Part shown: positions 1 to 64,000 of the stretch, piece after piece
Layout: each line of letters opens with the position of its first letter
Numbering within the stretch: the first letter of the stretch is position 1
Assembly: GCA_015956445.1 (NCBI GenBank)
Contig: WIUZ02000008.1
Span: 1,674,001 to 1,738,000 of the forward strand
Source of the DNA: Thelephora terrestris
Lineage: Eukaryota > Basidiomycota > Agaricomycetes > Thelephorales > Thelephoraceae
Reading direction: 5' to 3'
Length of the DNA stretch: 64,000 bases
Translations under genes and position numbers: made by a program
The notes under the pieces: model-generated
What the model was told of the DNA's origin: nothing
What the model saw: the letters and a program-made list of their open reading frames with translations, nothing else
Database searches by the model: none

Positions 1-2366
1 CACGGGACAGGAACCTAGGCTTGACCTCAGCGACCCCACGTCACGCTCCTCCAATTGGAACCAACCTTTGCTTCATCTATGGAAGCGTTAGATGACACTT
101 CGGAACAACAGCTGGAGATACTGTACCATATTGACCCAATCATACCCCTTTACTGTAATAGCCCTCCTCAATTCATTGTCTTCGCCGATGCCGGTAATTC
201 CGGTTGCATCGCCCGCGTTCTCATCAGATGTCTAGAAGGGATAGATCAGCGTTCCAGCCGTCTGATGGAACTCCACCTTTACTGACTAGGATCAGATAAG
301 GGTGCGAGCATATTTGTCGCAACCTCAGAATCATGACGAGGACGGCCGCGTGACTAGGGTGAAGGAGTCAACTCGAGTTCCGGGGGATTAGAGGGGGGTG
401 TAACACACTTCTTCAAAAGGCTACCCTCTCTGATGAACCTATTCACTTTTACCTTTGCTTGCCTTTCGAAATCAGCATATATCTGAATGGAGGGATTAGC
501 GAATTTGCGGACATATGATCGTCGAATCAGCGGCATACCTCACGTTCCTCGGGAGAGAACTCGAGCGTCTCTATTTCGATGTGCTTCTTCGGAAGCACGA
601 GCAGTGGTTCGCCGTCCTGCGTGGAACCCCTATCAGGATGCTTTCGACGAGGTGTGAGTTGGGGGCGTACCAGTTCCGCGTCTTTCATCCTTCGAAGAAT
701 CAGAGGCTTAAGGACTCCCTGTGCCCTGGCGCAGGCTAAATTGGCATCGGTATACTGGACTCGCGCCTAAAAGGAGTCTAGATCATCGTTGAATTACACC
801 CAGCGGACCCACTCACAATGAAGGTGTTGAAGTCTTCCCACGCGTTGAAAGGTCTAAACCTCCCAAAACGCAGGAGTGGGTAGATGTCCGCTCTGGACAT
901 ACAACTAGCGTCAACGATCAGACCGGAAGGGGCGTCGACTGCCTCACAAAGTATTTGTGATCGGTGTTCCGGAAAGCATCCATCGATACCTGGTTTTGAG
1001 CTTGGCGGCGGTGAGACTAGCACGAGTCGTCCTGTGCGCGAAATCAGACGGGGTTAGAGTCTGTGACAGTCTGTATACCTTGTCCTAATGAACTGTGCCT
1101 CATCAAGGATGACACGGTACCACTCCATTCGGGCGAGCAGACCACTTGAGAAAGAAGAGATGAATATATGCACCAATGACCTGGAGTATGCAATACCCAT
1201 GTTTCGCCAACCAGCCGTCCTCTTCTTCTTCCTTTACTTCCCTGCCGAGCTGGAACTCGGAACAGATAGTACCGTAGCTTGTGATTATGATCTGGGCGAG
1301 GGTGAGAAATCTAATCTGAGAGCTCACCGAAAGGACTCACGTCTTTGTCCCTCATTGCGGAAAGTTTCTTGAGTTTGTCCTTTCCATGGTGGATGTGAAC
1401 TTTGAAAACGTCATTTGTCTTCTCCTCGATTTCTTCTTTCCATTGGGTCCTAGTCAAAAATTGAGATGACATCCAACCCGGAGCGAAAGCTGAATTGACA
1501 AAAGGGCAGCGGGGACGACAACGAGGGTCGTACGGTTTCTAGCGTCCGGTTCCGGTTGGTTGATTGTCATGAGGGCAATCATCTGTACGGTCTTTCCACT
1601 ATAATAGGATTAGCACCTATCGGGGCCTCGGAACGGAAAGACCCACAGGCCCATTTCGTCGGCAAGAATTCCACCTTTGATACCAGATTCACGTTCCTGG
1701 CGCACCAGCCAACTCACGCCGATGATTTGATGGGGCAGCAGCTGTACTTCCATGCCAGGCAGAAAGTGATGTTTACTGTGGGAACTGGTTAGAGCCGTGA
1801 TAAACGTGTGGCTGTCAAAGAAATTACGTCTTGATACCCAGATGTTCCATAGCCTCTTTGACAGTTATCTTCTCTGCGACGTTATCAATTGCCTTGGATA
1901 CGAACGTGGCGAGTCTATGTGCATAATGCAATTCAGTGAGAGCCATCACACGGCGACAAAGTGGAACTTTACTGTTCTTGTTGATCCGGGGCAGCAAGGT
2001 CGAGACGAGATATTGGTGCATCTTCGTTGTAGTGTATGCCAAATTCTTGACGATGATCCTTCGGTAAACCTGCCGTCCCAGGTGGAGGCTGCAACACGGC
2101 AGAGACTGGATGAGAGTAAGATATATGATACATATCGGATAAGTGATGCTGAAACGCCTACAAAGGATGTTCTCCAGTCCAGGGATATTGGGCCGGACCC
2201 CAGAGGCGACCCTTTTAGGGTTACGAGGATCCGGAGAACCAGGAGTCAGTTTCCGTTTCCTCTGGGTTGGGAAAGGATTGAAGATCTCGAAATTTTCAGG
2301 ATTAGGCTTGACGTCCAGTGCGGCTAGTACGCTAGATTTAAAACGCTTGGGAGTAGCAGACTCCAT
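1..2366 (-). CDS. SNF2-family ATPase (Uls1/Rad16/Rad5-like), 3' end outside window
   Basis: ATP-dependent DNA translocase of the SNF2 superfamily, probably nuclear and acting in chromatin remodelling or repair. Reading down the minus strand from the ATG at 2366, a low-complexity N-terminus is followed by the ATPase core in order. These are LLPHQIIGVSWLV near 1715, the Walker A box GGILADEMGLGKT split by an intron (about 1665 and 1600), a DEAQ box in VILDEAQFIRTR (about 1110), SGTPITN (about 975), ADIYPLLRF (about 880), LPKKHIEIETLEFSPEERE (about 570) and AAVLVMILRLRQICSHP (about 330). Small introns of about 50 nt separate these pieces and all stay in frame. The last readable exon (KQRFLSR) leaves the window at base 1, so the C-terminal helicase half and any RING finger cannot be seen. 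The ATPase core suits the Uls1/Rad16 branch; the exact ortholog is not settled. Confidence 0.87.
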
Positions 2367-2914
2367 GGTCGGAAAGTGATGAAAGGTGCTCGACGGAGAA
2401 GGTAAGAAGGTGAATCTCCGTGGTGGCGTGGGAAACTAGGGTACGGAATCGTCAATCGAGGTGCTCCGGCCCGGGTGAGGCCCGCTCCGGGAAAGATTCC
2501 GCAGATTTAGGAGAAACGGTCGCGTGGTGAAGGAAGCTCTGGATAATCTCGGCGGAGAAACTTCGCAAAACCCGCCTTCTGCCGTGCGCCTTTGTTGGCC
2601 TCTAGGATGCGTAGATATCACCGTTACACGATCATCATGCGGTCAACTCTGGGCACTGCAGGTCAAGCTAACGCACTGTCGCGATAAGTATCGATTGTGC
2701 TTGTGAGCCCGAGCGCTGGCCGGCATCAGTTGAAGTAAGACATGTGACGTGCTTCGTTTGATGCCGTCCAGCTTCTCAGATCTCTACCGTATGGACCGTT
2801 TGCACTGAATTGGGAATCACTCCGAAGATGTCCAGGAAATAGCTGGATGAACCTTACCCTGGCGTAGTATATAACCGTGACCAACGCTCTCGTTGTCGCC
2901 TTCCCTCTTCAAAG
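2367..2914. other. divergent intergenic region
   Basis: About 550 bases between the start of the SNF2 gene (leftward) and the beta-glucosidase (rightward). No coding exon is recognised. It should hold both promoters. The only clear element is the TATA-like box listed separately. Confidence 0.6.
2868..2874 (+). promoter_or_regulatory. TATA-like box of the beta-glucosidase gene
   Basis: TATATAA lies 41 bases before the beta-glucosidase ATG, followed by a CT-rich leader. Spacing and context fit a core promoter; not tested. Confidence 0.5.
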
Positions 2915-5900
2915 ATGTTTCTGGCGTCGTCCACCGCGGCCCTGTGCTGCCTCTTGACCCTCCTGGGCACTGTCGAGGCCCAGAGCTCAAGTCCGCCCTC
3001 ATCCACCGCCGGGTTCCCACCGAGCAGTGTCATGTCCCCTGGGCAACCTCCGCCAACCAACGGTTTTTCTAAGCAAGGGGACGTTCTCAAACCCACTATC
3101 ACGCCATATACCTTTGTTCCTTTCCCCACTCCTTTGGAAAGTTCAATTCCTGTCGTTTTCCCTGAAACATGGCCAGACAATCCTCCACCCGCCGACGACC
3201 CAGCAATCCCTGACTTTGGCCCCGCATGGGAGAACGCATACAGTCAAGCGATGCAGATGGTCAGTAGCTTCTTGGAGCCATTGCTTCTGCTTCCATGCAA
3301 ATTGTCACCTGGGTATGCGACTATCTCAGGTCCAGAATCTGACGCTCGAAGAAAAAGTTAACATCACCACTGGTGTCGGATGGATGAATGGCCCTTGTGT
3401 CGGGAACATCCCTCCAGTCAAAGACTTCCCTGGACTCTGTTTGGAGGTATACGCTCGCCTTCTTCCTCGCCTTTTCCCACATATGCTGAGGGTGCTATAG
3501 GATTCTCCACTGGGAGTCCGATTCACAGATTATGTCACCGCGTTCCCCGCAGGGATAAACTCCGCCGCAACGTGAGGACTTCGATTCTCACCCCACATTT
3601 CATCTCAAAATGTCCGTAGATGGAATCGAAGATTGATGCGCGAGCGCGGCAAGGCGATGGGAGCCGAGTTTGCTGGCAAGGGTGTCAATATTGCTCTTGG
3701 GCCAGCCATGAATATGGGAAGACTTCCCCAAGGTATCACGCCCAGGATACTTGATCATACAACACCCACTCACTCTCGTATCACCGACAGGTGGTAGGAT
3801 CTGGGAAAGCTTCGGCGCCGATCCGTTCCTGGCCGGTGAAACTGCCTACGAAACCGTTCTTGGGCTGCAGCAATCCGGGGTGCAAGCCTGCGCAAAGCAC
3901 TGGATTAACAACGAACAAGAATACGGTCGGGAGCAGTCCACATCCCAGGTCGATGACAGGGCTCAACATGAGATCTACGCCTACCCATTCTTACGATCCG
4001 TCATGGCCGGTGTTGCCGCCATCATGTGTAGTTATAGTAAGTGATTTACAAAACCCCGTGTGAGATGAATGGTCTCACCTTTCTAGATCAAATTAACTAC
4101 ACTTACGCTTGCGAGAACGACAAGCTCATGAACGATGTGCTGAAACAAGAATTCGGATACCAAGGACGTGGGTGATGCATCTGTATAATTGCCTTGAAAC
4201 CCCACCAACTCCCTCACGTAGTGATCATGTCTGACTGGGGAGCAACCGAAAGCACCATCTCCGCAATGACTGGTCTCGACATGACCATGCCCGGTGATGT
4301 CTCGTTTGAGTCTGGTGATTCGTATTTCGGGGGGAACCTGACAGTTTATGTCAACAATGGTACAATTCCCGAAGCTCGTGTCGACGATATGGCTACTCGG
4401 TACGCATTTTGAGATCCCGCTCACCATTTCCGTTCACTCAAAACACATGCACAGAATTCTTGCCGGATGGTACTTCCTTGGTCAGGACTCGGGGTATCCA
4501 GAAACCAACTTTAACGCTTGGCTACCCCTGGATGACACCAAGAATAAGCACATCGACGTGCGAGGTGACCATTGGAAAATCGTTCGCGACATTGCTACCG
4601 CTAGCATCGTTCTTTTGAAGAACACAGGATGCGCCCTTCCGCTCAAGAAGCCCAGGAAAATATCTGTCATCGGCTCTGATGCTGCTCCCCCAAAACTCGG
4701 CCCCAACGGCTTCGCTGACCGCGGAGGGACCGACGGCATCTTGGCCATGGGCTGGGGATCAGGAACTACGAACTTTACATACTTGATCTCGCCAATCGAA
4801 GCCATTCAGGCGCGTGCGGTAAGAGAGGGCACCGCGATCGACTGGCATTTCGACGACTTCGACCTTGGCGGCGCGAAGAATGTCGCTCTTGGAACCGACG
4901 CAGCTCTCGTATTCATCAAGGCGGATTCCGGGGAAGAGTACATCGTAGTTGACGGTAACGTGTGTTTCGGAAATCTCTCCTGCAGTTCCGAGTCTACGAC
5001 TAAGGATTTCCACTCAAGATCGGAGATCGCAAGAACCTGACTGCTTGGTCAAATGGCGACAACCTGGTCAAAGCGGTGGCCAGCGTACATGAGAACACTA
5101 TCGTTGTCGTGAACTCGGTTGGACCACTCATTGTAGAATCCTGGATCGACAATCCCAATGTGACGGCTGTAAGCGATCAGAGGCTTCTTTTTTTCTGACA
5201 TCCGAATCCATCGTACTGATTAGACATTTCCCGGCCATTCAGGTCATCTGGGCAGGGTTGGGAGGATCCGAAGCTGGGAACGGCATCAAAAATGTTCTCT
5301 ACGGAGACTACAACCCAAGCGGCAAGCTTCCATATACCATCGCTAGGAATGCTTCGGATTACCCGGCTAAACCTGTATCTGGTCTTTGGACACCTAACCA
5401 CCCCCTCGTCATCCCGTATACGGAAGGGTACGTTCTCAGAGTCATCCAGATAGCGCGCTCCGAGTTTACTCACCAAATGCCTGTAATCAGACTCCTCATC
5501 GACTATCGGTGGTTTGATGCTGTACGCTGCAGGTCCCGTCATCCGCTTGTGGCAGCTGTCGCTAACATCTCTCATATCAGAAACAAATCTCCCCGCGATT
5601 CGAGTTCGGCTTCGGGTTAAGCTATACCACTTTCGCGTATTCCAACTTGGTCATTCAAAAGCTCAGTTACGGAGAACAATTTCCGGAAGATGCCGTCTGG
5701 GACTCCGGTATGACACCCTCTACCAATGCCACCGGAGCATCTAGGGCGATCTGGCTTCATCGTCCCGTATACTGCGTTACTTTCTACGTACAAAACGTGG
5801 GGGATGTGGCCGGAATTGAGGTGAGTTGAGAGGACCCCGTACCCGAAGGCTTCGCCGAAACAAATGCCTGACCATATCGTGCCAGACCCCCCAGTTGTAT

Positions 5901-6122
5901 TTAGAATTCCCGCCCTCTTCCGGGGAGCCTCCGCAGACGCTCAAGGGCTTCACTAACGTGCCACTGGAGCCCGGCGAGATCCAACAAGCGCAGATCACCA
6001 TCTCCAAGTTTGATCTTTCTTATTGGGATATCGTCGGTCAGGGTTGGAAGAAACCCGACGGGACGGTTGGCGTCCTTATCTCGCAAAGCAGCAGGAAAGT
6101 CATGCTGCAAGGGAACATTTAG
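2915..6122 (+). CDS. secreted GH3 family beta-glucosidase
   Basis: Glycoside hydrolase family 3 enzyme that should cut terminal beta-D-glucose from cello-oligosaccharides or other beta-glucosides outside the cell. The ATG at 2915 opens a signal peptide (MFLASSTAALCCLLTLLG, cut near VEA-Q) and a Ser/Pro-rich linker. Then come LTLEEKVNITTG (about 3330), the substrate-loop sequence CAKHWINNEQ (about 3890) and the nucleophile in IMSDWGATES, whose Asp codon is at 4233-4235. The second domain includes ASIVLLKN (about 4600) and WAGLGGSEAGNGI (about 5255). The C-terminal fibronectin-III-like domain starts near FGFGLSYTTF (about 5610) and ends with the stop at 6120-6122. About ten short introns break the gene, for example around 3260-3330 and 4033-4086. 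All hallmark motifs are present, so it reads as intact. It has no partner genes nearby that would define the sugar substrate. Confidence 0.92.
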
Positions 6123-9100
6123 GAGGAGTTCTTAAAGTAGGATCCGTTGGACCTTGTTCGTCAGTAGGGACGCTTTACTTCGGACCTCTCGTTTGCTTCG
6201 GACCTTGTAGGGGACCTGTCATAACATGGTTTCCATGGACCCAGTAGCTGGATGGCACTCGTCGTCGAAAAAATGTACAACGCTTACCCGCAAAGAAGCC
6301 TGGAACATTCAGGATAGCATTTCATTAGTAAAAGATGTGACGTGAGTCCGACTGGATGTCGACCAGTGATCGGAGCGTTGCGGTTCGCCTTACCTTTAGG
6401 AACCGCTCAGAAAAACTGTCCTCCGGAATCATTCAGTGTGCTGGGCCTCTAGAACCCCTCCATGCGTTGAACGAGAACGTTGGCCTAGAGTGCTGCAGAG
6501 TGTCACTCTCGGCGACATCATCTCAGTCTCCGAGGTGCGTTCCTGTTCTCTTACAAAATGTAACTGGGGGTCTGCTACGCTCTCCACGGAATGTGTTGCA
6601 ATCCGTGAACAGGTTAATTGAAGGCCTGCCTCTGGATATTGTTTCTTATATCGCCCAACGCGTCCTAGGGAACAGCGGGGTTTATCGTTCCGCCCGCAAA
6701 CGTATCCTAAAGCTGGGACGACGGAGTCCGTCGTCTCGGTGCCCGGGGTCGGGCTTTGTTGTCCAGCCCGTGGACCGCAATCCTCTCGGGTCGAAAAGCG
6801 ACCCCGGGCTCCAAACACAGTGTGATCGTCTGGTATATCCTTTCAAGCCACAGGGGACCTAACCAACGCTATTCCGACAATCCGACAATCAACGCTCAAT
6901 CCCCAATCATTCACCCTCACGATCTTGGGCGGGTCGGCCGGAGCCGCTCATACTTTTCTGAGGAAAGGTACGTGATCTGACGTCCCTAGTCTTGCCTGCG
7001 ATCCTCAGCTTTTGTAGAATTTTTACCATTCGATCACAGCATCCGACTCCACATCGGCATTCTAAGTCTTTCGAGAACCACTGCTCTAGAGCGGAGATTC
7101 AGAGGCAAACTTTGCAGAACCTTTCCTCAGCCGTTCTCGACGTTGATCACCGATTGTGAATGGACCTCAAGATCTGTTGGTCCCGGAGGGAGCATCTCCG
7201 CCTTCATACCAGGAACGCGGGCCTGCCCTTCTGAAACTATCGTCCCCCATCTTCGTTGAATATCGATTCTACAAAAGATACATTCAATTATTCGGTCCGC
7301 ATTGGAGTTTCCACGAATTTTGGTTCTCCACACGCTCGCATCTGTCCCTTTCTCCTTCTCTCGAGGCCCTTATTATCAATCGTCCTTCAAGCATGGCATC
7401 CCTGTGACCCGTTGAGTTGTCAGATCTCGCATTGTCTCCCCCATCGATACCATGGTCCGCCGCAGTTGCTCGTTCAGCTAGACATGGTCGAGAGCGGAGG
7501 TCATTTATTGGTCAAGGGGTAGCGGAAGGAAATGACCACGCGTCGTGGAAGCGGGGGCATAATGAATAGGCTGCTGGGTAGCAGCGTTGTGGATTCTGGC
7601 TCAAGAAGTCTTTGCAGAAAATTGTTCTCCATACCGTTAAAGTCCTGGCATGTAGTATCCCTATACCTGGCACCGATGACTTTTTCTCTCTCTGGCACCC
7701 TTGAGTAGTTGTACTCAATGTTGCTAGTGCTTGTATCGTTGGTAATCTTACCATATTGTATGTATTTTGGTATACTAGGCCTAGCTATCAAGCCCGTGCG
7801 TCACACGAACATGCCCATCGACAGTGGTCACATGCGAGCGAGGCGCAGGAAGATCTCCTCGGGGCGTTACGGATAATCAAGTACACATCGTCCTAAATGC
7901 TGTTATGTCGTTCTCTCCGTTGCTCCATTTACTAAACGTGTTACAGCGGGCTGGCGATAACCGTGGATCGTAATGGTGGTACTTGACTACCACGACAACC
8001 GTTAGCAATGATCGGCTTGATAATATATCACCCACAGGTTGAGGTTTACCATCTTTACCACTCAGACGGGTCATCGCGATACGTTGCCAGAGGACGCTTG
8101 CAACCATCATCATTTGCCCTGCTTTTTACACACCAGGACCCAGTCTCAACGCTTCAGGCCCAATGCAGCGTGTGTCCACGACGGAAGCGGAGCGAAGGTT
8201 GAAGTCAACGAAACATTCTGGCTTCGAGCTTCGAGTTTCTTGCAAAGAAATTTTCACACGAACCCTCCTTTCCAAACTTTAAGCTTGAAGTAGATTGACG
8301 GAGAAAGGTAGGGTATGGTCCGGTGTCAGCTTCAACGAGGGGGAGCACTGCCGCACCGACAGAAGCTCCTGCGAGACCGGAGGGATCTGTAATCATATCA
8401 GAAATCTTATCGGACGGATATATCTTACATCGCAATCAGAGCCGACTGAAAGGCGAGCGGTGAGTACGGTTGTGAAGATGACACAGTTACGGATTGTTCG
8501 AGGTCAAGCGAACAACGTCGATCGCGAAGGACGTCGACAAGGATCATGATAGGGTATGATTCTGATGAACGCGTGAGGTTAAATCGCGAGATGAATCCCA
8601 GGGCACTACACGACGGTCAGAGCTGGTAAGTAGATGCGAGACGCTTCAAGGTGTCAGAGGGTATCTCAGTACTTAACCATCACGAGATGTGACCCAGGTG
8701 TATCAATCGAGCCCAGTAAATCTCACCCACACGAGGTGCCCTTATCGCGGACATACGTCCTACTAGGTGCATGCGTATCCACTACACGTGGCGGGACTCC
8801 CAGGGTCCAGGAGTGCTAGTGGAGCCCAAGTGATTGAAGATACCAAACATGATCCGGGCCGACTACCGATGTTTGGGCCGGAGGTTCCATTTCTGAACTG
8901 GTGGAACTTGGTGGCAGACAGAAGGGGATGTGTGATTACGATTATCGATGTCTAGCGCTTGGAAAGAAGCAGGCTAGGGCAGGTACCTGGTGTCGTGGGC
9001 GAAGAGGCCATGACCTCCGGGATCAGTACTTCAGTACGGCAGTCTGGGTGATGGAAATAATGGGAGGGTGACTGACTCGGCGCTGCGGCAGATTGTTCGT

Positions 9101-9485
9101 GCATGGGACAACCACCGGGCTACCCAAGTGATCCGTTTTGTGCAGTTCACAACCACCTCCTTTGGACCCCGAGGCCTTGGTGAATAAGTCACCGGGACAG
9201 ACCGGACCTCACATGGTCGAGAGATGATCAAGGCGGCCAACTCTCCCATTCTGTCACTCACCGCTCCTCTCAGATTGGTGGTAGTGAGCCAAAGGGAGGG
9301 GTGATATCTAATCGGTAGATATGCAATCGGAAAGAAAAAAAAATCGCAAAGTGCAAGTTTTGATCCGGTATTTCCGTTGTATCTCAATCTGACGCTGTAT
9401 GGGGAAACCTCATACGAATCTTACGGCTCAAGCGCCCAAGGGCCAGCAGGGCGTTCCACAGTGTACACGCTTTCCGTCCTATGGG
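6123..9485. other. gene-poor stretch, no supported gene
   Basis: About 3.4 kb with only short overlapping reading frames, none with recognisable motifs, convincing splice chains or biased codon use. I saw no tRNA, long inverted repeat or transposase remnant. A small spliced gene like the one at 9656 could be missed here. Confidence 0.4.
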
Positions 9486-9493
9486 TATAAATA
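9486..9493 (+). promoter_or_regulatory. TATA box of the Cys/His-rich microprotein gene
   Basis: TATAAATA is followed by a C/T-rich leader of about 160 bases and then the first ATG of the short-exon gene at 9656. The position is typical for a fungal core promoter. Confidence 0.5.
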
Positions 9494-9655
9494 CCAGACC
9501 CGCTTTTCCGTCGTTCGATCGCCGTAACCCAAGGTTGGTCTTGTGGAGCCGCCAACCGACCTCCCCGCACACTCACAGACCCTTTCCCCAGACCAGACTG
9601 CCTCTCTCGATATATCCGCCTCACAGGAAGCTCAAATCCGAACCCACCAAGCGAA

Positions 9656-10044
9656 ATGTGCGAACACGAAATGTAAACCTCCCCTGCCTATCTTCCCAAG
9701 TCTTGCTCGGATCCTGACCGTTGTTGTTCCAGAGTGGGAGATTATTACAGGGGATGCGGTGTGCGTTTCCAGCGGTCGTTCCATAGAAACCATGGACTTT
9801 ATTGATCCACGTGTTTCAGCACTTTCACGGTCGGTATTATACTGGCGAGGTGCAGGACTGCAACTCTACAAATTGCAAGGCGAGTAAGGCTCACAAGCAC
9901 ACAGCGCGCAATTGTGGTTGCATCAACGTGCGTCTTTATCAAAACCACTATCATTCCAGAGCCTCAGAATTTGATTTGTAGGTTGTCACCAACGTGAACC
10001 GTGTACAGAATATGTTCCAAGCAAAACATCCAGATTGCCAATAG
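9656..10044 (+). CDS. 71-aa Cys/His-rich protein with four tiny exons
   Basis: Not recognised as a named family. Four exons are proposed: 9656-9672, 9733-9760, 9820-9927 and 9982-10044, all with GT..AG introns of 54-60 nt. The joined product is 71 residues. It begins MCEHEIVGDYYRGCGHFHG, has DCNSTNC and NCGC motifs separated by a KAHKHTAR segment, and ends in VQNMFQAKHPDCQ. That makes seven Cys and six His in a short chain, which suggests metal (zinc) binding or a disulfide-rich fold. There is no signal peptide. Frame is kept across all three introns, a TATA box lies 170 bases upstream and the leader is CT-rich, so chance assembly is unlikely. I have a general memory of similar short proteins in agaricomycetes, but their function is not known to me. 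Confidence 0.62.
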
Positions 10045-11501
10045 TCCCAAATTTGGACCGATGGGGAATTTCCACGCGCATAGAATCCTAGAGCGCAACA
10101 CTAGAAGCTAGTAGGAGGACCTGTACTGCCGCATGAAGAGGGGACGGGAGATCCTTCAGAAGCGATGAACAGGAGTGATTGTATCTGTGCAAACCGTAAG
10201 CTTACTATGCCCCTCCTGCGAGAACGAAATCTAGTTTTGTGCCGCACATAGTCAGCCACCTGTACTCACGTATGATAATCTGCATCACACCATCGAAACG
10301 GTCGCGTGAGGTACGGGATGCGGACCATATCCACCCGCTTGGTCTCGTGTTTAGCCATGAACCCAGAAAGATGACTCTAGATTCCACCTTTAGCCAATCG
10401 CGGAGCTTTTGTGGTCCAGGGACCACGAAGACGCACCATCTCCGTTTGTGCGTAATGTGAATGGACCAAGAGCCGGTCAGTAGTTGAATACCTTTCACCT
10501 CTTCACATCGATGCTCCTTGAGCGGTAGATTGGAGCGACGATGATCAATGTAACTGAATGGGAGAATCGCCATTCAGTATCTTGAGCAGCTGACCAGAAC
10601 TTTTACAACCTTCCTGCCCACGATGCATCTCGTTAGCCACCCATGCGGCTGCAAGTTGTATGACTTTCCGGACCTCCTTTGATTCACAAACGGAGATCAG
10701 CCGTCCGGAGTCGTAAATTAAAGCGGCGCGTATCAGAACGCCCGGGGGTTGTTTCTAGAATACGAGCCGAGGTCAAAAATGTTCGAACTGAGTGGGCACT
10801 TTGCCCATCATAGCGGCGCCTACTCAAACACAGGCGCCGTTTTCGGTATACCTGGCAAGGATCTCTACCAGCCCACGCCGCTGAGACTCGCGATAGAGTT
10901 AGCTGCTGGGTGACCGCAGGCCGTTGGTAGATGCGAATCGTTAATCAATGGAGAGGCACACGTGGACGATCATCTTCAATGGAAGCGCGGGACGAACGAG
11001 GGGTATAAATTAAAGGCCCGGAGCTGCTGTGTCAGCGAGAACGACTTACATACAGTAGACACACCTTGTGAATAAACGAAGGGCTGGGTGATCACAGCCA
11101 CTATCACAGAACCGTTAATACTGTGCGATGAATCGCGCCTCCGGGTGACATCTGGAAGAGTTTTCAATGACCCTAATTTTTGGGGCTGCAATCACTTACC
11201 TGTAACGATATGGTACTTTCCAAGTGGAATACGTGACTTGTAGAACACATGGCCTCCCAGGACGAATAACAGAGACATCTGCGCGGGGAAGAACTCGATA
11301 TTTGGAATGCACGCGGCAGAAGACGACCAGGCCCGGGCCAAACAACCGCCAGCAGGTTACTCTAGGATGTGTCCCAATTCCCAAGGTTGGACTGGTATGG
11401 GATTTCTGGGATTTTCGCGTCCCCACTTCGTTTGGGGGCGCCCTGTGGACGTTGGAAGCAGAGGCGCCGATCAGCGGTCCGCCACTCGCCACTGGGTCAC
11501 G
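10045..11501. other. intergenic stretch, nothing recognised
   Basis: About 1.45 kb between the microprotein and the F-box gene. A 122-codon minus-strand frame (10573-10205) has no recognisable motif and no splice continuation. It should contain the F-box promoter near its right end. Confidence 0.4.
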
Positions 11502-13260
11502 ATGTCGATGAGCGACCAACGGCCAACTTCTGCGGCGGAGGCACTGCCCATGACAGACATCCTCCCCCTCGTTCTCCGATGTCTCTCCAAAGATCTCGCC
11601 TCCCTGTGTGCTTGTGCGTTGGTGGATCGTAGTTCCACCAAAGCTGCCTCCGCGGTTCTCTACCGCAACATCGTCTTCTCACCGCCTTGGACTGCGACAT
11701 TAGATCTGAATGAGGCTCAGAAGTATTCGGTAAGGTCTCATCGCACGACCCTAGTCCTTGGGATGAACATTCATCGTACTCCAGCGACCGGGAACTATAC
11801 TGCACTCTGCCGCACTCCCGCATTACGCCGCTTATGTAAAGACAGTAGAAATCGGGGGTACGGCCGTTCCGAGACAAGGAAGAGAAGATTCAAGTCAAAC
11901 TGAGCGGTATTCCAAGGTTCCATATCGATGCGGAGGACTCCCATAAACCCTCTCGCGAAGTGCCTGATCGCCGCAATCCCAGCATGGACAAATCTTGTGA
12001 CAATAACGATCATTCCAGCGCAAGCACCGGAGGGTTTGTTCGTTGAACCGTTGCGCCTGCTCCAGAGCCTACCAGAACTTCGGATTTTGAAGGTGAATTC
12101 GACATGCACCGACGCAATCTCTGCCCCCGTTCTATCGCAGATCGTTGGATTGAGGTCTTTGACTGTGATTGACCCGAACCGGGCAATGTTGGATCTATTA
12201 CCGAATTGGCTTTCTCGATTATCCGGTACGCTGCGCCAGATGCATCTACTCGTGAGTTTGCCCCTCTATCGACCAATACGCCCCAGGTAACCCTCCCGCC
12301 GGAAGGAAAACTGTGGTTCCATCACCCCAGGGGTCTTACAAACCATCCAACCTTTGGCGGCGCAGTTGCAATCATTCTCACTAGGGCTCTCGTACTCTCT
12401 CGAAGATGGGCACGTCCTTCAATTCCTTACCCGCCTTCCTCGCCTCCAAAACCTCCAACTCCGGTATTACTGGGTAAGCTAGAGGCCAGGGTTCATCAAA
12501 GCGTATTCCAGTTTTCTCATCCCATACCCATCCTCGGCAACGCTTAGCAAATGAAACAACCGCCGACGGCCCCCCAAATCACAACTCTCCGGAAATTTGT
12601 GGTAAACCATACGCACATCGACTTCCTCAGCCATGTCCACCACCTATCGAGATGGGTCCGTAGAATCGCATTCCGATCGCACTTGGAGCACTTGGAACTT
12701 GTTATGGACAATTTTGAGTACTTCAGGGGGCCATACTTGAACTACGGAGGCCTCGTGGAGCATACCAGCTACAAGCATGGGGGGTCACTTCGCGTTTTAC
12801 GATTGACTCACGGATACATTGATTCTACGACCACCGCTCTGTTTTGTCAGCAATGTCCGAACCTGGAAGAAATTTCTCTGGGAGTAAGCATGAGCACCTT
12901 GGTAGGTTTCCCATCCACCGTGCGTTCTTGCTCAGACTTAACCAGGGGGCTTCCTGCAGCGCGAATTCCCCCAAAAGGCCGCCCCGTTGTCAAAACTACG
13001 CCGGGCTGCCTTCCGAATATGCAACATGAAATCTTCTCAAGTCCAGAAAGATTTCACCGACGAAGCTGCAGCCGACTTCTTTGAGACGCTAAAGTGTGCC
13101 GATCTACGGCATTTGGCTGTAAACTGCATGACCTGGGAGGTGGGTGAGAAGGGTCAACCTGAGCTACGCAGAACTGACTGTCCTTTCTTCGTAGGGGAAG
13201 TGGACCGCGAATGAGCGTAATGAAGTTAAATTCATAGTGCGGCGCCAGCCGCTTTCATAA
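11502..13260 (+). CDS. F-box / leucine-rich-repeat protein
   Basis: Probable substrate-recognition protein for an SCF ubiquitin ligase, of a type expanded in agaricomycetes. The ATG at 11502 leads into the F-box-like helix region LPLVLRCLSKDLASLCACAL (about 11560-11620) and VDRSSTKAASAVLYRNIVF. The first intron starts at 11732. The next exons carry LPHYAAYVKTVEIG and a series of Leu-rich strands, such as PAWTNLVTITI, LLQSLPELRILKV and FLTRLPRLQNLQLRYYW. Later exons continue with RWVRRIAFRSHLEHLELVM, CPNLEEISLGV and CADLRHLAVNC. The last exon (GKWTANERNEVKF) ends at 13260. At least six introns are needed, and all tested junctions keep frame. The targeted protein cannot be inferred. The repeat region is irregular, as usual for this group. 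Confidence 0.78.
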
Positions 13261-13580
13261 TTTCGTGGTGGGGAAATAAGAATCAGCTCACCGCAGGTCG
13301 TTGGTCGGCTCATCGCTTCTCACGTCGCGGTGGTGGTGAAAGTAATGATAGTCATCGCCGGTAAAATATCTAAGTATCCATGAGTAAAGACGAAGAAAAT
13401 ACATTTACACCATCCTAGGAATAAGATCGTGAAATACCCTCCGCGACATAGTGCTACAGTCCGGTACAAAGGAATCAAAGGGACATGGGAATTCCAGTCT
13501 CCCAGATATAGGGTGTGGATAGGATGTAAGACAAAAGCGCATACGTGCAAATAGGGCAGAAGGAAGAGTAGCACATCAGA
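13261..13580. other. short convergent intergenic region
   Basis: About 320 bases between the 3' ends of the F-box gene and the first P450. No feature seen apart from sequence expected to hold both polyadenylation regions. Confidence 0.5.
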
Positions 13581-15919
13581 TCACCCGTGGAGGAGCAAGT
13601 TCGCTTGCTCAACGATAGATCTCGCCTTTTCGGAACGATATTTCAACTGGTACTTGAACGGCACGACATGCCTAACGAAAGGTCGGTCAGTGACACTCGC
13701 CTATGAGGATGTCATGCACCGTCGACCTACCTGATGAACGACTTGGTGTATTCGACGGGAGGAGTGATCGGTTCCCCAGCCTCGTCCACCGCCTTCGTGA
13801 GGTCCATGGTGGCGATAATGTTCGAGACGAGCAAAAACATGCTCGACTCGGCAAACGCCCTGCCAGGGCACACCCTGCGACCAAACCCAAACACGGTGTC
13901 GACCTGACGAGCGGCATCAGAGTCCATTTTCCCCCAGAACCTCTCGGGCATGAATCGTTCCGGCTCTGGGTATAGTTCTTCGTTCCTCGTAATGGCCCTG
14001 TAATTGCACAAGCGCACACGAATCAGACAGTCGGTATTAGGTGATGTGAAGAGAGTGTGGAACACTAAGGGTCAAATGACGAACCATGCGTTAAACATTA
14101 CCGTCGCGCCCTCCGGCATGAAGTAACCCCGGTAAGTGTCGTCCTCCGTCAATTGATGTGGCACACCTGTCGCCAAAAACCGCAATTTAAACCACACCAA
14201 ACGTCAGCATGGGGCTTCCAATTCCGAGGCCCGCGTCGGAGACAAATGATGCGAAGCTTACCGAGCGGAACAGAACATCCCCATCTATAATCCAAAGCGT
14301 CAAGGAATGTGAACGGCGGTCGTGTGCATGAGCACCAGGGCCACACGACGAACGGTTTGCTTTGAACACTAACCGAAGAACCTCCTTCATAACGCACTCG
14401 AAGTAGGGAAGTGAGTCCCGGTCGTCAAAGTCGACCAATCGTTCTTTTCCGGTCTTTTGGTCGATCTCCTCTTGCGCCTTAGCGAATACTTCTGGGTGGA
14501 GGAGGAGAGCAAACATGAAGGCCTTCAGAGCAGCACAGGTCTATCGAGATGTAAGTCGAATTGGCCTCAACGAAGGAGTCGATGCCCTACAGTATCCGAC
14601 GCGGCTAAACCGTGGGTCAGCCAATGGAAGATGCCATAATATAAGTGGGCTTACCAGCGTACAGAACGCCAGTAATGTGGAGTATATCCGTCGTATCTAA
14701 TGTCTCTGAGGCACGGTATGGTTCATTCTGCGTTCTCATTGTCTCCAATAAGTCAACAGTGATACATGACGGTGCTGTGCCCTCCGCCTGTACGGCATGT
14801 CAGCGCCACATCACGCCGACCACGGAAAGGAAACTCACCACTCGAGCCTTCGCCCATTGGTACGGTTCGTCGAAGAACCTTTCCACGAGAGACCTGGTAT
14901 GTAGAGCATGTCTCTTGAATCCGGAGAAAGGAGCCCATGTCGGCCAATGTTTCACTGCACGGAAAGTTCACAACGCAATTCCAACAAAGATGTCGCGCAA
15001 CGTACGTGCTGGGACGAGATCGCAGAGGAGTGAACCTATCGGGCCGGCAGACACCGAAGCTGTCGTGCACTCATCCGCGAGGGTAACGAGTGGATCGTCG
15101 CAATCCTTTACAGTATAGCCATATGTGATACTTAATATGATTCCGGCAGCTGTCAAACCGCCCGTTAGGAGGGTCTGGATGGGAGTGACGACAAAACGCA
15201 CTAAATCTACGAGGCATGCTACCAGTCAGGAACGTCAAGTGAATCGAAAGAGACGAAGGCCGACCGTTTCAGATGTTTCATGAGGTCATCAGGTGAATTT
15301 CCGAGATCGGCGAGAGTTGCATAGGCCTCCTTTCGTTGAACGTGCGCGTACTGTGAGACTTGCTTGGCACTGAACTGGTCTTGAATTATGCGGCGATGTT
15401 TCCTAAATCTAGGCCCGACCCCCTGGTGCGATAGAACCTCTCCCCATCCCATCCTAATAAATTATTCATTCAAGAAAGGGGAGTTAACGCCAGTACTTGG
15501 ATAACAGAAAGATACGACGTACAGCTCACCCAGCATGACCATACGTGGTCTGCTCGAGTATATACCGCTACGTTTCTCGAGCAAGTCCTTTGCGGCTTGA
15601 TATGAATTGAGTACAATAATGGGCTTTCCCACCACGGTCACATAATTAACGTCACCTTGTGACAAAAGACATCAGCAAACGCATGCAGGAGGGTAAGACA
15701 TAAGAGATGAGACACACCGTATTTCTTGCCCCAAGCCGCAAAGACTCGTTCAAGCTCATCAGATCCCATGGCCCTCGCATTCCCAATAATCGGGTCAGGC
15801 GCAGGACCAGGAGGGTAGGGAAGCGACGGCGAGTCTTTCCATCGAGAAACTGCAAGGATGCCAGTGAGGGCAAAGGCGAGGGTGATCCCGACTGTTTGCG
15901 AGTCCAGGAGGGAGGACAT
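13581..15919 (-). CDS. cytochrome P450 monooxygenase, copy 1
   Basis: Membrane-anchored heme monooxygenase of the microsomal type. The ATG is at 15919; a TTG six bases upstream is in frame but was not chosen. An N-terminal anchor is followed by the Pro-rich hinge LPYPPGPAPDP. Later come [36 protein letters not shown] and the I-helix AAASDTTCAALKAF, whose SDTT is formed by joining two exons near 14590 and 14540. The K-helix ExxR is in MKEVLR (about 14380) and the heme loop is [10 protein letters not shown] with its Cys near 13869. The final exon RHVVPFKYQL...KARSIVEQ ends at 13581. About 12 introns are present, and all key residues are there. The substrate is unknown. It resembles proteins often labelled O-methylsterigmatocystin oxidoreductase, but that label says little about function. 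It is a tandem neighbour of copy 2. Confidence 0.9.
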
Positions 15920-16833
15920 GGGCAATGGAGGGGCGATGGAGAGCCGAGCGAAAGTAGAACGGCCTTTATCTTCAAATCTGGAGCCTCAGGGTCTGTGGGG
16001 AAGATTCAAGCAACGTGCTGATGACACAAACTTATCGGGCCCGCCTCCGATCCAGAAGCCAGGGGGTCATGCGATGATGTGTGGCTCGGTAGTAGCCCAA
16101 CCGCGACTGGTTGAACCCGAAACCAGAAAAAGCCAGCCAGAAGTTTTACGAGAAAATGAGACACGTCGCAAAAGAATGTCATACAGCAAGCCCGCTCCCG
16201 ACCGAGGGTGCTCTATCGGCTTTGTCCCGGTGCCTCGCGATACAGTAAAATACCCAGGACAGCAACAGATTGTTTCCATAAGGGGCGATAACGTCACTCT
16301 CGATCATACACTTTGCCCGCCCGTGTTTGCTCTTGTTTGGTCGTTCTTTTCTGATCCGCAGATCGCTCGTCTGTGATCTCGACTCCGACCGAGATCATCC
16401 TCAGGCGACGTGATGACTCGGGATGGCTGGAAAGCTTGCTTTGCGCGGACGAAAGGCGGCACTTAATCATGAAGAACGCATCTTCCGATGCCCTGAGGTA
16501 CCTGAGGTTCAAATTTAGTAACCGGCCTGGAAGTTCCCGCTGGTGACGAGAGGATGAGGGGTTTCGGCATCTCATCGGATGTTCCGACCTCCTCCAAACG
16601 GAATTTTCGCGGCGTTCAGTCACCGGCTGTGAACGAATACGGGCGGCGAAGGCAGACTCAGTCACGTTCGGAGGAATAGAACTTTAGAAGCCGTGGATAG
16701 GGGATCCGAGAGCGAAGAAATTTCATAAGGCTAATTGAAATAGCTTGGTAGACACATGCGGGAAAGCAACGGACTGCGCAACGGCAGAGGAGATCAGAGG
16801 CAGATCCAAGCTTGCGAACTATTCCGACAAGAT
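15920..16833. other. intergenic region between tandem P450s
   Basis: About 0.9 kb upstream of P450 copy 1 and downstream of copy 2. No coding exon or repeat recognised; expected to hold the copy 1 promoter. Confidence 0.5.
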
Positions 16834-19199
16834 TCAACTGTGGAGTAGTTTGGTGTGTTCCACGGTAGCACGGGCCTTCTCGGATCGATAGCTTATCTTG
16901 CATGGAAATGGTTTGGCATGTCTGGTAAAACGACAACACGATCAAAGATGTGGAACCACCGAGATGCCCGAAGCAAAACAAGGATACCCATACCTGACAT
17001 AAGACCCAATATACTCGCCATTTGGTGTCATTGGCTGCCCCATCTCGTCCGTGGTCTTTTCGATGTTCATCGTGGCGACGATGTTCGCCATCAACAACCA
17101 CACGTTCGCCTCAGCGAACACTTTCCCCGGACAAACTCGCCTACCGAACCCGAAGATGGAATCAACCTGGTGAGCGGCCTCGGAGTCCATCTTCCCCCTG
17201 AACCGCTCTGGATTAAACTTCTCCGGCTCTGGGTAGAGCTCCTCATTCCGGGTGATCGCCCTGGGTGTCTGTTGTTCAGCTCCGGGTGAATAAAAAAGTT
17301 CTCGACGACCATACCATGCATTGACAAGAACCGTGGTATCCTTTGGCAGGAAGTATCCCCGATATTCGTCGTCCGTTGTTAGCTGATGCGGAACGCCTGG
17401 CAGCATCTTTAGTACATTCAACGAGAGTCAGGAATATCCACTCACCCAAGGGCACAGGGCAACCCCACCTCGGCCTAATCTCAGCGGCAGTCGCGAGCAG
17501 GATCTGATAGGTTGACTCACCTAAGCACCTCCTTCAAGACGTAATCAAAATAAGGAAGTGAGTCCCGGTCATCAAATTCCACCAGCCTATCGTTGCCGAC
17601 AACTTGATCTATCTCCTTTTGCGCCTTTTCAAGCACCTCTGGGTGGAGCACCATGCACAGCATGAAACTCATCAGAAAGGAGTCCGTCTACGTTTCTGCA
17701 TTAGAATCTCCCGAACTGGGAGTGTCAAGGTCGGAAATACCGTATCTGTACCGGCTAATCGGTTCGGTCAGCATCATTGTTTCCGTCGTGGTTACGGTGA
17801 CCCTACCAGCGTACAATACACCGGTGATATGACGAATGTCCTGTTCATCAATTGTCTTGGACGGGTCATATCCGCCAGACTGCGTTCTCAGAGTTTCTAC
17901 AAGGTCGACGGCAATGCAACGCGTCGCGGTGCCATCATCCTAAGATTTAAAAAAACATCAGACGGTTAATCTAATTTATTGTGAGAAGGAGAAAACGCAC
18001 GATCTGGGCCTTGGTCCACTGATAGGGCGCATCAAACATCTTTAATACCAGTTCCCTCGTGAACAAGGCGTGTCGTTTAAAATGGGCAAACGGGAACCAC
18101 GCTGGCATGTACTTCACTAAACTCAGGGGAAGACGTTAGGTGAATTCACGTCTCGTGGTCTCCGTGACATCCTCGGCGGACCTGAAATGCCAACTCACAC
18201 ATTGGAAACATGTCGCACAGCATCGCGCCAGGGCCTCCAGCTTTGACGGTGTTACGTGTAGCCTCGTCGGCGATTGTGACAAAAGGGTCCTCGCAATTGC
18301 GCACATTGTACCCGTACGCGATGTTGAGAATCAGACCGGCGGCTGGTACAATCGTTTTCATAGGCCCATAGACCTTAGCCCGATTGAGTAGCCCGAGGAA
18401 CAACAAAATCGCTTACCAAACCTGCGGACGCAGAAGGCATCAAATCATGAGAACTTATTGACCATGTCTCAGCGAACCATAGGGGGAGAGAGCCGTACCG
18501 TTTCATGTGTTTCTCGAACTTTTGGGGAGCATTGCCGATGTCGATGAGGGTAGTGTAGACCTCCTTCCGTTGCAGGCCGACGTAGCTCATGAGGGAATTG
18601 GCGCTGAATTGGTCCTGCACTATGCGACGATGTTTGCGGAAACGGGGACCACCACGTTGATGCACCAGGACGTCACCGTATCCCATTCTGTTCAAGGAAC
18701 CAACGCGATATGGTGATAGGGGTTTGTAAGTATCGGGAGGATAAATCGGGTAAACTCACAGCTCCGAGAGGAGGACAAAGCGGGGCCGACTGGAGTAGAT
18801 GCCACCCCTCTTCTCCAACAAGTCTTTGCAGGCTGTGTACGAGTTCAAGACAACCAACGATTGTCCGAGGACTTGGAGGTAGATGACGTCGCCTATCAAC
18901 ATGTCAGGCCGTGGATTACGCCCTATGTAGATCGGGGCCCTGATTTCGACCGGAAATCGGTTAGACATACCGTAACGTTTTCCCCATTTTGTGAACTTTA
19001 GTTCGATGTGTTCCCCAGTCATTTGACGGGCATTGCCAAGGATGGGATCCCTCGGGGGACCTGGTGGGTAATTGGGAGGTTTCTTCGCCGCCTTCGATAA
19101 GACGATGACTAGCACGACGGCAGAGAACAACCCCCAACAGATTTGGGACGGTTCGAGGGCCGCCAGGGAGTAGGTCAACAGGAGCGGGTGTTCGGACAT
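16834..19199 (-). CDS. cytochrome P450 monooxygenase, copy 2
   Basis: Second P450 of the same kind, head-to-tail with copy 1. The ATG at 19199 opens [20 protein letters not shown] with a transmembrane anchor, then [19 protein letters not shown]. Conserved blocks follow in the same order as copy 1: [36 protein letters not shown], the long exon with [40 protein letters not shown], the K-helix LKEVLR (about 17520) and the heme loop [13 protein letters not shown] (about 17140). The C-terminal exon [17 protein letters not shown] ends at 16834. Exon borders match copy 1 at several places, so the pair arose by tandem duplication. Sequence divergence is large, which argues for an old event and possibly different substrates. 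Confidence 0.9.
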
Positions 19200-19782
19200 G
19201 GCGAGAGAGGGTGGGGGCGCGCAAGGTCCCTAGTACGCATCCTTTTATCCACCTCTCTCGCCGTGTTCTCGGCCGCCAGCCCTGCAACGGGTAGGCGAGC
19301 TCATACAGTCTAGTAAATCTATAACAGGCGAGAAGATCGTGAGCGTTTGATAGGTCACAACGACAAGTCACAACAATGCGGTACTCAGCTTCGATTCAAA
19401 GTGTCTGCGGTCGGAATGAAACCTTATAATAAAAACCTTTTGGAGTTCACGTGGATATATCACCCAGGAGCTTTGTAGCTCAAGTCCCCGGTCAAATGTA
19501 CGGGCGGGATGATCATGGGGTGACCGTGAGACCATTCAGGACGTATTTCCGATCAAGCACCCGAATAGAAATCGACAAGAGCGTCAACAGACGAGTATGG
19601 GAGTGGTATTTCAATGAATCGTCGGAGATTTAACACCGCAGATGGGTTATGTACAAGTGGTGTCGGGCCAAAAGGAGAAACCTGGAACGAAACAATTGGC
19701 AAGAAACGCTGAGTACGTACGTACGAGTACGAAAGGTTCGTTGTGATCGTCAATGGTGTGGAATCGAGGCCTGGTCCGTTTT
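19200..19782. other. intergenic region upstream of P450 copy 2
   Basis: About 580 bases. It should hold the promoter of P450 copy 2 and the 3' end of the coiled-coil gene. No other feature seen. Confidence 0.5.
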
Positions 19783-20550
19783 TCAGTTAAGTAACGTCCC
19801 GATTTGCCCGATTGCGAACTTGCTCCCAGCGGATCCCACGGTTCTCCTCCAGCCAACAGTACCACGGTTTTCAGAGTCCTGGGAAGGGCGCTTCTGGGGC
19901 TTTGCGGTCCGCTTGGGCTTGGCAGAAGGCGAGTCGGCATCGTTGAAGAGGGGAGTAGTGCTGTCGAAAGAGCGAGGGGATGAAGAGAGAGGGCTCGTAC
20001 GATTGTGGTTATTGATGTTGACGAGGATAGAAGCGATCCTGTTCTTCCAGTTGGGTGAAAACTTCGATTTCGAGGTTCGTCTATTAGGCGTTTGTTGCGG
20101 GGGTGAAACTGTGGTGGCTTGATCAATGGCATCGGCTATCGAGGGCGGGGCTGAGGCTGAGGGTGCCGAAACGGGAACTCTCAGAACACCGTTGGGATTG
20201 TAGACAAGGTCGAATTCTAGCACAGATGATTCTCCAGAGGAATACGACCCTGTTGATTTGGACGGATCGTAAAACCTCTCTCGGCCGGCTTCGGATGGGA
20301 TACCAAGGGCGTCTCTCGTTTCCTGAAGCATCGTCTCCATCTTGAGCGTAGCCCCTCGTTCGTATTCGACAAATGCCTGTAGGACATGTAGAACTTTTTC
20401 GAGCTCTTCCTTGTCCTTTCGGGCGGTCTCGAGTCGCTTGAGCTCGTCGTTCCACTTGTCCTCGATTTCCTTGATCTGCGCTCGGAGGGTTTCCAAAGAT
20501 TCATAAACGACTTCGTCCTGGGAAGAGTGAACAGAGGATTCGGATTCCAT
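19783..20550 (-). CDS. 255-aa coiled-coil protein of unknown function
   Basis: Single uninterrupted frame of 255 codons from the ATG at 20550. Residues about 15-75 are rich in Glu/Lys/Leu heptads (LRAQIKEIEDKWNDELKRLE and DKEELEKVLHVLQAFVEYE) and should form a coiled coil. The remainder is Ser/Pro-rich and basic, with a short SPNWKNRIASILVNINNHN stretch, and looks disordered. There is no signal peptide or catalytic motif. It diverges from the gene at 20723 across only about 170 bases, so the two may share a promoter. The lack of introns is unusual here. I do not recognise the family. Confidence 0.68.
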   Translation of the reverse strand: MESESSVHSSQDEVVYESLETLRAQIKEIEDKWNDELKRLETARKDKEELEKVLHVLQAFVEYERGATLKMETMLQETRDALGIPSEAGRERFYDPSKSTGSYSSGESSVLEFDLVYNPNGVLRVPVSAPSASAPPSIADAIDQATTVSPPQQTPNRRTSKSKFSPNWKNRIASILVNINNHNRTSPLSSSPRSFDSTTPLFNDADSPSAKPKRTAKPQKRPSQDSENRGTVGWRRTVGSAGSKFAIGQIGTLLN

Positions 20551-20722
20551 GTTAAACGAAAGGTGGGTAGCTGGTTGGTCGAGGATGTTCGGTCTAGTTG
20601 TAGAAGAGCAAGGTTGAAAAGTCCAGGGGCCAATTCAACCATCCTTTATTTCTACCATCTCTCTCAGCTTTCGACATCTCAACCTATCCACTCGTTTTGC
20701 ATACCCAGCTTTCGTTTACCGT

Positions 20723-21267
20723 ATGGCCTCATCATCCGCTTTGCCGACAGTCCACCAACTTTTGGACCGCGTCTCGCAATTGCTCCAGCGCAACTCTCAG
20801 ACTGAGGCAGAAACCGGAACCATGGCTCTCCAATGTCTCGACCTGAAGTGCAAGATAGAGCAAACCAAGGCCAGCGTCGTCGAGGAGCGGATGAAGCAGC
20901 TGGTCTGCGCAGACAAGATTGCATATTTAAAGCACATAGCGGCTCCCAGAGATTCAGTTGGTAAGGATCACATTCGCAACAGAGTTCATTCGAGACACTG
21001 AAATCTAGACCGCAGCCTACAGCATGATTGCGACTCCAGGCACCCTCGTCCCCCGACCTCGCTCGAAATGCGTCAGTACCGCCCAGCTCCTCGTAAATGT
21101 CTGGTATTTGACCAAAAGACACGCAGATGTCCACTACCGCGACCCCTAAGGGCGTTTCCCCGATTTCTTTGCGCACCAAGAGAAACGGGATGTTCTTTGA
21201 CCAAGAGACATCGGAAGACGTTGCGAAGAGAGCGACCGGTGGAGACTGGTTTGGAGAACAGCCATAG
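20723..21267 (+). CDS. 144-aa hypothetical protein with N-terminal coiled coil
   Basis: Three exons are proposed: 20723-20960, 21016-21071 and 21127-21267. Introns are 55 nt each with GTAAGG and GTCAGT donors and CAG acceptors, and frame is kept. Residues 8-75 look helical (TVHQLLDRVSQLLQRNSQT and KCKIEQTKASVVEERMKQLV). The C-terminal part contains TPGTLVPRPRSKC, ISLRTKRNGMFFDQETSEDV and ends GGDWFGEQP. It might mediate protein-protein contact, but no known domain is recognised. It ends 149 bases before the adaptor gene on the same strand. A long minus-strand frame overlaps it; see the rejected list. Confidence 0.55.
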
Positions 21268-21416
21268 ACAATGTGTAGCTTCCCCGTAGTGTCGTCGTAG
21301 TTGGCAACATCTGGCAACAAGCAACTCCGTTTGATCGAAGTCCGCTTCTGCTTCCTCTGATCAACCTCGACCGCCGCCGCCGGTTGCAACGGCAAAGACA
21401 CTCCCCAACCTGGATT

Positions 21417-24048
21417 ATGAGCGGATTCACTGGTCGACAAGCTCCACGTAAAGGAGAAAACTATGAGCTCAGTGTCGATCTCAACAGCGAATACCGTGAC
21501 AAACGCAAAGATGCTATTAAACGTGTAATCGCGTCCATGACAGTGGGGAAAGGTCCGTCTCGACAAAATTCTCGCTTTTTATGCTGAGCGAAACTGACGC
21601 ATGGTAGACGTTAGTGGTCTCTTCCCCGACGTACTCAAGAACATGCAAACGGAAGATCTCGAGCAGAAAAAGCTTGTCTACCTGTACCTAATGAACTACG
21701 CCAAAACTCAACCTGAGCTTGTTATCCTCGCCGTGAATACTTTCGTAAAAGATGCTGAAGACCCGAATCCCCTTGTGCGGGCGCTGGCGATTCGGACCAT
21801 GGGATGTCTGCGTGCCGAAAAGATCATCGATTACCTTTGCGATCCGCTCCAGAAGTGTTTGAGGGATGACGATCCGTACGTCCGGAAAACCGCAGCGCTG
21901 TGCGTGGCCAAACTATATGACCTAAAGCCGGAGTTGGTGATGGACAATGGGTTCTTGGAGCAACTGAAGGATATGGTATCCGACCCAAATCCGATGGTGA
22001 GCCGGTAGATTGTCGTTCTCCGTGCTCGCCGCTCATGACCCTCATCGCAGGTTGTCGCGAATACAATCGCTGCGCTTTCAGATATCCATTTCGCGTCCGT
22101 TGCCGCGGGAACGGATGAAGCCCTCTTCACCATCGACTCCTCAACCCTTCAAAAACTCCTCATAGCTCTGAACGAATGTTCCGAATGGGGAAGGGTTGCC
22201 ATCCTCAACGCGTTGGCTCGATATGAGGCCGTTGATGAACGAGAAAGCGAGCATATATGCGAGCGTGTCGTTCCTCAATTCCAGCATGCGAATGGAAGCG
22301 TGGTCCTAGCCGCCATTAAGGAAAGCCCTTACCGTGCCCGTGGTGTCGCTTAGACTTACGAGCCAGTTTAGGCCATTATGATCCACATGCGCGGAGTTTC
22401 AGGTGAACAGTTCCGGAGAACACTGGTTCGAAAGATGGCCCCGCCGCTCGTTACCCTGTTGTCCTCCCCTCCTGAGGTCCAATGGGTAGCGTTGAGGAAC
22501 ATCAACTTACTGCTGCAAAAGGAACCCGGTGTGCTTTCGAACGAAATGAGGGTATTCTTTTGCAAGTATAATGATCCGTTGTACGTGAAAGTGGAGAAAC
22601 TCGATATTATGGTACGGCTTGCGAACGAGCACAACATCGATCCTCTGCTAAGCGAACTAAAAGAGTAAGCTAATCCCTTGCTCGGGGTACGCCATAGCTT
22701 ATTTCTTGCAGGTACGCATCAGAGGTCGATGTTGACTTCGTGAGGAAGAGTGTAAAAGCCATTGGTCAAGCCGCCATAAAGATAGAAGAGGGGGCCGAAC
22801 GATGCGTGAACGTCTTGTTGGATCTCATCGCTACCAGGGTCAGCTACGTCGTCCAGGAGGCCGTGGTTGTGATGAAGGTACTCGATGATGACCATAGTGC
22901 TTGCCAAAGACCTACTCATCATCGTGTTAGGATATCTTCAGGAAATACCCATCGCAGTACGAGGGCATTATTCCAACGCTGTGTGCCAATCTCGATGAAC
23001 TCGACGAACCGGAAGCCAAGGCCTCTTTGATTTGGATTATTGGGGAGTACGCGAACAAGATCGATAACGCCGACGAGTTATTGGGAATTTTCGTGGATAC
23101 TTTCATGGAGGAGTCTTATCCCGTTCGTAACCGTTGTCTCTCGTTGCTTCCATGGTGTTGACCTGCTATAACTTCCAGGTGCAACTCCAAACGCTCACCT
23201 CGGTGGTTAAATTGTTCCTGCGAAAGCCCGAAACATCACAGGGCTTGGTACAAAAGGTGCTCAACACGGCGACCAAGGACTGTGATTCCCCGGACGTTCG
23301 GGATCGAGCGTATATCTACTGGAGGTTATTGTCAACCGACCCGGGGGCCGCCAAGGTATGAGTTCCTGTCGGAGATGCTGGTTCTCCTTCTAAAGAACCC
23401 ATAGGCTGTGATTTTGGCTCACCGGCCGCCAATATCCATTCCGAGAACGAACGTTTCCCCGGCACTTTTGGAAGAGCTCGTCAGCGAGATGTCGACTTTG
23501 GCCAGTGTATACCATAAACCGGCTGGCACCTTCATCGGACAGGGGCGTATCGGTGCTGACTCGATGCAAAAGAGGGAAGAGTACGTGTTCAAATCCTCAC
23601 AACTCTCCGCTTGTGTAGGGTCTGACACCCGTTCTTTAGCGCATCAGACGATCAGTTCTCCGCCCAGAAGGCATTTCAAACCGTCGCAGCAGGCCAACAA
23701 GCCGAGAACCTTCTCGACTTCGACGACGTTCCTTCAGATCAACCATCCGGACTGGCCGCCACACAGATCTCCACCAGGATACCAGCAGCTGCAAACCTTA
23801 TTGCAGGAACCTCATCGAATCCGCTCGACGATCTTGTCTCCATCTTTGGTAACCTTGGCGCCGAACAACCGATACCAAACCCAGCGTCCCCACCGAATAT
23901 TTTCGGTTCGCCGCCTGCTATGCAACCTCAACAGCAGCAGAACGCGTTCTCTGGGCTGGGGCTGGGTGGTGCGGCTTCTCCTCCTCAAATTACTTCACCC
24001 CCACCACAACAGGCGCAAAAGGAGGAAGATTTGTTGGGCCTATTTTAG
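21417..24048 (+). CDS. APL2: clathrin adaptor beta subunit, AP-1 type
   Basis: Large beta subunit of a heterotetrameric clathrin adaptor, sorting cargo at the trans-Golgi/endosome (AP-1) or plasma membrane (AP-2). The ATG at 21417 starts [19 protein letters not shown]. The adaptin armadillo trunk follows: [80 protein letters not shown] (about 21770), [11 protein letters not shown] (about 23040) and [13 protein letters not shown] (about 23310). A Pro/Gln-rich hinge ends in EEDLLGLF, a clathrin-box-like tail, and the stop is at 24046-24048. There is no appendage (ear) domain, as in yeast Apl2. Fungal beta subunits of AP-1 and AP-2 are hard to separate by eye; AP-1 is my preference. One intron (22321-22371) appears to start with GA instead of GT (see findings). 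Confidence 0.9.
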
Positions 24049-24207
24049 AGCTATTTGTTCCCTGTTTGGACTTCATAATGTTTTGTTTGAATCCAGGAGT
24101 GTATAATGCGGGTCACGACAGACACCGGACGATTTCCCGAGATCGGCCTCCGGGTGGACTGGCGCTGGGGGCACGAGGAGAGAAGTGATCAACCTTGCGT
24201 GCATTTT

Positions 24208-24398
24208 TCATGTCGTCTGCTTTTCTAACCAGAGCGACATCTCTTTCCGAGTTCCGCTGAATTGCAATGATACTCACGATGGATTTCTGACCCCAGCACC
24301 CTTGTGATTCCGGCACGCTTTTCCGCGTCTTCGGCCTCCACGTAAGATTCGGCGGTTTTGCCTGAAGCAAATGCGAGGCACCGTGTATCACTCGCCAT
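24208..24398 (-). CDS. candidate 45-aa protein
   Basis: Weak candidate. The ATG at 24398 opens a clean exon beginning MASDTRCLAFASGKTAESYV and continuing through GITRVLGSEIH to a GTGAGT donor near 24278. An acceptor ending TTAG gives a short second exon with stop at 24208; an earlier acceptor is also possible. The exon has coding-like composition and a good splice donor, but no family is recognised. It lies tail-to-tail with the adaptor gene, within its 3' flank. Confidence 0.3.
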
Positions 24399-25817
24399 TG
24401 TTGAAATTTTCAGATATGTAAGCTAGAATATTCTCCTGCCCCGTTACGTTTTCCTCGTCAGACGCCTTTGGTGCGATCCGTGACATATGGCCTCCTTAAA
24501 GCCCAACCCTCTTGGGAACGATGTAGTATCTTGTGGAGATGATCTTTAGTTTTTGTGGGCGACCTGCAGCCAGGGCAACGGGCGATCGTAAAGGCGCTTA
24601 GCTAAAAGATAATCAGATTGTCCACAAGAACATGCTTTGGTGGGCCTGACACAAGCGTAATACAAATCACAATCAAGCGCCTCGCTAACTGCATCATACC
24701 GTTCACGTTGACCCGATTTCAGTTCCAGGGAAAGATTTCCACAAAGGTAAACATTGGACGCTTGTGCAGCCGATGAGCCTTTGAGGTCTTATCGGGTACA
24801 TGTTATCATAGAGACATGGTTGGGGGACTCTGTGTTGTTGGGGCGGTGATATTTACGTGGCTTTATCAGCTTGGCGATCTAGCTTTTTTGATAAAAAATG
24901 AGGGTTTGAGCCGAATTGACGTGAGCGAGGCACACTTCATCTTGTGCATAAGCCTTGATATCGGGGACAATATTTAAAATTGTCGCAAGGTGGGCCTTCT
25001 TTCCATATTTTCGCAGCTATCGAATCACTGTCGACAGTGACTGACCAGTCGCGAGAACAATTGATGAAATGACCAGTACCGAACTTGTGGATTTGCATCA
25101 GACCATAAAACGGGACACTGGGGGAGCCCAGCATGAGTGAGTTCTACTCCTGAGGAAGTAACCCTTACATAAAATCCGCCTTACGCGAAGAATGACCCTT
25201 CTAACCCTGGGCATCTTTGATAATCACAGAGTGTCCGGACCAAGCTGGCGCTCTCGTCCATATGACACTGTGGCTTGGACCTTGATTTGTAGGACTAGAC
25301 AGGAAAAGGTACAGCACTTGATACGGATATGATTTTCATCCAAGGTTGCCGCCGTCCTTCTGGACACTGTGTGGGCGTTCACAATCAATACCTCGATCCC
25401 GGAGCTCGTAACGCACCCGTTAAGTAGGTTCTGGCTAGTGTCTTTTCACGCCCAGTCTTGCCTGCTTTGCCCTAGCGGTGAGGTTTCAATCGCAGCCACA
25501 TTGTGTCAGCTTCGAGAGGTCCGTGACTCGAGACGAAGCTGAGGCCCCATACGGCAGGATACGTCTCGTGAGCATAGAAGTACCCCAAGCGCCAAACCCG
25601 GCCCAGTTATTTAACCCCAACTCTACGTCAGACGACGAAAGCAGTATTCGCTCGCACTGAAGCCAGTCCCGAGGACCGGGCAAACGAGGCCTAACTCTTA
25701 CACGTCGTTAACGGAGAGTCTCGTGAGTAGGTGTCAATGGTGGATGACGTTTAAGAACGGGAGTTCGGGCCGCGAGCCTGAAGTCCACCACCGATCACGC
25801 TCTCTCCCCCCGCCACC
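24399..25817. other. intergenic region, nothing recognised
   Basis: About 1.4 kb of AT-richer sequence with no coherent frame. The right end should hold the eIF2D promoter. Confidence 0.45.
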
Positions 25818-28022
25818 ATGTTCAAGAAGCCTCTGGCAGAATTCAAGACATCCGGTATGATCCAAAGTCAACTCCCGTGCTCCCGGTCTCTGAGGCAACC
25901 CTAGCACCTTTGCGAACCTCAGATCGTAAGAAACTCCGGCTGAAAGTAATACAAGAATTCTCTCTTTCACCAGAGGTCGGGGAGCTCCTCATCCCGGAAG
26001 GCCTACTTTCTGTAAAATACACGAGTCATTCAAGGATTCCTGGCGTGCGCGACTCTTGAATAGTCTCTTGGGTCTAATTCTCATCCGATCTCTAGGTGGC
26101 ATACATCTCGTCGGATGGCGTTCCACTGTGGTTCACAACCGGGAAAGGGTCTGATTACTTAATACCAACGCGTAATTAAACATTTATCTTGCACTCACGC
26201 CTTCGGTCACTCATTCGTTTTAGTATATACGCTATGGAAGCACGCCGATCTGCTTCCGTTCCTTTCAACACCATCCCCTGTCATATCGGTTCTGATAAAC
26301 GGTGCAGACCTGATGGCACCAGGAGGTTTGGCCCCTTCTCAATGAATTGCTCTCGTCACTGATATTTTCTAAGGGTAGTGGCTCAACATTCGCCGTCCCT
26401 GTCCGTTGGCCAACTCGTTTGCGTGACCCAATACCACCCCCCTGCGAACGGTGTCCCCCAGATTGGACCTGCGCTTGCCGTGGGTCGTATGATCCTCGCG
26501 GGTGACCAGATTAGAAGAGTTGAAAAAGGTAAAGCTGTGAACGTCATTCATACGTGGAAGGACCATCTATGGGAAATGGGCGGCAAGGAGGACCCGCCTG
26601 CCCTGCGGGCCATTGAGATCAACCAAGAGAATGACCTCGGGGCTGACGATGAAGCTCACTCTAACGATATTCAAACCACGTCAACAAGTCCCGGGGAAGG
26701 GTCCTCACAAACCCTGGGTGACCCTCTCTCAGTCGTGCCTCCAAAAGAAGAAATAAACCCGTTATCCCAGCAAGGTAGTTCTTCCACCTATGTTCTGGAA
26801 GTGCCCTGACTGGGAAAATGCAGAGGTTTCTGAGATTTTACGGTCGGCTTTGCTTCAATCGATATCCACCGCTCTGTCGAAACTGCCTTCATCGTCTTTC
26901 CCAATCACCCCTTCGATCTTTTACGAGACGTACATTTTGCCGTATCGGCCCTTCAAGGAACTGACGGAAACTAGCACTCCTGTGGATATCAAACACTCGG
27001 GGCACAAATCTCTGACCGCCTTCCTTAAGGCAAGCGCCAGAGAGGGATTGATCAGGCTGAAGGAGTCGAAAGGAGAACTCGTGGTCACCGGTGCGTACTA
27101 CATCGACAAAGTCCGGTTTTATTTTCTCGCTCAGATCCTATCCAGGCGTCGACCCATCACATCAGGTCGTAGGGGAGCACGCCTCCCATGTAACGGTGAA
27201 AGAAGTCGAGGAAAAGAAGCAGAGGAAAGAGCAGCGAGAGCGTCAGGAAGAGCAAAAGGCCAAGGAAAAAGGACGTGAGCTCCAGATATCTCTTCTCTGG
27301 AAACCACATATGGGAAACGTCGCGTTTTTCAAAGAAGCTGGTAAAGAGTAAGCGCAAACTCGTCTACATCGAAGCTACACGACTGAACATAGTGCTGGAA
27401 ACCCACCAGCTCAGGGGATCTCTTCACTCAGGTGGAGATCAAGTCCATCGTTAACGGATACGTGACGGCGAAGCAGATACTGAATCAACAAAACCAAGCT
27501 TACGTCAACGTGACGGAGGATTCCATCCTCTTGGACGCACTTTCAGACCTGAAGGCCGGCGAACGGAAGCAACTCCAAGAAGCGGTGTCCTTACGCCGCG
27601 ATCAGGTCATCGATAGGATTATCGGGAACATGCAACCCTGGCATGAAATCAACGGAGAGGGGAGAGAACCGGTTTTGAGGCAAGCTAAAGTTCACTTGTC
27701 GCTTCCTACCGTACTTCATCGTTTCCCCCTCAGGAAGGGCGAGTTGAAGCCAATTTACGTCATCGCAAAGACGCGCAAAGGCCGTGCGGCCACCTGTATC
27801 ACCGGATTCGAGAACTTCCAGATCAAAGCAGAGGACCTTGCAGAAGATCTTCGAAAAGCGTGCGCATCCTCAACGTCTGTAAATCCTCTTCCGGGAAAAG
27901 CGGCCGGACAGGAAGTCATGATCCAAGGAAAGCAACTCAAGGCAGCCACCGACATATTACTCGCAAAGGGTATCCCCAAGCAGTGGATTGAAGCTACAGA
28001 CATATCAACAGGGAAGAAATGA
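25818..28022 (+). CDS. TMA64: translation initiation factor eIF2D (ligatin-type)
   Basis: Non-canonical initiation/recycling factor that binds the 40S subunit and can deliver or remove tRNA at the P site; cytosolic. The start at 25818 sits in a strong context (CCACCATGT) and gives MFKKPLAEFKTS, typical of the family. The PUA-containing N-terminal half includes AYISSDGVPLWFTTGKGSDY and QLVCVTQYHPPANGVPQIGP (about 26410). The central region has SIFYETYILPYRPFK and DIKHSGHKSLTAFLKASARE (about 26920-27050). A charged linker EEKKQRKEQRERQEEQKAKE follows near 27200. A C-terminal SUI1 domain carries KTRKGRAATCITGFENFQI (about 27770) and ILLAKGIPKQWIEATD (about 27960). About eight short introns. Domain order and length fit eIF2D. 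Confidence 0.92.
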
Positions 28023-28129
28023 AACCGTGTTCATTCAATACTGGCAATATCATATACATCCATGTATGTGTGCAAATGTACTTCATCTCTTCAACATGGA
28101 CACCATCTTGATAAATGAGTCATCAAGAG

Positions 28130-30068
28130 CTATTTGGCGCATTCCGCCTCCCAGTCAGCAGGGGTGAACTCCTTGATGGTCTCTGCAAATGCTTTGAGAG
28201 TACAGAACTCAGGGCGACCTTCGAGGTGATTTCCTGGTGGAGTGCAAGCGGGGAGGATCATCGTGTCGTTCTGGTACCTCATCCGGACATCTGCAGGAGA
28301 TGAAGAAATTAGGGCACGATAGAAAAAAATATATGCTCCGCACGCACAGTAGGTCTTAGGAATTTTGGGGCGCATGAATGAAGAAGTGAACTTGCTCAAA
28401 TACGAGTCGCTCTGCGGTGGCGAAGGATCCGACTTGTCCTTGAACAACTCGAAAGTCATCTGAGACGTGAATGCCGGCCATCTAACGTGGGCCCCGTTAG
28501 CCAAACACACGAACGGTAGCCATCCGGACCTACTTTTGATCATAAACGCCAAAGGTTTGCAAGACGCCCGCGATGGTAGTATCGTGAGTGCAGTTGACGA
28601 GGATCTTGAGCGGGTCCTCACTCTTCTTGAGAGCCTTCCTTTGCATCTTTTGAGAAACGTCGTCCATTACACGACCAACGCCCAACGTTCTGAGTTCTGG
28701 GGATACAGCGTCTAAATTGCGGTCGGCTGGATTAGAAGCGGTGTTCAACGAAAAACAATGCATCCCCACATCCTCCGAACCATTCTACGATCACGGCCTT
28801 TTCCTATTTACGTATGAGTGAGGGTGTTCACAGAGAGGCACGAATTGTGTATGTTCTCACAATGGGATCCATGACGGCAGGGTCCAAGAACTCTTTCGGA
28901 ACCTTGACGCCATTGGCAGTCGCAGCGCGGATCTACAACCCAAAGCAGTAATAAATCGAATCCCGTAGCAGCACCAGGACACGGCTTACTGTTTCGAGTA
29001 TCCCACTCGCTTTTGGGGACCCATCGATCCGGATAGGCTTGCCGCCGGTATACTTCGAAATCTTCTGATCCAGAGGCTCCAACGTGGGGTTCATTGAAAC
29101 CGCAGCGGCTGGTGGTCGCATAGCATCAGAACCAGAACTTCTGGGCAGCAGTGCAACCTCGTACCTCTCGCAAACTCTTCCATAAGTGTGTTGAGTCGTG
29201 GGCAAGCGGAAGTGTTAGGATACAAGTTTTCGTCCCGTTTGTTCCTGATTCTACTGTTCAAACAAATGGGCGGGCCTAAGCGGACAATCGATACTGACCT
29301 AACACAGATATGCGGAACGAAGAATTGGCCCTGTTTATCCAGAGGAAACAATCCATGTATGACTTGCTGCAACGATTCGATGGTCCTTGTCCTGTTGCTT
29401 GACCTCAGATACACCTCTTCGTTGCTCTCCATGGTGTCGGGCAAGAAATGCAGTCTACGTTCACATTTGAAACCCACAAGACGTGAAAACGGAGGATTCG
29501 CACCTATCAACGTAGAGCTTCCTCAAAGCATTCCCGAAGTTGAAGGTAGACTGCCAAGCACGCGATCAACACTCCAACGATGCAGCAGCCTATGGAGATA
29601 TACCTTGCGACCGAAATCCGTGAGTTCGGCATTGGTGCTGTTTGAGGACGCAGTCAAGGACGTAGGGGGCCGCGCACAATAAAGGTCGCGTACCATTCGC
29701 CATAGTCGAACGTTCCATCCTTCCTCTCGACAACTCGCTTGACCTCCAGGGTCTCCTTGGCGCCAGGACCAGCGACAGCAGCCTTAAATTGCCTCGCGAC
29801 ATGACATATTTGCCACTGTGGCGGAATATACTCCGTCATCCTGGCCTTGACAGGGGTGCGTTCACCTGAGGTTCCGTGTTCGTCAGCGCCCATTGGTAAA
29901 GGCAGTTGTTGAACACCTACCATGTCGCACATAGACGTGCACCTGTTCCAACGTGAGATCTTCTGGCGCCACAGGATAATTCTCAACATCTAGGGGCACA
30001 TGCCCAGGGGTCTTGATGTCACACCCCGAGGCTCTAACGGTAGCCAGGATCTTGGATGGACCGAACAT
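28130..30068 (-). CDS. histidine acid phosphatase family protein
   Basis: Phosphomonoesterase of the histidine phosphatase clan 2. The active-site motif RHGERTPV is rebuilt across an intron (29854-29908) and the proton donor HD lies in NCTHDTTIAGVLQTFG (about 28575). Between them come DTMESNEEVYLRSSNRTRTI (about 29420) and ESLQQVIHGLFPLD, the substrate-side region usual in the family. The C-terminus has QMTFELFKDK and ends FTPADWEAECAK at 28130. The start is uncertain: the ATG at 30068 (MFGPSKILATVRASGC) is chosen, and no secretion signal is visible. The protein may therefore be intracellular or mitochondrial like the lysophosphatidic acid phosphatase branch, or a 5' exon is missed. About eight introns. 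Substrate not predictable. Confidence 0.85.
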
Positions 30069-31273
30069 AGGGGATGTGTCTGGTGGTGGTGGTTCGGAAA
30101 CAACAGTCGTACATTCAAAATGGACAGCGGGTGGAGAATGGAGCACTGAAGGTTGAATTACTTGGTTGTCCCTTGCTTAGGCAGACTCGGAGGTGCCCTA
30201 GCCAATCACGGTCCAGCGATGGTAAATGTGGCTTCCGAGCTTCCCACGCTCGCAACACTTCGCCGGATTTCACCCTCGGTAAGTACTTATATCTCATCGT
30301 GGGGCGTTGATCTCCAGGGACTTGATAACGCTTATTCTCCAAAACAATAACTATACGACGAAGAGCACAACGATTGTACTACACATCCACAGAAACAGAT
30401 GAAGCAAACCGCTCGGTTAATTAAGATCATCCATTTTCAACCGACGAGCATCAGCATCCATTGACCGCATCTCCCAAAACGCCCAAAAAGCGTACAAGAA
30501 ACATTTAAACACCTACTTTTTTGAAATCATCACCTGGGCACAGGAACCGAACATCCGGTATACCACGCGGCCAAAGTTTTACTTATCCCCCGATATTCAC
30601 AAAATTATTTAATAAGTCTGCCCTGGTCACGCAGGAGCCGAGGCCCAAGTCATCTAAATCTCATCAACAAGATGCGCTTCCGACCCACCCACAATGTGTG
30701 TGGGTCCCTCGCTCCAAACGATACATCAATTATTAAGGTTGGCCAAAACTTATGTAACCTGGGAAAGGCCAGGAAAGGTGTAAGTGAGGTGGAAACAGAC
30801 AAAAACGGGCGTCATTTCGATGGACTGTTTTCCAGAGGATAGGCTCCGAGTATGACCCCTTAGAAATCGATGGGTGGGGGTGGTCGCTGCTATTGATAGC
30901 AAATTCGGGTAGCTTGGTGAATCCCGAAGGCGATAGTTCCTCCACTTCAATTTCGACCGAGCCGTGGGTTGTTGTAGGATAAGAGCACGCTCTCGAGACA
31001 TACACCGTTCTTTCTCGTGCGCGTCCCACAACTTCTCGTTCGTCCACAAAGGGTCATCCTTCGCGTAGCAGAATTTGGTTCTAATTCTCTTAGCCCGGCC
31101 GGCGTGGCAAGCGGGATGAGAGGATGACATTTCGACGGCGAAGACACCGTCACGCATCAGTGGACGTCAGACTCAAATTTCCGCAAAATTCATTAGTACA
31201 ACAACAATGCTAGTATGGCAAGCCATAAAACGGGCTATACAGAGCGTAATACAAGTGCACGTTACCGTATACA
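30069..31273. other. intergenic stretch with unsupported frames
   Basis: About 1.2 kb between the phosphatase start and the end of P450 copy 3. Overlapping minus-strand frames at 30733-31157 (up to 135 codons) have no motif and compete with each other. I do not call a gene. Confidence 0.4.
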
Positions 31274-33506
31274 TCAGTTGTGCAATAAATTGGCCTGTTC
31301 CACAAGCGCTCTGGCCCTCTCAGACCGATACCCAACCCTGCACTTGAACGACTTCAAGTGTCTACTCAACATTTCAACACACGCCCACCCGACAGCCGAG
31401 GGAAAAACTCACCTGACAAACGACCCAACATACTCCACTGAAACATCAATCTCCCTCCCTTTCTCATCCACAGCCTTGCCAATATCCATAGTCGCGATCA
31501 TGTTCGTCATGAGCATCCAGATATTCGCCTCCGCGAAGAAGCGGCCTGGGCAGATCCTCCTTCCGAATCCAAAAACGGCCTCAACCTGTTGATAAGCTTC
31601 ACTGGCCATCTTTTCTGGGCCAAAAAACCTCTCTGGATCGAACTTGTTCGGTGATGGGTACATAGCTTCGTTGCGTGTCATCGCCCTGCGACGTCGAGAT
31701 GAAAGTGCTCAGGCCCTCTGATCTCAGATGCGACGAGGTGTGACCAGCGTACCAAGCATTCGCGAGAATCGTTGTTCCTCCGGGTACAACGTAGCCTCGG
31801 TAGTTGTCCTCTTCGATCAATCGATGCGGGACACCCAGGGGCACGGGGCAACCCCACCTAAACCAAAGCATTACATAACCGAGCTTCCTAACACCACGAA
31901 CGAAACTGGACACACCTCAAAACTTCCCTTAGCACAGCGGCGAAATACGGCAGGGAGACCTGATCGTCGTAGTCCACCAACCTGTCGTTTCCGATAACCC
32001 GATCGATTTCTTCCTGGGCCTTCTTGAACACTTCTGGGTTTTTGACCATACACAACAAGAACGTCGTCAACGTCGAACCGGTCTAAATAAATAGCTGCTC
32101 AACGCCTCGTCAGAGCACGCAAACAACAGAATACCGACGGTGTCCGTTGCAGCTATCCACGGGCTCGTTTAGCGTCACCAAAAAGCATGCAAGGGAGAAC
32201 GGTACCTCCATAGAGCACTCCTGTTATCCTTTTGATATCCTCTTCGTCGATCGTCTCCGATTCTCTATACGGTCCAGTTTGGTTATTCATAATCTCAAGC
32301 AGTTCCACCGCGATACACTGTCTTGCCGTTCCAGAGGCCTAACGTTGAGATTCATTGTTAAGGAGAAGATAGCTCATTGAGTGATATATCGGACGAACCA
32401 TCCTGCTTTTTACCCAGTTATAAGGGACGTTCATGAGGTCATCGACCAAGGCACGCGTATACACGGCGTGTTTCTTGAAGTCTGAGAACGGCATCCAAGT
32501 TGGCCAGTGTTTCACTACAAGCGAAGATCCGTCAGTTGGAATCGCGTAATAGCACCATGTTGAAGAACGTACAGATTGGAATCAGATCGACCAGTAGAGA
32601 ACCAGGTCCTCCGATGTTAACAGTATTACTCGTCGCTTTGTCACCATTGACGACCAGTGGGTCGGTGATACTCTCTACCTTATGTCCATACGTAATGTTC
32701 AATACGACACCGCACACTGAAGGACGTCAAAGCGAGTAAGCCTCGTTGAATCCGCAGAAAGACGTGTCCCATACCGAATCTACGTAAACGTCAGCAAGAG
32801 TGCGAGGGGATCACCGCGAAACGAGATTACCTCTTCAAATGCATAAGGATATCATCCGGAGAGTTACCGATGTCCAAGAGTGCCTTGTAAGCTTCTTGGC
32901 GTTGCAAGGCAGCGTACTTCTCTAACGCACGGGGGCTGAACCGATCTTGAATGATCTTGCGGTGTTTACGGAACTTCGGCCCGCCCTGGAGGTGAACCAG
33001 GATATCTCCCCAGCCCATCCTATGCCGCGCCCATCAAATCAAGTCGGGGTTGACGTACAGGTGGGCGATCACTCACATGTCACACAACATGACCAGCTTT
33101 GGACGACTGGAATAGATGGCACCCCTCTTCTCCAAGAGATCTCTCGCAGACGAGAAGGAGTTGAGGATCAAGATCGACTTGTTGAAGACGCTGAGGTAGT
33201 TAACATCGCCTTTGGCCAAGATGACACGTCAGCAGAGGATACGGCGTGACGAATGAACAACAGCTAACCGTATGCCCGTTCCCATTCAGCGAACGCTCGT
33301 TCTTGATGTTCGATCTTGACCAGCTGCCGGGCGTTACCCAAGATGGGATCTGGCGGGGGACCAGGAGGGTAAGAAGCTATCCTTTTCCGCCAGCGAAGGT
33401 AAGATGCAGCGCATATAAGTCCCAATATTAGGGACGCGATGGAAACGGTTTTGGAATACGATATTGAGAGGTTCGTATAGAGAAACTCTGATAACGGTGG
33501 GGGCAT
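31274..33506 (-). CDS. cytochrome P450 monooxygenase, copy 3
   Basis: Third P450, same type and exon plan as copies 1 and 2 but about 12 kb away. The ATG at 33506 (MPPPLSEFLYTNLS) precedes a membrane anchor and [17 protein letters not shown]. Then follow GDVNYLSVFNKSILILNSF, GPKFRKHRKIIQDRFSPRAL, NITYGHKVESITDPLVVNGD, FKKAQEEIDRVIGNDRLVDY and the K-helix LREVLR (about 31920). The heme loop is FGFGRRICPGRFF (about 31560). The terminal exon HLKSFKCRVGYRSERAR ends at 31274. All key residues are present. Conserved housekeeping genes separate it from the tandem pair, so the three P450s are not one uninterrupted cluster. The substrate is unknown. Confidence 0.9.
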
Positions 33507-36052
33507 AGCTGGGGAGGAAGGGGAGAAAACCGACAAAGTGCCTCATCGCGACCCAGACCAATCCATATAAATATTGGGATATGTGGATAAGCAGGGATAA
33601 AATCGCATTGTTCGGGATTATTTGCAAAAGTGGGCGATACTCAGTAAGGGAAAAACAGATGAAACAGTCGAACAAGATGGGGGCGTGTTTGTGCACGTTT
33701 CCCCGGCGCTTGTCACGTATGACGAGAACGCCGGTTGCGTATGGCGAAGGACGGAATGGACCTTTTAGTTTGTGTCACGCTGGAATAATCTCCCAGTGAA
33801 TGGGGCTCGTCACCAACGTCAAGCGGAGAAACGTGATCAGTTTCTCCTGCGAGAGAAGCGGCAGCGAAGAATCGTCAAGAGAGACAAAAGATCATGGTCC
33901 TGGCGCACGAAGGCAGATCGCAAACACCGAGGAGAAGGAGCGCGGAGCGGGCAAGACTAAGCCCCGGAGCGGCTTTGTCCCACGAAGAGTAATGGGAAAT
34001 ACAAGGCAGCCGCTCTGTAAGCGCCTCGCTGCCGCGTGGGGGCATGCGGAACCATCGTGGCGCTGCCGGTGACTGAAAGCCAGAGCGCAACATTGTGCGG
34101 ACCACGGCATGCAGATGAGCCTGATCTTGTGGTGATCCGCGATAAGTCCTCTCCAATCGGGAATGGTCGGGCTAAACCCGAAGACGTGCAAAAGCCAACT
34201 GGAGGTTTTCATTTCTCAAGGTGTGTGGAAAGGAAAAGATTAGAAAACGAGGCCTTGCCCCATCCAGCAAGTGCTCACCGGCGGGTAGAGTACGAGTACG
34301 TAGTTCGCCCGTCCGCGTCAAGCGTCGAGCCTAGTGGCGCTACGGAAGTTCAAATGCGTCGTTCAAACTTCAAAGGGTCTCGTTTCTGGAAGATGATCGT
34401 GCCAGCACAAAGCGGGTTGGGACATTCCTCGGCATCTCCCGTCGGGTTGGGGGACGGAGAACCCGAAAGAGGCCAGACTCGAATTCGTATCTGTACCCAA
34501 GGATGACGCACGCTGTTACTCCGGAAAATAGGATGTCACCTTCGCAGCTCACTAAACCAGGAACCAAAGTGCGCATTCGGGCTCGAGGAACAACACGGGG
34601 TCAGTTTAGGTAGGGTTTCAAACTTCACAATCTGACCAGGATACTTTGAACGCTTTCTCCAAGAAGGGGATGCGTGTCCTGTGAACAGATGTCGTTTTCC
34701 GTTCTGCCATGACTATCCCGTGCCACCCAATTGCGCCATCCCCCCCCCTCGCATCAAGCACAGGTCTCTTATCTTGTATGCCAAACAAACGCGGTCGGGT
34801 TGAGAAACTGAGGCCGGCAGTGATCCTCCCTTCGAGTGAATAGGATTCCGAAACGGATGATGCAAACAGGGCGAGCCGTGCAAAAATCTTTGGAACCCTC
34901 GAAATCATGCAACTTCGTGATTTGGGCGTGGACGGACCCGCGTCGACTGTTTGTGACCAACTTCGGAAAGCCTCAGTCGTCGATGTCGAGGAAGGTTTCC
35001 CGGTTGGTGGCGTTGGGGTACAGGCTGGTTGCGTGACTTGGTGCTTCACACGACAGAGGCTCGCGGACTACACCCCAGAGTTCAAAGAGGCACGCCCAAC
35101 CTTAGCAAAGGAGCCGAGACTAGACCTATTGATAGAGCTCTGGAAGAAAATCGGCGTTCTCGCAGATTCGAAAATGGCGACCGGCCATACATCAGGAAAA
35201 CTGGGATCGATATGTATGCGCTTGTAAATGCCACAGGCGAAGGGAGATCATCCATTCGCTAACACGCGTGCATCCAAATTGGACGCACTTGCAGCCCCTG
35301 ACGGTGGCTTGTGGCCCCTGGTGGTGGCCTGTAAGCGCATCCACGAAACAATATACCTGGGCACAAAAAAAAAATACTCGGCACGGCTTTCCAGCCCGCC
35401 GCAGCCGATTTACGAGCGATCATTCAATGAGCCAAGTGGGGAATTTACTGTATTCCTCGTGGTCACGCTCAACTAGCCTAGCTTACCATAATGATGTTCC
35501 TACTCGCTCGCCCTCTTCTTTCCACACACAGCTTTCCTGTCCAGCGCTGAACCAAATAGGGTCCATACCAATTCATAGATCGCAAACAACCACCCACTGC
35601 ACCCAGTAAGCGATGTCTAGAGAAGGATAAGTTAGCGGCGTTCGGATGCTGAATGATAAACGTTATCGAGGGGCGAACTCATCTGACAACGCTCGACCGA
35701 ACCTCTTACGGACCGCTTCGGAAGTTTGAACCTTGGTGACGTCAGCGTTCTGCGGCCAAAGACAATGAAATCACCCGCTCGATTTGATGAGGGGAGACTT
35801 ACCACATCAGCTGAGAATGGATGGTTGAGGGAAAGTGCGAGTGGACTAGAGGGACAGTTGGTCCCACCAGATGGTGGATGAGGTCTAAGAGAGATGTTGC
35901 TCTCCGATCACGAGAGAGGGTGTTTATAAACACCCTTAGTCCCTTACACAAATAATAGTCAACAAAATACCCAATATTGCTGAGCATTGCGGACCCCTGT
36001 CTCGAGTTTTCTGGCGAACGACCTCATCGTCCCTCTGTCTCATCGAGAGAGC
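33507..36052. other. gene-poor stretch left of the transposon
   Basis: About 2.5 kb. The right end of this stretch is the original upstream flank of the gene now starting at 45327 and contains a palindromic TATA box. The rest holds only short frames without recognised motifs, several of them long merely because stops are sparse on both strands. Confidence 0.45.
35923..35930. promoter_or_regulatory. palindromic TATA box
   Basis: TTTATAAA inside a GTGTTTATAAACAC palindrome. It lies about 130 bases before the transposon insertion point, which itself is at the start codon of the gene continuing at 45327. It probably served that gene before the insertion. Confidence 0.4.
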
Positions 36053-36060
36053 GTCAGAAT
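36053..36060. repeat. left target-site duplication of the 9.3-kb transposon
   Basis: GTCAGAAT, exactly repeated at 45321-45328 on the other side of the element. Confidence 0.85.
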
Positions 36061-36094
36061 AGGACCCCTGACATCGGGTTTGGAGGCCGGATCC
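36061..36094 (+). repeat. left terminal inverted repeat
   Basis: Begins AGGACCC and contains GGAGGCCGG at positions 22-30. Compared with the reverse complement of the right end (45287-45320), about 23 of 34 positions agree, including the first seven. Short, imperfect inverted ends are common in P and related superfamilies. Confidence 0.75.
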
Positions 36095-36267
36095 AAATCT
36101 GCGTCGCCATGTCCGGATTCGCGCGATGTTTTGTCCGGACTGAGATCCGGCATCTGGACTGGGAACTGCGCCCATGTCCGGATCGGGATCTGGCCATAAT
36201 ACCGCGACCGCTCATCGGGAATTCGCTCGAAGTACATTGGCCGTACAAAATCAACAATAAAGATCAG

Positions 36268-38302
36268 CTACTCTTCGTACTTATGTAGTGCATCCTTGAT
36301 GAGTTTCGCCGCCTCCGACATAGCCTCAAACTCCATCCAATCATCTTGTGACACTTCAGCAACCTGGGTCGTGTTCACCTTCACGGCGGAACGGAGGCAC
36401 AGGAGAAATAGTTTTGGAGGTAGCAACGCAAACTGCTTTGCGTGTAGATGGGAGGTTTGGGGAGGAATATGAGTGAACCACCTGGAATGAGAATGTCCGA
36501 AGATTTGAAGCCCGATGTTCGATAATGCGGTGATACTTGACGAGTCGGACACAGCCGCATGTTTGCCGTTTTTGCCACCAGATTTAGAGTACAAACAAAT
36601 GACTGATTATGAGGTTTAAACATCGGCCGCGGGATGAATCGAAACGACTCGCCTTGGGAAAGAGACACTTCATTGTCAAAAAACACCCAAGCAAATCTGC
36701 CGGGGGTAAGGGGGGAAAGAGAATTGACCCGAGCCGCTGCTATCAGGTTGTGGTATGGAACTCGTGCCTGCTTAAACCTTTTCAATCGGTAGTCGGTCGC
36801 CTAAAGTTTCGTTAGCTTATGGAGGAGCAAAAAAACGGACACGAACCTTCTTGTGTTTTAACGTGGCAACAGCGGCAGCATTTGCTGAGTTTCCAGTCAA
36901 AGCGGGTGCTGGCCCTGAGTCCTCTGTTCCTTCAGATGTCTGCCAGCGTAGTTCGCGACCTTGGCCTGTCCCTGTGGCACGGGTCTGGTCCTGACGAAGG
37001 AGCGCGTTCATTTCTCGGATAAGCTTGCATCGCATGGACTCGCCAGCCTTGTTGGTTTCGGCCGAGTCCCGAGTACGAACACCTTCAGCTGCGTGTCGAG
37101 TCTGGTGCAAGCGTCGCAATTCCACCAGGATCGAAAAATCATGACTTCCGCCTCCCAGGATCCTGAGGTCATATGACTCCGAGATTTCATCCTCAAGAAC
37201 CAAGGCAGGCAATTGGATCCTCCCATTGACGAGCGCGGACAATCGATTGTATTCTTCAACCATGGCCTCGGTCTCGGCATCGTCGTCTAGTTCGGGAAGC
37301 CGTTGTCTAGAGATGCATCAGTAGTCAGCGCCATGATGGTTACATTGAATATGTGACATACATTTTCATGAATTCGTCGGCGGTAATGAGAGCTGCAGCC
37401 TTTGCAAGCGGTAAAAATCCTTCGGTACCCTCTTTTTCGGCCTCGGAGAACAGGTCCTGGAGCTGTTGCGCTTCAGGAACTACACTGCTGCCTTCGTCCT
37501 CATCTTCATCCTCGTCCTCGTTCTCGTCCTCGTCCTCGTCCTTATCTGCAATGAGGGTTGTGATTGGTGGAAGCTTGGCTGGTAAATCACCCTGCAATCG
37601 CTTTGGTGAGACACCGAGAAGAGCCAAAAGGCTTTCGGCCTCATCAGCACCCTCCTTCGCAGCGGCGTCAATCTCGTTGTCACTTGGGAATGTGGAAAGG
37701 GCAGGTATATTGAGACCTCGTGAATCGAAATGGGTGTGGTTGTATCCGTTCGCGGTTGCCCTGGGATCCGATCGTGCACGTAACATTGTTTCGCGAATGG
37801 TGACACGTAGTTTGGGAACCATATAGATGAAGTCCAAGAAACAGAAGTCTTCTATGATTTGACGGGCCTCGCCAAAAATGTGTTCGCATTGTTCGGTTGA
37901 GTGAAGCCATGGCAGAAGAGGGTTTGTGTTGTCAGGATTGCGCAAATGGTCTCGGTAGATGTAGATCAAACCAAGCAATCCCTCGATGACTTGACGAAGA
38001 ATGTCAGTGGCCTCGTGAGACAGGAAGTGATGCTTTTTCTTGTACCCAGCACGTGCAAGAAATCGTTCCCAGGAGTCAAGGAAATACCTTGCCCTCAGGA
38101 CCATTTTGATGCGTTCACGGTGGAATATGGATCGGTTTTGGTACGCGTCGATGAGATCTCCAAATACAAACAGATAAACAACCTCCCCCACACGATCTGG
38201 GTAGTGGCTAGTGAGGTACATGAGTGTATCAGCGGAAAAGAGACGTGATGCCGCATTGTCGTCCTGTCGGTCCAGTTTCTCAACGTCACGACGATAGAGG
38301 GG
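36268..38302 (-). pseudogene. C-terminal part of the split P/THAP9-like transposase
   Basis: Continuation of the gene starting at 44908, cut off by the nested insertion. It opens with LYRRDVEKLDRQDDNAASRL and has ELIDAYQNR-like FGDLIDAYQNRSIFHRERIK and RARYFLDSWERF. The probable third acidic catalytic region is PWLHSTEQCEHIFGEARQI (about 37870), reminiscent of the Glu-containing block of P-element/THAP9 transposases. An acidic Asp/Glu tract (about 37496-37545) is encoded by an imperfect hexamer run. Further exons (RLSALVNGRIQLPALVLEDE; RFKQARVPYHNLIAAARVNS) lead to the stop at 36268. Apart from the insertion the frame looks well kept. Same strand as the N-terminal part. Confidence 0.75.
38298..38302. 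repeat. left 5-bp target duplication of the nested insert
   Basis: AGGGG, repeated at 41238-41242 directly after the insert. Confidence 0.7.
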
Positions 38303-41237
38303 TGTCAGGGCCACTCTTCGCCCTTCAGGTACCAGTGCTGTTGGTGAGTCGCAACTCCAACCAACAAGAAACAATGGGGCAAAGGGGGAACGACTTCCCT
38401 ATATCCACCCAAAGTCTACGTGGTCCAAAACGCGATGGACGAGCGTTCTCCGGTAGGTTGTCCGAATTCACAGCAGGAGTGCCGAGCCTCTATCAGGTAA
38501 ATCCCTATCGTCTTCTGAGGGCAGATACAGGAGCCCGAGGATGGCGCCTCAAACTGATGACTTGATCCAAAGAGCAGTGCGGAACTCGATGTCGTGTCCG
38601 AGCTCGCTTCAAACACCGGTTAAGGATCAAGACTGAGTGAGAGAGGAGAGCGAACGGTTCAAGGAGTTACTCGATAAGCTCTTCAGTGGCCTACAGCAAA
38701 TACACCGATGCTGCAAGGAGAAGAGGACTTCCCGAGATATCAAAGATGGGGAGTCCTCAGCTACTCTACTGGTACTTATATAAGAGAGTGGCCGGGACAT
38801 AGATAACCCTATCTAATAATAACTCGGAACAAAGAAGGGCCGAGAGTAAGCACGAACAGTAAGCGGCCCGGAGTACAGAATTGAAATGATAAAAGAATGA
38901 CTAATGGGTCAGGGTTCGTGAGAGAATAAGAAAGGGGTCATGACGTCGTGTGGGAAAGGAATGACAAAGGATAATATCACATGCAAGGGTGAACCAATGA
39001 GGGGACGACGCGTCAGCTCGTCCGATCGGGACAACAAAGGACCGAGTGGGGCGCGAATGTCGAAGGCGAATGTATGAGGAGTCTGGACCGGTGAAACGAT
39101 GGGCCGAGCCAATGGCGGATAGGGCGCGGGCGCTGTCGAGGGTCGAATAAAGCGTAGTGCGACCGGCCATTGGATCCATCAAACTCCCTTCTTCCCAAAT
39201 CAACAATCCCACCAACCAACTTACTCATCCATTATGCCCATGATCTCTGATCGTGTCTTCCGTGCTGAGAACAGCACCGCTACCATCGAATCTGCGGATC
39301 CGCGCTCCGTACAGAACAAGAGTTACTTCCTCCCGAACGCCAACGTGGCGTACCCTAGTTATCGCGAGGTGCGACGTCACGTGTCGCTGTTTGCTGGCAA
39401 CAACTGACATCGCATCGTAGATCTTCGCAGTTGCCGACAAGGTGGATGCTCGACAACTGGAGGCGACGATAGCCAAGCCTCCCAACTACTTGACCATAGA
39501 CGACGAGCTGTGGTACCACAACTTGATCGACCACAAGTTGCAAGAGTCTATGCGCGGGGTCACGTTTGACACCGAGTTGCGTATGCCATGGGAGACTCCG
39601 GTGGCGTCATCTTTGTGGGGTCTTTTGAAGATGGGAATCTACGATCTCGGAAACGGCGAAGGAAGGTGGCCGGGGGCGACTCGTTCGCAACACTATACAG
39701 CAGCCGTTGGTCACCGTCTCTGGTTCCTTTTGAGGACCGAACAGAAAGCGGTGAGTCGGTCTGTGCATCCCGCTTGTGGGATAACACTGACAGGCTTGTA
39801 GAATGAGCGGCTGAAGCGTGAGGTGAAGGAAGCGAAAGATGATGCCCGTAGGATGTACTCGGAAGCGTTGGACATGAAGAAGACGCTGCTCCTGATGAAC
39901 GATTCGCTTCGCGTCACGTTTGAGAGCGAGATGCTGGCGATGCGTGAAGAACACAATCGGTTGGTCGAGTCCTTGAAGGAACGGGATGACACCATTCAAC
40001 GAGACCTGATCGAGGTCGACCGACGGCTCAATCGTCATAGAAGGGCGCTGAATGAGCTCGACACCAAGGTTGGTGCGACTTCTCCTGGTCTTTGCCCAAG
40101 AGAGCTCACGCCATTCCTAGGTCGATACGTTGGACGACGCTTTGCCTTTGTTGGGCGCTCGAGTCGAATCGATGAGCGAGCGGTTGTGTCACTGCCGTAC
40201 TCGTTCGGTAGCTGCGGTTCGCGACGAGTCCGAGGATGAGTCGATACCCGATCGGATGGCTTCTCCCATAGGTGGGATGTCGGTTGACATATTTGGCTTG
40301 TCCACTGACATCTCTTCTTAGCTTCCGATGGGTCGTACCGCACACCTGCGCATACTGATGGCGGGGAGGAGGTCGTTCGCGAGACGTCCGAGGAGACGGC
40401 CGTGAATCCGGTTAGCAGTTCTCCCGAGTTGGAGTACGCGGGGGAGAACGAAGTGGCTGTTCCGATCCCGCCTCCGTCGATCTCGCCGGTGCGTGGGCAA
40501 CGTTCTATCCGTGCTCGTCGTTGGGTTCCTTATCGCGGGGCACTTCGTCCAGCGCACCGCATGCGTCCCAGTAATCCCGGCGTTGTCCGCCAGGGTGGAG
40601 ACATTGAATCCACCGTCCTATTCCGATGCGACGATGCTACAGTGTCGCGTGGATCGCGGCGAGCTGATTCCGGTGGAGTCCGTCGACGTGAACGGCTTAA
40701 CCGACCTTACGCTCTTGTCGGTCCAGCGTGCAGCGGAGGCCGTTCGCCTGGTGGCTCAACTGACCGAGAGAGTGGAGGGTTGGTCAGTCCAGAGGACTCT
40801 GGATCAGACTATGGTCAATTCAGCGAGGAACCGCCTTCGCGCCGAGGTTCAGTTGGCCGTCGCTCATCGTCTGGAGGAAGCTCGGGTCGTCGAGATGGTC
40901 GACGAGGAAGTCGACGAGAATGCCTCGGAGGGGATGGAGGAGGAGGTTGCCAGTGCTGAGGAGTACTGGCAGACCAGGTCTTGACGACCAGGGTTTGTAC
41001 GCCTTAGTCCTCGTCCATAGAGTCCGGGCGGATTCAACTTCGTCGGTTTGGTAGTCTCGTATCTTTGCTGCGCGCCTTGTGTAATATCATCAGTGTCCTT
41101 GTCTGCGTTCCTTTTGATGACGTGTGAGTCGTGATAAGGGAAATGACAAAACAAGAAAGGGGTATAGGTAAGGAAAGTGGGCGAAAGTTGGGTGTGAAAA
41201 ACGGTTCAAAAAGGGAATAAAATTCAGCACGCTGACA
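38303..41237 (+). mobile_element. 2.9-kb nested insertion, class unassigned
   Basis: Starts TGTCAGGG and ends CGCTGACA, so the ends match as a short inverted repeat (TGTCAG plus one of two further bases). It is flanked by a 5-bp duplication AGGGG. It interrupts the transposase gene between GSP and LYRRDV, in a place where one copy of the duplication alone restores codon register across the site. TG..CA ends with a 5-bp duplication recall LTR-type insertions, but I see no long terminal direct repeats at its ends, so a TIR element is equally possible. A TATA-like box (38777-38785) and one multi-exon gene (39234-40984) lie on its plus strand. Confidence 0.7.
39234..40984 (+). CDS. coiled-coil protein carried by the nested insert
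   Basis: Not recognised. The ATG at 39234 starts MPMISDRVFRAENSTATIES. At least six exons with GT..AG introns are readable, for example 39367-39420, 39751-39801, 40069-40121 and 40486-40550, all in frame. A middle segment is a strong coiled coil (LKREVKEAKDDARRMYSEAL, MREEHNRLVESLKERDDTIQ, DLIEVDRRLNRHRRALNELD). The C-terminal part is acidic (VEMVDEEVDENASEGMEEEV). The N-terminal globular part contains NYLTIDDELWYHNLIDHKLQ. No transposase, integrase, reverse transcriptase or capsid hallmark is visible. It could be a cargo gene or a structural/DNA-binding helper of a non-autonomous element. The total length is about 500 residues. Confidence 0.65.
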
Positions 41238-41242
41238 AGGGG
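41238..41242. repeat. right 5-bp target duplication of the nested insert
   Basis: AGGGG, the partner of 38298-38302. Confidence 0.7.
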
Positions 41243-44200
41243 GGAACCGTTTGCGAACGCGAGATCACGGATTGTCGAATAGAGCATCGTGTAGTTTCCG
41301 AGCGTCAGTAACCGTGCACCCGAGAATAAATTATTTCGCAGGGTCTTTAGAGCATGCTTTGAGTCCTGTAGGAGGGAAATTGGCTGGCCGTTGAAAACCG
41401 GAATGGTAATTGTTGTGTCTGGCATTCCTCGTTGGGGACTCTTGATCTTGTATTGTAAGCGTTTACCGGCCCCGTTCAAAATCTCCCGCTGGACCCCCCG
41501 TTCGAGCCCGGTGCCATCACAGGAATACGAAACGGCCTCGATTTTTTCCTTGATCAAGCCACAGAGGATCTTCTTGAGGTGCGGCACAAGGGTGTGGTGT
41601 TTCTCACTGTCAGAGATCGGGAGAACCGCAAGGAGGATCGGTGCAACGCCGTCCACAGGAATGGTCATGCACCATAGGCGAATCTGGATGGGCCGTGGTC
41701 ATCATCATATCGTACAATGAATAATCATTAAATTACCTTGGTAGCTTTTTTGGTTTTATCATCTCTTAATACTTCTTGAGCCGCATCGACATCGGGTACA
41801 CAGATCGGTCCACTGCAAGCGCCAACAAGGAAATAGCACTTCTTCTCCTTGTCCCAGTATAGGCGAAGTGCTGCAAATAGTTTTGTATCATCGCAAGCAA
41901 GCGCGACGGGTCCATGGTAGTCCAACACAGCGAGGTGAGCTTTGGCAAGTTCAAAGGTTCGATCACAGATATCCATCGGAAAACGGGGCTCACGGGCCTC
42001 CTTGTGACTGGATATAAGTGTTCAATAACATTGTTGGTGAGGATAAACCGAGAGTAATTAAATACCGAAAACTCCTCGGGGTGCGTGCGGGGAAGTAACT
42101 CCTGAGGATCCGATATGCACGCGGACTGACAATGTAAATGATATGGCAAAGTTCGTCCCAGGCTGGAGCATACTTGAAGTTTTGTAATCCGACGCCACGC
42201 TTCGTTTTGTCAAGATCGGTGCACATCGCCTCGAGCAAACCATTGAAAACTTTGTTTTTTATTTTCCCGCTTAGGATGGCTTCTGCAAACTTGATGCACG
42301 GCGTAGAACTTCCATCCTGAGATACATGATCAATCGAGTGACGTAGGAAGCCAATATACCACTCACTGTTTGTTCAATTATCGCCCGAAGTCCTTTGACC
42401 TTCGTGTAGAGGTGTTTCAGGTCAGGGTGGAGGTATTGCGTGTTTGTGAACTTCAAGTTTTCGTCCAGGGGCATCGGCTTGCGAATCGCGTCGGTAAAAG
42501 CTTTGAGATTAAGCAAGGCTTCGCATTCAACACAAAGTGACGATGCGAGCGAACGGCTTGAGGTGAATAACTTGCATTTCCTCGAATGGACCCGAGCGTT
42601 GATGTGATCGTTGGTCCACCTCCATTCCGCCCTCTGTGTCATCTGAACTTCCTCCCTCTGAGCACGAGTCAGATATCTGAACTCTTTCTTGAACCGTTCC
42701 CTCGAGACCACATGGATGCTTCGCCCGCCTCCACCGCCCACCCACGTTCGCTTCAAATAACGATCAATCAATGTGTTGTCCATTGCTGACGCCCCACGGC
42801 AGGGCATCTTTCTGACGTCTTCCACACCTTCCTCTCTCTCGCTCCTTCCTTCGTCCTTCCCATCGCCACTCGTCCTAGCTTCCTTCTTCACCAACCAACC
42901 CATTCCCATCAATGTCCCATGCGCTGGCACCGGCTTCGCCCGACACATCTCGCCATGCTGTCTGAACCGGGTCGTATCACCAGGTTCTTTGGTGCGTAGC
43001 CAGGTGGAGCACCTGCTGTGGAAGACTCTCATAGGATCCTTCTGGTCAAACTGAGCGCTTGGATCTAGGTTCAAAATCTTTGCCTTCCATGTTTCGAACC
43101 GCTTTTCCTGAACGACGTAAGTCCTGGAAGTGGCTTTCTCCCTGAGTCTTCGTGAAGCGATAGCTGATCTGCTTGTTCCGTACTGAGGCTTCTGAGACTT
43201 GCAACTAATTTCAAGATGCTGGAAGGCGTCCGTGGCGGCGATGTTGCTAACGTCTGAGTGCCGGTTTTCTGTAACCTTTGACTGCGCCTGTTTGTAGGAC
43301 ACCCTCGAGACCTTGCGGGCGGGCGCGATTTCATCGAACGGGCTCAGCGATAGCTTCCGTTTGTAGGGCAGAGGCCTGGAGTCTTCACCCGCGTCAGTGG
43401 AGGCCGTTGACGACACAGTCGACATGGCGGGAGTATCGGCCTCACTCGCCAGCAAGTTTTCATCCCCATCGGCCTCGTCACTATCGCCGCCACGGTCATT
43501 GCCGCTGCTGTTGACATTGCGCGTACCGCTACTGTGGCTGCCAGCACGACCGCTATCGTTGCAGCCGTCGTCACGATCAACTCGGGCGCACATCTTGGTT
43601 AACGGCTCAAGTGCCTATATCGCAGCAGATGTAAGTGCACCATACATGCTTAAAGCAGTCACGTCTACTCACGGGGTCCCTGGGGATAGATATTCCTTCG
43701 TTCTCACTGAGTGTGAGAAGCCAGCGAATTCGGTGCACAGATGCATCTTGGTGTGTCCAAAGAGGATCACCGAAGATTCCGTGACCAATCGTGCTCATCG
43801 TGCAGATCGCGCAACTGTAAGTATCAGGTTGGCGCGGACGTTGAAGCACATTCCCGATGTTCATCAGCTTCGAGCTAAACTGCTGATTAAACCATTTTCG
43901 TAGTCCCTTCAACACTTCGTCTGGGGGAGGCGCGGTTCCCGAGGCGGCCAGCGAGTCTCCTACTGTAAGTCAGTTCCTCTTATTTTGGGTTGCATTCAGT
44001 GATAGCTTACCAAACGCGAAGGTGCACTCCTCAAAATCCACCTTTCCAGCAATCCAATGGCACCCATTTACATTGACTGGGAACCAGATTGAGGTGACCC
44101 CATTCTGGACCTGTTCCGCCAGTCGCAAGAGGTACGGCGAAGATCCCGGGTCGGTGAACCCTCGACCGACAGCCTCAAGCTCCCAAGTGAACTCGATTGG

Positions 44201-44908
44201 CTCAACAAGGACCTCTTTGCCAGTATCGACGTCCGTTTTCAGGCGGTTCTGTAGGACCCTGATCATCATGTTGATCTGCGTGTCAGATAGCCAGGATGCA
44301 CCGAGGAAGCCCGCGAACTCGAGGGTGGTTGTCCCTCCCAAACGCAGCGATTTGTTCCACGGAAGCTCATTGATGAGATCTTTTGCCTGCGCAACTACGT
44401 TTTCGGGGTGAGTACCTGATTCCAACCAACGGACAGACGACCTCCATAGCTTCTGGTGCTGAATCATCTTCTCCGTTTCCTTCCAAAGCGACATGACCCA
44501 AAGCGGAAACCTCTCGGTGCCGTTATTGAATCGTGGGTCCACGATTGAAGCTGCGCCATCAAACCACTTCTGGCCGAAAGCGTTATCAAGAGTTTTGAGG
44601 ACCCTCTCTGGCGGGACTGTCCGAGTGAGGAGAATTTCTGGGGGTGTGGTGGGTGCATCGGTGCTGAACCATTCCCCAGTTTGGTGGAAACTGAGGGCGC
44701 CGGACTGAAGGGGAAGGGGATGCTCGATAAATTTATTGACAAGAGCAGTTGGAGCGGGGAGTCGCGTTCGAACGGGCTCGGGGATCTTGAGGATTTCTCG
44801 TTTTTTCTCGTAGACCTCATTGGGGAGCGAGTTCGAAAAAACCTTTTTGACCCCTATCCAGACTGAGGGGTCAAACTGGATTTTGACGGTGAGGTCGATA
44901 GTAGCCAT
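41238..44908 (-). pseudogene. N-terminal part of transposase: Ulp1-like protease plus DDE core
   Basis: The ATG at 44908 begins MATIDLTVKIQFDPSVWIGV. The first exon ends in a Ulp1/C48-type protease: VNVNGCHWIAGKVDFEECTF (His near 44060), GDSL, then QPDTYSCAICT (nucleophile Cys near 43810). A Ser/Asp-rich nuclear-type region and a basic stretch follow. The DDE-type core then begins: APAWDELCHIIYIVSPRAYR (about 42150), GPVALACDDTKLFAALRLYW (first Asp, about 41890), VSYSCDGTGLERGVQREI (second Asp, about 41510) and QDSKHALKTLRNNLFSGARL (about 41350). The gene stops being readable where the nested element enters. A SUMO-type protease joined to a transposase in one gene is the notable feature. Protease and transposase are on consecutive exons with good splice sites, but a single transcript is inferred. 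Confidence 0.78.
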
Positions 44909-45286
44909 AGGGGGAAAATAATCGATACTCGGGAACCTCTAGCTTTAGGCACGCGCCGCGAATGACTTCCAAATTAAAGATATCGATTATCGGATTCAAA
45001 CTTTGTTACAAAACGTGAGGGGGTTTCGTGCTGACTACGATACTACAGAGTAGTTAGAATGCTTGCTATCTCGTCAACTACAGTCTGGCGCCTGCGTCGA
45101 CCACCCGCGAAAATCCTCGAAAATCCTACCTCCGTCCGGACTTTCGCGCCGGCTAAGGTATACTCCGAGACCCAAACGTCCGGATTCCCGCGCTGGCTAG
45201 CGTGCATTTTTGGGTCGAAATGTCCGGATTTTCGGGTCGTCGGGATCCGGCCTCAAGGGCAAAAATCACCAAAATGTCCGGATTCT

Positions 45287-45320
45287 GGCGCCGGCCTCCC
45301 AGCCAACTTTCCCGGGTCCT
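45287..45320 (-). repeat. right terminal inverted repeat
   Basis: Ends GGGTCCT on the plus strand, with the inverted GGAGGCCGG word inside. Partner of 36061-36094. Confidence 0.75.
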
Positions 45321-45328
45321 GTCAGAAT
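45321..45328. repeat. right target-site duplication of the 9.3-kb transposon
   Basis: GTCAGAAT, identical to 36053-36060. Its last two bases form the first two bases of the ATG at 45327. Confidence 0.85.
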
Positions 45329-46839
45329 GCGCAACCGGAAGAAGTTGATAAAGCAAAAAGTACGTAACGACTGACTCAGCATCGGCATTTACTCATGTGC
45401 CCGGTCGCAGTTGCTCCGGAATAGTCTCCGGGATGCAGCGGCAGGGATCAAGCGAAAGCCGACCATCCCACAGCCAGTACGTGTCATCTCGTTCAGCACC
45501 GGTATCTTCCCAACGCCATCCACCAGCAACGGCCATCCCACCATCCCAATACTAGTACACGAGTTGCCCCTGCCACCACTTCAGCTGCCACGCAGAGTCC
45601 CCAGCGCGCCCACAGGCGTGGTCCCTTCCGCCTCGGCAATTGTCCACCGTTCCCAAATCCTGAGGTCTTGGGGGACACACCAGAGCCCGAGTACGAACCC
45701 GAGGGCATAGAGGCTGATCCCCAGTACACCGGGGGTTGCGAGAAGGAACTCGAAAACAACGACTGTTCGGACCCGGATGAAATCAACAAGATGGAATTTG
45801 AAGACCGCGCTATTTGGTTGGGAAAGTGGTTTGCGCACCACTACGCCGCGTGGGTTGAAGACTTTGAGATGAAGGAGCTACAGAGCTATCCGACCTCCTC
45901 CTCTGTGGGGATCCAGCGAGCGATCAACGTCGGTCCACTCCCAATGCTCGAGTGTACCTTCGCCCGCTTTCGGCTTCTGGAGGATGAGTGGCGAAGTCCG
46001 TCGTTTTGCTCTCCGGTACGGACTTATCTATCAGCATCGAACCTTCCTCACGTCTCTCGAGTTCCGACTAGGCCTCAGGCGCTTTCGCAACGAGGTGGTA
46101 TCAACGGTCCGCATGCATGCAATCCGCATCTTCGGCATCACCGACATTGTGACCATCGACCATCGTGACGAGAGCCAGCAAGTTACCGCGCTATATACAG
46201 ATAACAAATTCCTCTACGAGCATGGCAACACCGGCTCCATCGGTGACTTTATGAGGAGCGACTGCTTAGTTAAGGAAAGTGTTTTTTGGTTGATTTTGAG
46301 TGACCCTGAAACATTTCACAGGCTCTTCGAGTTATACTTTTTGGTCCAGCTGCCCTCGACGGCCCCGATAAACAGAAATCCCAACATGTCCGTGCTCCGT
46401 TGTTCAATGTCAGAACCGTGAGGAACACACTCGTTTGTTTCATTGCCACTGTAGTAAGTAAATATGTGTAATGTTTGTTGCACGTAGCTGACCGGCAACA
46501 TAGTTATGGTTTCTCCTTGTTGACGGCAGAGTCTTCCGTGACAAGGGCACAAAGGAAGGGTGCAAAAAGTACTACCGGGATCGGATGATTCAACTCAACA
46601 AAGTTCAAGTCGAGCTTCCCGATATATACAAGGCTTATCAAGAATTTATGGACTGCAACGTGTTCGGCAAGGACGAAGAGGAGGCGCTTGATGCAAACGA
46701 GGAGATGCAGAAGGAATACATGGATAAATTCTATGCCGACGTTGAGAAAGAGAAGGAACGCCGGAGGAAGGGGAAGGCGCGTGCAGAAGATGTGGCCTCT
46801 CCCACCAATTCCACTAACGGTTTGGAGGAGCAGGACTGA
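45327..46839 (+). CDS. hypothetical protein whose promoter was displaced by the transposon
   Basis: Not recognised. An ATG at 45327 gives MRNRKKLIKQK, a short basic first exon ending at a GTACGT donor (45360). The second exon from about 45425 is Pro/Ser-rich (TASTCHLVQHRYLPNAIHQQ) and then acidic and aromatic (MEFEDRAIWLGKWFAHHYAA). Later exons carry RRFALRYGLIYQHRTFLTSL, DIVTIDHRDESQQVTALYTD and a charged helical C-terminus (YMDKFYADVEKEKERRRKGK), with stop at 46837-46839. One internal frame change near 45980 needs an intron I could not place with certainty. It ends 17 bases from the stop of the convergent Plavaka transposase, so it may belong to that element. The transposon boundary coincides with its start codon (see findings). 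Confidence 0.5.
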
Positions 46840-46855
46840 GTTCAAGGAAGTGTTA

Positions 46856-49800
46856 CTACTGTACACTATGAAGTCTTAAATACATATCGCCATCATATAG
46901 GTCTTGAACAACTGAACGCGGGTTGTGGGAAGTTGGCGGGAGGATGTGCGCTACGCGAACAACGCTATCAACAAAACACAAGTCAAAACACCCATCCTTT
47001 GGAGCAACAAGTTCGATTTGTTCCGTCACCTTGTTCCGTCTGTTCCGTTTGTAAATTCGAACAAGTGCCAAGCGGTACCACTCGTTTGTGACAAATATCA
47101 TGAACATAGCACAAACCTGACAAAAGAGAAGCCCCGATAGCCCAGAACCTTGCAAAATGGCATGGTCATATCGCGCTCCTGATCCACGCCAAGAGGTTGT
47201 GACATGAAGGAGGTCGGTCTTTTTAGTTGCTGTCTCCTGACAGTCATACGTGACACGCAACACATGACAGGGGACCACCTGCATGAGTATGAGCACTTGG
47301 CCAACAAACACACATATGGATGTACCTGCAAGCCAGGGATCTCACTGTTTTTGACATTCAGGGCACGGTTGAGATGCAGGAACTCTGTGAGAAGTTTTTG
47401 GAGATCCTGCAAGTGAATATCCTTGCGGAGTTTTGTAGCGTATGAGCTAAGGTGGATAATGTTGTCAAGCGACCCAAGTTGAACATGCGAGCGGTGGGTG
47501 ACAGTATTGATGTCGGGCTCTACGTTTTTGTAAAATAAGCATTGTTCGTCATACGCATTGACCCGGTAACGGATATCCATGATGACTTCTCGTTCAAAGG
47601 CCATTCGAAGCATCTGCAGGAGACATCAGGAGTGTTGCAAAGCAGAAGGCATCTATGTACCTGATCTGCAGCAGATAACTGCTGGTTCGTTCGGCCCCAG
47701 TCCTTGTGACTTTGGGGGTGGAGTGCCTCACCGGAGTCCGAGGAATAGTTCAATACGGCACCCTTGGCCTGAATGCAGCTAACAAGATGAGTGATCGAGT
47801 GCATCTTCGGCCACGAGAACGAGAGCTCTTCATGATGATCGAAGAGTTCGGGAGAGCTGCGGATGGCCTTTGTGAGCTCCCCAAACTTGTTGATATGTCC
47901 CTGCAGGAGAGACAATGTCGACGTGGTGTGGGCATGGAACCGTGAAAGGAGGAGGAGGCATGCAAGGTGCCGGATCGCCGGGATGATGAGCACGTCCTGA
48001 TTTTGTCCAAGTTGGCAAACCTGGTTTGCAAGTGGAGAGAGATACTGTCCTTGCAGTTGAAAGCCTTTGTGATCAATGCCAACGGTTGTGACAACTTACA
48101 CGTAGGATAATGCCCTGCTCCCTAGCGGTAATGTACTTAAGCCGACAGACACCATTCGAAAAATGGTGTAGCCTTGAGATTGGTGGGATAGCCATAAAGC
48201 TACATGGCAACTACCTGTTAGTCTGTGTCCACCGAAGACGAAGGCGGGCTAACTTAGCATCAAGTTCATCTAGCTCACCCTTCATAATATAATGGGTCTT
48301 GAACCACTGCCAGAAGTGTTTTCCCCACACCCCTTGTTCGATCTGATGTAGAGGGTCGGAGCAAAACATTTCATAAAGGGACATGTGAAGGCTAAAGTAA
48401 TCGAGGAACGTATTCTGCACGTGCGCATCAGCACTCTGAAATTCTCAGACAATCCAACCGCCCACCGAGATCCCTCGAATTGACTGGGAAGCAAGTGCTC
48501 TCTTTGTCGCAGTTGCAGATGTCTGCTTATTAGCCTTTTCTATCAGCGAGAGAGTCTTGTTCCGTGAGCGTTTGGGGTAGGGAGTCCCACACAAGTCCCA
48601 GAGCGCATTTGCAGGTACAAGACAGATGGGGCACTTGAATTCTGACTGTACCCCGAGAATCGAGGCAAATCTTGTGCTGAATATGTAAATTATGGGAACG
48701 TGCATTGGACTTGGGGGGCTCACTACTCTTCATAATCTCCCGAGAGTATCGCAATGATCAGCTGGGCAAGTCGTTGGCATCGGCCGTCATCAAATGCGAA
48801 CCCATCTTCTCCAGCAGCATTTACCGCTGACTCAAGGATTTTTAGCAGGGTTGCGTGGTAGACCCGGGCACGGTGGTCTGCAAGAGCCGCATCAGTGTCG
48901 GTTGACCTTCCGGGGACCTAGAAATACAAGTCAGATCACCAACACAATAAAGCAGCTGTGCATGCCTCAGGGATTTGACCAAGGAGAATCGCACCCCCCT
49001 TTTTCTTCTGACTGAGCCGAAGCACCTGAGGGATGTTTCCGATGAACATGTATACCCCCCACCACTTCTTTGTCCCCATCCTGTTCAGTTGTGTTGCATC
49101 TGAGTACAACTGGACATGGATTACAACTTTTTCCGGCCCAATTTTATCCTGGAACGTCTATCAGGGGAGGCCAGGATAGAATGTGAGATGACAACACCTG
49201 AAGAGACCACCAATCGTCTGCTGTGTGTAAATCAGTCCACACACGCATGTTCCCGCCATGAGGGTCGTGGACGTAGTGTCGTTGCGGGTATGTGGTGAAC
49301 ACCCCACGCAAGTCGGGATCCTTAATTGTCCGAAGTACCGCATCCATCGCAGGGCGGTAGCGAACCGTATACGTTCGCTGTTCCTCATACTCGCCTCGAA
49401 TATATGGAACACTGATCTCCTCTTGACGAAACTAGTGAGGAACAAGTGAGCGACACACCATTCTCGATATTGAGCAGATGGCACCACCTTGGAATCATCT
49501 GTGAATTCCTCTTCAACGCCGTGTGCGAGCAATTTGTGCATCTCGCGTGAGCTCTTCACTTTGAGGCCCATTCCATACCTGCGTTCGAATTTCAACTGGG
49601 TGTCGATAAGTTTGTTGGAGACATTGTTGTTTATGAAAATTTCGGCCTGTTCGAAGTCGGCTCTTGTTGGAAACGGGGTGTAACTAGCCTGCGGTGACGT
49701 GATGTTGTGTAGAATGTTGGGTTCATGAGGGCCGTGAAGTTCGGCGGTGGAGATGATGCGCGCTGGGCAACGCGAGTGGGGATGGGACACAACGAGTGTT

Positions 49801-50280
49801 TCTCCAGGCTGGAGAGTGATTTTTGGGCCAACGTCTATCGGAGAGGGCTCAGCGATAGAGTTGGGTGGCGGGTCGTCCAAACCGGGTCTTGAGGTGGTTT
49901 CTGAGTGAACTTCGTCCATATTCTCGTCATCAGCGCCTAGATTTCAAAGTTGGAACAGGTGAGGAAGAAGGCGATCCAAAGGCCAAATTTTGTCACACAC
50001 CTGCTCCCTCAGGCACAGGGTAGATCTCGTTTTCGAAGGGTGGCGGAGAAGGTAATGGCGGCTTATGGGGCGCCTGGACTGTGCGAGCAATCCGGTGCTT
50101 GCATTTCTGGAGGTGAAGCTTGTGTCGTCCGTAATAAAGACTATACACTCCGTTGCAGAACGGACAAACAAAGTCACGCTCAGGGTCGAGACCGCCTACT
50201 GCAATCCGCTCTTCTCTCTTACGACGTGAGAATTTTCGCAGGGCGCTGCGGCGTTGGCGTTGTCGTGCCTCGTCAGCCAT
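46856..50280 (-). CDS. Plavaka-type transposase
   Basis: Transposase of the Plavaka group (EnSpm/CACTA-related), common in basidiomycetes. The ATG at 50280 starts MADEARQRQRRSALRKFSRR and leads to a zinc-finger-like CPFCNGVYSLYYGRHKLHLQ. Core blocks follow: YTVRYRPAMDAVLRTIKDPD (about 49370), VIHVQLYSDATQLNRMGTKK (catalytic Asp region, about 49105), GVYMFIGNIPQVLRLSQKKK, FKCPICLVPANALWDL (about 48620), MFCSDPLHQIEQGVWGKHFW (about 48360), NYSSDSGEALHPQSHKDWGR (about 47740) and DLCFVDSVVRVAHILPP (about 46950). The stop is at 46856. About 13 introns are needed, and one appears to use a GC donor (48918-48965). The conserved blocks are in order and in frame, so the gene may be intact. I could not find the inverted ends of its element. 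Confidence 0.82.
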
Positions 50281-51079
50281 GTGGTGGTAGGAGATCGAGG
50301 ACCGCACGCCGTCTACCAAGGCCCAAGACGGGTCGATATGTGTACTTGCACCTATGTCAATGTTTTGACGTGGAATGGCATGGAGATGCCACAATACTAT
50401 ATATATGTATTTACAAGCATCGGTCTGGACGATGCAAACCATTGTAGGCATCGTCCCCAAGTCCACAAGCGCATGCAATTCCCACAAGCGCGTGTACGGA
50501 AACGATCGTTTTCCTGATGTACCCCTCATCGTTCCTCCGTGATCACCTCCTGGTGAGGTCATTTCCATAATCCACTTGTTAATTGACTGAAAAGTGAATG
50601 GACGACGGCCGCCCGGATGCAAATAACAATCTGCGCGTTATTCAGCTCTCTGGGGAGGCCCTCGATAATCTATCCAGCTCTAACGGGGTTGCAAAGGTTC
50701 AGGGGTAGTTCTCAAATCTTCGGAGTAGCTCAACAACCCCTCAGCCAAAATCAAACGGAGGGGGCAAAACAGGATGTTAAGAAAAGGTGTATACCTTTCT
50801 TGAAATCCTGTCGGGCGTGGGATGGAACTGATGATCGATGGATTGATACTTCAGTGAAGGAGACCGGTCCCTGCAGAGCGTAGAGGTTTCCAGACACGGT
50901 TTCTCCGTTTGACGTCCAATGCCATTCGGTTGGACTCTCCACAGACGATTAACGTTTATAACCCTCTGACCCCCTTCACCTTCTACTACCGGTCGAGGTC
51001 TTTCTCTTTACCTTGGATCCCCATTCCTTCCGCCCACCCTCTGTCGAGATCCAATTCCTTAGTTACGCGCATTTGAGAC
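50281..51079. other. intergenic region between transposase and 7TM gene
   Basis: About 800 bases. A long minus-strand frame extends upstream of 50280 without coding character. A TATA-like TTTATAA near 50957 is placed for the downstream gene. The right end of the Plavaka element should lie here but was not recognised. Confidence 0.4.
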
Positions 51080-52413
51080 ATGCCCGACTCTTCTCGACAG
51101 CCCTGTTCCGATCAGCTCACCACTCCGCATTTGATGCACTTTTGGGAGAAGGCCAATTTTGCCGGATTTCTCATCGGCGGGATATTCTATGGTACACCGA
51201 GCTACATGCCCATCTGCTCATGCTCACCTCGTTCGTTTCATTCACAATGCCAGGGATAGTCATCCTCCTGTTCTTTCGATGTATGGGCGCATTGTTTAAT
51301 CCCGTAAATCACACAAAGGAGGGCATCAGGCGCGGACTCGTGACCTACACTGTGGCCATGTTCTCGTTTGTAACCATATTCACCGCGACGAACCTCGACA
51401 TCCAATCCAACTCCTACATCGATAACAGAGAGTTCCCCGGCGTCTGCGCGTTGCCTCTTGGTCCACTTGGATACCAGTCCCTCACCTACTCCGGAGCGAT
51501 CGCAGTCTGTCGCAGCCTTATGTTCCTCTTGAACAGCTGGCTAGCTGATGGCCTCTTGGTGAGTTTTTTGTTCAATTCCACCGACCAGGTGTCTTACGCG
51601 GGCCGTCCTCGTAGCTTTATCGTTTCCACGTTATCTATTCCATGAACCATTGGATCACCGCCTTCCCTTGCCTGATGTACCTCGCCTCCATTGGTACGCA
51701 CTCTAAATACTCACAAGCTGTCGGCGGCACTATCGATTAAAGCCACTGATACAGTGATGGGCATCATGCTCGTCTACCAGACCTCGCAACCGGACAGCAG
51801 CATGTGGAGCCCAGGAGCCATCAGCTTCGGTCTTCCATACTTTTCGATCTCCGTTTCACTCAACATTCTCCTCACGATCATGATCGTTGCACGACTCACC
51901 TTGCATATCATAAGCATTCGAAACAGCATGGGAACTCCGGTCGTGGCCAGCGGTTTATACCACGCCATCAAGGCCGTCGTCATCATGCTTGTCGAGTCTT
52001 CTGCCCTTTACGCTCTTAGCTCTCTTTTATTCATCGCTCCGTGGGGTGCCAGCAGTCACCTTGCGGATGTATTCTGGCCAATCCTTGCCGAGACTCAGGT
52101 TAGCGTCCTTTCAAACTTTCGTTGGCGCACCGCAATTTTGAGACTTGGTTGTCTAATCACGGTGATGAATAGGTCATCGCTTCGCTGCTCATTGTTTGGA
52201 GATTTGCCGACCGGAGCACGCTCACGAACAGTACCACCGTCTCCTGGAACACAGGTCCGTGTAGTGTTGGGAGTCAAGGGGGGTCGACGGGTGGTGGAGG
52301 ATCCCTTCCAGATGGATATCCCATGAACTCGATGGACCCGTGTGGAAAGAAATCTGGTACGCTTGTGGTTGGAGTTGAGACTACGGTCGATGTTCACCGA
52401 GACGGGGTCTAAG
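51080..52413 (+). CDS. seven-transmembrane protein of an agaricomycete family
   Basis: Integral membrane protein of a family expanded in mushroom-forming fungi; function unknown to me. The ATG at 51080 gives MPDSSRQPCSDQLTTPHLMH followed by ANFAGFLIGGIFYG (TM1, completed after an intron by IVILLFFRCMGALFNPVN). Then come YTVAMFSFVTIFTATNLD (TM2), the loop SYIDNREFPG, MFLLNSWLADGLL (TM3) with the short exon containing RCYVIYSMNHW, AFPCLMYLASI (TM4), FSISVSLNILLTIMIVARL (TM5), VIMLVESSALYALSSLLF (TM6) and FWPILAETQVIASLLIVWRF (TM7). A hydrophilic Gly/Ser-rich tail ends at 52413. Five or so introns, all in frame. Topology resembles a receptor, but a ligand or G-protein link is not shown. Confidence 0.83.
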
Positions 52414-52926
52414 TGGTCACTGAAAACATTGTGCATCGCTAGTTCCTTCAATGTTGTCGTAGATAGACCTGAATACTATTTGCCCGGACATGTGTCAAGG
52501 GAATTTCAACCCTATTAACCGCCGAATCATCTGATGGGGTCGTGAGGGATGCGAAAATTGGACGTTCACCACTGGACCAACATTGGCAACTACCTATGAG
52601 GTATCCGGCGATGGGTTCATTGCCAACCTTCAAACTTCCAGCGGCCTATCAGCTAAGTTCATGAAACGGCGGCGGCTATCTTCACTTTCGCGGGCGCTAG
52701 CGCCGGATCATGATATTTGCAGGTCTCGACCAGTTTCTTTGGGCACAGTGTTTGGAATCTAGTCTGTTTGCCCGCGGATTGTGTTATCTGGTGAGCCTTG
52801 CAACACAGAGTCATCGCGTGCAAAGAGCCTACCTGTAAGTTGCCCGTGCGATTTCTCCGAGCTTTCACCGCATATGATCGAGCTGCGGCGCCTGTCAAAC
52901 CCACTTTGTTCCAGTGATAAAACAAC
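52414..52926. other. intergenic region
   Basis: About 510 bases between two plus-strand genes. No element recognised beyond an expected promoter. Confidence 0.5.
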
Positions 52927-53646
52927 ATGGTCCGCCGCAATCGTCGCGCCCGCGACCGCGAAGACGACGAAGATGATCCAGTAACCCCCGAAGAAATTGA
53001 AGAAATTGAGTTGGAAGCCGTGGTATGGTTTCTCCGTCAGTACATGTCAGTAGAAGCTCTCCGCTGATCCACACGAACGCTGGCGCCCCCTTTTGCAGCT
53101 CGCCGCGGACAAGAACTTGAACACGATTATTGCATGGCTCAAGTGCAAGTACCCCGTCGGCGCGTGTGCCGTTCACCCAAATGATCACTGCTTTAATAAT
53201 AAACTCGGGCACTGGATCCTCGACCTCTACAAGCTTATTGTGTGGGCGGTTGAAATAGTGAGTCGCTCTCCATCCGTTCCACTTCGGTGCTCCGAGCCGT
53301 CACAATACAGAAACGCCGCAAGACGACTGGAACACGACCTCCGATTCTGGATCCCGCATTTTTGGATGACATGGCCGAAGTACCCGAAGTTTCCAGGCAT
53401 CCTCCAGGCACAGCTGTATCGACAGCTTCGGTCACTGCTTTGCCACCCACGTCACCTGTGCATGTGACATACCACCACCCACAAAGCCTGGCCATGCAGT
53501 TCCATGAGGCACCTTGCCAGTATGTCCAACATCCCGCCCCTGGATGTTATCCCGGTGGTTGCCCCCAAGCACCTGCATTTTTGCCATCTTATTCTTTCAT
53601 CACGCCCGCGGGTTTTCACCCCATGCATTACACATATTACCGCTAG
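52927..53646 (+). CDS. small hypothetical protein, acidic N-terminus and Pro-rich C-terminus
   Basis: The ATG at 52927 starts MVRRNRRARDREDDEDDPVT and a helical segment EEIEEIELEAVVWFLRQYMS. A first intron leads into LAADKNLNTIIAWLKCKYPV (about 53100). The same exon goes on with GACAVHPNDHCFNNKLGHWI and ends WAVEI at a GTGAGT donor near 53259. The last exon starts KRRKTTGTRPPILDPAFLDD and becomes rich in Pro, His and Tyr (QYVQHPAPGCYPGGCPQAPA), stopping at 53646. Frame is kept over both introns. No catalytic motif or signal peptide; function unknown. Confidence 0.58.
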
Positions 53647-55944
53647 CATCAAAACAACGACCGCTTGATTTTCCTTTGTCCGCCCCTTCCGATACTCTAC
53701 CTTGTGTGGATAGCGTCACCAACATTCAACTCCTGGGAATTCGTTTTGTTTGTGGTTCACGTCGGATTCATATCATTCCACCGCATGCACACTTCGCAAC
53801 GGTAGTAATCCGCAACCCGCCCTCGGGGGTCCGGAGACGCGACGGTCCTATGTTAGGCGTATTTCGTGGTGGTCCTTGCTCTCTGCGCATATGTGACTGC
53901 ATGAATTGCAGCGGTTTTACTAGACGGAGGCGAACGCAAGGTCTAGCAACTGTATGTTCACACTAGCTTCGCCGCATAAATGACTTTTCGGGTTTTATTT
54001 TCGACGCTAGTTTATTTTGTGGAGGTAATTAATCCTATGTTACACATCGCGATCTGTGAGACGAGTGGAAGGTGGTATGGCCCGCGGGCAGAATGTGTTG
54101 TAATCGGTGTTGTGGAATGGCCCTCAGCATGTCCCTAGTCCTTTCGCCCTCGCTCCTGTCCTTCCTTCCCCGTTCTCCTTCTCGATCTTGTTTTGCAGTT
54201 TGAATGGTATCTTGGTCGGACTAAACAGCGTTGTTGTGAGGGGAAATTCCCAAGTGATGAGAGGTGAGCTGTGGGGTGTTAGCGGTGGACGGTAAATTGG
54301 TGTAAGGCGGTTGTCGGCCCTTCCCGTCATACTAGGAACCTCCCTTCCAATACTCCCAAGGGTGCCTGAAAGGTCGATGGGTTATCCCCAGCAAACGCGT
54401 TAGGACTTGTAGTGAATTGTCCTCGCGTGACTTTTCATTTACATAACTGCAAGTCATGATTTGATGCCAAGGTCTACTGCCTGAGTAGGATGAGTGAAGC
54501 GTAACGCAGGGGCAAAATCGCGACAGTTCACCGCGAAGCATGAGCAAGTTTATATAGCGTCTGAGAAGCCTCAGCTGTACCCAGCAAGCTGGTTAGTATG
54601 TGGCCGTTCGTGAACCGAAGGATTGTATACCTGGCACTGTCGGAGAAGGCGCCAGTAGCCGAACGTTACTGGACAACATCCGAACGCTATCAGTACTCGC
54701 CCGACTGAAGGCGCATCCGGCAATATTATGCACTTTTGCGGGGTGCCCCCCCCAGGAATAGAGCGGGCCCGCCGGGTCACGGTAATGCACACTCGGCATA
54801 TTGGCGAGAAGGGCAAGAGCGTCGACGAGTAACGGGAAGAATACGAAGACAGTAAATCAAAGGAAAGGGGGCCCAGGGATTGAGAACCAAGTTGGTCAAG
54901 AATGGGTATGGGTTCAGAGTCGCCCTCCCCACTAAGCATAGGGCCCGATCCCACACTGACAGTGACTTTGTCGATCACTTCCAGCTTGTGATCAGCCTCC
55001 ACCAGTCATCTGGATGGACCAATTTCGGCTGTTCGTCCCTCATCCCAGAAAGGCCGAGTCTCTGACATTGGCAGAGATGGTCCAGTTAGTTGTTCTGTGG
55101 TGCAAGATCAAGGCAAGTTGTCTCCGACGCATAAAAATCTGACACTGCACTCATCGCATGGTGCAGCCATCCGGTGTGCGTAGTATCAGGCGTAGCTCAT
55201 TGCCATCATCATGTCTGGTGCACGAGTCGATAACCTGGCATGAACCTTGAATGCCAATTCATAGACTAACCTCGGGCGATCCTAAAGGACGAACAGGGAA
55301 ACTCAATACCACTCTCGAACCCCGAATCTCGCTCAGCCAGAAGTTGGAGCGGGAGGTAGGGTAGAAGGGACAACACAATGTGAAGCAACGGTGCGCACTC
55401 TTTATTTCTCGCTAGAATGTTGGGCTTTCTAATAACTCGTCAGGTGATATCAACGATAGTCCAGTGAAGGGGAAAGCGACCCTGCAGACATTTCTGGACA
55501 AGGACTCCTCAGTTCCCCATTTTCCACGAGTCTGTGGCAACCAATTGTAAGAACAACGATATATATATATATATATATTCACGATAAAGGGCTCAAAAAG
55601 GTTTACCCCCTGCTCCGTCATCGCTGGGCAGCGCTGCCGCTCGCTCCCATTCCTCATTCGATCAGAGAACGAAGCCACGGTCTTGGCACATGAAGGTCGT
55701 GAGGGCATGGGATCACAACAAGTTGCTTCGGCAAGCAGTGGATCTCTCTCCACGATAGAACGAGGCCCAGACTCACTGTGCAGTGTGGAGTCTCGGGTGG
55801 ACTGAATTCCACGTGAGGATTCCATTCATTTCCGACACCGGCGTGACTAGCGGACTCCACTCTCACCCACGCCGAACAGGAACACATGTAAAGCGTGGAC
55901 GAGCCCTTGGGGAACTCTTTCCCCATCCCTCCTTTTCAGGAATC
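53647..55944. other. gene-poor stretch
   Basis: About 2.3 kb. Frames of up to 143 codons on the minus strand (55002-54571 and 55825-55412) show no motif or splice logic. A short AT dinucleotide run lies at 55559-55579. No tRNA or transposon end recognised. Confidence 0.4.
55559..55579. repeat. AT dinucleotide microsatellite
   Basis: About ten tandem AT units in non-coding sequence. Confidence 0.8.
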
Positions 55945-57105
55945 ATGTCCTCGTCTAACTCAGAAAACGTTACCGCCGCTGTCCACCAAGGTGTTCACCG
56001 CGTTTTTGCTGAGGAGGTGGCATCAGGGGATGTCGTCATAAATAACGCTTTGCGTCAAGGTACGCTGAAGACGCTCTACGTCACACCCCTTGGAGGGCGG
56101 ACAAAGAGAACGCACAAGTTCTGAAATCTGCAATCACGCAACAGACAATGGATTCAAGAGAAATCCTGACGAAGTGGAGGTCGTAGGTGATGTTCCGCCC
56201 TCCGACGCGTTCGCTGTGGTAGCCGACACCGGGGAATCCTTCGAATCTGAAGACACGAAAGATGAAACTACCCCCACGAGAACCATTGATCCAGAGGTCC
56301 TCAGGGCTGCTGCGCTCGAAGACGCGAACCGCCTCCTGGGGGAAACTTTAAGCATCGACCTCGACAAGGTCGGCGCCAAAGACGCGCGGATTCTCATGTC
56401 CGAGGAACACAAATGCCTGGGATATCGGCCGCCATCGGATTCTCTTGCCGCCAAAGCGCAGCGCTCGTCTACGAAACACCCAGAGTCAAGTCTTGGTCTC
56501 GATGCCGCGACCTTGAGGGAGGCTGCTAGGGCTGATGCCGAGAGGATCAAGTGGGGAACTTTCTGTTATAATCATTTCGGACTCTGACTCTAACCCTCAC
56601 GGACCTGGCTTGTCCCTTGCCTGGATTTCCCCTCTTTTACCTAAAGAGCGGATAGAGCCATCAATATCAACACTCTGACCGCCAAAGAGGCACGCAGGCT
56701 CCAATCAGAGGAACAAAAGGCACTAGGATACCGCCCTCCCCCGGGTTCACTCTCTGCAGAAGCGCAATCGGTATTGGACAGGCGCGACCGCAAGCCGGTG
56801 ACGAAAGGTTCGTCCTCGGGCCCTAACAATCGCTCCTCTCCCCAGAAGAAGCGTAACAGAAGGAAGCTGAACAAAGACCCCTCATCCACGTCCACCGCGT
56901 GATGCGTTGTTTTGTAGAACTTGCCGCCGAGATTATGTCCGAAGAGCACAGGAGATTGGGTCATCGCCCTAGGTCGGGGAGTTTCGCAGCGATAGTCCAG
57001 GGTCTAGCTGATAGGAACCAACGACACGATACAAAGTTGACGATCGCGGACTCATATCCCATCCCTGATGTAGATTCGGTCACCCGACCCCTCATCGGCA
57101 GATGA
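55945..57105 (+). CDS. SMP (seed maturation protein)-repeat protein
   Basis: Protein with repeats like the plant SMP/LEA domain, probably a stress or desiccation protectant or small scaffold. The ATG at 55945 starts MSSSNSENVTAAVHQGVHRV, with an intron from about 56059 to 56144. Repeat 1 is DARILMSEEHKCLGYRPP plus SLAAKAQ (about 56380). Repeat 2 is EARRLQSEEQKALGYRPP plus GSLSAEAQ (about 56685). Repeat 3 is AAEIMSEEHRRLGHRPRSGS (about 56930), reached by splicing from a GTTCGT donor near 56807 to the TTGTAG acceptor before 56919, with the stop at 57105. If that intron is retained, the protein ends earlier at 56902 with a basic tail. The preserved third repeat favours the longer form. The SMP assignment is from motif shape, not a search. 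Confidence 0.66.
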
Positions 57106-57490
57106 ATATTAATTTTGTCCTGACAGGTGATATGCTTCAGAAGTGTGAGCCATGAATGTCCGACGGAGAATGAAAGTTATCACCGGGGTGGTAATTGGAC
57201 ACCCGACCTTGGGGTGCGGAAGCCTTGATAGTAAATTCGACTCATGCGTGTCCTTAATCGAGATATCATATGCTGGGGGGTTCTTAACTCCTCGGGTGGT
57301 GACATTCTATATGCGTTTGAATTCTTGCATTGGTCCATTCGCCGTCGGGGAACTGGAGGGGGATCTCCCATTTTCAATTTCGGTAGTCTTTATTTGAAAG
57401 CCATTATTCGCGGTGAGATCTCAATCCAACGAATCTTCACGAGATCAAATGCGCGATTTGGAAGCACCGATGCGCAGATACAACGCCTAA
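57106..57490. other. convergent intergenic region
   Basis: About 385 bases between the SMP gene and the end of the A49 gene. No feature recognised. Confidence 0.5.
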
Positions 57491-59111
57491 TCAATTCCGT
57501 CTCCTTACCCTCGCCTTGGGGAACTCCAAGGGTACCGTCAGATGAGCCCAATTGGTGTTTGCCTCACTCTCTGGTAACCGTCTCCTGTCGAGCTCTTTTT
57601 TTGTGAGCTTCTCAATCTTGCAGCCTAAAATGGCGGAGAGGGTGTTACTTCTGCAAAGCGTGTAGAATCGAGAACAAACGTACCCAGCGATTTGAATAGT
57701 TGATTCACTTTCGCGACTGGTACACTGAGATCTCCGGCCAGGATTGTTGTATCAGTCGCCCAATCGTCCACCCGGAGGCACAGAGCGAACATGTGCGTTA
57801 ACAGATTTGTCTCTAGTTCCTGTGTAACGTGTACTCTGGGAATGTCATTCTTGGTAAGATTGTAGGGTCCTTGCTACCGCGGTGACACACTTTGTTGATC
57901 CCCGGGCACTTTCAGAGAATTTGGAAAGCAGTCCATCCAGCAGGGTAGCTGGAATCCCTCCCAATCGTTCTTGCAGCTTTTCTTTATGGCTCACGTTCCT
58001 CCGAGCATTGTAAAATGCGAACATGGACGATATCGCAAATAAAAGTTTCCTGCGGGTTTCACGTCTCAGCTTCGGGTTTGCATAAAAAGAGCGGAGGGGG
58101 TACAGATTGGTTTTGCTGGGCTTCCTGCCCGCGAAGGCTTCCTGGACCTTCTGTTTGATCCACGCGGAGCGGTTATAAGGCAAGAGCGCCGCTCGGTCTC
58201 GGTCATTCTCGGCTTTGAGCACGGCGGATACTGAGATTGAATTCCACTCGGAATCGGTGATGATGTTTGTAATAGGATAAATGTCGTCCGGTCGCTCAGC
58301 ATCGGCATTGAAAGGGGGGATCAACCTAGAATCGTCTGCGGTAGCTTTTGCCTGTTCTAAAAGCAAGTTAGTAGGTGGAGACTCGGGCGCTGTTTATCTA
58401 TAACCGACCTTGGGTCGGGAGATTCGTTGTGTTACCCTCGATGGTCGATTGCAAGTTTCCGGTCACGGCTTTCATGGCATCGACATCGATCTTGTTTCTC
58501 TCCCGTGCGCGGATAGCTGCTTGTGCCTTCTTAGTGCCAAACGTAGCGCCGAGAGCATTACGAGCTTCGATGCGCTGTGAGACAGTGACAGGTGTTGATT
58601 GGATGGCTTTTAACCTCTTCACTTGACGCGTCAAGATGTGGAGAGGTGCGGGCCGGAAAATTGTTTTGCCCGTGCGTTTGTCGTGCACAGCGACGAGATA
58701 GCTACCCTGGAATTAGTGTCCTGGCGCGTAGGAGGGATGTTGGTTTGGATGGACGTACCTGCACCCGGCACCGGAAGCCGTTTCGGAGTTGGAGAAAAAC
58801 TCGACATCGTCCGTCTCAGCAGCGACAAGGGTAGGCTGCTCTGCAAACTCCTTCTCGCCCGCAGGATCGCCCTCCGTTGTTTTAAGGCGATAACATTGAA
58901 AGGGTGTGTTGGCTGGAGGACGGACACCGGGGAAGCCGACTGGCGACGGAGTTCTTAATTTCAAGCCACCATCTCCAATAACGAGAAAGAACTGACCGAG
59001 GACAGGCCCAAGCTGGTTTTGCGGCAGGGCGGAGAGTTTGAAAGAAATCCTTCCGTCTCCGTCTTCTTCGACGTCGTCCCTCTTTCGCTTTTTTGAAGCC
59101 AAAGGAACCAT
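57491..59111 (-). CDS. RPA49: RNA polymerase I subunit A49
   Basis: Nucleolar Pol I-specific subunit that with A34.5 supports initiation and elongation. The ATG at 59111 gives MVPLASKKRKRDDVEEDG and a dimerisation domain (ISFKLSALPQNQLGPVLGQF, about 59040; LVAVHDKRTGKTIFRPAPLH, about 58680). A linker follows (ARNALGATFGTKKAQAAIRA). The C-terminal tandem winged-helix part includes RPDDIYPITNIITDSEWNSI (about 58270), LLPYNRSAWIKQKVQEAF and RRKLLFAISSMFAFYNARRN. Last come THMFALCLRVDDWATDTTIL and CKIEKLTKKELDRRRLP, with the stop at 57491. About five introns. Length (about 430 aa) and domain order match the family. It diverges from SET2. Confidence 0.87.
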
Positions 59112-59371
59112 TGTTTGGATTTTTGGAAGAGAGATCTGAGCACAGGCGCGTCTTCCTCTGGTGGTATCTCATCTCGGCCACACACCCGAACGCTGCATCT
59201 GTTTATTCTCTTCGCATTCTCATCCACTTAAGTTATTCTCTCTCTATTTTTCTCCCTCTATTTCTTTCTGCTTTTCCGTGGAGCTTAGACCGCCACTGTT
59301 GGGTTTTGCCGCCGTCGGTCCGATCAATCCCTTGTGCTCTCTCTGTCTATCGGCAGGCAAACCCCTTCTGG
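59112..59371. promoter_or_regulatory. bidirectional promoter of RPA49 and SET2
   Basis: Only 260 bases separate the two divergent start codons. The sequence is T/C-rich on the SET2 side. No TATA box is obvious, as usual for housekeeping genes. Confidence 0.55.
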
Positions 59372-62300
59372 ATGTCTCTTCAGACACGCACTCTCTCTGT
59401 CGGAGACCACGACGCCCGCGCATCCAGCAAAGCTCAGCCGACTCCGCCAATGTCCGCTGATGATACCTACCTTACCCTGAAACCAGGCCAGAGTGTGCCA
59501 GACGGGCTCATGGCCAGGTCCATCTCCCCTGTGCCTCAGGGCACACCAAACGACGAGGCACACGTCACCCGTGACCCCTCGTCATCCACAAAGAGAGATT
59601 CGTCGTCCGCCTCTACCTCTCCCAAGGAGAGCGGCATGCAGACACCAGCATCGCGTTCAACACCGCCACCTGCGTCTTCAAAACGCAAGAAGCCCCCCAA
59701 GCCACCAAATACAGGCCCCCAACTCATCGGACACCTTCCAAAAGCTGAAGAAAAAGCTAAAGCCACGTTTACTGAAATCCCCGAGAACATCTACCAATAT
59801 TCGACGCTGGGAAGGTCCAGGGAAGCATTGGAGAGCATGATGTGTGACTGTCAATACGAACATGGTGCGTTTTCCCCTTCTGCAACGGTCCAAATCTCGT
59901 CGTTAGTCGTCGTATAGTAACGTTCTGACCCCCTCGTGCCCTTTTTGGGCGGTTTTGGTGAATAGGCGTAGATAGTCCCTCGGTCGCCTGCGGGGAGGGG
60001 GCGGAGTGCATCAACCGACTGACTCAGGTCGAGTGCATGCCTGAAGACTGTCGGTGTCGAAGTCACTGCCAGAACCAACGGTATACGAGCCGGTCTTTCT
60101 TCAAGCCCCTTGCCCTCATACCACCCATAGGTTCCAGCGTAAACAATATGCACCGATCAACATCGTCCTGACAGAAAAGAAGGGTTTTGGACTTCGCGCA
60201 GCTCAAAACCTGTCCAGGTTCGTGCTTTTCGCCAGGGTCCACTATGATCCCACCGTTCATGTGCCCTTTGCTCTTCCCTTCCCACAGGGATACATTTATT
60301 TATGAGTATGTCGGGGACGTCCTTAGTTCACCTTCCATGAAAAAGCGGATGAGGGATTACGGGAAAGAGGGGATAGAACACTTCTACTTTATGATGCTCC
60401 AGAAGGACGAGGTGCGCCTTAGTTCCATGTGTCGAGGATGGGCGCTAAATGGCTTTGTGCAACCGCATGTAGTTCATCGACGCCACCAAGAAGGGCGGAA
60501 TCGGGCGGTTCGCGAATCACAGCTGCAACCCCAATTGCTACGTCGCAAAATGGACCATCGGGGATCGAGTGCGAATGGGGATCTTTTCCAAGAGGGTCAT
60601 ATTGAAGGACGAGGAACTCACTTTCAACTACAACGTCGATCGATATGGGTGGGCGAGGTTCTCTTTGAATTGGATTTCGGCTAAGGAAATTCTCTCGCAG
60701 GCACGAAGCGCAACAGTGTTTCTGTGGGGAACCGAATTGTGTAGGGTATATCGGAGGCAAGACCCAGACGGATCTTGCTGCCATGGACGATTTGTACATC
60801 GATGGTGTGTTCTGTATATCCATCTCGAGCGGCTCTACTCACCAACCTATCTCAGCTCTCGGTATCTCCGACGAAGTCGAGAGACTCGGCCTCAAGGGCA
60901 GCAAGAAGAGGAAAAGCAAGAAGCTCGATGAGGACTACGCCCCAATCCTCAAGCCTCTGCAGGAAAAGGATGTTCCAAAGGTTATCCAGGCAATCAGGCA
61001 AACCTCAAGCCGAAAGGTGCTGTTGAAGCTGCTTACCCGCATCAAGGTGAGTGGTCAGTACGCCGTTGGAAGGAAGGTTATTGAACACCTCCCAGATCAC
61101 GGAGGATAAGTCACCCCTGAGACAGCTAATGAGGCTGAGAGGATTCAGCTTAATGACAAATATTCTGCAAGACTACTCCTCTGATCCGGCGATTCAGATT
61201 CTTGTGAGTGCAAAGTTCATTTTTTCTCTACGGCCCCTTGCCGTCTTCACCACCGGTGATTTTCGCGTTGTGGATTCTCTTCAGCCAGTTGAATTAATGC
61301 TGAAATAACGATGCCAGGTCATGGAGTGTGTATCTACCTGGCCACTCCTTCAACGAAACAAGATCGAGGATTCAAAGATCAATGTTGCCGTGCAGGCTAT
61401 TGCGGACACGGTGCTCCCGGAGGAAGAGGTGACAGCGTCCGACACGTTTATGAAATCCGAGGAAACTCCGAAGCTGCAGGAAATAAAAACCGAACCCCCG
61501 AACCCCACGAATCTCGAGTCAACTGAGCAAGACGCTGATCAATCTCAGTCTTTCATTAAATCCGAGCGAGCGGAATCGGCTGATATCTCAGCATCTGCGG
61601 ATGATATCAATGATGTTACACCCATGGCAGTTGATGAACCCAACTTGGAATCTGAACGGGGCCGGACCTCGGAGAGGCACGAAAGCCAAACCATGAGGTT
61701 GAAGCGTTTATCAACGAAGGTATACGCGTCACAATTCATGCCGAGCTGACGCTAACGCCTCCGTAACATGTGCAGCTTTTAGAAGAATGGGGAAATTTGG
61801 AAACAGGCTATCGTATCCCGAAACGATTGATCGTTGTAGGTTGTTCCCCCTCCTTTGTGAACCCCCGCGTTGATCGTGATCCAAGGATGCCGACAACGAA
61901 CCGGTTCGAGAGCCCACACCTCCTCCGGTCGAGGAAGAGCGTCCGTACAAACGAGTCAAGGTCCTTGAAGTTGAAGAACCAACGCTCAACTGGCTTCCTA
62001 CTACCACGACCGCCCCTCCTAGTGACAGGGGAAAGATGCCTGGGCTTGACAGGTGGATCCCACTCCAACCTCCTGAACCACCGAAGAAGGTTGCCATTGA
62101 GGCGGTCATTGCTGCGGCCCGAGCCACAGCAGCGGCTGCCGCTCTCCAGAAGGCTGAGGAAGAAGCGAGGGAGTTGGCGAAGGCCGAGGAGAAAGCAAAG
62201 CTACTCGAGAAGAGACAGGCGAAAAAAGAGAAAGAGAAGAGGAAGCCTAGCCTGAGCGAGGAAGAGAAGGAAGCGTTGAAGGAGAAGAAGCTTCAGAAGA

Positions 62301-63029
62301 TGGTTGGTGCCATCGTCGTGAAGACTATGAGCAAGTACCAGAAGTACATGGACCACGACCAGTTCAAGAAACACGCCAAAGAGGTGCCCCGTTTTCCATT
62401 CCCCGTTTTTGTATCCTTGCTAACGGGTCGTCATTTAGCTTACGGAAATCATTGCTGAGAAGGAGAAGAAGGCTTCGGGCTATAAGGAAGGGAAATTGGA
62501 GTCATTCTCGGATGAGAAAACCGCAAAGATCAAGAAGTTTTCCAAGGAGTACATCGCCAAAGTCATTCGTAAAATCAAGGAGAAGAAGAAGAAAAGGCAG
62601 CACCAACGTCAGCAGTCTACCTCTGCCTCTGCTTCCGGCTCTGGTTCCCGAAGAGAGTCTCTTGGAGATGGGAACATTGATGGTGATGACTTGGATGCGG
62701 AGGGTGAGGGTGAAGAGATGAGTGCTGAGGCTCTGAAAAGCATTATTGCGGATGCCATTGGCTTTGGTGGTGACGAAGACGAAGGGGAAGATATGGATAT
62801 TGACGATCAGGAACCTAGTGCAGATGACGAGGGTCGCAAGCACCACGGAACACCAGGGGAGGAAAATTCCCCCGATGACACAGATATGGTCGTCACCCCA
62901 ATCCAGGTTGAGATCAAGGATCCCAGGCTGAGGTTGCGAGTCGAAGGAGATACCGACGGGGGGCCAGGATGGGGGATAAACCAGTGTGATGACCCAATGG
63001 TTGTGAAACAGAACACCCTTGTTTCATGA
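59372..63029 (+). CDS. SET2: histone H3 lysine-36 methyltransferase SET2
   Basis: Nuclear enzyme that methylates H3K36 in transcribed genes while bound to the phosphorylated Pol II tail. The ATG at 59372 opens a Ser/Pro-rich N-terminus. The AWS domain is [20 protein letters not shown] with Cys clusters (about 59840-60080). The SET domain has [20 protein letters not shown] (about 60150), [19 protein letters not shown], the cofactor motif [16 protein letters not shown] (about 60515) and [11 protein letters not shown]. Post-SET is [14 protein letters not shown] (about 60730). A long middle region includes [15 protein letters not shown], possibly a degenerate WW-like element. The C-terminal SRI domain, which binds the Pol II tail, spans [20 protein letters not shown] to [16 protein letters not shown] (about 62436-62595). 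Acidic tail, stop at 63029. About ten introns. All domains of a full-length SET2 are present. Confidence 0.95.
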
Positions 63030-63294
63030 CCCTTGTGTTGTTGCTTCACCGCCGACTCTCACCGGATTTTCTGTTCATACCGTAGTCACACCTTTGTTTC
63101 TTAGCTTGCTCTTCTAATCACTGGCTTCTTACTTATGCTAATCGCGAAGGAGGGTGAAATGACGGTCACATGATGACGTTCAACCATCACGTGCAGGAAC
63201 TCGATGTTTCTTCCCCCTCCACATTAAATTTAGCCGGTGTTGGCATTGCCGCCGCTGAAATCATTGACACTTGACAATCTTTTCTCGCGTTTTT

Positions 63295-64000
63295 ATGGAG
63301 CCGGCCAACGTACTGGCGAGTGGGCTGACGTTGGAGGAGAGTAGAGCAAAGAGGCAGGAGAAACAAGCCGCTAGGTATCGACACAGGCTCGGGTGCGTAT
63401 CCGCATCACACCCCTTGGATTCTTTCGCCTCCGTGCAGACTCTGCGGTTGTTTACTTTCTTGTCTCTCTTTCTATTTGTTTAGTACCTATGTCCCCTCTG
63501 GGGATAGCAAGGGGCTTTTGGAGGCGTTGATTGCGACTTCGCCGAGGAAGAGTCCAAGTCCGAGGAAGTCTATGACGCCGAAACCTACTAAACCGAGGAA
63601 ATCGGTCAAGCGTTCTACAAAAGGCAATAATAGCAATGAGGTTGCGCACGATTCTGCACAGGAGGCGGAGAAACAACCGAAACCGAGGAAACCAGCCAGT
63701 CGGAAGTCGATCAAGGCCACAGGCCCCAGCGAAGAGGTGAATCTAGGTGCGCCCCCCCCGCTACCGCTCACAAGGGATTTGTACGCATTTACTTTGTATA
63801 AGCAGTCGAGCGGAATGCCAAGGGCGCATCGAGGAGCTCCGTGAGTAAAGCTAGAGTCAATACCGTGGAAGGTGAGGGAAGTGGAATGAACTGGGCCACA
63901 ATGCAGCGTTCTGATTCTTGGAGTAGAAGTCGAGGGAGAGCCCGAGCCTTCAACGTCACGTCAAACGGGGGAAACAAAGAGTGTTGGTAGGTGTTTTCCC
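63295..64000 (+). CDS. basic Ser/Pro/Lys-rich protein, 3' end outside window
   Basis: Not recognised. The ATG at 63295 starts MEPANVLASGLTLEESRAKR and continues QEKQAARYRHRLG to an intron near 63393-63482. The second exon resumes TYVPSGDSKGLLEALIATSP, followed by an SPRK-rich stretch (TSPRKSPSPRKSMTPKPTKP) and further basic repeats. An intron near 63747-63810 joins EEVNL to AVERNAKGASRSSVSKARVN. The readable part ends at a GTAGGT donor at 63987, so the gene goes on beyond the window. The SPRK repeats look like phosphorylation-controlled DNA- or chromatin-binding tails. Nuclear location is inferred. Confidence 0.6.

Follow-up and report, generated by a model that had tools for sequence, protein, structure and literature searches.

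A DNA transposon family of Thelephora terrestris with a predicted Ulp1-type protease joined to a P-like transposase core

SUMO recurs in transposon silencing and in DNA repair. P elements generate 8-bp target-site duplications. Ulp1 domains have been reported in Ginger1, in MULEs and in oomycete Cryptons, and passages of these reports propose, without test, that the transposon-borne proteases have roles in transposition or repair (PMC2836005, PMC3212892). Within the KDZ (Kyakuja-Dileera-Zisupton) group, passages of PMC12730594 describe 8-bp duplications in Zisupton and in Zisupton-1_PGr, a family of Dileera, and 7-bp duplications and a lack of inverted ends in Kyakuja. The same source offers a parallel in the TET/JBP enzymes of fungal transposons, which may counter silencing. 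An N-terminal Ulp1 domain combined with a P-like core was not found among the papers listed, at the level of titles and abstract openings. A term search in a fungal co-option screen (PMC10799480) returned neither Ulp1 nor SUMO nor KDZ.

Here we analyse a stretch of 64,000 nucleotides from Thelephora terrestris (contig WIUZ02000008.1, positions 1,674,001 to 1,738,000), called the window below. All coordinates without a locus or contig name are those of the window. Further copies were sought in the genome from which the window comes (40.6 Mb, 60 contigs).

Element borders, genomic copies and the nested LTR

The segment 36061-45320 is a DNA transposon bounded by matching inverted ends and an exact 8-bp duplication. 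Both features had been noted in the first-pass annotation and were confirmed: GTCAGAAT stands at 36053-36060 and 45321-45328, and both ends begin with AGGACCC facing inward, forming repeats of 35 nt with 71% complementarity. In a repeat search of 35900-45500, these ends made up the longest inverted repeat, 9190 nt apart. An additional subterminal repeat of the TGTCCGGATT type was observed by repeat search near the left end, at 36100-36119.

36053..36060, unstranded: target-site duplication, left copy GTCAGAAT; at these borders other copies carry exact 8-mers of their own, all different
36061..36095, plus strand: left terminal inverted repeat, AGGACCC...GGAGGCCGG..., from the repeat-search pair; matching ends in L028-L030
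38303..41237, minus strand (gag-pol strand of the full copy): nested solo LTR of 2935 bp, foreign to the transposon
45170..45295, unstranded: subterminal repeats around TGTCCGGATT, right end (repeat search, families D3, D4 and D9)
45286..45320, minus strand: right terminal inverted repeat, at the 5' end of the gene, from the same repeat-search pair
45321..45328, unstranded: target-site duplication, right copy GTCAGAAT, read directly

The right-hand 240 bp of the element gave eight matches in the genome. A part of the transposase gave 11 matches at 10 places, and the identical 10 places were recovered with a divergent relative as the query. The borders were then surveyed in the window and 13 further loci. 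Copies of the kind sought in the first-pass annotation, with common borders and exact 8-bp duplications, all different, were found at 7 of these 14 places, namely the window, L028, L029, L030, L032, L033 and L039. The seven duplicated 8-mers, GTCAGAAT, CATACGGT, GTTCTTCA, ACTCCAGT, AATCAGGC, TCATCACC and GCTAAGCC, are little alike, with T at position 3 in five of them. No exact 8-bp duplication was found at L031, L034, L035, L036, L037, L038 and L040.

The 1454-bp copy at L039:871-2324 is much shorter; it has the family ends and carries an exact duplication of its own, GCTAAGCC. Since its similarity to the full-length element is confined to the ends and part of the 3' exon region, it looks like a non-autonomous derivative with an internal deletion.

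The copy L028 (contig C5, 6299 bp) has its own exact 8-bp duplication CATACGGT and is uninterrupted where the window element holds 38303-41237, with 99.7% and 98.7% identity on the two sides. The inserted segment starts with TGTCA, ends with TGACA and is flanked by a 5-bp duplication, AGGGG, at 38298-38302 and 41238-41242. As this nested LTR is absent from the near-identical L028, the transposon unit is about 6.3 kb long and the window copy is broken; the initial description of a complete-looking 9.3-kb transposon is not supported.

The window LTR has at least 44 matches in the genome, some of them paired about 8.8 kb apart. The pair on C12, with GTTTT at both outer flanks, encloses a frame matching the Pfam domains Integrase_H2C2 (E 1.8e-22) and Chromo (3.5e-12); there the integrase core is slightly below the Pfam cut-off (28.4 vs. 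32.6 bits), and a gag-like frame is near it (23.9 vs. 24.1). Nine of the 11 LTR loci read have their own matching 5-bp flanks, the remaining two being the C12 pair. We identify the segment 38303-41237 as a solo LTR from a chromodomain retrotransposon of the Ty3/gypsy type, nested in transposase exon 6. The window copy was disabled later, when a retrotransposon that is now reduced to the solo LTR inserted inside a transposase exon, and no full protein is expected from this copy. In L028 the defect is a different one, a break of the reading frame in exon 6. At L037, a related transposon end extends from position 930 onward and an LTR copy occupies 3900-6823, less than 3 kb apart. This LTR is 89.7% identical to the window LTR and has the duplication ACCAC.

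The solo LTR also contains a spliced gene at 39234-40984 (plus strand), antisense to gag-pol. This gene is strongly constrained. Compared with the L037 LTR, exon 1 has a pN/pS of 0.06, exon 2 of 0.07 (8.5 nonsynonymous vs. 38.5 synonymous changes) and exon 3 of 0.02; wherever the ratio can be computed for the other two frames, it lies far above these values. The C-terminal part, for which the exon model is uncertain, has pN/pS 0.55 and no clear signal. The three introns checked are of the GT-AG type in all 11 copies, except for one GC donor. Exon 2 was scored at 150 places in the genome (568 candidates), irrespective of whether they lie in LTRs, and 139 of these are stop-free. No Pfam match above the cut-off was found for this gene, and it may be more novel than the protease-transposase fusion.

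Gene model and the Ulp1 domain

The transposon was initially thought to contain one long minus-strand gene. The strand and the quoted motifs are indeed as described; however, the gene consists of nine modelled exons and is interrupted within exon 6. The coordinates of window exon 1 were transferred from L028, where its length is equal.

44011..44908, minus strand: exon 1, with the start codon, the N-terminal region, the beginning of the Ulp1 domain and the codon of the catalytic His (44057-44059)
43673..43962, minus strand: exon 2, remaining Ulp1 domain; Gln at 43829-43831, catalytic Cys at 43811-43813
42367..43614, minus strand: exon 3, acidic linker of low identity, then candidate zinc-binding motifs
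42066..42316, minus strand: exon 4 (spliced alignment)
41737..42007, minus strand: exon 5, first catalytic Asp candidate (CDDTK, 41887-41892)
41238..41683, minus strand: exon 6 upstream of the LTR, with the second Asp candidate at 41516-41518 and the DSKH motif at 41354-41365
37362..38302, minus strand: remainder of exon 6 downstream of the LTR, with a helical insertion region and the candidate for the catalytic Glu (CEH, Glu at 37883-37885)
36847..37306, minus strand: exon 7 (spliced alignment)
36653..36800, minus strand: exon 8; its boundary with exon 9 is less certain
36268..36602, minus strand: exon 9 and stop codon (spliced alignment)

Exon 2 may start at 43959, as there are two acceptors 3 nt apart, and the later one yields the GDS of the relatives. 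Spliced alignment gave nine exons and introns of 45-65 bases in L028-L031. In L032-L034, whose identity to L030 is about 33%, both protease introns and most core introns are retained, but an additional intron is predicted within exon 3 and the models differ towards the 3' end. In some relatives the modelled gene is free of stops and frame breaks, and the predicted protein has about 1750 residues. Among the others, L029 has one stop and L031 one frame irregularity at the last intron, the model of L034 is poor at the 3' end and for one core intron, L035 contains a stop and yielded no protease part, and L036 is a degraded fragment.

The gene models support the fusion of protease and transposase proposed at first reading. 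The two parts occur together at 8 of the 10 transposase places (the window and L028-L034), with protease identity down to 22%. They are separated by a phase-0 intron, 51-79 bases long, which every one of the seven modelled copies (L028-L034) has at the corresponding position, and the window reads alike. The stretch from protease to core is stop-free in L030, L032, L033 and L034, as are exons 1-3 of the window.

The assignment of the N-terminal domain to Ulp1/C48 is supported by PF02902 (Peptidase_C48, curated cut-off 20.7 bits), which scores 30.1 bits in the window element when read through the intron. The score is above the cut-off in L030 (21.1) and in the L034 fragment (31.7), and below it in L032 (15.9). 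A scan of the genome gave 13 matches to this model, four of them within the transposon family and all four above the cut-off (30.1 bits in the window element and L028, 27.8 in L029, 25.3 in L034). A profile of the protease alignment matched yeast Ulp1 (1euv, E 8.5e-9), ChlaDub2 (2.7e-5) and SENP1 (0.0011) in PDB. The active-site His, Gln and Cys are invariant in all seven aligned proteins; the Asp is present in five and replaced by Asn in L032 and L033. We read this domain as a predicted N-terminal deSUMOylase, with a SUMO-type modifier as the presumed substrate.

The protease is under purifying selection, weaker than that on the core, since its dN/dS is 0.10-0.19 in the three measurable pairs: 0.185 (L028-L029), 0.181 (L030-L031) and 0.102 (L032-L033, a rough value with dS 2.8). 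The other three of the six pairs compared are saturated in the protease. Elsewhere in the gene, where measurable, dN/dS is 0.081-0.118 in the core, 0.257-0.349 in the linker and 0.196-0.293 in the N-terminal region. Amino acid identity between L030 and L032 is 0.22 in the protease and 0.43 in the core.

Further Ulp1-like frames of about 200-450 residues were observed outside the transposon family, at C58:1291017, C58:1295908, C23:2007223, C27:64303, C12:3227929 and C18:27493. Two of them form an inverted pair with equal scores. Some of these frames may be host genes, and some may be further transposon-borne proteases.

The transposase core and candidate zinc-binding motifs

The core was originally likened to P-element and THAP9 transposases. 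The order and spacing of the motifs agree with this, whereas profile matches are absent and confidence in the structure models is too low for a judgement. Motif and spacing served to assign the three catalytic positions. In six relatives the layout is CDDTK - 107-110 - D - 49-51 - DxxH - 92-94 - D - 85-88 - E, that is, the order D-D-DxxH-E with an insertion before the Glu, 49-51 residues from D2 to DxxH and 228-231 from D2 to the Glu. The corresponding spacings, computed from the positions given in PMC8230255, are 73-36-105-87 in fly P (D2-E 228) and 70-40-105-94 in human THAP9 (D2-E 239). With regard to the GTP-binding insertion domain of the P superfamily, an invariant Asp was observed 85-88 residues before the Glu, at a place similar to Asp444 of fly P, 87 before the Glu. 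However, the D-D-DxxH-E order is not P-specific, because C/DxxH is also common to hAT, Dada, Kolobok and MuDR.

An hmmscan of the core with E up to 10 gave no Pfam match, and a search of PDB with the core profile gave none either. PF21787 (P RNase H) matched neither the core (E up to 10) nor anything in the genome, and this model matched no controls either, so that its silence carries no information. The hAT C-terminal dimerisation domain PF05699 has four matches in the genome (E up to 0.01), none of them in the family. Two structure models have mean pLDDT of 48.4 and 49.2, and a comparison of the first with known folds showed no transposase in the 50 rows listed.

A THAP-type zinc finger, judged by the pattern of the THAP finger, was not found. 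Instead, two candidate zinc-binding motifs are conserved, HCHC (H-x2-C-x17-H-x3-C) and C3 (C-x13-C-x2-C), with invariant residues H606, C609, H627, C631, C744, C758 and C761 in L030 numbering. Pfam gave no match in window exon 3 (E up to 5) or in the piece of L032 with the zinc motifs and the core (E up to 10). From motif order and spacing, we read the core as P-like, and do not place it in a named superfamily.

Proposed mechanism and comparison with known systems

The most probable reading is that of a mobile P-like lineage with a fused N-terminal deSUMOylase aiding its own movement, the window copy being disabled by the LTR. The zinc-binding motifs would bind the transposon ends, and the DDE core would cut and join these ends with an 8-bp stagger in a cut-and-paste reaction. 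The tethered protease could detach SUMO, or a modifier resembling it, either from the transposase itself or from proteins present at the transposon ends, and this removal might help transposition or lift silencing. The N-terminal protease, the purifying selection and the open copies about 33% identical offer a route to testing a self-carried deSUMOylase in transposition. A bolder variant, which we put forward tentatively and doubt on balance, is a separate superfamily-level lineage with a P-like catalytic layout, in which the built-in N-terminal SUMO protease would deSUMOylate chromatin or repair factors at the element's own ends. If it is true, a single polypeptide would govern both silencing and transposition. 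The probabilities given to the rival readings overlap, as the rivals can hold together.

One rival is a self-processing polyprotein, where the Ulp1 domain cleaves the long protein and releases the transposase in the manner of viral cysteine proteases. The N-terminal protease is followed by an acidic, faster-evolving linker suited to cleavage (dN/dS as above in three measurable pairs). On the other hand, Ulp1 enzymes cleave after Gly-Gly at the end of the SUMO fold, and no Gly-Gly column is common to the six aligned proteins, the best columns having it in four; nor did Pfam match a SUMO-like domain in the pieces scanned. Self-cleavage, suggested in the first-pass annotation, is less likely because the di-glycine is not common to all six proteins. 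This evidence against it is weak, and we regard the reading as unlikely.

The protease could also be a captured passenger, or a relic with no role in mobility. It evolves faster than the core, as the identities between L030 and L032 indicate, and its Asp is replaced in L032 and L033. However, it is retained at all transposase places except the degraded L036 and the stop-containing L035, its His, Gln and Cys are invariant, and it is under purifying selection; we find this reading quite unlikely. That neighbouring protease and transposase genes were wrongly joined is conceivable inasmuch as the fusion rests on a gene model, but the matching phase-0 junction intron and a frame open across the junction in relatives about 33% identical overall make it improbable. 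Finally, a diverged KDZ element, of a group common in fungi, would share the 8-bp duplications of Zisupton and Zisupton-1_PGr, and is very improbable given that none of the 129 genomic matches to the KDZ profile PF18758, among those listed, falls into the 10 transposase places of the family, that hmmscan found no PF18758 match in the core pieces, and that Kyakuja differs in its duplications and ends.

Returning to the mobile P-like lineage with its own deSUMOylase, the family resembles KDZ elements in its fungal host, in the 8-bp duplications described for Zisupton and one Dileera family, and in carrying an enzyme that could counter silencing (TET/JBP in KDZ, Ulp1 here), and differs in that the KDZ profile recognises many places in this genome but not the family, among the matches listed. 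The protease resembles yeast Ulp1 in the profile match and in having His, Asp, Gln and Cys in register in the alignment, and human SENP1 in the profile match. Unlike both, it is transposon-borne, resides in a protein of about 1750 residues and has low sequence similarity to them. Ginger1 likewise has a Ulp1 domain within the transposase protein; in the passages describing it, however, this domain is C-terminal to an integrase-type transposase, whereas in the present family it lies on the N-terminal side of a P-like core. The Ulp1-bearing MULEs and Cryptons, as described in part of the cited reports, share a transposon-encoded Ulp1/C48 protease, and the Cryptons have a tyrosine recombinase in place of the P-like core.

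With the P superfamily (Drosophila P, human THAP9) the family shares the order D2 ... DxxH ... Glu, the D2-Glu distance (228-231 vs. 228 and 239) and the 8-bp duplication, which was observed here. It differs in the D1-D2 distance (107-110 vs. 73 in fly P and 70 in THAP9), in the N-terminal Ulp1 domain, and in being without a THAP finger and Pfam matches. The family may add a fungal branch near P elements. A DNA transposon carrying Ulp1 is ordinary; the order of the fusion, the type of the core and the sustained selection are unusual.
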